IMG/VR virus record: IMGVR_UViG_3300009173_001692
Coordinates: 1 to 39,277 of that record
Length of the DNA stretch: 39,277 bases
DNA from: a virus
Direction: 5' to 3' (one strand)
Shown here: one piece after another, positions 1 through 39,277 of the stretch
Layout: every line of letters begins with the position of its first letter
How positions within the stretch are numbered: the stretch's first letter is position 1
The notes under the pieces: model-generated
Told to the model about the DNA's origin: nothing
Seen by the model: the letters and a program-made list of their open reading frames with translations, nothing else
Databases searched by the model: none
Position numbers and translations under genes: made by a program

Positions 1-500
1 AACATCATATTCTGTTCTTTGAATTCTCTCATATCACCAAGGAATGATGGTTGGTCTTTAAAGTAGACACCTTGAATATCTCCGAAGGTGTTTATTTTAA
101 TACCCAACTTTCTATACCCAGCTTGTTTGGCTACAAACTTATCACAATAATGTTCTTCATTCAAATATAGAAAAGTATCTTCATCATATAATTTTAATGT
201 TTCTACTATAGCTTCCGGTTGATTAAAGGCTATTCGGTCAACAACCCTATCACCCTTCTCTATTGTAGCAATAGGTATATCATATGCTGAATACATATTG
301 ATTTTAGATTTAGCCTTGAGTACTCTACTTTGTATAGCCCATTCATAACCATATTGATATTGGGTTACATCAATTGCCGCAGCTATCTTATTCTTTTTCA
401 TCTCCAAAAACGGAGACAAACACCGCTTGTTATAACCTTTCCAAGTTTCCTCTAACTTGAGAAGTTCATCTAACTCTATTCCTTTCTGCCAATCTTTCAT
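1..500 (-). CDS. Unknown protein, 3' end cut by the window edge
   Basis: The frame opens with ATG at 500 and stays open for 166 codons to the left edge, so the C-terminus is missing. The start lies one base after the TGA of the MoaD-like gene, which indicates the same transcript. The protein starts MKDWQKGIELDEL and is mixed alpha/beta by appearance, with no signal peptide or membrane segment. The last visible part has the pattern AGYRKLGIKINTFGDIQG after a stretch YLNEEHYCDKF. The aromatic residue after Gly near a C-terminal strand resembles GNAT acyltransferases, but no clear acetyl-CoA loop is visible, so this is only a weak idea. It is the last visible member of the methyltransferase, HNH and MoaD-like accessory set. 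Function unknown. Confidence 0.75.
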   Translation of the reverse strand, partial: MKDWQKGIELDELLKLEETWKGYNKRCLSPFLEMKKNKIAAAIDVTQYQYGYEWAIQSRVLKAKSKINMYSAYDIPIATIEKGDRVVDRIAFNQPEAIVETLKLYDEDTFLYLNEEHYCDKFVAKQAGYRKLGIKINTFGDIQGVYFKDQPSFLGDMREFKEQNMM

Positions 501-501
501 A

Positions 502-753
502 TCACCCACCTTCAATAGGAGGCATAATAACTACTTCATCATCTTCAGCTATCGGTTGAAACCATGCATCAGAATACATCGTACCATTAATAGCCACATT
601 GCAATTATCCCATCCTCCATGAGTTTCCATAATTACATTGGGATAAGCACTATCTAAAGCTTTAAGTAACTGCTTGATATTAGTTGGCCCGTTTATCTCA
701 ACTTCTCTTTTGCCTGTTAAGGTCGCAAAATCGCCTGTTAATTTTACTTTCAA
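502..753 (-). CDS. MoaD/ThiS-like ubiquitin-fold protein with C-terminal Gly-Gly
   Basis: An 83-residue protein with the MoaD/ThiS beta-grasp pattern: a first strand KVKLTGDF, helix NIKQLLKALDSAYP, the segment CNVAINGTMY, and the ending EDDEVVIMPPIEGG. In that family the exposed C-terminal Gly-Gly is adenylated and turned into a thiocarboxylate or conjugated. I place the start at the TTG at 753 because it overlaps the TGA of the HNH gene in a TTGA junction and gives the normal family start. A longer frame from ATG at 804 would add 17 residues lying inside the HNH gene. It follows a DNA methyltransferase and an HNH nuclease. No E1-like adenylyltransferase or sulfurtransferase is visible in the window. 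Family assignment is fairly sure; the role is open (sulfur carrier, protein modifier, or lambda gpI-like tail-assembly role). Confidence 0.78.
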   Translation of the reverse strand: MKVKLTGDFATLTGKREVEINGPTNIKQLLKALDSAYPNVIMETHGGWDNCNVAINGTMYSDAWFQPIAEDDEVVIMPPIEGG

Positions 754-1214
754 CTCTGAAAGGCCTTTAAATCTCTCGCCAGCTGCCCAGGGAACCCAAC
801 CCAAGAGTCTATCAATTCTTTTTGCAATTGTTCATGCATCCATTTTTGAGTTGATTGATTTATCTTTCCTTCACCCCAATGAACAATTGTTTTAGAAACA
901 ATCTCCTTATATATTTTTCTTACTTCCCAAAATCTTTCGTAAGTACCAACATTGGTTCTACGAATCCAGTTATCCATTTCATCAGGATCATTTACATTAG
1001 GAGCTTCCAAATGACAATCAGGACAAAGGAGCCGGTAATTAGAAGGAGTATCTTCCCCACCTAAAGCGTCAGGTATTACATGGCACTTTTCCGTATATCT
1101 TTCATAGCCACATCTCCAACAATGTGTATCCATTTCTGAAGCATCTACACCATAATAAAGCTCACAAATATTGGTCATAGCCCATTCAACAATTTGTTTT
1201 TTAGTAACTTTCAT
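750..1214 (-). CDS. HNH endonuclease
   Basis: A 154-residue protein with a complete zinc-binding HNH module in the first half: C32-x2-C35, then C44-H45 as the first catalytic HNH element, N59 in a SNYRLLC segment, and C64-x2-C67-H68. This is the usual arrangement of small phage HNH nucleases, which cut DNA either as homing or free-standing enzymes or as packaging helpers. The start ATG overlaps the methyltransferase stop (ATGA, 1211-1214), and the stop overlaps the TTG start of the MoaD-like gene, so all three should be translated together. The pairing with a methyltransferase could suggest restriction-modification, but the phage position makes a homing or genome-processing role equally likely. 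The C-terminal half (from about residue 75) is helical and has no recognised domain. Confidence 0.85.
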   Translation of the reverse strand: MKVTKKQIVEWAMTNICELYYGVDASEMDTHCWRCGYERYTEKCHVIPDALGGEDTPSNYRLLCPDCHLEAPNVNDPDEMDNWIRRTNVGTYERFWEVRKIYKEIVSKTIVHWGEGKINQSTQKWMHEQLQKELIDSWVGFPGQLARDLKAFQS

Positions 1215-2215
1215 TTTTCAAATATAAAAATCGGTTCGTACTTAGGTGAACCTGTTTGTGATGATAGTTGTAAATACCAAGTATCAATATGTTTATAGTG
1301 AATCTGTTTTGCTATGCGGACAGTTTCTTCTTCAAAATTCTTTATGCGTCTGGTATTCGCAACATTCAATGCCAATATACCACCAGCCTTCAAACCATAA
1401 TGACACTTATCAATTGTGTGCCATAAGAATCCATCTATCCAATCTTGTACTTCTGGATATTTTTTAAATGATTGTGTTTCTTCCTCTGAATACTTTTCCC
1501 AATCAAAATAAGGTGGAGATGTAAAACATAAATCTATGCTATTCTTCTCCGGCCAAAATTCTTCGCTGCCTATTTGGTGTAATTCTATCGTTCTGTTTTT
1601 ACTTCCCCACTCATCCCTTATAACTTCTAATCCTTTAAAGGTTTCTGTACAAGGATCTGTACCAATATAATTTACATCAGCAGCAATCGAACCTAATAGT
1701 CTACCACCATACCCACAACTCATGTCCCATGTTGTGCCGGCCTTACCACCAAACAGAGGAGTTGCTTTCTCTAAAAATTTATCATAGATTGTTGCTGCAG
1801 CAGTAGGTCTAAAATTTGAAACTGCTTGTGTACCAGAATATCTACGGAGTAACGATCTCATATCTGAGGCAGTTATATTATGATGTTCTTTCTGATCCCA
1901 GAAAGTTCCAGTCAAAAGTTTTTTAATACCAAGTTTAAAATGCTTCTCATCATTCCAAATTTCTACAGGAGTTTTCATTGTACCACACTTGATACCCCAA
2001 TGATGTGGCATATAACTCCATGCCAGAGCCAACCCATGAGGACTAGCTCCTATAGCTTTATTTTTTGGCTTGAGTAATGTTGACCTACCAAATTTAAGTA
2101 GTTTTGTAAACTCTTTCTTTCGCCAATTATAATCAGTAGGATAATGTGGAAAGCCTTTTTCTTTCCAATCATCATACACATCATCTATTAACTTATCTGT
2201 TATTTGAATTGGCAT
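1211..2215 (-). CDS. DNA methyltransferase (SAM-dependent, SPPY motif)
   Basis: An amino-methyltransferase of 334 residues. The SAM-binding motif I is DMSCGYGGR at about residues 164-172, followed by the acidic strand end YIGTDP. The catalytic motif IV is TSPPY at about 232-236; SPPY is typical of N4-cytosine and some N6-adenine enzymes. The order motif I before motif IV suggests the alpha/gamma type. I chose ATG at 2215, 16 bases inside the end of gp44. A GTG at 2239 in the same frame would add eight residues and overlap gp44 more. The 150 N-terminal residues are probably the target-recognition part. The gene stands where T4 relatives carry gp62, regA and gp43, so it belongs to an accessory insertion. 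Probable roles are protection from host restriction or marking of phage DNA; base specificity cannot be read. Confidence 0.87.
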   Translation of the reverse strand: MPIQITDKLIDDVYDDWKEKGFPHYPTDYNWRKKEFTKLLKFGRSTLLKPKNKAIGASPHGLALAWSYMPHHWGIKCGTMKTPVEIWNDEKHFKLGIKKLLTGTFWDQKEHHNITASDMRSLLRRYSGTQAVSNFRPTAAATIYDKFLEKATPLFGGKAGTTWDMSCGYGGRLLGSIAADVNYIGTDPCTETFKGLEVIRDEWGSKNRTIELHQIGSEEFWPEKNSIDLCFTSPPYFDWEKYSEEETQSFKKYPEVQDWIDGFLWHTIDKCHYGLKAGGILALNVANTRRIKNFEEETVRIAKQIHYKHIDTWYLQLSSQTGSPKYEPIFIFEK

Positions 2216-3138
2216 TCTGTCATTATCTCGGTCAAGCACGCCAACAAATTTACTTCAGGATCCGCCACAAATGCAGAATAGTATTGATACTTACCTAACA
2301 CTAATACGGCTGCAGGAATACTTGAAGGCTCCATAAACTCATATAATTTTTCATATATTTTTCTGAATACTTTAACTGGATCATTATCTATATTATCAAC
2401 AACCCATTTACGAACCTTACTGAACTCTTTATTTTTTAAATGCGTCATCAACTCTTTCATGTTGACTTCAGCAATATTTACTAGAACACCAGAATCAATT
2501 GTACCACTAACACTGTATCTCTGTAACTCATTCAACACTCTCCGCCAATCAGGAAAATGTTTCATAATCAATTCAGCTACTACTGGTTCTTCAAAGCCTA
2601 TGCCTTCTGATTTTAAAATATCTTCCACTCTTGTCATAAACTGAGAAGCAAGAATAGCTTTGTTCCCATTAATCTTAAACTCTATTACAGCACAACGAGA
2701 ATGTAATGGCTCTATAATTCTATTCTTAAAATTACAGGTAAAAATAAACCGGCAGTTTTTATGGAATTCTTCTATGAACCCACGCAATGCCGGTTGTGTT
2801 GATTGTGGATTTAAATAATCAGCTTCATCAAGAATGACTACCTTTCTACCACCCTGTAATGATACAGTTGATGCAAATGTTTTAATTTTGTTTCTTAATA
2901 CATCTATACCAGATTCTTCTGAACCATTAATCAGAATATAATCTGCATGAAGTTCCTCACACACGGCTCTCGCCACTGTAGTTTTTCCAACACCTGAACC
3001 ACCAGCCAAAAGGAGATTGGGTATCTCCTTTTGTCCAATAAATTCTAAAAATGTATTTTTGATTGATTCAGGAAGAATACAATCAGTGATTTTTCTTGGG
3101 CGGTATTTCTCCACCCACAGGAATGTTTCCCTCGTCAT
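2200..3138 (-). CDS. 44: Sliding clamp loader large subunit gp44
   Basis: A 312-residue AAA+ ATPase of the RFC/gp44 family that opens the gp45 ring and loads it at primer junctions. The N-terminus has the family signature FLWVEKYRPRKI. Walker A is GGSGVGKTT near residues 46-54, Walker B is VVILDEADYL near 100-109, and the SRC motif with the arginine finger is at about 147-149. The C-terminal collar domain follows. Its length is close to that of T4 gp44 (319). It overlaps the small zinc protein upstream by 56 bases and the methyltransferase downstream. The partner gp62 (clamp-loader small subunit), which follows gp44 directly in T4, is not seen here or elsewhere in the window. Confident identification. 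Confidence 0.95.
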   Translation of the reverse strand: MTRETFLWVEKYRPRKITDCILPESIKNTFLEFIGQKEIPNLLLAGGSGVGKTTVARAVCEELHADYILINGSEESGIDVLRNKIKTFASTVSLQGGRKVVILDEADYLNPQSTQPALRGFIEEFHKNCRFIFTCNFKNRIIEPLHSRCAVIEFKINGNKAILASQFMTRVEDILKSEGIGFEEPVVAELIMKHFPDWRRVLNELQRYSVSGTIDSGVLVNIAEVNMKELMTHLKNKEFSKVRKWVVDNIDNDPVKVFRKIYEKLYEFMEPSSIPAAVLVLGKYQYYSAFVADPEVNLLACLTEIMTECQFK

Positions 3139-3268
3139 AATATTGTTTTACTCCACACCAAGGACAAAACCATTTACGATTTTCTACCCCATAAAAATTT
3201 TCCATAGCAATACTCCACCACCCATGACATTCATCACAACTAAAGTGATAGAGGATTTCTATGCTCAT
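3083..3268 (-). CDS. Small zinc-ribbon protein
   Basis: A 61-residue protein with two cysteine pairs, C11-x2-C14 and C35-x2-C38, spaced as in zinc ribbons, and many aromatic residues. Its start overlaps the 43-codon ORF upstream and its end overlaps the start of gp44 by 56 bases, a large overlap but within the range seen in compact phage operons. An exact late-promoter octamer (TATAAATA, 3278-3285) ends ten bases before the ATG, and a GGAAGG sequence sits very close to it. The function is unknown; a nucleic-acid-binding helper of the replication operon is a guess. The zinc-ribbon geometry makes it unlikely that this is merely a shadow frame. Confidence 0.65.
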   Translation of the reverse strand: MSIEILYHFSCDECHGWWSIAMENFYGVENRKWFCPWCGVKQYYDEGNIPVGGEIPPKKNH

Positions 3269-3371
3269 AACCTTCCATATTTATATACTCAACTTCTAAT
3301 TCAAGCTTTTCTATAATATCTTCTATAGAAATGCCTAATTTAAGCAACGCACCAATCAAATCTATAGTCAT
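3240..3371 (-). CDS. Hypothetical 43-residue protein
   Basis: A short frame starting MTIDLIGALLKLGISIEDI and rich in Ile, Leu and Glu, probably one amphipathic helix. Its ATG lies only three bases after the TAA of gp45 and its end overlaps the zinc-ribbon start by 29 bases, so it fills the only gap in the gp45-gp44 operon and could be translated by coupling. No Shine-Dalgarno sequence is seen beyond the end of gp45. It is not recognised, and it is not gp62 (too short). The main support is the packing and the absence of any other frame there. Confidence 0.45.
   Translation of the reverse strand: MTIDLIGALLKLGISIEDIIEKLELEVEYINMEGYEHRNPLSL
3278..3285 (-). promoter_or_regulatory. Possible late promoter TATAAATA inside the 43-codon ORF
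   Basis: An exact match to the T4 late octamer on the minus strand, inside coding sequence, with predicted +1 about 4 bases before the zinc-ribbon ATG. It could allow late expression of the zinc protein, gp44 and the downstream genes. Chance in AT-rich DNA is possible. Confidence 0.35.
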
Positions 3372-3374
3372 AAA

Positions 3375-4043
3375 TTAATCACTGGGTTGTTCTAAAGCAA
3401 TCCAATAAACAACTTTTTTATTAACAGCTTTCCAACAAGAAACTAGCGCTTCTGTTGAAACTGTTACAGAATAATCATCTGGCATAATTTTTAAATTTTC
3501 AATTTTAAAATCAAATTGAAATGCACCTTCAGTACTTCCAGTATTATCAAAACTCTCTTGAAACATATTAGATGTACTATTCTTTTTATCAGTAACTGTC
3601 ATTGTAACACCCTGTGATGTTCCTGTAAAAATAATATCAGGCAATTGCATTACCGCAGACGCCTTTTGAACCTTTGTCATAGAAGCTTTTGTTACTGCAA
3701 ACTCTACATCGGTTTCAGGTTCATTAAAATTATCTGGCGGCGTTACTAAAATAGACGGATCTGAATAAAAATATGAAATCTTTGTTGACCCACCATTAAC
3801 TGTTAAATAACTGTCATGATTAAATTCTAATTCTGGATCTTGTGCTAATGTCAACACCCCCAAAAACTCCGACAGATCATATATACCAAATTCTCTTGGC
3901 ATTATTTCATTAACATTAACTTCTGCTAAAATATTTTTCATTGTTGACATGGTGCGAAGCTGACTTCCTTTCTTCACCAAAAGATTTTGATTAATGTTTG
4001 AAAAATTCTTCAATACATCAATCGTTTCATTACTTAACTTCAT
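3375..4043 (-). CDS. 45: Sliding clamp gp45 (DNA polymerase processivity factor)
   Basis: A 222-residue protein (T4 gp45: 228) that forms the trimeric ring tethering the DNA polymerase to DNA; in T4 it also activates late transcription by moving along DNA and contacting gp55 and gp33. The family start MKLSNETIDVLKNFSNIN and the segment REFGIYDLSEFLGVLTL are recognisable. I chose ATG at 4043 because a GGAG motif lies about seven bases before it; the upstream ATG at 4061 would add six residues that fit neither the family nor the ribosome-binding site. It overlaps the end of the DUF3310 gene by 14 bases. With gp55 in the same window, both clamp and sigma of the T4-style late system are present. 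Confident. Confidence 0.94.
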   Translation of the reverse strand: MKLSNETIDVLKNFSNINQNLLVKKGSQLRTMSTMKNILAEVNVNEIMPREFGIYDLSEFLGVLTLAQDPELEFNHDSYLTVNGGSTKISYFYSDPSILVTPPDNFNEPETDVEFAVTKASMTKVQKASAVMQLPDIIFTGTSQGVTMTVTDKKNSTSNMFQESFDNTGSTEGAFQFDFKIENLKIMPDDYSVTVSTEALVSCWKAVNKKVVYWIALEQPSD

Positions 4044-4332
4044 TTTCACTCTCCGTATCATTTATATGTAACATGATTATTCCATAATGTAAAATTTTCA
4101 TAAGGTCGGCACGATTCTTACCACCCTTACGTCCATATCGTTGGGCATACTTTAAAATATTGCCCATGCAAAAGCCTTCACCATGGCCACATTCTTCTAT
4201 GAATTCCATAGCCTGATGTTTATTTTTTGAGTAATGGCTTGCATATGTTGCTTCAATGTATTCCCGCAACTCCGGTAAAGTTTTATCTTCACTAAACCTA
4301 TAAGGTGGGTCTGGGATTTTTACGACTTTCAT
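4030..4332 (-). CDS. DUF3310 protein
   Basis: A 100-residue protein. From about residue 32 it matches the DUF3310 pattern seen in many phages: HYSKNKHQAMEFIEECG, then GFCMGNILKYAQRYGRKGG and a helix with NRADLMKILHYG. The biochemical role of the family is not established; it is often called nucleotide-kinase-like on weak grounds. It is the first gene of the early replication operon. No ribosome-binding site precedes the ATG; the predicted transcription start of the consensus promoter just upstream falls on the A of the ATG, so the mRNA may be leaderless here. Confidence 0.85.
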   Translation of the reverse strand: MKVVKIPDPPYRFSEDKTLPELREYIEATYASHYSKNKHQAMEFIEECGHGEGFCMGNILKYAQRYGRKGGKNRADLMKILHYGIIMLHINDTESENEVK

Positions 4333-4338
4333 AATATA

Positions 4339-4367
4339 ATTATCTCACAATTCTAATCAAATGTCAA
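4339..4367 (-). promoter_or_regulatory. Early sigma-70 promoter of the replication operon
   Basis: On the minus strand TTGACA (4362-4367), a 17-base spacer and GATAAT (4339-4344). The -35 and spacer are ideal, and the -10 has one mismatch to TATAAT. Predicted +1 is at about 4332, the first base of the DUF3310 ATG. It lies directly after the Hsp20 terminator. Confidence 0.85.
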
Positions 4368-4375
4368 GAGTAAAT

Positions 4376-4396
4376 GGGGCGGCATTGCACCGCCCC
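4376..4396 (-). terminator. Hairpin terminator after Hsp20
   Basis: A perfect 7-bp G+C-rich stem (ggggcgg / ccgcccc) with a 7-base loop, beginning 12 bases after the Hsp20 stop. The downstream T tract is poor (ATTTACTCTT), so termination may be partial. It separates Hsp20 from the replication operon promoter. Confidence 0.72.
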
Positions 4397-4408
4397 ACAT
4401 CAAGATTA

Positions 4409-4861
4409 TTAACTAATCTTCAATAGTCGAGGCTTCTTCTCCTCGGGAACAACACGCTCAAGTTCTACTAAGAGCATTCCATTTTTCATCTTAGCGTCGC
4501 TTACTACGATGTCATCTGCCAATGTCCACTTACGAGTAAACTGGCGATATGAAATGCCTCGATGCAAAAGTTCACCACCATCTTCGTCCTTCTTTTCTTT
4601 TGTACGAACTGTCAGAACACCTTCAGCAACTTCAACTTCAAGATCATCTTTGCTGAGACCAGCAAGGGCGATTTCAATAACGAAATTATAATCTCCATCC
4701 CTACGAATATTGTAAGGTGGGAAACCAGTTTGAGGTTGGTTCTGGTGATTTGCATAGTCTTGCAACCTGTCAAAAACTCGGTCGAATCCTACTGCATATG
4801 GGGTGAATAAATTTCGATCAAAATGATCGAATACGTTTGCTAATGCTGTGCTTGTAACCAT
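4409..4861 (-). CDS. Small heat-shock protein Hsp20 (alpha-crystallin family)
   Basis: A 150-residue ATP-independent holdase chaperone. The alpha-crystallin domain covers about residues 48-140: start YNIRRDGDYNFVIEIALAGL, the segment DDLEVEVAEGVLTVRTKEK, and the conserved end KNGMLLVELERVVPE; the tail ends KPRLLKIS, close to the I-x-I tail motif. The N-terminal arm (1-47) is aromatic-rich as usual. Hsp20 genes are common in marine T4-like phages and are thought to help folding of virion or host proteins. The gene stands alone with its own terminator, an AGGAGG ribosome-binding site with good spacing, overlapping early and late promoters, and a leader with a ROSE-type motif. It is therefore probably expressed through the whole infection and may be heat-tuned. 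Confidence 0.94.
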   Translation of the reverse strand: MVTSTALANVFDHFDRNLFTPYAVGFDRVFDRLQDYANHQNQPQTGFPPYNIRRDGDYNFVIEIALAGLSKDDLEVEVAEGVLTVRTKEKKDEDGGELLHRGISYRQFTRKWTLADDIVVSDAKMKNGMLLVELERVVPEEKKPRLLKIS

Positions 4862-4866
4862 TTTTT

Positions 4867-4888
4867 GGTCCTCCTATTAAGCAAGGTT
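4867..4888 (-). promoter_or_regulatory. Putative ROSE-like RNA thermometer hairpin over the Hsp20 ribosome-binding site
   Basis: In the leader RNA the segment CCUUGCU is followed by a 4-base UAAU loop and the Shine-Dalgarno AGGAGG. Pairing gives U-A, C-G, an opposed G/G, U-A, U-G and C-G. ROSE thermosensors of bacterial small heat-shock genes are defined by a UYGCU sequence facing an AGGA Shine-Dalgarno with an unusual G in the middle, which is what is seen here. The rest of the roughly 60-base leader was not folded. Confidence 0.5.
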
Positions 4889-4925
4889 TATATATGAAAA
4901 ATTCCGTAGACATTTCTCACATTTC

Positions 4926-4933
4926 TATTTATA
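4926..4933 (-). promoter_or_regulatory. Late promoter TATAAATA of Hsp20
   Basis: Exact T4-type late octamer on the minus strand, directly abutting the -10 hexamer of the early promoter. It should give a leader of about 59 bases. Confidence 0.6.
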
Positions 4934-4962
4934 ATAATAACATAGATTTAACACTTTGTCAA
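4934..4962 (-). promoter_or_regulatory. Early sigma-70 promoter of Hsp20
   Basis: TTGACA (4957-4962), 17-base spacer, TATTAT (4934-4939) on the minus strand, preceded by GC as in the other early promoters (CTTGACA). Predicted +1 is near 4927. Confidence 0.85.
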
Positions 4963-4971
4963 GCACTTTTT

Positions 4972-5079
4972 TTACGTAGCTGTTGGTGATGTATAGTGCC
5001 AATCAAACATAGGATCTAGAAATAAATTCTCTAGTTTCTTATATACTTCTTCATCAAAAAAATCTTGAATAACTTGCAT
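4972..5079 (-). pseudogene. 35-codon remnant of a 2OG-Fe(II) oxygenase-like gene
   Basis: A short frame starting MQVIQDFFDEEVYKKLENLF and ending in TAA ten bases before the Hsp20 -35 box. Its start resembles the start of the dioxygenase-like gene at 5414-6046 (MQVLDNFFDENVCKTLEEKL): the first 20 positions have roughly half identical residues and the same pattern, followed by a similar F/W segment. All catalytic parts are missing. It is best read as the N-terminal leftover of a duplicated or exchanged copy that was cut when the Hsp20 cassette arrived, though a functional micro-protein cannot be excluded. Its ATG overlaps the stop of the membrane protein gene (TAATG). Confidence 0.55.
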
Positions 5080-5417
5080 TAGAACCACCACCAAAGTATC
5101 ACTAAAACAAATACCCAAAATGACCAAGTTCTAACTGTATTTGATAGTATAGAAGCATACTTTAATCTAGTCATTTTTCCAGCTTCTAAGTTTAAAACAC
5201 ACGCCCTGATTAATTCATTACGAACAATAGGTGGTAATGTTGGTTCCTTATCACACCAATCCTCAAAGGGCATCATAACTTCTTCTAATTGTTTTGATGA
5301 AAAAACTTCTTTATATGCGGTGTGATATACCTTTCTTGGACTCCATTTCTCACAATATGATAATAGCCCAACTAAATCTAGGTCTGATAACGAATGAAAA
5401 TTTGGTACATAACTCAT
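5079..5417 (-). CDS. Hypothetical protein with C-terminal membrane anchor
   Basis: A 112-residue protein, not recognised. The first 90 residues are soluble and mostly helical (for example DLDLVGLLSYCEKWSPRKV). The last 17 residues, TWSFWVFVLVILWWWF, are hydrophobic and preceded by basic residues (KMTRLKY...R), which suggests a tail-anchored protein in the inner membrane with its N-terminus in the cytoplasm. The gene overlaps the upstream dioxygenase-like gene by four bases (ATGA). A role in lysis or superinfection control is possible for such an architecture, but nothing here proves it. Confidence 0.7.
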   Translation of the reverse strand: MSYVPNFHSLSDLDLVGLLSYCEKWSPRKVYHTAYKEVFSSKQLEEVMMPFEDWCDKEPTLPPIVRNELIRACVLNLEAGKMTRLKYASILSNTVRTWSFWVFVLVILWWWF

Positions 5418-6046
5418 AATTTTGCCTTAAAGTTGTAATTTACTACTAATCTAGCATTAACATCTGTTTGTGTTATTCCATAATGTTCTGATGATCCATT
5501 GAATATTATTAATCTATTAGACTTCTGCTCAACTCTTTCACCATTAATAACTGTAGCTCCATTGTTGGCATTAACATGCAATACTGCCGTTGTATACGAG
5601 TAACCTTCATATGTGTAAATAGGATAATCAGTATGCCCACAATGTATCATAGGCTCATTCTGTACTGTATCTAAATTTGCTTTTATTCTTAACAACGAAT
5701 GTTTATCAAAACTAAAATATTCCATTATAGGCATTATTGTTGGTTCTATAATATCAAAACAAGTTGAAACCATATAATCTCTTTCTTCTTCATTAGACTC
5801 TTTTGCCATTTGATTATGTAAGTCATCAACCTCTTGAAAAAAATTATGTATAAACATAAAATCATCCTTAGGAATTTCTGAAGGCCATCGTTGACCAGCT
5901 GGCTCTGGGCCGAACATCTGTGTAGGCCATTGCATTGGTGTTGGTATTGATTGTGATAAAAATCCCCATGGAAAAGTATGAACTAATAACTTCTCCTCTA
6001 AAGTCTTACACACATTTTCATCAAAAAAATTATCTAGAACTTGCAT
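5414..6046 (-). CDS. Putative 2OG-Fe(II) dioxygenase
   Basis: A 210-residue protein with the double-stranded beta-helix signature in its C-terminal half: H138-x-D140 (in HCGHTDYP), a distal H188 (SSEHYG) and R199 in RLVVNYNF, the usual Fe(II) ligands and the 2-oxoglutarate-binding Arg. The N-terminal half is helical. Such enzymes are abundant in marine phages; substrates are mostly unknown. The start overlaps the deformylase gene by 17 bases. A truncated relative lies at 4972-5079, and two other dioxygenases of different subfamilies are in the same cluster. Confidence 0.72.
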   Translation of the reverse strand: MQVLDNFFDENVCKTLEEKLLVHTFPWGFLSQSIPTPMQWPTQMFGPEPAGQRWPSEIPKDDFMFIHNFFQEVDDLHNQMAKESNEEERDYMVSTCFDIIEPTIMPIMEYFSFDKHSLLRIKANLDTVQNEPMIHCGHTDYPIYTYEGYSYTTAVLHVNANNGATVINGERVEQKSNRLIIFNGSSEHYGITQTDVNARLVVNYNFKAKL

Positions 6047-6593
6047 TTTGTTTCTTTCTTAAACGTAATGATTCCTTCAGTGTTTTTCTAGCCTGTTGTA
6101 AATGAAATCTGTTTGCTCTAGTTTGAAAAAGAACTCCATTTAAATGATCTACCTCATGTTGAAGAATTCGTGCTGTCATTCCTCCACATTTTTCCTGTAC
6201 ATCAGATCCTTCTTCAGTTTGCCATTTTATTTCTATCCAATCAGGTCGTTTAACTTTAATAAACAATCCAGGAAAAGTTAAACACCCTTCTATCATATAT
6301 TCTTCATTAGTAGAATATTCTGTAATTTCTGGATTGAAAAAGACTTGATTAAATTCATCACTATATTGTTCATCTTCCTTCGCCTCAGGATCTCTTGGTT
6401 CCCCTATAACGATCATTCTCATATCCCAACCTACTTGTGGAGCCGCCAATCCAAGTCCACCACCTTCAGCTCTCATTCTTTGCAATATCTCTGCAAGTAT
6501 ATAAGGATCAGTTTCCGTGTCATTAAAATCAAACGGCGCTGTTTCTCTTGTTAAAATTGGGTTATCATCTTTTACTAATGCCTGTTCTATCAA
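6030..6593 (-). CDS. def: Peptide deformylase
   Basis: A 187-residue enzyme that removes the formyl group from N-terminal formyl-methionine. All three family motifs are intact: GLGLAAPQ (46-53), EGCLTFPG (102-109) and QHEVDHLNG (145-153), giving the metal ligands C104, H146 and H150 and the catalytic E147. The N-terminal start DNPILTRETAPFDF is normal. The length is like bacterial enzymes; many marine phage deformylases are shorter and lack the C-terminal helix, whereas this one has a basic helical tail. The gene overlaps gp46 by four bases. It probably boosts N-terminal processing of phage or host proteins during infection, as proposed for cyanophage deformylases. Confidence 0.95.
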   Translation of the reverse strand: MIEQALVKDDNPILTRETAPFDFNDTETDPYILAEILQRMRAEGGGLGLAAPQVGWDMRMIVIGEPRDPEAKEDEQYSDEFNQVFFNPEITEYSTNEEYMIEGCLTFPGLFIKVKRPDWIEIKWQTEEGSDVQEKCGGMTARILQHEVDHLNGVLFQTRANRFHLQQARKTLKESLRLRKKQNASSR

Positions 6594-8305
6594 CTCACTA
6601 TCCTCGTAAAATTTTGTACTTTCTCAAATTTGATTAAACTATCAAACTTATCTATATTTAAATCTGTTTTATGACTGATTAAAAATATGTTTTCATCACT
6701 TAAAGTATTTAATATTTTTAAAAATTCATCTGTTCCATTTACATCTAAACTACTATCGAATATCTCATCCAATACTAACAGATTCGTATTGGTACTATTC
6801 TTCATCTTGGCTATCTGTCTCCATGTAAAAAGAAGCGCCAAGTCTATTCGCATCTTCTCACCTTCACTAAAATTTGCATAACTGAATTCATCTCTATATC
6901 TAGATCGTATCATTTCATTAAACTCATCATCTAATTCAAACTTAACTTGAAACTCCAATTGATTCAAATAACTATTCACCAACTTATTCATTATTGGAAG
7001 ATATTGTTTAATGATTTTTGTTTTGATTCCAGAATCCTGAAGTAACTGTTTAGCAATTTTATAATAATTTAATTGCTCTGTAGCCTTATCTCCTTCTTTT
7101 TGAAGTTTCTTAAAATCTTCTTTATGTATTTGTAATACAGACTTATCGGCCTCAAGTTCTTTATCTACAGAATGAATCGCATTAATTTGTTCCATTAGTT
7201 GTTGATTAAAAGAGTCTATAGATTCTTTTGATGTAACTTTTTTAGCAGCAGTAACTTCTTTTTCTCTAGACTCATTTGATATTTTCTTATACAACTGTTC
7301 TCTAGCATACATTTCTACAATCTGACGATCCATCTCCGCAGTAGAACAGGTAGTAGTAATCATTTTATTGGTATTAAGTTTTATAGCCTTTTCTTTAAAA
7401 TCTTCAGCTATAGGTTGTTCACAAGTAGGACACTCATCATTGTTCTTAAAAAAATCAATCTCTTTTTCAGCCTTATTTATTTTCAAATTCAATTTCCATC
7501 GAACATCTTTATAATCTTTAATTTCAGTTTCTAATTTCAAATGTTTAGGTCTAATATCAGTTTCCCATTCAGAAAATTCACCTAAGAGTGTAGAGATATC
7601 TACTTGCAAAGTTTCTACTTCCTTATTATTCTTTTCTATCTTCTGTTCTAGCGCAGATAATGAAATCTTACCTTTCTCTTTTGTTTGTGTAATATGTTCT
7701 TCTGTTAATTTAATTTTTGTATCTAACACCTGTTGCTCATATGAGATGTCCCTAGATCGTTCTGTAGTTCCTTTTGTTTGATGTTTTAATAAAAAATTCA
7801 TCAATGAAAAAATCTTGATATCTAAAATTTCTTCTACCACCTCACGACGAGATGCTGCAGTCAATTGCATAAACGGAATAAAAGAGGATGAACCTAACAC
7901 AACAACCTGTGTAAATGATCTATGATTCAGCTTGAGTATATTATTTTCTAAATGTTTCTGATAATCCCTAGCTGATGCATCTTGATTTAAAAGTTTATCA
8001 TCAATATAAATCTCAAACCTTGTAGGCTTGATACCTCTTTTAACTAAAAACTTTTTACGACCTATACTAAATAAAACTTCTACAGTGCAATCACGACCAT
8101 TGACACTATTAACCAATTGATCTTTCTTGATACGTCTAAACGGTTTACCAAACAACCCAAACGTCAATGCATCTAATACAGTAGACTTACCACTACCATT
8201 ATCACCTATGATAAGTGTAGATGGATGGTTATTTAATACGATTTCTATTGGTGTATTGCCAGTAGATAAAAAATTCTGCCATGTTACAGTTTTAAAAATT
8301 ATCAT
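6590..8305 (-). CDS. 46: Recombination endonuclease subunit gp46 (Rad50-like)
   Basis: A 571-residue SMC-type ATPase that pairs with gp47 to resect DNA ends for recombination-dependent replication and host-DNA breakdown. Walker A is GDNGSGKST (34-42). A long coiled-coil region flanks the zinc hook CPTC (C292, C295). The ABC signature NFSEGEKMRIDLALLF and Walker B LLVLDEIFD are near the C-terminus, followed by an ISHK switch. T4 gp46 is 560 residues. The dioxygenase gene at 8302-8967 is inserted between gp47 and gp46, overlapping by four bases. Confidence 0.95.
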   Translation of the reverse strand: MIIFKTVTWQNFLSTGNTPIEIVLNNHPSTLIIGDNGSGKSTVLDALTFGLFGKPFRRIKKDQLVNSVNGRDCTVEVLFSIGRKKFLVKRGIKPTRFEIYIDDKLLNQDASARDYQKHLENNILKLNHRSFTQVVVLGSSSFIPFMQLTAASRREVVEEILDIKIFSLMNFLLKHQTKGTTERSRDISYEQQVLDTKIKLTEEHITQTKEKGKISLSALEQKIEKNNKEVETLQVDISTLLGEFSEWETDIRPKHLKLETEIKDYKDVRWKLNLKINKAEKEIDFFKNNDECPTCEQPIAEDFKEKAIKLNTNKMITTTCSTAEMDRQIVEMYAREQLYKKISNESREKEVTAAKKVTSKESIDSFNQQLMEQINAIHSVDKELEADKSVLQIHKEDFKKLQKEGDKATEQLNYYKIAKQLLQDSGIKTKIIKQYLPIMNKLVNSYLNQLEFQVKFELDDEFNEMIRSRYRDEFSYANFSEGEKMRIDLALLFTWRQIAKMKNSTNTNLLVLDEIFDSSLDVNGTDEFLKILNTLSDENIFLISHKTDLNIDKFDSLIKFEKVQNFTRIVS

Positions 8306-8967
8306 AAGTCCGCCGGTACAGATTGCATATCCCGCATTATATTCGTTTCCATTTGTAATACTATATTGCCCGATACTGAAATTCTTTCTACATCAGATTT
8401 AAAAGCATAAACATGATGCGGTAGCCAAGAAGGAAACACAACTATATCTCCAGTTTTTGGCATAATAGGATGCCTACAATTTGAAAAAGGTAAATCTAAT
8501 CCATAATCAAATACTATCATTCCAGCCAAACGACTTGCGGATTTTCCCTCAGCAAATTGGTGTTCTTGTTTAATTTCTTCAGGCACATTTAGATATATTA
8601 CAAAGGATAAATCTGCATTATGATTGTGTGGAGGATTATATTCTTTAGCTTTCTGATAATTAATCCACAGATCATCACAGTCCCATCCATGGATCCCCGT
8701 ATCTAGTTCACCACCCTGACTATTATAACTACTTGCGCCGCTAAGATATGTTTGAACATATGGATCCAGTTTAGGTATAAACCATTTTTGAAAATCTTGA
8801 TAGTAGTATTCATGCTCAATATCTCCAGCTAAATTTTTACGGTGATCTAGATTTTTATCTCTACTTTCATTACCCTTCTCTAAAAGTAAATCTACAAACT
8901 CTTGGTCTACTTCACTTTCTATAACAAACGGACCCCAATAAGGAATATAATAACTAATATCATTCAT
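8302..8967 (-). CDS. 2OG-Fe(II) oxygenase family protein (PF13759 type)
   Basis: A 221-residue protein with the typical marine phage pattern: NPPHNHNADLSFVIYLNVPE (H114, H116, D119), an aGmIVFDYG strand, then GDIVVFPSWLPHHVYAF (H184/H185) and R195 in ERISVSGNIVL. These supply the Fe and 2-oxoglutarate ligands of the double-stranded beta-helix. This matches the family annotated as putative 2OG-Fe(II) oxygenases in T4-like marine phages. It is translationally coupled to both gp47 and gp46 (four-base overlaps), which is an unusual place for a metabolic gene and could mean a role in DNA metabolism or simply insertion at a coupling junction. Confidence 0.83.
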   Translation of the reverse strand: MNDISYYIPYWGPFVIESEVDQEFVDLLLEKGNESRDKNLDHRKNLAGDIEHEYYYQDFQKWFIPKLDPYVQTYLSGASSYNSQGGELDTGIHGWDCDDLWINYQKAKEYNPPHNHNADLSFVIYLNVPEEIKQEHQFAEGKSASRLAGMIVFDYGLDLPFSNCRHPIMPKTGDIVVFPSWLPHHVYAFKSDVERISVSGNIVLQMETNIMRDMQSVPADL

Positions 8968-10031
8968 TCTATTTCACTTGCTTCTACATACAAATTTTTT
9001 AGAATTCGTTTCAATTTGTTTTTGTTAATAGCTTGGCTTTCAATTTCTTCAACATACCTATCTAATAATGCCATGGTATCTTCTACTTCTTCCATAGATT
9101 CATCTGCAATAAAATTAGGATCTAAATCTGAAAAATCCTCTACAATCTTTAACTCATAAAAATTTCCATCATTATAACACCGATCAATAAATCGGTCGAA
9201 CGTATAGAAATCAGTTTTCTGTATAACAAAAACTTTAACATAACACCCTTCATAAGAAGATATATCATAATTTAACATTTCATCACAAGAATGACCATCA
9301 TCATAATAAATCTTTTTAAATAACCGATTAGGATTCTGATAAAATTCTAACTCTCTTGTTTCTGTATCAAGAATATGGAAACCTTTCTTACTGTTGTAAT
9401 CGTTCCATGTAATTTCGTATGGTGCACCCAAGTATCTTATGTGGCCATCGTCCTGTTGTTTATGAAAATGGCCAGAAAATACACGCTCATATCGTTTAAA
9501 ATATTTTCTATCTATACCATCATCACAATAAACATTATCTAACATCTCTGCACCTTGTAATGGAAGATGTCCCATTACAAAATCAGCTTTGGCCTTTGAT
9601 ATAATTCTCAAACATTCAGCATGCTTATCTGGTGCAATCCAAGGAGTCATGAGAATATCTAAGCCGTCAAAATTTACTACTTCTGGTGTATCCTTATACA
9701 GATGTATAGGAAACTCTGCACAAGTTAATTCCATCGAGTTTATATCATTAGTAGATTTAAAATAACAATCGTGATTACCCAACAAAACATGAAGATCAAT
9801 ACCTCTATGCTGTATAGGAGTAAAGAACATATCTTTAGCCAATTTCAAAGTATTAAAATTTGCATACTTACGTCGATCAAAAGTATCACCTAAATCTATA
9901 ATAGTAGTAACTTCTTCTTGATCTAGAATTGGAAAAAAAGTTTCTTCATAAAATCGTGCTTGAAAAGCACTAAAGGATAAGTTATCGTTTTTACCACCAA
10001 AATGTAAATCTGTTATTAACGCTATCTTCAT
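8964..10031 (-). CDS. 47: Recombination endonuclease subunit gp47 (Mre11-like)
   Basis: A 355-residue calcineurin-type phosphoesterase, partner of gp46. The metal-binding motifs appear in order: DLHFG (D8, H10), DLGDTFDRR (near 46-54), LLGNHD (83-88), VMGHLPL and VFSGHFHKQ. T4 gp47 is 339 residues. The start ATG directly follows the stop of gp55 (TGAATG). Confident. Confidence 0.95.
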   Translation of the reverse strand: MKIALITDLHFGGKNDNLSFSAFQARFYEETFFPILDQEEVTTIIDLGDTFDRRKYANFNTLKLAKDMFFTPIQHRGIDLHVLLGNHDCYFKSTNDINSMELTCAEFPIHLYKDTPEVVNFDGLDILMTPWIAPDKHAECLRIISKAKADFVMGHLPLQGAEMLDNVYCDDGIDRKYFKRYERVFSGHFHKQQDDGHIRYLGAPYEITWNDYNSKKGFHILDTETRELEFYQNPNRLFKKIYYDDGHSCDEMLNYDISSYEGCYVKVFVIQKTDFYTFDRFIDRCYNDGNFYELKIVEDFSDLDPNFIADESMEEVEDTMALLDRYVEEIESQAINKNKLKRILKNLYVEASEIE

Positions 10032-10520
10032 TCAATCTTTATCATCTGAACCAAAACTATATCTATCTATATAATCCAAATATTGACGTTGATAATCATT
10101 AGGATTATCATGTGCCTGGGTTATAATCATATCTTCTATATTTGACCGTTTTAGTAAACGATCTTTAATTTTAGATTGTTTCTTTTCCTTTGTTATTCTA
10201 CGGACAAATGCAAAATAAATGATTTGTGTAAAATACGCAAAGGGATTTTTAGATTTCTCTGGATTAAAATTATCTATATATTGAAGGCAATTCTCAATAC
10301 CATCTGATATCATTTCATCTCTATATGTGTAATTAATAAAATTTGGACGATAGGATAAATGATTAGCTATCTTTAAAAAACATTCGCCAATATAATTTGT
10401 TACCTGTGGTCGAGGTTCATCATTTTCTTCTGCCTCGGCCACCTCTGTCTTCCATTCAACCATCGCCTCTAAAAACTGTTTATTATTTACATAATGAGGC
10501 TTCTTTTTTTTATCTACCAT
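10032..10520 (-). CDS. 55: Late-transcription sigma factor gp55
   Basis: A 162-residue minimal sigma factor that directs host RNA polymerase to the late octamer TATAAATA with help from the gp45 clamp. The core is the sigma-70 region 2-like segment near 93-115 (NPFAYFTQIIYFAFVRRITKEKK), preceded by DEMISDGIENCLQYIDNFNP, as in T4 gp55 (185 residues). The N-terminus is lysine-rich. It matches the many TATAAATA octamers in this window. The ribosome-binding site AAAGGAG lies seven bases before ATG and can pair in a hairpin. Confident. Confidence 0.92.
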   Translation of the reverse strand: MVDKKKKPHYVNNKQFLEAMVEWKTEVAEAEENDEPRPQVTNYIGECFLKIANHLSYRPNFINYTYRDEMISDGIENCLQYIDNFNPEKSKNPFAYFTQIIYFAFVRRITKEKKQSKIKDRLLKRSNIEDMIITQAHDNPNDYQRQYLDYIDRYSFGSDDKD

Positions 10521-10525
10521 TAGAG

Positions 10526-10537
10526 CTCCTTTCGGAG
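10526..10537 (-). promoter_or_regulatory. Hairpin with GAAA tetraloop covering the gp55 Shine-Dalgarno
   Basis: On the minus strand CTCC-GAAA-GGAG: a 4-bp stem closed by a GNRA loop whose 3' arm is the Shine-Dalgarno core. It could lower or regulate gp55 translation. The stem is short, so the effect may be weak. Confidence 0.4.
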
Positions 10538-10545
10538 GACCTTTA

Positions 10546-11019
10546 CTACACAGGTGATTTTACATAATCTCCAAACAACCCAATAATAACCTCAATAGCA
10601 TCTTCTAGATTATCAAACCGCCATGATGCATTATGTTTTATTAATGGATGGTCCATTAAATATTTATCATCAGAAACTACAATCAATGGTTTTCTTAAAC
10701 CAATTGCCCAACCAATTTCAATAGTAGTACCATACGATGGACGTCTTTCGTTAAACTCCGCTGGGAGATAAGCTAAGACTAGATCACATGATTCTGTATC
10801 TAACCAGTTCTTTGTAGCAATTGCTCTAGGATCTGACCACATCTTTTCAGTCGCACCTTCTTCAGTAAAACGCATACCTTTTTTCAAAGGTTCACATCTC
10901 AAAGGGGATATTCCTATAATCCCATGAGGTAGACTTTTTGAGACATCATCTCTCCATTCAGTCGCTTCTTCTTTTGTACACCCCGCAATTGGTCCTGCCA
11001 AATATATATACTTCTTCAT
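10546..11019 (-). CDS. Nucleoside 2-deoxyribosyltransferase-like protein
   Basis: A 157-residue Rossmann-like protein. The N-terminal KKYIYLAGPIAG is the hallmark of the nucleoside 2-deoxyribosyltransferase/DUF4406 superfamily, and a second block, CDLVLAYLP through SYGTTIEIGWA with the candidate catalytic Glu, follows at 78-105. True transferases swap bases between deoxyribosides in salvage; some relatives are nucleotide hydrolases. A role in nucleotide salvage or modified-base supply is plausible. It is the first gene after a strong early promoter and precedes gp55. Confidence 0.8.
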   Translation of the reverse strand: MKKYIYLAGPIAGCTKEEATEWRDDVSKSLPHGIIGISPLRCEPLKKGMRFTEEGATEKMWSDPRAIATKNWLDTESCDLVLAYLPAEFNERRPSYGTTIEIGWAIGLRKPLIVVSDDKYLMDHPLIKHNASWRFDNLEDAIEVIIGLFGDYVKSPV

Positions 11020-11053
11020 TTATTAAATGCCTTTTGTTATTAAGACATCTATA

Positions 11054-11082
11054 AGTATATACTAATTAAAGTTACTTGTCAA
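11054..11082 (-). promoter_or_regulatory. Early sigma-70 promoter upstream of the deoxyribosyltransferase-gp55-gp47 genes
   Basis: Minus strand TTGACA (11077-11082), 17-base spacer, TATACT (11054-11059). Predicted +1 is near 11047, about 28 bases before the ATG at 11019, with AAAGG as a weak ribosome-binding site. Confidence 0.85.
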
Positions 11083-11106
11083 GCATAAAAAAATAATAAT
11101 TAGTAC

Positions 11107-11135
11107 TTGACAATCCTCACCCAATCTTATATATA
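11107..11135 (+). promoter_or_regulatory. Divergent sigma-70-like promoter on the plus strand
   Basis: Plus strand TTGACA (11107-11112), 17-base spacer, TATATA (11130-11135). No plausible plus-strand gene follows; a transcript would be antisense to the gene at 11151-11621. Confidence 0.45.
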
Positions 11136-11150
11136 TTGTTGTAGAGCTCT

Positions 11151-11621
11151 TTAATGAAGTTTAGTCTTATCAAGAGGAAACTGAACAATCTTTTTACCTT
11201 CTTCAGTTTCTCTATCAACACCATTCATTATTTCATCTAACTTCTTAATTCTATCTGCCAATTCAGCTTCATCTTTAGGATTATCTTCTTCTTCATCTCT
11301 CAGAGATAATTTTTCACATATGTGTTTGTAATAAAATCCAACTTCCGGAGCCAAATTACCCACCGCTATAATTCTAGTTTTAGCAATAGCAAAAGTAGTA
11401 TCATTAGTGAAATTCATCCAATGTTGCAATCCAGTATGAGTTACCACTTCACCCAACTGTTCATTGAATTGTGGAGTGGCAGATATGGCCATGGGACGTT
11501 CTACAACAACCGCATCATTATATTCATGTAAAACTTTACAAATCACATCCTCACCATTATCTAATTTAAGGACCTTAAAGGGACTTGTATCTAGTGTAGG
11601 TGTTTCAGGTTGTTCTTCCAT
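11151..11621 (-). CDS. Hypothetical protein with Sm-like N-terminal region
   Basis: A 156-residue protein of a type common in marine T4-like phages. The strands FKVLKLDNGEDVICKVLHEYNDAVVVERPMAI resemble the bent five-stranded sheet of Sm/LSm-like phage proteins, then W.NFTNDTTFAIAKTRIIAV completes the domain by about residue 90. The rest is acidic and helical (EEEDNPKDEAELADRIKKLDEI). Function unknown. A late-promoter-like octamer CATAAATA ends five bases before the ATG and would place +1 on the ATG itself; no Shine-Dalgarno is visible. A plus-strand promoter points at its 3' end. Confidence 0.75.
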   Translation of the reverse strand: MEEQPETPTLDTSPFKVLKLDNGEDVICKVLHEYNDAVVVERPMAISATPQFNEQLGEVVTHTGLQHWMNFTNDTTFAIAKTRIIAVGNLAPEVGFYYKHICEKLSLRDEEEDNPKDEAELADRIKKLDEIMNGVDRETEEGKKIVQFPLDKTKLH

Positions 11622-11626
11622 ATTAG

Positions 11627-11634
11627 TATTTATG
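11627..11634 (-). promoter_or_regulatory. Late-promoter variant CATAAATA
   Basis: One mismatch to TATAAATA. Predicted +1 coincides with the ATG at 11621, implying a leaderless mRNA. Confidence 0.4.
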
Positions 11635-11636
11635 CT

Positions 11637-13157
11637 TTAGTTAGGCCATTGAAGGGTCTGTTGAATATTCTCGTTATATGGACCTAAAGACTCCTCTAAG
11701 TTTTTCCTATCTTTTTCAGCCCACTCCTCTTCTCGTTTTTCTTTATAACTTCGTTCATCCCATTCCTTTATTGATTTGGTTTGTGCTTCGCCTATAGACT
11801 CCGCTGGGTTATTTAGTCCTACGAGAGAATCTATTTGATCTACTTTAAAAGTATCTTCACAGGCATTACACACATAACATTGATTTTCACAAGTCATCAA
11901 TATATGTTCAAGTACCTTACCTTCCGGAGAGTCCCATATCGTATTAGGAATTTTATCCCATGATCTTTCATTGTAAAACTGATCATTAACCCAACCAACA
12001 GGACTCCAAAGAGAATAGTGTGATAATTTATTTTCATAAAGTTCTTTAAAAGATTCCGCATATGTAAAAGGTTCTAAATCGGATCTAAAAGATTCTGAAT
12101 AATAATCTACACCACTATCATAAGAAATACTCGGATGCTTTTTAATTACTTCTGTAGGATACCGCCAGACCATTTTAAAATTCTTTGTTGTTGGTGTATC
12201 AGATATTCCAATAGGTGCCATTCCAGCTGAACTACGATCCATTGGCACACTATCAGCTGCAACCAGACCACTACGACCTTCTGACATATATCCATTAGGA
12301 CCAAGATTATTCGGTCTACCTGTATATTTGAAAATATCGACATGATCAAAATAATATTCTAATACATCTTCAGACATCCATACTAAATTATTATTAAGTC
12401 TAGGTAGGTTTTCAGTGTCCTTAGTAGTCCAACGATCTGTTGTCAGTAATCCCCAAGCACCACGATAACTATTACTATTTATTTCCATTGTTTCATGCCA
12501 ACTATCATGTTCTGGTCTAAATGGACTGTTTGGTAAATAATTATCTGTTACTGTCATAGATGTTTTAACATTATATTTTTCCGCAAGACGTTTGAACTCA
12601 GGCAATAAATCTGTGTTTCGATTTACATTACGCCCCAGCTGTATAACATTATAACCGCAATGTGCAAAATCTATAAACTGTTGTGGAGAATCTACATTTT
12701 GAAAAACAGAACTTTTCCATATCATTTCAGGAAACTTTTTCTGTAATACTCCAGTAGCCATCAAATGTACAAAACTCAAAGTACACCTTCTTAAACCTCT
12801 TTCGTAATATTCTCCTAACCAATTTATAAATTGATGCAACATTTGATTTTCAGCCATTAAATCTGGTGGCTGTACTATTGAATTTAGTGTCAATGAAATA
12901 GGAACATTTAATTCATCTTGAATTTTAAACAGATCATCTAGATGCTTATCATCTGATATATAAACTCCCATAGCATTACCATATCGTAAATCTTGATCCA
13001 ATCTTAACCTGTTTCCAACAAACATTGCTCCAAAATAAACATCACTTATCTCGAATTTATAATCTTCAGATGAGTTTTTTATTAAAGTATAAAACTCTCG
13101 TTCAGATGATGCTTCCGAATCATAGTGTGGTATTGAAAATCTTTTCTCAAAATTCAT
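11637..13157 (-). CDS. U32 peptidase-like (UbiU/UbiV/YegQ-like) TIM-barrel protein with a four-Cys cluster
   Basis: A 506-residue protein whose blocks follow the U32 family in order: SDVYFGAMF near 38-46 (family DAVYFG), ISLTLN at 87-92, a GLRRCTLSFVHLMATGVLQKKFPEM region (121-145), SSVFQNV (149-155), a G.NVIQLGRNVNRN block (168-181), YLPNSPFRPEH (207-217; Cys residues in typical U32 members are absent here), and SEDVLEYYFDHVDIFKYTGR (262-281). Near the C-terminus C423, C427, C430 and C433 form a ferredoxin-like cluster fit for an Fe-S centre. Relatives act in O2-independent ubiquinone hydroxylation, rRNA hydroxylation or proteolysis. It has an AAAGG ribosome-binding site and a perfect promoter inside uvsW. 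Fold confident; role unknown. Confidence 0.72.
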   Translation of the reverse strand: MNFEKRFSIPHYDSEASSEREFYTLIKNSSEDYKFEISDVYFGAMFVGNRLRLDQDLRYGNAMGVYISDDKHLDDLFKIQDELNVPISLTLNSIVQPPDLMAENQMLHQFINWLGEYYERGLRRCTLSFVHLMATGVLQKKFPEMIWKSSVFQNVDSPQQFIDFAHCGYNVIQLGRNVNRNTDLLPEFKRLAEKYNVKTSMTVTDNYLPNSPFRPEHDSWHETMEINSNSYRGAWGLLTTDRWTTKDTENLPRLNNNLVWMSEDVLEYYFDHVDIFKYTGRPNNLGPNGYMSEGRSGLVAADSVPMDRSSAGMAPIGISDTPTTKNFKMVWRYPTEVIKKHPSISYDSGVDYYSESFRSDLEPFTYAESFKELYENKLSHYSLWSPVGWVNDQFYNERSWDKIPNTIWDSPEGKVLEHILMTCENQCYVCNACEDTFKVDQIDSLVGLNNPAESIGEAQTKSIKEWDERSYKEKREEEWAEKDRKNLEESLGPYNENIQQTLQWPN

Positions 13158-13161
13158 ATTA

Positions 13162-14616
13162 TTATCCTTTTAATTTCACTGGAAGAATTTCATAATCAAA
13201 TTCTTCCATATTGTATAGTTCTATTCTAGCACCAAAATGCTTTAAAGTAAAGTTCTGTTTATTATTATAACTTAAATCATCGCTAATGTCAAACACTTTT
13301 AACCCTTCTTTATTTTCAGAAGTTCTCAGCCCTCGACCTATAGATTGCAAAACTTTAATCTGTGATTTATATGGACTAGCAAACACTATATTATGTAACC
13401 TTCTGATATTTATTCCCATTGAAAAGGTACCATAACTAGCAACTACAATACAATTATTATTTTGTTCTACTATAGCCCTAACCTGTTCTCTTTCTTCAGT
13501 AGGTGTCGCACCATATACCAGATGTGGATTTTTACCAACACACCTATCTATAATCATTAAACTTAAAGGTACTAATTGTTTCTCTATATATTGTGCTAAC
13601 ACAAGTGTATTACCTTCCAGGGTATCTACAAGTTTTGTTATAAATAAATTTCTTAATCTGTGAGTAGAGAGATATTCCATCTCCTCTTGATATGTTCTAT
13701 TCACCCTATTAGCTTTAACGTGATCCAAAACTATACAAGAAATGTGTAAATTTGATAATTGTTTAGCTTGTATAAGTTTAGTTGTTGTTGTTACTTTCTT
13801 ACATTTTGCAAACAATCCTTCTAGAACTAATTGATGAACTTCTGTCCCATCTAGTGTTCCAGTAGTACCTACACGATATTGACAATCATGCAATTTTGTC
13901 ATTATACCTGTCAATGATTTTGCTTTAGCTAAATGACACTCATCAACAAATACAGCACCAAATTGGCTAAAATATTGTCTTGGCATCTTATAAATTGATT
14001 GCCATGTTGATATAATAACTTCTTTTGGAGTATTCTTATCGTATCCAGAATATAGTCTATGACAGTGCTCATCAGGAAACCATCCGTAGTCAGCAAAGTC
14101 TGTATACATTTGTTCTACTAGTGATGTAGTTGGAACTACTACTAGAACCTTCCTATCGGGCATCAGATCGACATAGTACCGAATCAATGCATATATGACA
14201 AATGATTTACCAGAACCAGTAGGAGAAAGAATAAGTCCCCTATCATTATTGATGATATGATGTATCGCATCTAATTGATAATCTCGTACTTTTAAACTCT
14301 TAGATATTTTATTAACAAACTTTTTAACTAAATCTTTTTCGACAGTTTTTGGTGGTCGGATTCCTTCTCCGTATTTAATTTTGTGTCCTTGATTCGATAG
14401 AAATCTGCGGACATACGGTAGTAATCCCAAATATATCTTACCAGTAGCAGGACTGAATAAACGTATACGACCATCCCACATACGATTTCGCACCGACGGC
14501 ATAAACTTTGCATTTGGAACCTCGAAGGTAAAAAACTCCGAAAGTTCTTTACCAACCGACGGCTCGCATTTAATCCGTAGATATACTTCATTAAATTTTT
14601 CAAGTTCTACTTCCAT
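13162..14616 (-). CDS. uvsW: UvsW helicase (RNA-DNA/recombination helicase)
   Basis: A 484-residue superfamily 2 helicase that unwinds R-loops and branched recombination intermediates and turns off origin replication late in T4. Visible motifs: the N-terminal DNA-binding region with RMWDGRIRLF, the Q-like RDYQLDAI, Walker A SPTGSGKS (131-138), VVVPTTSLVEQ, DECH (225-228), and the C-terminal arginine-finger motif QSIGRGLR followed by DISDDLSYNNK. I start at ATG 14616 because the family begins there (MEVELEKFNEVYLRIK); an ATG at 14634 would add six residues. It overlaps the end of the dioxygenase gene by ten bases. Its 3' end carries a consensus promoter for the next gene. Confident. Confidence 0.94.
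   Translation of the reverse strand: MEVELEKFNEVYLRIKCEPSVGKELSEFFTFEVPNAKFMPSVRNRMWDGRIRLFSPATGKIYLGLLPYVRRFLSNQGHKIKYGEGIRPPKTVEKDLVKKFVNKISKSLKVRDYQLDAIHHIINNDRGLILSPTGSGKSFVIYALIRYYVDLMPDRKVLVVVPTTSLVEQMYTDFADYGWFPDEHCHRLYSGYDKNTPKEVIISTWQSIYKMPRQYFSQFGAVFVDECHLAKAKSLTGIMTKLHDCQYRVGTTGTLDGTEVHQLVLEGLFAKCKKVTTTTKLIQAKQLSNLHISCIVLDHVKANRVNRTYQEEMEYLSTHRLRNLFITKLVDTLEGNTLVLAQYIEKQLVPLSLMIIDRCVGKNPHLVYGATPTEEREQVRAIVEQNNNCIVVASYGTFSMGINIRRLHNIVFASPYKSQIKVLQSIGRGLRTSENKEGLKVFDISDDLSYNNKQNFTLKHFGARIELYNMEEFDYEILPVKLKG
13264..13292 (-). promoter_or_regulatory. Consensus sigma-70 promoter inside the 3' end of uvsW
   Basis: Minus strand TTGACA (13287-13292), exactly 17 bases, TATAAT (13264-13269): a perfect consensus. 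It lies in the codons for ISDDLSYNN and starts about 100 bases before the U32-like gene. Confidence 0.7.
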
Positions 14617-15179
14617 AAGGGCCCACAAAACCATCCAACAAGTGCTTTTCTAATACCTTTAGTTACTGGTAAAACTCTATGATAGCACTCTGAATGGAAA
14701 AATAATATATCTCCCGTATTTCCTTTAAATGTTTTAATCTCACTATACTGATTAGGACCACCCAATTCTAATTCAAACTCTCCACCCGAATATTCTTCAG
14801 GATCATTTAAGAACATTGACATACTAAATTTTCTAATGGTTCCTTCTATAGGTGGTCTAGCATCTACGTGCCAATTAAAAAAATGTCCTTCAGTATATAC
14901 TGTATACTGCAAATGCTCTACTATTCTTATATCATACTTAAACACATCATTCAATGGCTTAAATAATTTACCAACCTGCTGACACATATCAGAATTAGTT
15001 ATCCAACTCAATTTACAATTTCTTGAACCATAGACTGGCTTCCCTTTAGCTCCTACAATTTCTGCATCTACTAAGTTTAAAGATTCGCCTTCCTTTATAA
15101 TAGCATCTACAAATTTAGTTGGGTCACCATAATCTTTTGGAGTTACATATACATATCTATCGCCTTGACTAATCTCCAT
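14607..15179 (-). CDS. 2OG-Fe(II) dioxygenase, PKHD/prolyl-hydroxylase type
   Basis: A 190-residue protein with the full prolyl-4-hydroxylase-like core: HFFNWHVDAR (H104, D106), FSMSMFLNDPEEYSGGEFEL, GDILFFHSECYHRVLPV (H167) and R177 for 2-oxoglutarate. The length and layout match PKHD-type hydroxylases. Iron ligands are intact, so it should be active. The gene overlaps UvsY by 11 bases and UvsW by ten bases, so it is embedded in the recombination operon. The substrate is unknown (protein or modified nucleotide are options). Confidence 0.88.
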   Translation of the reverse strand: MEISQGDRYVYVTPKDYGDPTKFVDAIIKEGESLNLVDAEIVGAKGKPVYGSRNCKLSWITNSDMCQQVGKLFKPLNDVFKYDIRIVEHLQYTVYTEGHFFNWHVDARPPIEGTIRKFSMSMFLNDPEEYSGGEFELELGGPNQYSEIKTFKGNTGDILFFHSECYHRVLPVTKGIRKALVGWFCGPLWK

Positions 15180-15594
15180 GTAGAAATTTCTTCCACTCTA
15201 TAGTATTACGAATAGTCCAATTGCGATTATTAATTTCTCTTAAAACTCGTTCAGTATAATCTACCATCTTTTCTATATAAGCTTCCTTCTGTCCTATTTC
15301 TTGATACTCTGGATCAGAGTCGATATAGATACCAACATCTGTCTTGAGTATTTTTAGATCAAAAGGTTTTGCTTGATATACTTCCGGAGCTGCTTTACCC
15401 GTATAATATTCCCACTTATTTCGATACAATACCTTTCTTTCATCTCTAACCTGCTTTAATTGCAAGCAAGATTTGGTATATATCTTTAAGTACTTATTGT
15501 GAACTTGAGGGGTTCTGATACTTTCTAAATCTAATTCAGTATCATCAATTTTCAAATCAACATCTGCCATATCTTGTAATTCATCAAATCTCAT
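15169..15594 (-). CDS. uvsY: Recombination mediator UvsY
   Basis: A 141-residue protein that loads the recombinase UvsX on gp32-coated single-stranded DNA. The UvsY pattern is clear: DTELDLESIRTPQVHNKYLKIY, a WEYYTGKAAPE segment (62-72), a DLKILKTDVGIYIDSDPEYQE block, and the conserved end NRNWTIRNTIEWKKFLHGD. T4 UvsY is 137 residues. It sits after the capsid genes, as in other marine T4-like phages, and follows a late promoter and a 148-base non-coding gap. Confidence 0.92.
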   Translation of the reverse strand: MRFDELQDMADVDLKIDDTELDLESIRTPQVHNKYLKIYTKSCLQLKQVRDERKVLYRNKWEYYTGKAAPEVYQAKPFDLKILKTDVGIYIDSDPEYQEIGQKEAYIEKMVDYTERVLREINNRNWTIRNTIEWKKFLHGD

Positions 15595-15609
15595 AATATT
15601 TTTCCAAAA

Positions 15610-15733
15610 AGAAAGGAGTTAGCCAGAGCCAACCACCCATCGTTAAATCAACTATATTTGCTTCTACAAAATTCTGCACACTCAAACTTGTAAGAAGATT
15701 AAATTTTATCGGGCTGTCTTAACTACTCCTTTC
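15610..15733 (-). ncRNA. Candidate structured RNA between the tube-like gene and uvsY
   Basis: The gap 15595-15742 holds no credible ORF. Its ends are a 9-bp inverted repeat, GAAAGGAGT at 15725-15733 (read on the minus strand) and ACTCCTTTC at 15610-15618, and a further AGCC/GGCT pairing follows inside after a few bulges. The late promoter at 15740-15747 predicts +1 at about 15733-15734, the first base of the 5' arm, so the transcript would begin with the closing stem. The 5' arm also looks like a strong Shine-Dalgarno (AAAGGAG) but no start codon follows it at a usable distance. It could be a stable small RNA or a structured 5' leader of uvsY; an 18-codon ORF (ATG GGT GGT ...) reads through the 3' side but is not convincing. 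Confidence 0.4.
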
Positions 15734-15739
15734 AATAAT

Positions 15740-15747
15740 TATTTATA
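15740..15747 (-). promoter_or_regulatory. Late promoter TATAAATA before the structured gap and uvsY
   Basis: Exact octamer on the minus strand, overlapping the stop codon of the tube-like gene. Confidence 0.7.
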
Positions 15748-16282
15748 CATTACTAAAGTCATAACATGAATATGTAAAGGTTACATCTGCGGTTAAATAT
15801 GTAGTATCAGTATCTTGTGTTGTATAAATCAATCCACTTAATCCTGTAGGAAATGCATCATGTATATTACATCTCAAAACTGGATTATTTTTACTGCTAA
15901 GTATAGTAATAGTAATTTCACTATATAAATCCATTTCACCACCACGTTTCAAGTTATCAACTCTATCCTTAGCTTTAAATTGTGTGTGTGATTTTGGAAA
16001 TCCAATATTTACCATCCATTCAAATATCTCTTGATAATTTTTTAATTCTTCATCTACCATAAACGTCATGGTAAAATCTTCAAAGGTCATCGTATCTCCA
16101 ACTGTAGGTCTATCTATAAACGGAGTAGCCATTGCAGCTACACCTAATCCTACACCCGGCACATTTACCGATGTAGTAAAATATTCAGTTAATGGAAAAA
16201 TTCCTAACGTAACCTTAAATTGGCTATTTTGAGCATAATCAAAAGCATCAGGTTGTCTCCGTAAAGAGTCAATAGTTGCCAT
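15743..16282 (-). CDS. Second tail-tube-like protein (possible tail completion protein)
   Basis: A 179-residue beta-rich protein with the features of the gp19/tube superfamily: a start DAFDYAQNSQFKVTLGIFPLTEYF, a tube-like strand pair VGDTMTFEDFTMTFMVDEELKNYQEIFEWMVNIGF, and a C-terminal LTADVTFTYSCYDF. In related marine phages a protein of this size follows gp23, and T4 gp3 (tail completion, 176 residues), which has a tube-like fold, is a candidate equivalent; a baseplate-tube adaptor is the alternative. It is distinct from gp19 at 21671-22252. It follows the 87-residue gene by two bases. Confidence 0.7.
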   Translation of the reverse strand: MATIDSLRRQPDAFDYAQNSQFKVTLGIFPLTEYFTTSVNVPGVGLGVAAMATPFIDRPTVGDTMTFEDFTMTFMVDEELKNYQEIFEWMVNIGFPKSHTQFKAKDRVDNLKRGGEMDLYSEITITILSSKNNPVLRCNIHDAFPTGLSGLIYTTQDTDTTYLTADVTFTYSCYDFSNV

Positions 16283-16284
16283 TA

Positions 16285-16548
16285 TTATGAATAGTAAGCA
16301 ACTTTAACTAACAAAACTTCAGCATGAGCTGCAAAGATTTCGTCTAGTGGAGCTTTATCCAAGAATTCTGAGGCTCCACCTCCAATTGTAAATGTTCCTA
16401 TTAATACATTCGCACTAGTTTCTAAAGATACAAGACGTTCAGTAGTTCCTGAATTATGTACCCGCACTAATGTAGCTGAACCAACATTTGATCCGTTAGT
16501 TGTCGAAACACCTGCTGCAGCTTCCGAACCTTTTAATTTAAGTTTCAT
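16285..16548 (-). CDS. Small hypothetical, possible virion protein
   Basis: An 87-residue Gly/Ser/Thr/Ala-rich beta protein (GSATLVRVHNSGTTERLVSL, GTFTIGGGASEFLDKAP, ending EVLLVKVAYYS). It reads like a small beta-sandwich or decoration-type virion protein but is not recognised by sequence. It has its own exact late promoter at 16577-16584 and a GGAG ribosome-binding site, and follows the gp23 terminator, so it should be made late and strongly. Confidence 0.7.
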   Translation of the reverse strand: MKLKLKGSEAAAGVSTTNGSNVGSATLVRVHNSGTTERLVSLETSANVLIGTFTIGGGASEFLDKAPLDEIFAAHAEVLLVKVAYYS

Positions 16549-16576
16549 TATTAATACTCCGTGAATATGTTTTAAC

Positions 16577-16584
16577 TATTTATA
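16577..16584 (-). promoter_or_regulatory. Late promoter TATAAATA
   Basis: Exact octamer, 28 bases before the ATG at 16548 and just after the gp23 terminator. Confidence 0.8.
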
Positions 16585-16597
16585 ATAACTTGAACAC

Positions 16598-16624
16598 AAA
16601 AAAAGACCTCCCCGAAGGGAGGTC
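16598..16624 (-). terminator. Rho-independent terminator after gp23
   Basis: An 8-bp stem GACCTCCC/GGGAGGTC with a UUCG tetraloop followed by seven T on the minus strand. A second small perfect repeat (AATTACA/TGTAATT, 16630-16646) lies between it and the gp23 stop. Confidence 0.93.
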
Positions 16625-16668
16625 ATCAAAATTACATCCTGTAATTATTATTATATTGAATGTAAATC

Positions 16669-17973
16669 TTACATAAGATTCACGACTTCAACTCGACGGT
16701 AGTAAGCGTTACTATCGTCAGATAACGATGTAAACGGGTTCACTACGATTCCGTAACGAGTCTTAAAGCCGATCTTCGGCTGGAAGGTCTGTTCCCCAAC
16801 GGCACGAACCATCTGCAACGGAACGTATGGGCAATAGAAAATACCAGCATCATAAGGACTTGTGCCCTTATAACCAACAACATAAAACTTATTAGCTAAC
16901 GTGTTGTTCGCATACGGATCAACATAAACTTTCATGCGGCCGTTAAGAACACCGGCGAATGTATTGCCTGTGTCATCAACTGTAAGGTTATCAGAAAGGT
17001 TAGAACCTGTATCCAATAGCCCAGCCATCGAAAGAGCAGAAGCAACATCAGAGGCGCAGATAATTACATTACCTTTACCACGTCGTGTGTCCTGTGCAAT
17101 CGCATTAGCATCACGCTCGATCTGGAACATAAGACCTTTAAATTTCTCAACAGACCAACGACCGTTGGAATCTGTATCGAGATCAAACTTACCAGGATCA
17201 GCAACATTAGTTGAGGCACCTTTCTTAGCAGCCACGTAGATCGTTCGCACGACTTCGCGGTTAATTTCTGCAAGAATTTCTGTAGACAGAATGTTAGCAA
17301 GTTCTGTTTCAGCATCCAAACCATGAATGGCTTTAAGATCCTGAGCTAGTTCCATTGTGTACTCAGCTTTGAGCGCTCGTGACTTTGCAGTTACTGACGT
17401 TTTATCAATGCTGAATGCCATCTCTGCGAAAGCATTAGTAGAAGCATCACCGAGACGCTCTCCCCATGCTGTCGATCCACCAACACCTGTTGTATATGAA
17501 GATGTATCTTCAAGTACGTCAGTGCCAGCGTGAGCTGTTGCGGAACCGCCACCGGTTGTTACGCCAGCTGGCGGACTAGCTGTTGTATCCCAACCCCTAC
17601 TAGAATGATCCGTGTCGGCCTCACCATGTAGAGCTTCGGTTCCAGCTTGTGTTGCATAATGCGACTTCAATGCAAAGATAAGACCTGTGGGGCCGGACAT
17701 CGGCTGTACACCACAAATATCATATGCAATCAAGTTAGGCATCGCCCGACGGATTAGTGAAATTAGGATCGGATCCCAATTATCAACCGAACCACCGGTT
17801 GCGTTTGTAGGAGCTGCCTCTGTCAAGAACGCACGGTCCTCTGACATAGACTTCTCTTGGTTTTCCAGAATAACAGTTGTGACTGCCCGCTTATAAGCAT
17901 CCTTAATCTCTGGGAGATCAGGATGATCTAATACTGGCGCCCACTTTTCCTGTAGCTGTTCTGCGTTGAACAT
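16669..17973 (-). CDS. 23: Major capsid protein gp23
   Basis: A 434-residue HK97-fold capsid protein. The start MFNAEQLQEKWAPVLDHPDLP and the blocks ISLIRRAMPNLIAYDICGVQPMSGPTGLIFAL and FQPKIGFKTRYGIVVNPF are typical of T4-like gp23. A predicted prohead protease site L50-T51-E52 | A53 fits the L/I-x-E rule and would remove a 52-residue propeptide. Expression signals are strong: late promoter at 18010-18017, an AAGGAGATATA ribosome-binding site, and a UUCG terminator behind it. The coding sequence is noticeably richer in G+C and CG dinucleotides than its neighbours, as often seen for highly expressed capsid genes. Confident. Confidence 0.97.
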   Translation of the reverse strand: MFNAEQLQEKWAPVLDHPDLPEIKDAYKRAVTTVILENQEKSMSEDRAFLTEAAPTNATGGSVDNWDPILISLIRRAMPNLIAYDICGVQPMSGPTGLIFALKSHYATQAGTEALHGEADTDHSSRGWDTTASPPAGVTTGGGSATAHAGTDVLEDTSSYTTGVGGSTAWGERLGDASTNAFAEMAFSIDKTSVTAKSRALKAEYTMELAQDLKAIHGLDAETELANILSTEILAEINREVVRTIYVAAKKGASTNVADPGKFDLDTDSNGRWSVEKFKGLMFQIERDANAIAQDTRRGKGNVIICASDVASALSMAGLLDTGSNLSDNLTVDDTGNTFAGVLNGRMKVYVDPYANNTLANKFYVVGYKGTSPYDAGIFYCPYVPLQMVRAVGEQTFQPKIGFKTRYGIVVNPFTSLSDDSNAYYRRVEVVNLM

Positions 17974-18009
17974 TTTAGTATATCTCCTTCTTTTAATTTA
18001 TAATATTAG

Positions 18010-18017
18010 TATTTATA
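18010..18017 (-). promoter_or_regulatory. Late promoter TATAAATA of gp23
   Basis: Exact octamer 36 bases before the gp23 ATG, between gp22 and gp23. Confidence 0.85.
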
Positions 18018-18024
18018 AAAATAG

Positions 18025-19167
18025 TTATTTCTGCGCTCTTGATTCACCTTTAGAGATTGCAGACATATAAGCAGCCATCTGATTACTTAAATTACCTTGC
18101 TCTACATACGTTGGCGCTGCCTCAACTTCGTCTTCCTTTACAGTCCGAGCAAAATAGCTTGATTTGATTGTATCAAGTTTCTGACGATAATCGTCCGAAT
18201 CTTCATACTCAACATTTTCTGCGAGTCCGACAAATTTTTCCACTTCTGTATCTGTTAGATCAGAAGCAACATCTACGAGAATTTCACCTTTCTCCAACTC
18301 AGCGACTTTACCTGACATCTTAATATTCTTTTCAATCTGCTCATTCAACTTAGCTTCCATTTCGTCAGCCTGTGTTGCAGCAGCATCAAGAATATCATAT
18401 TTCTCGTCGGGCACAGTAATATTGTGCTCTTCAAAAAGTCCTTTGAGACCTGTGATAAAATTCTCAGTAATTTCTGTTTTGAGTTTATGCTCAATAGCGA
18501 CTTCGTTCTGCTTCATCCACTCTTCCACAACATAACCGAGATAAGCGTCAACTTTCTCAGATGTTCCTTCTGTAGCTTTTGCAACTTCTTCCGTCATTTT
18601 CTCAGCATACTCAGTTTCGATCTTTTCAATTTCTAGACGAACCTTAGATTTAACAGCTGCTTCAAAAATAGTTGCAGCCTTCTCTTTAAATTCTTCGGAA
18701 AGATCCTCTCCCGCTATAAGGGCTTCAACATCTTCTTTCACCGAAATATTTTTGATCTTTTCTTCGATTTCTTTCTTAGCAATTTCTAGTTCTTCAAGCT
18801 CTTTGTCCTTATTGGCTTCATCAATTTCTGCATCCGTTTTAATGGCTGCATGAATTCTCTCAGAAACACCTTTAAGATCAGTTGCTTTCATTTTAGAAAG
18901 GCCTTCTAAAGCTTTTGTAAGATCCTCAAGCATTTTAGCTTTGGTCATTTTAGCTTCCTCTAATTGTTCCCCTTCTTGATCCGAATTACCTTGAGAAACC
19001 TCAGACTCATCAGAAGCCTCAACTGCTTCTTCAGTAGTTTCTTCAACTGCTTCGGTCTCATCAAGTTCTACGATTTCTTTTTCCATCGCAGCAGTTTCTA
19101 CTGTAGTAAGTTCAGTATCAAGAAGTTCTTCCAATTCTTGGTTTAACTCCGTATTTTCAACTGTCAT
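18025..19167 (-). CDS. 22: Prohead scaffold core protein gp22
   Basis: A 380-residue, very acidic, helical and coiled-coil protein (long Glu/Lys/Ala stretches) that forms the core around which gp23 assembles. The order gp21-gp22-gp23, a predicted protease site in QLEEAKMTK (L-E-E | A, near residue 71) and the end YVEQGNLSNQMAAYMSAI, typical of gp22 of marine relatives, support it. It is longer than T4 gp22 (269), owing to an acidic N-terminal extension. AGGAG precedes the ATG; two tandem late octamers lie upstream. Confidence 0.9.
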   Translation of the reverse strand: MTVENTELNQELEELLDTELTTVETAAMEKEIVELDETEAVEETTEEAVEASDESEVSQGNSDQEGEQLEEAKMTKAKMLEDLTKALEGLSKMKATDLKGVSERIHAAIKTDAEIDEANKDKELEELEIAKKEIEEKIKNISVKEDVEALIAGEDLSEEFKEKAATIFEAAVKSKVRLEIEKIETEYAEKMTEEVAKATEGTSEKVDAYLGYVVEEWMKQNEVAIEHKLKTEITENFITGLKGLFEEHNITVPDEKYDILDAAATQADEMEAKLNEQIEKNIKMSGKVAELEKGEILVDVASDLTDTEVEKFVGLAENVEYEDSDDYRQKLDTIKSSYFARTVKEDEVEAAPTYVEQGNLSNQMAAYMSAISKGESRAQK

Positions 19168-19198
19168 TTGGATAAACTCCTATAATATTCGTTTTTAT

Positions 19199-19206
19199 TA
19201 TTTATA
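19199..19206 (-). promoter_or_regulatory. Late promoter TATAAATA of gp22 (proximal)
   Basis: Exact octamer 31 bases before the gp22 ATG. Confidence 0.75.
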
Positions 19207-19207
19207 A

Positions 19208-19215
19208 TATTTATA
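19208..19215 (-). promoter_or_regulatory. Late promoter TATAAATA of gp22 (distal)
   Basis: A second exact octamer one base upstream of the first, overlapping the gp21 stop codon; the two cannot be bound together. Confidence 0.6.
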
Positions 19216-19852
19216 ATTTTGAAAGAAAATCTGCGAAAATTTTAGCTTGTTGATCAGCTCGATTACTACTTTTTCGATCTAATTCAGCCTTCCATTCGGC
19301 AATGTCAACTTCCTTAACTATACCATTGTCCCAAACCCACTCTTTTCCTTCCATAATACCTTCAACGAAAGCATTAGGTGCAGAAGGATCTGCAACGATA
19401 TCGGCAGCTGTTGCTAAATAAAAATCTTTTTTAACAACTTGCGCACCGCCCTTAGGCTCTAAAGAACCCATTCCCCGAGATGAAACTCCAAGTCTGGCTC
19501 CTTCATCTATTAGATTTTTTACAATCTTACCATAAGGAGTATCCATAATTTTAGCTTCTCCAACGAAATTTTTTCCGTCAGGATAAAGATCCGTAATCAT
19601 GTGTGATACTCTTTCAAGATTAACTGTAGGACCATCTGGATGACCTAACTCACCAAATGCCCTCTTTTTCTGAATAAACTCTTTATTGTATCTTCCGACT
19701 TCTTTTTCAAGAATAGCCATAGGATATACCCTACCATTACGATTTTTTACATCAGCTTGAAGAAAAGTACCTTTAATTTTATAACTTTTTTCCTTACCAC
19801 CTGCTTCAGTAATATACTCAATATTCTCCATCGTTTCTGATATGAGTTTCAT
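19211..19852 (-). CDS. 21: Prohead core protease gp21
   Basis: A 213-residue serine protease (T4 gp21 type) that cleaves the scaffold and capsid propeptides. The likely catalytic residues are H71 in RAFGELGHPDG and S124 or S125 in LGVSSRGMGSLEP. An autocleavage-like site I14-T15-E16 | A17 is in the N-terminus (YITEAGG). T4 gp21 has 212 residues. An AGAAGGAGAAT ribosome-binding site lies inside the end of the preceding core gene. Confidence 0.95.
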   Translation of the reverse strand: MKLISETMENIEYITEAGGKEKSYKIKGTFLQADVKNRNGRVYPMAILEKEVGRYNKEFIQKKRAFGELGHPDGPTVNLERVSHMITDLYPDGKNFVGEAKIMDTPYGKIVKNLIDEGARLGVSSRGMGSLEPKGGAQVVKKDFYLATAADIVADPSAPNAFVEGIMEGKEWVWDNGIVKEVDIAEWKAELDRKSSNRADQQAKIFADFLSKL

Positions 19853-19856
19853 ATTA

Positions 19857-20096
19857 TTATTCTCCTTCTACTTCTGCAGGATCTCCTGTGATCCCAGTAT
19901 CTTGTCCCGGATTAGGTTCAGGCGGTTGAAACATATTACCTGCCATAGTTAATTTATGAACGGACAATGCATCTTGTTTTTTCAATTGCATTACCTGATC
20001 AAAACTTTTTTGCGCAGCAACATTATCACCACCTGCTATTGCATCTATTACATCTTTCAAATCTGCATCCGAAGACGCTTGTGTTTCATTAGCCAT
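19857..20096 (-). CDS. Prohead core protein (gp67/gp68-like)
   Basis: A 79-residue acidic protein between portal and protease, where marine T4-like phages have the small prohead core protein. The helix DLKDVIDAIAGGDNVAAQKSFDQVMQLKKQDALSVHK is the recognisable part; the C-terminus is Pro/Gly/Asp-rich and disordered. It should be part of the scaffold core that shapes the head. A late promoter (20113-20120) and GGAGAG ribosome-binding site precede it. Confidence 0.78.
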   Translation of the reverse strand: MANETQASSDADLKDVIDAIAGGDNVAAQKSFDQVMQLKKQDALSVHKLTMAGNMFQPPEPNPGQDTGITGDPAEVEGE

Positions 20097-20112
20097 ATTG
20101 TTTTCTCTCCAC

Positions 20113-20120
20113 TATTTATA
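20113..20120 (-). promoter_or_regulatory. Late promoter TATAAATA of the core protein-gp21 genes
   Basis: Exact octamer 16 bases before the ATG at 20096, inside the end of gp20 (stop at 20116). Confidence 0.8.
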
Positions 20121-21615
20121 AAAATGAGTCCTCGTCTTCTCCCCCATCTTTTTTTTCTTTTTCAATTTGGGCGTCAAGTTCTATAATTTCCCGTTCTGAT
20201 TGTTGTAAAACATTTCTCCTAACCCATTCATGCGAGTAATATTTACCTATATAATCTCCAATCATATCTAATTTCTCAATTCGATCACCAAGAACTTCTT
20301 GATCCCGCAATTCAGAAAAATGATTATCCATTATCCAATCAAACATAACTGCTTCTTTCATCTCTTCCCAATCTTCAGGAGTAATAATACCTTTAAGAAT
20401 TAATTGAACCCTAAGAACTTCTAGAAATATTGTTGAAAATTTCTTCCGAAGTTTCTGTATAAATTTTGTAAATTTAACTTCATCTCTAGTGATTTCTGTT
20501 GATCTTCCTAAACTAAAACCTTGTTCTGATTCCATTCTAGAAACAGGAACATTTAGTGAGCGATAAAGCTTACTCTGAAAATACTTAATATCTTCTAGCT
20601 CTCCAAGATTTTGTCCTCCAGGTAAAGTTGTGATCTCTGTACCTCTACCACCCTCTCTACGAGGTAACCAAAAATCTTCAAGCATGGACATCTTATTGCG
20701 ATCATCCTTTACTTCGCCACTACTAGCATCGTAAACTAATTTATTACGATACCGATTCATAATATCTTTTAAGTATTGTTCTGCTTTAGCTTTTGGTAAA
20801 TTACCAACATCAATGTAGAAAATTCTACGTTCTGGTGCCCGAGAAATACGATAGATAACTACCGCATCTTCAATCATTCTTAATTGATTAACGGGTTTAA
20901 TTGCTTTGTGTAAATAAGAATAAACTTGATTACTAGTAGGTTCATATAAACCAGATGTGATATACACAATAGAATCCGCTTCTATTTGTAATCCCTGACC
21001 AGCAGTTTTGTGTCCAGAAAAACCGGCATAAATTCCTTCTTCGTTGTACAAAAAATACTCTTTAACCTTTTTAACTAGACTACCACCTGTCGAAGTACTT
21101 CCTTTTTGAATCTCCCTTACTTTTCTAATACTTTTAGGATCAATATAGCGTAACTCTACGACACCCTTTTTCGGATCATTCTCGTCAACCATCTTATGAA
21201 AATAAATTCTACCATCTATATACCATCTCTTGAAAATTTCATGCGCTCTCTGATTCCAATGCAACATTTTTAAAATGTGCAAAAATTCGGAATGAATCTT
21301 TTTCTTAATGGAATCAGAAAAGTTAAGATAGTCTAGTGATATAGAAACAGAAGGTTGATTTTCGGAGGATACAATTGCCTCATTGACAATATCCTCAATA
21401 GCTTGATCACATTCTGGGTGTTCAGCTGTCTGCCTATACTTCTTTACTAGATCAAAATCATTCTTCGGAACAGTTTCACCAGTACCTACATATGCACCGA
21501 AAAAACCAGAAGCTGCTCCAATATCTAAAGACCCGTCATCGGGCGAAGGAGCAACAAAGCTTTTCGCCTCGCTCTTCTTCGCCCGACCGATCGTAAAACC
21601 AAATAATTCTGCCAT
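20116..21615 (-). CDS. 20: Portal vertex protein gp20
   Basis: A 499-residue portal (T4: 524) forming the dodecameric ring for DNA entry and neck attachment. Typical gp20 blocks are visible: KYRQTAEHPECDQAIEDIVNEAIV, RWYIDGRIYFHKMVDE, LRYIDPKSIRKVREI, ISRAPERRIFYIDVGNLPKAKAEQYLKDIMNRYRNKLVYD, DFWLPRREGGRGTEITTLPGG and DVKYFQ-like LEDIKYFQSKLYRSLNVPVSR. The C-terminus is Lys/Glu-rich. The ATG follows a late octamer by eight bases and no Shine-Dalgarno is seen, so the mRNA leader would be about three bases. Confident. Confidence 0.96.
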   Translation of the reverse strand: MAELFGFTIGRAKKSEAKSFVAPSPDDGSLDIGAASGFFGAYVGTGETVPKNDFDLVKKYRQTAEHPECDQAIEDIVNEAIVSSENQPSVSISLDYLNFSDSIKKKIHSEFLHILKMLHWNQRAHEIFKRWYIDGRIYFHKMVDENDPKKGVVELRYIDPKSIRKVREIQKGSTSTGGSLVKKVKEYFLYNEEGIYAGFSGHKTAGQGLQIEADSIVYITSGLYEPTSNQVYSYLHKAIKPVNQLRMIEDAVVIYRISRAPERRIFYIDVGNLPKAKAEQYLKDIMNRYRNKLVYDASSGEVKDDRNKMSMLEDFWLPRREGGRGTEITTLPGGQNLGELEDIKYFQSKLYRSLNVPVSRMESEQGFSLGRSTEITRDEVKFTKFIQKLRKKFSTIFLEVLRVQLILKGIITPEDWEEMKEAVMFDWIMDNHFSELRDQEVLGDRIEKLDMIGDYIGKYYSHEWVRRNVLQQSEREIIELDAQIEKEKKDGGEDEDSFL

Positions 21616-21623
21616 AGTATAAC

Positions 21624-21631
21624 TATTTATA
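21624..21631 (-). promoter_or_regulatory. Late promoter TATAAATA of gp20
   Basis: Exact octamer; predicted +1 near 21618, three bases before the ATG. Confidence 0.75.
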
Positions 21632-21670
21632 TCAATTCAAAAATAACTTTTACTTATCGAAATATTACCT

Positions 21671-21988
21671 TTACGTTGAGGGTGCCGATAGTGTTCTGCC
21701 AGAAGCTCTTCCGGATCCCTTACCACCGATTGTCATATAATTGAATCGCAATGTAACTGCGAATTCTAACAATGCATCGTTAGCATCATATGCCAAATCA
21801 GGTCCTGCCACGTTTTGCGGCCAAACATCATAGAGATAATATGTTCTTAACACATTATCATTTCGATCCATCTGTTGTACTGATGCATTAGCATAATACA
21901 TCGACGGTTTCTGACCTATCTGTGAACGATCTGTTACAATACCAATATCACCAAGATGATTCTGCCAAATTTCAAATCCGGCTCTCAT
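21671..21988 (-). CDS. 19: Tail tube gp19, C-terminal part after an in-frame TGA
   Basis: This 105-residue frame (from ATG 21988) is the continuation, in the same frame, of the N-terminal part at 22007-22252. Six further sense codons (SDRDQR) join the stop to this ATG. It contains MRAGFEIWQNHLG, a tube-like interaction region, VQQMDRNDNVLRTYYLYDVWPQNV and the strand EFAVTLRFNYMTIG, the normal C-terminal half of T4-like gp19. It has no obvious ribosome-binding site for separate translation, apart from a GACAGGGACC sequence, which is not a good match. Read with one sense codon in place of TGA the two pieces form a 194-residue tail tube protein of normal size. Confidence 0.8.
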   Translation of the reverse strand: MRAGFEIWQNHLGDIGIVTDRSQIGQKPSMYYANASVQQMDRNDNVLRTYYLYDVWPQNVAGPDLAYDANDALLEFAVTLRFNYMTIGGKGSGRASGRTLSAPST

Positions 21989-22006
21989 TCTTTGGTCCCT
22001 GTCACT

Positions 22007-22252
22007 TCAAATTGCTACAGTCCAGGGATCATAAGTACGATCACCGGCTACAAAAATTTGACGACCTCGGTAAGGAATCATAACTTCACCTATATTCAAA
22101 GCAGGAACTGTTGTACCTTTACACATGAATACAAAGTCTTGGCCAAGGGCGACCGTAACGTCACTGGGAGCACCAGTTATAGTAACTTGAAACTGGTTAC
22201 CTCTTGTGCCGCCTTCTCGTAATGCCCCAATAAACTCATTTAGGTTTGCCAT
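22007..22252 (-). CDS. 19: Tail tube gp19, N-terminal part ending at an in-frame TGA
   Basis: The 81 N-terminal residues of the tail tube protein, which polymerises into the inner tube through which DNA passes. MANLNEFIGALREGGTRGNQFQVTITG and the segment FMCKGTTVPALNIGEVMIPYRGRQIFVAGDRTYDPWTVAI are the typical gp19 start and first sheet. The ribosome-binding site GATAGGAGAATAAG is strong. The TGA at 22007-22009 stops the frame in the middle of the domain, and the same frame continues with homologous sequence. Alone this half could not fold into a tube subunit. Confidence 0.85.
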   Translation of the reverse strand: MANLNEFIGALREGGTRGNQFQVTITGAPSDVTVALGQDFVFMCKGTTVPALNIGEVMIPYRGRQIFVAGDRTYDPWTVAI

Positions 22253-22272
22253 TTTCTCTTATTCTCCTATCT

Positions 22273-24243
22273 TTATGAAATGATTTCACTAAACTCTACA
22301 CCGGTTCTAGCTGCTACGAATGTTAGTGTGATAAAGTTAATTGAGCGAGCAGGTTTGATATAGATGTCAGCCCTAAACTCATTACTGTCAATTACTTGAC
22401 CTGTATTATTTGTTTCGTCACAAACAACCAAGAAGTCAGTAATACCCCTGCGACCTTGAACATCTCGCAAAAAAGGCTCTACCATACCGATAAATTGTGC
22501 TCTTGTAAAGTCATCATTGAATTCAAACAATATTGACCGTGCGGCCGTCTTAACAACGGACTCAACAGTATTAAAAAGTCTGCGAACATTAATGCGACTA
22601 AAAGCACTATTAGAAGATAATGCTGTTTTATCTCCCCAAAGAACTGTACCTTCACCAGGAAAACTGGCTACAGGATTAATTCTATTTCGATATAAGGTAT
22701 CTCTCTGTGATTGTGTTGGGTTAAATGCCAATCCAACAGAAGCACGAATCTGACCACGATTCAAGCCACCCGGGCTCCACCATGGATCGTTTTCGTTATC
22801 TGTTGCGGCGCAAGCACCAGCGACATCAGCGTTGAGTGGAACCCAACGAAATACATCATTGTACTTATCATACATCTTTTTATAACCACTATCAAATACT
22901 GCATAAGATGTACTAGGTAGATTCAAAAAGAAACTACGAACATTGTTCAACTGCGTGTTTGAATTTGTAACATTAACAACATCAGCTCTCTCTGGCGAAA
23001 TAAAGACCATTAAATCTTTACGTTTTTCAGCGATATCTATTAAGTTTGTTGCGTGTGTTGCATCTCCAGGTCCACCAAAAATCAAACTAACGTCAATAGT
23101 ATCATCATCCATTAATTCATAAGCACTTAATTTCTCACCATTTGTTGGTGCATAATCATCAGTACCACCCGCAAGTGATTCTGAACTACTGATGGAAACA
23201 TCTGTGAATGTTGTTCCTCCGGCGGCATAACCCCAATTGGTTCCTGCGGGCAGGTGATCCATCCAATAAATGTATTCAGATGAACGATGCATAACATCAA
23301 CATAATAGTTTACATCTCCTGAGTCTGTTCGTGCATCAGCGGCTTTAGATACAAATGCCCATTTCTCTAGAATTGTTCCAGCTGTTCCTGTTAATCCACC
23401 ATCTTCATCTAATACGATGATATGCATTTGATCGCCAACTCCACTTCGATCTGATGCGAAAGTTGATGTTCCTGGAGCACCAGCAAATTCTTCATAATAT
23501 CTCCAGCGTCGTGTGATATTAGAATCATCGGTCACGGCAGCTGCCAAACCTTTTGTTGAAAATACTCCAAACTGTTTGAATGTTACTAAGTTGGAACTGG
23601 TATCTACTGCTGTAACGATATACTCAACTCCTTCATGACCTGTAACTGGTACTAGTCCAACGGTGTCAGATGTAAAAGATATGATATCATTTACGTTGAG
23701 TGTATAACCAGATAAATCAGCGTCATCAACCGTAATAGATAAATCACCTTCTACGGCTGCAGCATCATTCACTAGGTTATTTGTACCCATGTGAAGTTCA
23801 TAAGCTGTAGCACTTGGACATAATCCAACTGAAATATTATTTCCCCATGTGCCTGCGGATCGTGCGACCCACTCTCCAACTGCACCTGAACCATCGGCAT
23901 ATGTATTATACCAATAATCCGAATTTTTTACTAGAAGGCCTGTTCCTACTCCTGCTCCAACACCAGCAGTTGCATTAAGATGTCCACTATTAACACGAAC
24001 AACTCTTAATACACTTGCATACTTCAAAAATGAAGCTGCTGAAAAGAACCATTCAAATGTACTGCCATTAGGCTTACCAAAAGTCTCAACTAATTGAGTT
24101 TCATTTGAAATAGTAACAATTTCTTCTACGGGACCTTTTTCTGCGACAATAGCCACACCCCCAATACTTGTAGATTCTCCTACTAGAATATTGGTAAGAT
24201 CCTTTTCCTGTACTTGAACGCCCGGCGAAACGAGTGTTGCCAT
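22273..24243 (-). CDS. 18: Tail sheath protein gp18
   Basis: A 656-residue contractile sheath protein (T4: 659). The N-terminus MATLVSPGVQVQEKDLTNILVGESTSIGGVAIVAEKGP and the attachment pattern ETQLVETFGKPNG are the sheath hallmarks; the conserved C-terminal domain has VKTAARSILFEFNDDFTRAQFIGMVEPFLRDVQGRRGITDFLVVCDETNNT and ends with the strand that links subunits. The ribosome-binding site TAGGAGAG is good. A late promoter lies 60 bases upstream. It is followed by gp19. Confident. Confidence 0.97.
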   Translation of the reverse strand: MATLVSPGVQVQEKDLTNILVGESTSIGGVAIVAEKGPVEEIVTISNETQLVETFGKPNGSTFEWFFSAASFLKYASVLRVVRVNSGHLNATAGVGAGVGTGLLVKNSDYWYNTYADGSGAVGEWVARSAGTWGNNISVGLCPSATAYELHMGTNNLVNDAAAVEGDLSITVDDADLSGYTLNVNDIISFTSDTVGLVPVTGHEGVEYIVTAVDTSSNLVTFKQFGVFSTKGLAAAVTDDSNITRRWRYYEEFAGAPGTSTFASDRSGVGDQMHIIVLDEDGGLTGTAGTILEKWAFVSKAADARTDSGDVNYYVDVMHRSSEYIYWMDHLPAGTNWGYAAGGTTFTDVSISSSESLAGGTDDYAPTNGEKLSAYELMDDDTIDVSLIFGGPGDATHATNLIDIAEKRKDLMVFISPERADVVNVTNSNTQLNNVRSFFLNLPSTSYAVFDSGYKKMYDKYNDVFRWVPLNADVAGACAATDNENDPWWSPGGLNRGQIRASVGLAFNPTQSQRDTLYRNRINPVASFPGEGTVLWGDKTALSSNSAFSRINVRRLFNTVESVVKTAARSILFEFNDDFTRAQFIGMVEPFLRDVQGRRGITDFLVVCDETNNTGQVIDSNEFRADIYIKPARSINFITLTFVAARTGVEFSEIIS

Positions 24244-24303
24244 TTTATTTCTCTCCTATAAAAGTATAATCACGGGATATAATCACTATTTTCTTTATAC
24301 AGT

Positions 24304-24311
24304 TATTTATA
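24304..24311 (-). promoter_or_regulatory. Late promoter TATAAATA of gp18
   Basis: Exact octamer in the 117-base gap between gp18 and the plus-strand gene. Confidence 0.8.
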
Positions 24312-24347
24312 ATTTTATCGATTTTAAGAAACTAAAGTCTTTTTTAT

Positions 24348-24355
24348 AATAAATA
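24348..24355 (+). promoter_or_regulatory. Possible promoter of the plus-strand gene
   Basis: Plus-strand AATAAATA, one mismatch to the late octamer, with predicted +1 on the ATG at 24361. It overlaps a sigma-70 -10 match TATAAT (24345-24350) that has no good -35. Confidence 0.4.
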
Positions 24356-24360
24356 GTTTT

Positions 24361-24663
24361 ATGAAAAATGAATTTTATGAAAAATATAAACAGACCATAT
24401 TAAAAAGTAAACAGAATGGTCGTGATAGTAGAAAGATTTGGTTGATAAATTCTTTCGATACTCTATTTTGTGGTGTATGTGGTGAAGCTGAAAATGTGTG
24501 CTTACGATACTATCCTAATCATAAAGAAATATATAATCTAAATCAAAAGTATGGATTACAAAGTGATAAGAGAACATATATTGATAGACTCATTAATAAT
24601 AGCAAAGTCTTATGTGCTAATTGTGTTGAAAAAACAAAATATGATATTATAAACTACCAGTAG
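24361..24663 (+). CDS. Degenerate HNH-like zinc protein, opposite strand
   Basis: A 100-residue basic protein and the only plus-strand gene. Two cysteine pairs, C37-x2-C40 and C85-x2-C88, frame a region whose layout (CGVCGEAENVCLRYYPNHKEI ... NSKVLCANCVEKTKYD) follows phage HNH nucleases of the type C-x2-C ... L-x-Y/W-H-H ... LCANCH. The usual catalytic His-His is replaced around YPNH and the final His of ANCH is Val, so the zinc sites stay while the nuclease centre seems incomplete. The end overlaps the gp17 stop by ten bases, tail to tail. It may be an insertion of a homing-type gene between gp17 and gp18, now non-cutting or repurposed as a DNA-binding regulator. Confidence 0.72.
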   Translation: MKNEFYEKYKQTILKSKQNGRDSRKIWLINSFDTLFCGVCGEAENVCLRYYPNHKEIYNLNQKYGLQSDKRTYIDRLINNSKVLCANCVEKTKYDIINYQ

Positions 24664-26303
24664 CTGGGCCCCATTTTAGTTGGTGTCCACAAATCTCCAT
24701 CAACATCTACAAACGGTGCATCATCAGCCATAGAGATGCCATCATCTACAAAACCAAAAGGAGCCATATCTTCTTCAATCATTTTCTGTTGGCTTTGATA
24801 TAGTCGTTTTCTGATATCATCATCTGTTAATTCTTTGAAATAATTTTGATTAGTAAGCCAAGCATATAATACTAAACACATTACTAAATCATCTGTAGCT
24901 CCATCTTCAGCTTCATAAGATGATCCTTTAGCTACAAAATTAGAAAGTTCTACGATAATATCAAAATCATTAATAATTAATTTATCACTTTCTATCATCT
25001 GTTTCAAATTAGAACATCCTATCTTCTTTACTGCTTTAGTTGTTCTTACTCCTAAATCAGTAGCCTTGTCACCAAATCCACTACCAACAACTTGACCTAA
25101 TCGACCTCTCATTTGTGTCATTATAATATTTTCATATTCTAAATCGTAATGTAAAGCATCTGCAATCTGTCCACCAATATCATTTACTTCAACTAATACT
25201 TGTGCTAGATTATAGCTTGTAGCGACTCTGTGAACTAACTCAGGGAGGGCTAGCGGCTTTATTTCATTGTTTCTATACTTTGCTACTAGTCTATACGGAA
25301 CCTCTCCTATATCTAATATAACGAACGCTGAGTAGTCGTGTGATCCCCCTCTAGCCACATCTACTGTTATACAATAGTTATGATGTTTTGTAGGACGTTC
25401 ATATATATCTAACCCTGCATTAGATTCTATTGCATCTATTGTAGGAATAACTTGCAACTTTGTTGGACTAATTAAAGTATCAATTGATCCTAAAAATGAA
25501 CACTCAAACTCCTGTAGAAACTGTTGTTCTGAAGTATTTTGTATAGTTTGTTCTTTCCAAGCCTCATCCCTACCTGGTACTTCAGTCCAATGTACTTCAA
25601 TAGGCACAAATGTATTTTTTTCGTTTACTGCATCCTGCCACAATTTATAAAACATATTCATGCCGTGTGGGGTTGATACAATAATTACTTTAGAAGTTTG
25701 TCCTGCAGTAATCGTCGGATATACAGAACTAAAAAACTGTTCAGCAATGTTTGAAGGAACAAACGCAAACTCATCAAGAAAAATAAGATTATAACTTCCA
25801 CCTCGGACAGCAGATGCCGAAGTCGAACTTGCAAGAATTTTAGATCCATTTTCCAGTTCAAGACTTCCCTTGTTCCAGTTGATAACCCCCTGTTGCATCC
25901 ATTCAGGCAAATGTTCATATGCTAATTGAAATCTTCCTAGTAAATCTCTAGCCGTCTGTGCTTTGTTTGCAAGAATAGCTACACTAACAGTTTCATTGAA
26001 TATTAAATAATGAACTAGATATGCCAATAAAATTGTAGACTTACCAGATTGACGGGGTAACTTACATATAGTAAAACGATTGTTATGAAATGTACCTATC
26101 ATATCTCGTTGAAATGGATAGAGTCTAAAAGGAATCAAACCCTCATCAATACTAACAATCTTTACATAATTTTCTATGAAGTAACCAGGATTTTTAGAAC
26201 ACTTAATAAATTCAGCAACCTCAGCTTCTGAAAAAGAAAGTTCTTGTCCAGCGGCTTTTAAATTTGGATTGCCTTTATATACTGAACTAAATTGCTGTGC
26301 CAT
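24654..26303 (-). CDS. 17: Terminase large subunit gp17
   Basis: A 549-residue DNA packaging motor (T4: 610). The ATPase has Walker A RQSGKST (84-90) and Walker B IFLDEFA with D177 and E178, then motif III VIIVSTPHGMN. The RNase-H-like nuclease has VDVARGGSHDYSAF (D315), VLVEVNDIGGQ and DDLVMCLVLYAW supplying acidic ligands. The start ATG lies inside gp16 (17-base overlap). Confident. Confidence 0.97.
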   Translation of the reverse strand: MAQQFSSVYKGNPNLKAAGQELSFSEAEVAEFIKCSKNPGYFIENYVKIVSIDEGLIPFRLYPFQRDMIGTFHNNRFTICKLPRQSGKSTILLAYLVHYLIFNETVSVAILANKAQTARDLLGRFQLAYEHLPEWMQQGVINWNKGSLELENGSKILASSTSASAVRGGSYNLIFLDEFAFVPSNIAEQFFSSVYPTITAGQTSKVIIVSTPHGMNMFYKLWQDAVNEKNTFVPIEVHWTEVPGRDEAWKEQTIQNTSEQQFLQEFECSFLGSIDTLISPTKLQVIPTIDAIESNAGLDIYERPTKHHNYCITVDVARGGSHDYSAFVILDIGEVPYRLVAKYRNNEIKPLALPELVHRVATSYNLAQVLVEVNDIGGQIADALHYDLEYENIIMTQMRGRLGQVVGSGFGDKATDLGVRTTKAVKKIGCSNLKQMIESDKLIINDFDIIVELSNFVAKGSSYEAEDGATDDLVMCLVLYAWLTNQNYFKELTDDDIRKRLYQSQQKMIEEDMAPFGFVDDGISMADDAPFVDVDGDLWTPTKMGPSYW

Positions 26304-26703
26304 TTTGATCTTTCAATAACTTTTGAAGTTCTTTAGTCGATCCTATAAACAATGCATTCGTAACACTTTTTGGTCCATGATCAGGAACTTCTTTCAATTT
26401 TTTCATCTTTTCTTGCAGTTCAACTAACCGTTCTGTAACTTCTGAAACATTTTTAATTAATTGACCCGCAACTTCATATGCTCTAGGATGCTCTCCTTCC
26501 TTGGCAATATTTAATATACCATCAATTGCATCTTGACCACGCTCAATAAGATTATAGAAATTTTCCCGACTATACTTATAATCGGAATCCATATCCTCAG
26601 ATTCTGTAGGTCGTGGTATAAGCGGTTTAGGATCTAAAATTTCTTCTTTAAGATTTCTAGTCGCTATACCTAAGATATTATTTACATTATTCTCTAAATT
26701 CAT
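26287..26703 (-). CDS. 16: Terminase small subunit gp16
   Basis: A 138-residue helical protein (T4: 164) that recognises DNA and regulates gp17. The central part DYKYSRENFYNLIERGQDAIDGILNIAKEGEHPRAYEVAGQLIKNVSEVTERLVELQEKMKKL is the typical gp16 coiled-coil core. It starts with a four-base overlap with gp15 (ATGA) and overlaps gp17. Confidence 0.9.
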   Translation of the reverse strand: MNLENNVNNILGIATRNLKEEILDPKPLIPRPTESEDMDSDYKYSRENFYNLIERGQDAIDGILNIAKEGEHPRAYEVAGQLIKNVSEVTERLVELQEKMKKLKEVPDHGPKSVTNALFIGSTKELQKLLKDQNGTAI

Positions 26704-27488
26704 TGACCTTGTTCTGGGAATTGACCATCAGTCCATTCTGATAATGCTTCATTAAACCCAAAGTTATCATCATCAGGCGGAACAAGAGGTACTGTTTCTG
26801 CCGTATACTGACGTACTCTAGGTGGTGTCTTATCTTTCATATCAACATATTGATCTACTGTAACCTTCTGGATAGGTTCAGCTGTAGTAACAGGACCATA
26901 CATATAAGTTTTAGCTGTAAAGCTTAATGTATATATAATAGCTCGTCGTGTCGAAAAATCTCCATCATATGTATCTTCATATGCAGTCGATGTTAAAACA
27001 ATCGGCACATCTCTTATCTGATCCATTGTTGGAACTGTTTTAACAGTTACCGTATATTCTGGTTGAAAATAAGGAAGAATCTGTTCTACTATCTGAACAC
27101 TATCATCAGAATTTTTAGCCATAATGAATAATTCAAAATTAACATTGTATGGAACAGGACTATACTGCGTTGACATTTGTTTTGTTTCTGTTCCTTTTAC
27201 CTTTCTAATTTTAGATATCTTATTTAATTTTCTAGTACTATCATATTCTATACCGGAAAGTTCAAACCCTATTCTAGGTAATGTAATTGCTATTTTTTTA
27301 TCAAGTGTAGCATCTTCTCTTAGTCGAGCTAAGAATTTTTGCTTTGGTCCGTAGGCCAAAGGAACTTTTAAGGACTGTAACTCTGCACCAGCAGAATCTG
27401 TTCTAACAATATGTATATCATTAAACAAAGTTCCAAAAGATACAATAGTCTTTCTTAAAACTTCATGGTAATACGTTCTACCAAACAT
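26700..27488 (-). CDS. 15: Tail terminator / sheath stabiliser gp15
   Basis: A 262-residue protein (T4: 272) that caps the tail and joins it to the neck. The start MFGRTYYHEVLRKTIVSFGTLFNDIHIVR, then LKVPLAYGPKQKFLAR and the block YSPVPYNVNFELFIMAKNSDDSVQIVEQILPYFQPEYTV are typical gp15. It joins gp14 by a TAATG overlap. Confident. Confidence 0.94.
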   Translation of the reverse strand: MFGRTYYHEVLRKTIVSFGTLFNDIHIVRTDSAGAELQSLKVPLAYGPKQKFLARLREDATLDKKIAITLPRIGFELSGIEYDSTRKLNKISKIRKVKGTETKQMSTQYSPVPYNVNFELFIMAKNSDDSVQIVEQILPYFQPEYTVTVKTVPTMDQIRDVPIVLTSTAYEDTYDGDFSTRRAIIYTLSFTAKTYMYGPVTTAEPIQKVTVDQYVDMKDKTPPRVRQYTAETVPLVPPDDDNFGFNEALSEWTDGQFPEQGQ

Positions 27489-28225
27489 TAATACGAGCCT
27501 CCTCCAGGATCACCAAATGGATTACTTTCAGTGAAATCTAAAACCTCATCTCCTGCTTTTTCCATAAACAAGTTATCAGCAGTTAGTGCTATAGTATCCA
27601 CTCTATAGTCTTCACTAATTATATAATCACCATCTTCAGTTATCATTGCATCTCCATTCATCATTAACAATTGATAATCTAGAGCGTCCAGTGACATTGA
27701 ATCTTCAATACCATCTATAGCTACTATACCTGTATCCAAATCTTCAGATGAATATTCAAAAGTTGAACAGGACAATTTATATACGGGCAAATTATCTACT
27801 TGATAAAATGGATCATCGTGATCTACAAAATCAATCTGAAACAGCTTTTTTATTCTAGGAAAATATATTAAATCTCCCTCATTTGGCCTAGATGATTCTA
27901 TAAGATTAAGATCATCTCCAACTACAGTATCCCATCTACTTCTAGAAACTACAAAATTAGCCTCATCTCGTATTTCTAATCCAAATTTTGATATTAATTC
28001 TTTTTCTCCACCAAACCCTTCGTTGTTCTCCATATACATTTCAATTAAATATGCATCATTAAAGGATGATAAAGTATCTTCTCCCCATAAAGTATCCTCT
28101 GCCACTAATTTTCTAGGCAAATAATATACGTCATGACCAAAAACTTGTAACTGCTCTATGATTAAATTTTCATAAAGTGTTTGTTCACCAGAAGTTCCTT
28201 TACTAAAATATGCACTAGTGGTCAT
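27488..28225 (-). CDS. 14: Neck protein gp14
   Basis: A 245-residue neck protein (T4: 256) that with gp13 seals the filled head and takes up the tail. The start AYFSKGTSGEQTLYENLIIEQLQVFGHDVYYLPR and FEIDFVD-like KKLFQIDFVDHDDPFYQV are characteristic. It starts three bases after gp13. Confident. Confidence 0.93.
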   Translation of the reverse strand: MTTSAYFSKGTSGEQTLYENLIIEQLQVFGHDVYYLPRKLVAEDTLWGEDTLSSFNDAYLIEMYMENNEGFGGEKELISKFGLEIRDEANFVVSRSRWDTVVGDDLNLIESSRPNEGDLIYFPRIKKLFQIDFVDHDDPFYQVDNLPVYKLSCSTFEYSSEDLDTGIVAIDGIEDSMSLDALDYQLLMMNGDAMITEDGDYIISEDYRVDTIALTADNLFMEKAGDEVLDFTESNPFGDPGGGSY

Positions 28226-28228
28226 TTT

Positions 28229-29050
28229 TTATCCCACAGCAAAATCAACAGGCAACTCATATGTTAACCGAGCCTCTTCCTCTAACCTAATAAGTTCTTC
28301 TTGCGCCTGGGTGAACATCATCTCACCATTCATGGTCACACCACCCAACATAGTAACACCCTCAAATTTAATAAGATTCTGTCCCCATTGTTTTTTAACT
28401 AAAGCTGTAGCATATTTTTTTAAAAAGAAATCGTCGTATATATCAGTCCAAACAGCTGGATTTAATTTACGCCAACATTCTATTACCAAATATTCTCCAG
28501 CCGAAATATCAGTTCCCCAATCCATATCCACATACAATCTATCTTGATGCACATTGTGTCGGATTGGTTTTTCTCCTACTAGAATATGATCAAGAAAATC
28601 TAAATGTTGCATTGTCATTTCATACTGCATAACTGAAGATGAAGAAAAATCATACAAATCGTTTAGTCTTAATTGATATCGAACATCAAACATATTCATA
28701 CCACCTCTATCACTAAACGGAAAAACCTGTAATACTGATAATACACTAGTTGGTAATGGAATATAATTATTACTCTCATCCCAAGCAGCGGTAACTGAAC
28801 CAGCTACCTTATCTGTTACATTAGTTGTTGTATCAGCGGCTTCATCTGCTCTAGTTATATCAGCCTCTGTTATTTTATATTTGAGATACATTCGTTCTGT
28901 ACCATCCATATGAAATTGAGCATAATACTGTAAAGCCTCATCTACTCGATCATCTAATTGTGTAGAATCAACATTAACCTCCACAACAGGCTTACCTAAC
29001 CGTCGTAAGCACCATTCTCCAAATTCCGATTTTGTTGTTGGTATTGCCAT
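28229..29050 (-). CDS. 13: Neck protein gp13
   Basis: A 273-residue protein (T4: 309) of the head-closure neck ring. MAIPTTKSEFGEWCLRRLGKPVVEVNVDSTQLDDRVDEALQYY and ERMYLKYKITEADI are typical of marine gp13. It is the first gene of the neck-terminase operon and has a late octamer at 29070-29077 and an AGGAT ribosome-binding site. Confident. Confidence 0.94.
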   Translation of the reverse strand: MAIPTTKSEFGEWCLRRLGKPVVEVNVDSTQLDDRVDEALQYYAQFHMDGTERMYLKYKITEADITRADEAADTTTNVTDKVAGSVTAAWDESNNYIPLPTSVLSVLQVFPFSDRGGMNMFDVRYQLRLNDLYDFSSSSVMQYEMTMQHLDFLDHILVGEKPIRHNVHQDRLYVDMDWGTDISAGEYLVIECWRKLNPAVWTDIYDDFFLKKYATALVKKQWGQNLIKFEGVTMLGGVTMNGEMMFTQAQEELIRLEEEARLTYELPVDFAVG

Positions 29051-29069
29051 AAATCTATCCTATTTAAGC

Positions 29070-29077
29070 TATTTATA
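29070..29077 (-). promoter_or_regulatory. Late promoter TATAAATA of the gp13-gp17 operon (proximal)
   Basis: Exact octamer 19 bases before the gp13 ATG. Confidence 0.8.
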
Positions 29078-29125
29078 TTAATTCTCTATCCAAGATAATG
29101 TTGATTCATCTCAAGTCTTTAGCAA

Positions 29126-29133
29126 TATTTATA
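29126..29133 (-). promoter_or_regulatory. Late promoter TATAAATA of the gp13-gp17 operon (distal)
   Basis: Second exact octamer, 56 bases further upstream, just after the terminator of the fibre gene. Confidence 0.7.
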
Positions 29134-29146
29134 AGAATTTTAAGCC

Positions 29147-29178
29147 AAAAAAAAGTGGAGACATCTCTGACTCCACTT
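29147..29178 (-). terminator. Rho-independent terminator of the fibre region
   Basis: Minus strand AAGTGGAG / CTCCACTT stem with a 10-base loop followed by a run of eight T. It lies 22 bases after the stop of the RCC1 gene at 29200. Confidence 0.93.
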
Positions 29179-29199
29179 AATTTCTTTTCTTATATTATA

Positions 29200-31440
29200 T
29201 CAATCAAACATTCCCGAATGCATACTAAAGTGATGATAAGTATGCGGATTGGTATGAATATTCTGATAATTATACGGGCCCATGTCATATTGCCATGTAC
29301 AATAACCAGCATTATCTTGGCCATCTACTCCACTTCGATAGAATTCTCCCATATCGGAAATCCATCCAAATACAGCCCACTCGTTATAGCCTGAATTAGA
29401 TCCTTGCATCAATCTCTGTCCAGGTGGCTGAATAACTCTAGTAAAGTGATCCGGATATGCACCACGTTCTCTGTGTTGATCGGCAGTATTAAACTGTGAA
29501 ATTGCAATCTCCCATCCTGAACCTTCATCTTGGTGTCCAGTTGAAGCACTTCCCCAACGGTTTCTACCTTGTGTCCAACAACCACCTTCTTCAGTAAACA
29601 ACATAGGCGAATGTGGATCTTCATAACTTGCAATATTTCTATAATCAGGACAAGTCATGCTCATTGTGGTAACATCATAGACGTTTGAAACTCTATTGAC
29701 ACCTGAATGGTTACCACCAGAGTTCCACCAATAACTAGATGTTCCATCTCCACCGATTGCATTATACTGATTACCGCCAGCAGCATATGTCAGACCGGTA
29801 TCCTTTTCTCTCAAGAAAAGAATGTGTGATTTTCCACCACCCATCCAAAAGTTGTCCCAACGACCATCGTTAGTATCAAATCTCAATCTGTTCGGAACAC
29901 CCCATTCGTGATTACTAGTTATCATAATACGTCCAACACCTGTTCCATTAGTAAAGTCGCCCCACGACCATAGATAACCATCGCCATCTAGAACATAGCA
30001 ACCATGGATTGCACCAGTATTGAGGTTTGAAAATGCCATAAACTTCTTAACACCACCATAGTTTTCCCAAGGAACAGGAATTTCCCTAGGATAATGAATG
30101 TACTTTTGCGTTTCGCCCTGACCAATTCCTAATTGTGAGGAACTATTCTGGCCCCATGCCCACATATTTCCATCTTCATCTAATGCATAACTCATAGATT
30201 CAGTACTACCACCTACTGCATAAACATCAACGATCCTCTTATATTTAAATCGACTTTGTGGAATTCGTAATGGATAGTAACGATTTGCCAAATGCATACC
30301 TACGGCAGTATAATCTTCAGCCCCGTGTCCTAACTGGCCGGCGGTGCCATGACCCCAAGTCCAAACAGATCCATCATCTCCCAATGCCATCTGATGAGTT
30401 GCGGACGTATTATAATAATCCCCCCCACTCATTGATACTTTAACTATTTTAGTTTCATTAAAGCATTTTGGAATTGTATTACCTGCACTATCGTAGTACA
30501 TTTCATTTGTAGTTCTTACAGGAAACTGCCTATTAGTAGTATCATTTATTCCTAATTGTCCGTGTCCATTATAACCAGACATATAAACTTCGCCATTGTT
30601 AAACAAGAACATTGTATTATCGTCATTACCACAAATTTGTATACACTTCGGAGTTTTTCCATCAGGTGTAACTAGAGGTCCCCAATCTGATGGAGTGTTT
30701 GGTGTTCCATCTGGACCTGCGAGACCCTTTCTCCAAGATGATTGATCCGAAGATCGGTACCAATCTACAAAGGTAAATCCTGTATTTCTATGAAAACTGT
30801 GTCCATAGTTACCAGTAGCATCACCAACTCCAGATGCATAATTTGATCTACCATAACTAACTGCAGCACCATCGTGACAGAGAAAATGACTCCTCCCTGT
30901 AAAATAACTTTGGAAGTGATGAAACTCTCCATTATTAATGGCTTCACCTTTATGTTTTCCCCATCTATGGAGAAATCCTAAAGGCTGTTGATTAACCGTA
31001 GCAACCGGCCAATTTCGCTGATCTGCTGTACTTGATCCTTCAAAAACCTTTTCCCAAAATTCTGTATCTAACCAATAACAGTTTCTTGGAGTGTTCTTAA
31101 TGCACATATACAGTTCGGAACCGACTCGGCACAATTCACCTTTTTGGTATGGCATCATTTGATTCCAACCACGAGCACTAGTTGACGCTGTAGTTACCTG
31201 TATCCAGTATTTTATATTATCTGGACGAAAACTTTTTAGAACCATCCTTGGGTGTTGCATTTCTTCTCGGGTGGTTGACATAACTGTAGCCATGTGTATT
31301 GTCCACTCCTCTGGAGTGTCCAAGATACAACGATAACCACAACCACGCCAAGAAACCATTTCTCTCTCTTTATAAGAGGTCTCACGTTCCCAAGGTCCTT
31401 TCCAAGTAGTCTTAATTTTTGAAATATCAAGATTCGACAT
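29200..31440 (-). CDS. RCC1-repeat fibre/adhesin protein (746 residues)
   Basis: The N-terminus has a carbohydrate-binding-module 5/12-like unit (TTWKGPWERETSYKEREMVSWRGCGYRC), then a second W/Y/C-rich unit near residues 100-135 (YQKGELCRVGSELYMCI). From about residue 265 the sequence is a beta-propeller of RCC1 repeats with the G-x-G-Q-L-G signature: YMSGYNGHGQLGIND, WTWGHGTAGQLGHGAED, WAWGQNSSSQLGIGQGE, and more diverged ones (WSWGDFTNGTG, CWTQGRNRWGSASTG). RCC1 propellers are surface binding modules; in a phage, a distal tail-fibre or adhesin role is the best guess. It is the last of three related genes in tandem and has a terminator behind it. The ribosome-binding site AAAAGG is weak. Confidence 0.85.
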   Translation of the reverse strand: MSNLDISKIKTTWKGPWERETSYKEREMVSWRGCGYRCILDTPEEWTIHMATVMSTTREEMQHPRMVLKSFRPDNIKYWIQVTTASTSARGWNQMMPYQKGELCRVGSELYMCIKNTPRNCYWLDTEFWEKVFEGSSTADQRNWPVATVNQQPLGFLHRWGKHKGEAINNGEFHHFQSYFTGRSHFLCHDGAAVSYGRSNYASGVGDATGNYGHSFHRNTGFTFVDWYRSSDQSSWRKGLAGPDGTPNTPSDWGPLVTPDGKTPKCIQICGNDDNTMFLFNNGEVYMSGYNGHGQLGINDTTNRQFPVRTTNEMYYDSAGNTIPKCFNETKIVKVSMSGGDYYNTSATHQMALGDDGSVWTWGHGTAGQLGHGAEDYTAVGMHLANRYYPLRIPQSRFKYKRIVDVYAVGGSTESMSYALDEDGNMWAWGQNSSSQLGIGQGETQKYIHYPREIPVPWENYGGVKKFMAFSNLNTGAIHGCYVLDGDGYLWSWGDFTNGTGVGRIMITSNHEWGVPNRLRFDTNDGRWDNFWMGGGKSHILFLREKDTGLTYAAGGNQYNAIGGDGTSSYWWNSGGNHSGVNRVSNVYDVTTMSMTCPDYRNIASYEDPHSPMLFTEEGGCWTQGRNRWGSASTGHQDEGSGWEIAISQFNTADQHRERGAYPDHFTRVIQPPGQRLMQGSNSGYNEWAVFGWISDMGEFYRSGVDGQDNAGYCTWQYDMGPYNYQNIHTNPHTYHHFSMHSGMFD

Positions 31441-31475
31441 ATTCGACTTTACCTTTTAATTTATTTGTTTTTTTT

Positions 31476-31877
31476 TTAGAAGCCTAGTTCAGTTTCTTCA
31501 GCATCAATTGCTGTACGTGCCGCGGCAACTTTATCTGTGATTGTTGTGTTACTATTAATAACAGCCTCAATCAAATCAAAAGTACCATGTGCATTTGTAA
31601 CAATATTCTTTCGGTGATCGCTTTGCTGAGCCATATACGATAGGGAAGCCTTAGCGGCTGCCGTATCTGCATGACCAGCTACATATTTTGTAATACCATA
31701 TTTTGCATCTTGACTATCGTCAACCGTGACATTGGTTGCTTCATAGCTAAACCAATCTCGACCGCTGGCAAGTCCAAGATGAATAATGGAATCCAAAATT
31801 GTGTTATCTGCGAGTTCAGGATGGACAAAGCCATCGTCTATTGTTCCTACTAACTGGCTATATATCTTACGTGCCAT
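31476..31877 (-). CDS. Hypothetical small virion-module protein
   Basis: A 133-residue mostly helical protein starting MARKIYSQLVGTIDDGFVHPELADNTILDSIIHLGLASGRDWF, with Ala/Thr-rich C-terminal helices. It is not recognised. It sits between two RCC1 fibre genes and has its own exact late promoter. The initiation region AGGAATTAACAG-ATGGC is the same as that of the upstream RCC1 gene. It may be a fibre connector or chaperone, but this is a guess from position. Confidence 0.65.
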   Translation of the reverse strand: MARKIYSQLVGTIDDGFVHPELADNTILDSIIHLGLASGRDWFSYEATNVTVDDSQDAKYGITKYVAGHADTAAAKASLSYMAQQSDHRKNIVTNAHGTFDLIEAVINSNTTITDKVAAARTAIDAEETELGF

Positions 31878-31914
31878 CTGTTAATTCCTCTAATAAAATT
31901 TATTCTCTAACTAC

Positions 31915-31922
31915 TATTTATA
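31915..31922 (-). promoter_or_regulatory. Late promoter TATAAATA
   Basis: Exact octamer 37 bases before the ATG at 31877. Confidence 0.75.
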
Positions 31923-31926
31923 AAAC

Positions 31927-34900
31927 TTATCTACCAATTCCTGGCTGAAACATCTGACCATTGGTCTCACCACCGGTGTTATCGTCAGAATAAGCAAATC
32001 TCTGGTGACCTGTAACTTGGCTATCAATCTGACTACTGTGTCCAGACCATCCCCAAACAAAATATCTACCGTCTTCTGTAACAGCAGAAACACCGTTTGG
32101 TCCATACCAACTAGCACCATTTGTCTGGCCATCCATACGGAAATCTACAATTTTAGATCCTGAAGGAATATAACAGTGATACATTTTCTGATCACCATCT
32201 TCTCCAGTCCAGTTAGTTGTACTTCCTGCAACTGGATTAGGCGTTGACCAGTGTGCTCCATACCCCTGATAATACAATTCACCTGTATCTGTTAGCCACA
32301 TTGTCCAAGAGATATCACTATAAAGACCAACTTGCATAACTTTCTTCAAGTTCATCATTTTAGTAATTCTAACCGGTGTTGTATGCGCCGCTGTATCTCC
32401 AAAACCGTTTCGATAATGTGCGCCACCAGCGCCTGCATACCATGTTGTGCCGTCATCTAATCGAACATACGTTGAAGCATGTTCTGTTGTGCTATTATCA
32501 TGACCACTAAAGGTCCAGAAGTCTACAATTTTACCATCTAGATTCGTTCCAACTGTTGGTGTATTAGACTCAGCTACCTGAAATCGTGTACCTGGTTCAG
32601 ATCGTCTCCATCCATCATTATTACCGGTAGTATTGTTATTAAATGCCTGTCCGTGGCTATTATAACCAACGTGCCAGACATATCCATTGCCATCTAAAAC
32701 CATCATCCATGCACGACCATAGTTTCCAGCAATCAGCCATTTCTTAACTCCACCATGACTTTTAAACGTATGATTATAATCTCGGGTTGCTCCTCCAGGA
32801 ACTTCCCAAGCTACTTTAACTGGATACCAATGGTGGGTAGCATTACCCTGTCCCTGGTATCCCTCACCGTTATGACCCCAAGCATAGAAATCATCGTTCT
32901 GAGTTCGTGCTGCTGAAAATGCACCGGTATCATCTCCCCATGCAGCAATATCAACAACTCTCTTATCATCAAAATAAGATTGCGATATCATACGTGGTGC
33001 ATTTTGTGTTTCATTGTTTCCTACTCCTAGAACACCATGAGAACCTCGGCCCCAACCCCAAACTTGACCTGAATCATCTAATGCCAAAATATGGTGATTA
33101 GATTGTTCTCTATAAGATGAACAAGAAATCTTAATGACTCGGACATGTTCCATACCAAGTACTCGATGTGGACCCATGGTGTTGCCTGTGCTGTGAGCAT
33201 CGCCTGTACCTAACTGACCTTGTCCACCGTGTCCCCAACCCCAAACTGATCCATCATTAAACAAACAATGCACCCAATCATATCCACATTCTAACTGAAC
33301 ACATTTTGGATGCTCACCATCTGGAGTATTATTCCATTTTTGTCTTCCAGTTTCCCTTCTATGATCATGCGTTTGACGTTTAGTAGATCGCTGTTCATCA
33401 CTCAACCACCATTCTTCATGTGTAAAACATAACTCTTGCAAGTAAGAAGGATGACGATTGTGTCCCCAGACCGCAGATGCTGAATAACCCGGAAGTCCAT
33501 GATAAGCATTATTAGTACCCGGACCCATGGTCATTACTTTACCATTTTTAGTTACCATAACCCTGTTACGATATCGTCCATTAGATTGAATATCATTATG
33601 TGGGAACGGCCAATCAATTGGGCCTTCGTTATTTTGTGTTCCACACGCAACCTTACTTGAGTTACCATGTCCAGGAGCAATAACTTCCCAACACAAAGCT
33701 CCTAATCCTTTATCAGCCATATTGGATCGTCCAATCGGACCATCTCCAACATCTTCTGACCAACGGGCCGCACTAACATTCCTACGAGTTCCAGGCATAT
33801 GTTTTTGTCGACCTTTATCCATAGTGACACCAGCAGTACCATCTAATGGATTTTCATATAATTCTACAGGAGCTGATGCAACGTGTGCAGCACCTGTAGT
33901 AGTTTGTCGTGTAAACGGATTCTTAACTCCCCGTATAAGTCCAGTTAGAGCTCCTGACGCAGCAGTTCTTCCTGTCCAAGATATAAATTCTTCATCAATT
34001 CTACATATTCCTTTAGTCGGCCATGAAGCCCCACCAGTTAGTAATAGTGTAGTTGCAACATTAGTTATTCCACTACTTAAAGTTTCAGATTTACTAGGAA
34101 TAGTTAATGTGCCGGCTGTTTCTGTATGCAAATAACCATCAGTTGGTTGTTTTGCTTTATTATCAACAGTGGCCGCATACATACCGCCTTTCCACTCAAC
34201 GATATCTCTCCAGTAATACTGTGTGGTAACAGACCAAGGTCCTTTCCAAGATATATCGTTACCAATTGAATCCCAATGTTGCCAGCCTCGACTAGATTCA
34301 TTAATTGCTATTTTAGTTCCCATAGATGCATGAGCATGACAGTAGTAATACATCGTATCTGCTGAAGCATCATCAACAGTCCACTCAATATAGCGTGTAC
34401 CGTGATTGGCCCATTTTTCGGCCGAGGTAAATGAATCTTCATATTCTGCAGCAGTTGCTTCTGTTCCACCAAGCCAATAAGTAATACCGGTTGTATAAGC
34501 AGCACCTGAGTTATGTGTTCCATCTGATGTTGTAGAAAAATGCAAAGGATGTGTGTTGTTTGAATAATGGTTTTGAACAAATTGATATGTAAATCCTCTA
34601 ACAAGTCTTATTTGATCATTAAGATCGCCCCAAACATCAACTGCGGAGTTACGACCGGTGTTCACGCCAGGATAACCCTGTAAGCCACCGGCTAGTGTTG
34701 ATAAGTCTTCCGAACCAGGACCTTGATGTTGTGGTTTATGACCATCTATAGTAAAAACATCTACAGTACCTGTTGTTCCTAAAGGATGATATGAACCAGC
34801 ATCTTTTCCAACTTCTACAACCAAAATCCTTCTAATTCGACCTTTATAATCTTGGCTGTTTTCATCACTTAGGACTTCTAATGGTCCAGAGTTGTCCCCC

Positions 34901-35082
34901 GCAAATGGCATATCTCTATAGCCTGGGGCAAATCTATCATTAGACGCCACTGGTGTATAGAGATTCTTACATACCCACATACCATTGTGATATCTTACAA
35001 CATCATCTTTTTCGTATGTTGTAGAAGCGGACCACGCTGCCCGGTAAGTTTGTTTTACTTTTCCTAAATCAATTATAGCCAT
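31927..35082 (-). CDS. RCC1-repeat fibre protein with cupredoxin-like domain (1051 residues)
   Basis: Domains in order: carbohydrate-binding-module 5/12-like unit (11-45, AAWSASTTYEKDDVVRYHNGMW), a strand-rich segment, a cupredoxin-like domain at about 158-262 with HPLHFS (H178/H181) and YYYCHAHASMG (C248, H251, M254) as a possible type-1 copper site, a second WKGPWSVTTQYYWRDIVEWKGGMY unit (279-303), and an RCC1 propeller from about residue 600 (GWGHGGQGQLGTGD, GWGRGSHGVLGVGN, AWGHNGEGYQGQGN, HVGYNSHGQAFNNN). It should be a large distal tail fibre or adhesin. A late-promoter variant (AATAAATA, 35104-35111) and AGGAATTAACAG precede the ATG. Confidence 0.85.
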   Translation of the reverse strand: MAIIDLGKVKQTYRAAWSASTTYEKDDVVRYHNGMWVCKNLYTPVASNDRFAPGYRDMPFAGDNSGPLEVLSDENSQDYKGRIRRILVVEVGKDAGSYHPLGTTGTVDVFTIDGHKPQHQGPGSEDLSTLAGGLQGYPGVNTGRNSAVDVWGDLNDQIRLVRGFTYQFVQNHYSNNTHPLHFSTTSDGTHNSGAAYTTGITYWLGGTEATAAEYEDSFTSAEKWANHGTRYIEWTVDDASADTMYYYCHAHASMGTKIAINESSRGWQHWDSIGNDISWKGPWSVTTQYYWRDIVEWKGGMYAATVDNKAKQPTDGYLHTETAGTLTIPSKSETLSSGITNVATTLLLTGGASWPTKGICRIDEEFISWTGRTAASGALTGLIRGVKNPFTRQTTTGAAHVASAPVELYENPLDGTAGVTMDKGRQKHMPGTRRNVSAARWSEDVGDGPIGRSNMADKGLGALCWEVIAPGHGNSSKVACGTQNNEGPIDWPFPHNDIQSNGRYRNRVMVTKNGKVMTMGPGTNNAYHGLPGYSASAVWGHNRHPSYLQELCFTHEEWWLSDEQRSTKRQTHDHRRETGRQKWNNTPDGEHPKCVQLECGYDWVHCLFNDGSVWGWGHGGQGQLGTGDAHSTGNTMGPHRVLGMEHVRVIKISCSSYREQSNHHILALDDSGQVWGWGRGSHGVLGVGNNETQNAPRMISQSYFDDKRVVDIAAWGDDTGAFSAARTQNDDFYAWGHNGEGYQGQGNATHHWYPVKVAWEVPGGATRDYNHTFKSHGGVKKWLIAGNYGRAWMMVLDGNGYVWHVGYNSHGQAFNNNTTGNNDGWRRSEPGTRFQVAESNTPTVGTNLDGKIVDFWTFSGHDNSTTEHASTYVRLDDGTTWYAGAGGAHYRNGFGDTAAHTTPVRITKMMNLKKVMQVGLYSDISWTMWLTDTGELYYQGYGAHWSTPNPVAGSTTNWTGEDGDQKMYHCYIPSGSKIVDFRMDGQTNGASWYGPNGVSAVTEDGRYFVWGWSGHSSQIDSQVTGHQRFAYSDDNTGGETNGQMFQPGIGR

Positions 35083-35103
35083 CTGTTAATTCCTGTTTTT
35101 CTA

Positions 35104-35111
35104 TATTTATT
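35104..35111 (-). promoter_or_regulatory. Late-promoter variant AATAAATA
   Basis: One mismatch to the late octamer, about 21 bases before the ATG at 35082. Confidence 0.4.
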
Positions 35112-38100
35112 AGTTGTACACGCCTTCCATAATATATGGGGCGATGTTCCCTTCATGACCCTGGCTGCCGGCATGTTGACCACTACCGGAATTACCTCGT
35201 CCAGCCTTGAAGCATCTATTTCGATCTGTTTGCCACAATGTCATCATATGTGGATCGTTGCCCTGACAATGACCTACGCCGATAACATCTACAAAATGTC
35301 CTTGAGCCATAGGAGCAGCACGTACTGGTTGATGCCATCCATTGGCCTGTAAATCTAGTCCATGAGCACCATCTGAATTCTGACTAACGTTAACATCGCT
35401 TCTACCTGAACTCAAGCAACCATAATGTGCTCTACCATTAACCCAAGAGTGACCTTCATCTGTTACAAAAATTACTGATCCAGTATCGGCTCCGGCATCA
35501 TTGCCCAGCAAGGACGCCACATTTTTGACATTGCGGAGATGACTTCTTGTCATTTCTCCAGCAATTGCCTTTTTGTGATCAAGAGTAGGCACAGCAATAT
35601 ATGACAAAACTGGAACAGATGAGTTCGTTGTTGATCCAGCATAATCACCAAAAATGTAACTATGATTTCTGCCACAAACCCATGTATATCCTAAGTCATC
35701 TCTAATCCACAGTTGTACATGATTTCCATTTCCAGTATACCAAATATTTGAAGCCTTTGTTGATCCTGTTACGTTTTGTGCATGACCAACCCAAGTTGCA
35801 GAACCTGGACCGAATAAGCATCTAGTAAACACGTTCAAGTCTGTTGTATTATTCATGGCATGCCAACCTTGAGCATTATAACCTGTTACCCAAATTTCAC
35901 CGGTAGATGTTAAGATTGCTGTTGAAGAATAACTTGCTCCTGAACACTGTTGTACCTTTCTGATCTCGCCCCGAGTGCCATCAACCCAGGATCCTGCATT
36001 AATTTGCACCGGGGAACTTCTGTTGGTGACCGATCCATCTCCTAACTGACCTCTAGTATTCATTCCCCAAGCCCATAAGTCTCCGTCACTATCTACTGCA
36101 TGGCAGTAAGCCTGCTCTTGACCAGCTACCCAAATACCTTCAACAGCTCGGGCAGTACCACCGAACCCTGGCCTAAAACTAGAAAGACCTGAATCAAGTA
36201 CGTCATTATCTAAACGTCTAGGATAATTTATGATTAGTGTGTTGCCATGTCCTAACTGACCATATGAGTTCAGTCCCCAAGACCAAAGATATCCATCCTC
36301 GTCTATAGCGTAACAGCTATGACCCGCGGTCATATTTTGTCCACCACTAGCTGCAATTCTTACCATTCGTGTTCGATACAACGTGTGATAAACAGGAGGT
36401 CCTGCGAAACCGACACCACCGTCGTATCGTCGATAAACATTTGTATAAGAACTACCACATCTAGCCATGTAGGCTCTAGTAGTACTTGCAAAATCTCCAG
36501 TCTGGCCGTTGGATCCAAAGCCACCGTGATAAATTTCACCATTGTTAAACAACATCATCATATAGGTATCACCACACTCTAACTGAACACACTTAGGTGG
36601 CTCTCCGTCTGGTGTATTAAAGGGACTTGTGCCGCCTCTTCCACCAATCCAAAGTGACCCTGTTCCTCGACCTTCTCTATAATCATAGGATGTGGCCCAG
36701 TTTCCAGTAGCTACTGCTGATGCAGTGACCGACTTTGTTCCCTGTAATCCGCCATTACCATTAGCTTGTTTCCAAATTGTAAAATCGTCAGCGGTTGTTT
36801 TTGTCACTCGGATAAAATACCAATCTTCATCAAAGATTTCTCCACCAAAACCTGTCTGGAATCGTAAAGAGCCATCCCACCAAACTTCAAAGTTGAATCC
36901 GTAGTTCTCTCTATAATAAAGAGTCCAATAATAATCTTTCTGATAATACTGTTCAACTATTGTTTGACGACCTCGACCTTTACCACCATCTTTTAATTTA
37001 ATATGAAAGTCAAAATGCCAATCTATACCAGTTGTTATCAAAGTCCATTTTGCATTTTCTTGAAGTCTTAAATAATCTCCATCTCCACCAAATTTAATAC
37101 TTGAAGTTCCGAAGATGGCTTCATCTGTTGAGTGCTCAGGCGAACACCATCCTGAAGTTTTATTTGTTCCATCAGGATTTCTATTATAATCGTTATGATT
37201 ATATATTCCGCCAACGTCTGGGTTGGATGTAGGATGTGGCATAACAGCATAACCATTTCCACTTGAATCTACAAAAGTTCTTGCACCATCAGTTTCACTT
37301 CCAGACTGAATCAACAGGTCTGTAAAAATATCATTTGTTGCAGCTGCAACAGGAACTGTAACAGTACCTGAAGATGCATTATTCATCATACGGAAATCTT
37401 CTATATATCCATCTAAGAAAGAATCCCATTCTTTATGATCTGTTGAACTAAACCAATCCAAAAAGTCATGACTTGTTTCGATAGCGGTAAAGATGGTGTG
37501 TTCAAAGGCATTAGCACTCTCTGTGTTTATACCCCAACGAGTTACTCCACCGGCGCCATTGATATATCCCTTGGCATGCCAGTTAGTACTTTGTTTGTTA
37601 TCACCTAAAGCATAATACTTTGATGTATCTCCAACAATTCCTTTATTAGGAAGTTTGATACAATCTCTATAGTTGCCTGTAAAGGCAGATCCTGTTGTGG
37701 TAGCCACTTTAGTTACGGCGTTATCAAACTGACCTTTACCAGAATTTGCAGTTGTATTCCAAGTCTGAACGGCTCTAGAATCTGTATCATCAATATCATA
37801 TTCTGATGTTACGAGTTGCCAATTAGAGTTTGCTGCATAAGGATAATCACTTTCTGTTGGTGCAGCAGGCAATGTTACTTCTGTTGTACAAATATAAGTT
37901 GCTGTGGATGTCTGATGAAACCCTTGAGCTATATCAGATTGAACTGCTGTTGCCGCGGCTAATGTTCCTCCACCTAATGTTATCACAACATCGGGAACTG
38001 CATTATATCCAACACCACCGGTAACTACATCAATTCTAGTTACGGCTCCACCTACTACGATTGCCGTAGCTGTTGCTTGTGTTGTTGCGCCACCAGATGT

Positions 38101-38529
38101 TACTCCACCAAGTGTTACTGTAGGGGCTGAAGTATATCCAGAACCTCCTGCTGTAACTGTAATAGACGTTACTACTGTTGGTGTGTCATCCATACCGGCT
38201 GTCCCAGCCCATGGTGATGCAGCTGCAAAGTTTGGTCCGGCCTTCAAACGTCCGGCTGTTGTTTCGATAAACATAGGCACTTCGATTTGAACAACATCAT
38301 TAACTCTGTAAACTGTAGCGGCAGCATGAGAATACGCACCTTTCCAGTTAAACATTGATTGCCATGTATCCCAAGAACCTGAATTTGTATCTGGATTCTG
38401 TCCGGCAGTTGTATCTGTTGTACAAAGATGCCAATGTCCACCGTAATGAATGATATCATCTTTCAGATATGTTGCCGAAGCATCATACTCGTTTTTAATA
38501 TTAAAACTAATGTTTCCTAATGTAGCCAT
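35110..38529 (-). CDS. RCC1-repeat fibre protein with lectin-like domain (1139 residues)
   Basis: Domains in order: carbohydrate-binding-like unit (15-38, [22 protein letters not shown]) and a second one near 62-92; two tandem beta repeats of the type [15 protein letters not shown] / [18 protein letters not shown] at about 128-188; a LamG/concanavalin-like jelly roll at about 401-645 ([44 protein letters not shown]); and RCC1 repeats from about 650 to the end ([41 protein letters not shown], then diverged copies). It is a multi-domain receptor-binding fibre candidate. It is related to the two RCC1 genes downstream, all sharing a PKCVQLECG-like opening of the first blade. Confidence 0.86.
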
Positions 38530-38550
38530 ATTTCTATACTCTGTTTCTTA

Positions 38551-39277
38551 TTAAGTTGTGATGGTTAAGACCAAATGTCCGCTGCTATTAATTGAAGGTG
38601 TCTGCGCCTGACCGGCAGGAGTAAGATACCATTGTACTGAATTTTCAACATCAACTGTGGCTGAAGATCCATCTGAATCAGTTTTTGTATATGATAGTAC
38701 ATTATTACTATCAATACTGTATTCATATATTGATCCATTAATTTTTGAATCTGTATATCCTTTAGTTGCCAAGTGGGCATCTATCGTAGGTGTAACCCCA
38801 GTAGCCACTGAACTAAAAACAATCCCTCCAGTTCCGTTAGGAGTAACTGTAAGATCACCGTTGGTGTTTGTAGTTGTTATTGTATTACCGTTAAGATTAA
38901 TGTTATCAACATCTAGATCGCCTGTAATATCTACTGCGGCGGTTACTGCAAATGTAGTTCCGTCGAATGTAAAATTGGCGTCATCTTCTAGTTCTCCAGA
39001 TGCGCCGGCAATCACTACTCGATTATCTGTTAAGTCTGTAACTGAAGCACTAGCCAATGTTGCTTGTGTGCCTACAGTAACATTAGGAGTTACTAAAACA
39101 TTCGTTGCTTTATTATATGTAAAATCTGAATCGTCCTCGATCTCTCCGGCTGTGCCAGCAATCACTACTCGTCCAGATGTTAAGTCTGAAACTTTTGCAG
39201 TGGCCATTACGGCTGATGTCGTTGCATCAATCGTGGCCCATGAAGCAGCGCCTGTAACAGAAATGTCTCCAGTAACC
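38551..39277 (-). CDS. Repeat-containing fibre-type structural protein, 5' end outside the window
   Basis: The frame is open to the right edge: codons before the internal ATG at 39207 read VTGDISVTGAASWATIDATTSAV without a stop, so 39207 is probably not the real start. Two copies of a repeat of about 48 residues can be aligned (KVSDLTSGRVVIAGTAGEIEDD and SVTDLTDNRVVIAGASGELEDD), followed by GNTITTTNTNGDLTVTPNGTGG, a pattern of marine phage fibre proteins that have many such units. The C-terminus is Ser/Thr/Asn-rich. The full protein is likely much larger. It is probably a tail fibre or virion surface protein. Confidence 0.8.
   Translation of the reverse strand, partial: VTGDISVTGAASWATIDATTSAVMATAKVSDLTSGRVVIAGTAGEIEDDSDFTYNKATNVLVTPNVTVGTQATLASASVTDLTDNRVVIAGASGELEDDANFTFDGTTFAVTAAVDITGDLDVDNINLNGNTITTTNTNGDLTVTPNGTGGIVFSSVATGVTPTIDAHLATKGYTDSKINGSIYEYSIDSNNVLSYTKTDSDGSSATVDVENSVQWYLTPAGQAQTPSINSSGHLVLTITT

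Follow-up and report, generated by a model that had tools for sequence, protein, structure and literature searches.

In a marine T4-like virus, the gene for the tail tube protein gp19 is broken midway by an in-frame TGA, which raises the question of whether the virus regulates the synthesis of its tube by reading through a stop codon, or whether the stop is an error or a mutation in the one sequence in which it is found. The window that we analysed, i.e. the whole stretch of DNA, is a 39277-base IMG/VR virus record carrying T4-like structural genes; among cultured viruses, its DNA is closest to that of Pelagibacter phage Mosig and of Synechococcus/Prochlorococcus myoviruses (~67% identity). 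The features discussed here are listed in Table 1.

Table 1. Location of the gp19 locus, its interrupting codon and related genes in the window
Feature	Coordinates	Strand	Status	Family match
gp18 tail sheath	22273..24243	-	upstream neighbour of gp19, intact	phrog_23, E 2e-128
gp19 tail-tube gene	21671..22252	-	193 codons + TAA; broken at codon 82	
in-frame TGA (opal)	22007..22009	-	gp19 codon 82; this contig alone; sense codon in all relatives examined	
gp20 portal protein	20116..21615	-	downstream neighbour of gp19, intact	phrog_213, E 7e-209
gp3 tail-tube terminator	15743..16282	-	distant gp19-fold paralogue	phrog_45, E 3e-30

Translation of the minus strand from 22252 to 21674 gives MANLNEF...DPWTVAI-stop-SDRDQRMRAGFEIW...SAPST, and the natural terminator of gp19 is a TAA at 21673-21671 on the same strand. 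When the TGA is read through, the resulting 193-aa protein matches phrog_45 (tail tube) over residues 1-185 (E 1.1e-45), and a profile of the window gp19 and its relatives matches the solved structure of T4 gp19 in the PDB at E 7e-37. The read-through protein scores 27.6 bits against Pfam PF06841, i.e. slightly below the cut-off of 28.2. Its length is normal among relatives, and the frame is unbroken on either side of the TGA. These observations bear out the preliminary description of this DNA, which had reported an in-frame TGA without a frameshift, gp19 homology on both sides of it and a normal total length.

The gene lies between those for the sheath and the portal protein, and the order gp18-gp19-gp20 is likewise present in P-TIM68, S-BM3 and Mosig, as in Kyanoviridae phages. 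In gene order, length and whole-protein homology, the window gp19 is like the T4-like gp19 (PF06841, phrog_45) of Kyanoviridae-type marine myoviruses; the sole difference is the in-frame TGA that the window contig alone has as codon 82, the reading frame being uninterrupted in all relatives. Upstream of gp18, 410 bases (24244-24653) separate this gene from gp17 on the minus strand and are overlapped by a plus-strand ORF of 100 aa (24361-24663), for which a PHROG search matched no family.

A protein search of IMG/VR with gp19 identified six close relatives. Codon 82 specifies tryptophan in 3/3 near-identical contigs, the gp19 of which is otherwise the same as that of the window, and also in the three further relatives, the gp19 of which is 88-89% identical over the gene and 89-90% identical in local alignments. 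Eight distant gp19 homologues contain I, V, L or Y but never a stop in the corresponding column; they belong to cyanophages, phages of Pelagibacter, single-cell marine viruses and an additional IMG/VR contig. A profile-based search for remoter viral contigs added one relative (26%), and a degenerate DNA pattern that allowed either codon returned from IMG/VR the same six close-relative contigs only. The exact stop-bearing 28-mer was found in no other IMG/VR contig, although the search tools used may leave out records that are nearly the same as the window. When synonymous and non-synonymous differences were counted for each half of gp19, the outcome was mixed. These comparisons show that the base creating the TGA is private to this contig and that its relatives have a sense codon.

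As the closest substitute for sequencing reads, we used the separately assembled near-identical contigs, which jointly span 13566-37195 of the window, part of this span being covered by more than one contig. Identity to the window is 99.95% over 7641 bases for 3300009706_000288, 99.96% over 12806 bases for 3300009786_000263, and, in a gapped comparison, 99.95% over 15494 bases for 3300027838_001261, corresponding to 4 to 8 differing positions per 7.6-15.5 kb. Position 22007 is the only site at which all three contigs depart from the window, and within 20755-28395, which is at least two contigs deep, it is the only site at which the window stands alone against the others. Every other difference from the window is confined to one contig each: besides 22007, 3300009706 has three differences, two of them in gp18 and the third in the head-closure gene (27488-28225); 3300009786 has four, all synonymous and in the scaffold gene; and 3300027838 has one homopolymer length difference at 31468 as well as six substitutions in a fibre-like gene, all within 32044-32407.

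The contigs 3300009786 and 3300027838 are identical throughout their overlap, and the samples behind them may be related, so that the independence of the three contigs is uncertain. By contrast, 3300009706 differs from both of them at two gp18 sites and from 3300027838 at a third; these differences support that it was assembled separately. The two gp18 sites, at 22695 and 22701 on the minus strand (codons 515 and 517 of the sheath gene), are amino-acid differences that set 3300009706 apart from the window as well as from 3300009786 and 3300027838.

The six substitutions in 3300027838 are packed into 360 bases, the other 15 kb being nearly invariant, and recombination or diversifying selection at the tail fibre is a possible explanation for this cluster. 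Three large fibre-like genes (746, 1051 and 1139 aa) lie at 29200-38529 on the minus strand and have RCC1-like repeat matches in common (phrog_4219, phrog_7220).

The window contains one other tube-like gene, which also matches phrog_45 and is located between the gene for the gp23 major head protein and UvsY. Compared with solved structures, its product best matches the T4 gp3 tube terminator (E 1e-5), with gp19 at 0.03, and in a direct comparison with gp19 it matches poorly (18% identity, E 0.09). The annotations of its homologues are mostly gp3, head-proximal tip of tail or tail completion, and some are tail tube. On the basis of the structure match and these annotations, this gene is gp3, the tube terminator, and we reject a role as a backup tube gene; it should not be regarded as standing in for gp19. 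The score of gp3 in phrog_45 implies that profile-based annotation of these phages will list two tail-tube genes.

Altogether, these observations make it nearly certain that the TGA arose either from an error in the consensus, the amplification or the assembly or from a real nonsense mutation that does not propagate, and that it has no regulatory role. Two of the three options that the preliminary description had raised, i.e. error and nonsense variant, fit this evidence; the third, readthrough, does not, because a sense codon occupies the site in every relative that we examined. A global change of the genetic code, with UGA read as tryptophan, is rejected. Ten other window genes end at TGA, including those at 502 and 10032, and 246 TGG codons are used in the window, in agreement with the earlier view that genes in this DNA stop normally at TGA and that there is no global recoding. 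The idea that local recoding, e.g. as selenocysteine, or regulated readthrough controls tube synthesis draws on the intact frame on both sides of the TGA and on a 121-nt fold that spans the stop, includes upstream sequence and is somewhat more stable than its shuffles (z -2.6, 3 of 200). This fold is discounted because the near-identical contigs that lack the stop have the same folding sequence. The downstream stem-loop or SECIS-like element suggested earlier did not materialise: stretches of 77 and 101 bases directly downstream of the stop fold at a level near that of shuffled sequence (z -1.5 and -0.75), searches of the window with Rfam gave no element and no SECIS-like match, and a search across the window for tRNA genes, including suppressor tRNAs, found none. 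Moreover, a regulated stop should be common to the nearest relatives at least, and yet codon 82 is a sense codon in 6/6 close relatives, even those that are >99.9% identical, and in 8/8 distant homologues; the readthrough proposal is therefore unsupported, and we regard it as very improbable. Programmed UGA readthrough in a virus is known from phage Q-beta, in which it generates the A1 extension of the coat protein. Q-beta A1 and the window gp19 are alike in that coding sequence continues in frame beyond a UGA; however, the stop in Q-beta-type readthrough is conserved and gives two functional products, whereas the stop in the window is present in one contig and would cut an essential protein midway. 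Separate translation of two half-proteins, with the second starting at an in-frame ATG at 21988 that is preceded by a purine-rich stretch, is the least credible of the readings. The N-terminal half alone matched no family in a Pfam search, distant homologues do not conserve the methionine at 21988, and gp19 is one continuous frame in 6/6 close relatives. The last two observations rule out a conserved split gene with an internal start, an arrangement that the preliminary description had also considered.

The private single-base change places an opal codon at the tryptophan site of the relatives in an otherwise normal gp19, and the viable phage population would make the full-length 193-aa tube protein. 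The change is probably a sequencing, amplification or assembly error in the consensus and nothing else, in which case the stop would not occur in any appreciable fraction of the sampled viruses. In favour of an error, a single base is affected in a single contig, and, gp19 being essential in T4, a fixed opal codon should not be the majority allele. However, one isolated difference is not necessarily an error, because the near-identical contigs differ from one another at similarly low rates by what appear to be real polymorphisms. Random base changes in the window genes create a stop in about 5% of cases, and this site was picked for being one; therefore, a private change to a stop is unremarkable. 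A tenable if less probable source of the TGA is that the sampled genome really had a nonsense mutation, which would be either non-viable or leaky. The appeal of this reading lies in the tryptophan of the close relatives, which is the residue that leaky misreading of UGA by a host tRNA-Trp would insert; a UGA with A as the next base is a recognised leaky context when tRNA-Trp decodes it. Such decoding could let a rare TGA variant persist briefly, but it would leave a severe defect, many copies of gp19 being needed (the T4 tube contains well over a hundred per virion), and the exact 28-mer search of IMG/VR brought up the allele in no other contig. That an opal allele of this essential gene circulates naturally, sustained by leaky decoding of UGA as tryptophan in the host at the cost of less tube protein, appears highly unlikely. 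In total, we infer that the TGA reflects either an error or an allele that is not viable.

The TGA in gp19 does not represent a novel mode of decoding. More generally, caution is called for when an assembled viral contig shows a lone in-frame stop within an essential gene, and near-identical contigs should be compared before recoding or readthrough is proposed. If reads were to establish that a TGA-bearing population is real, it would be an example of natural opal suppression in a marine phage.
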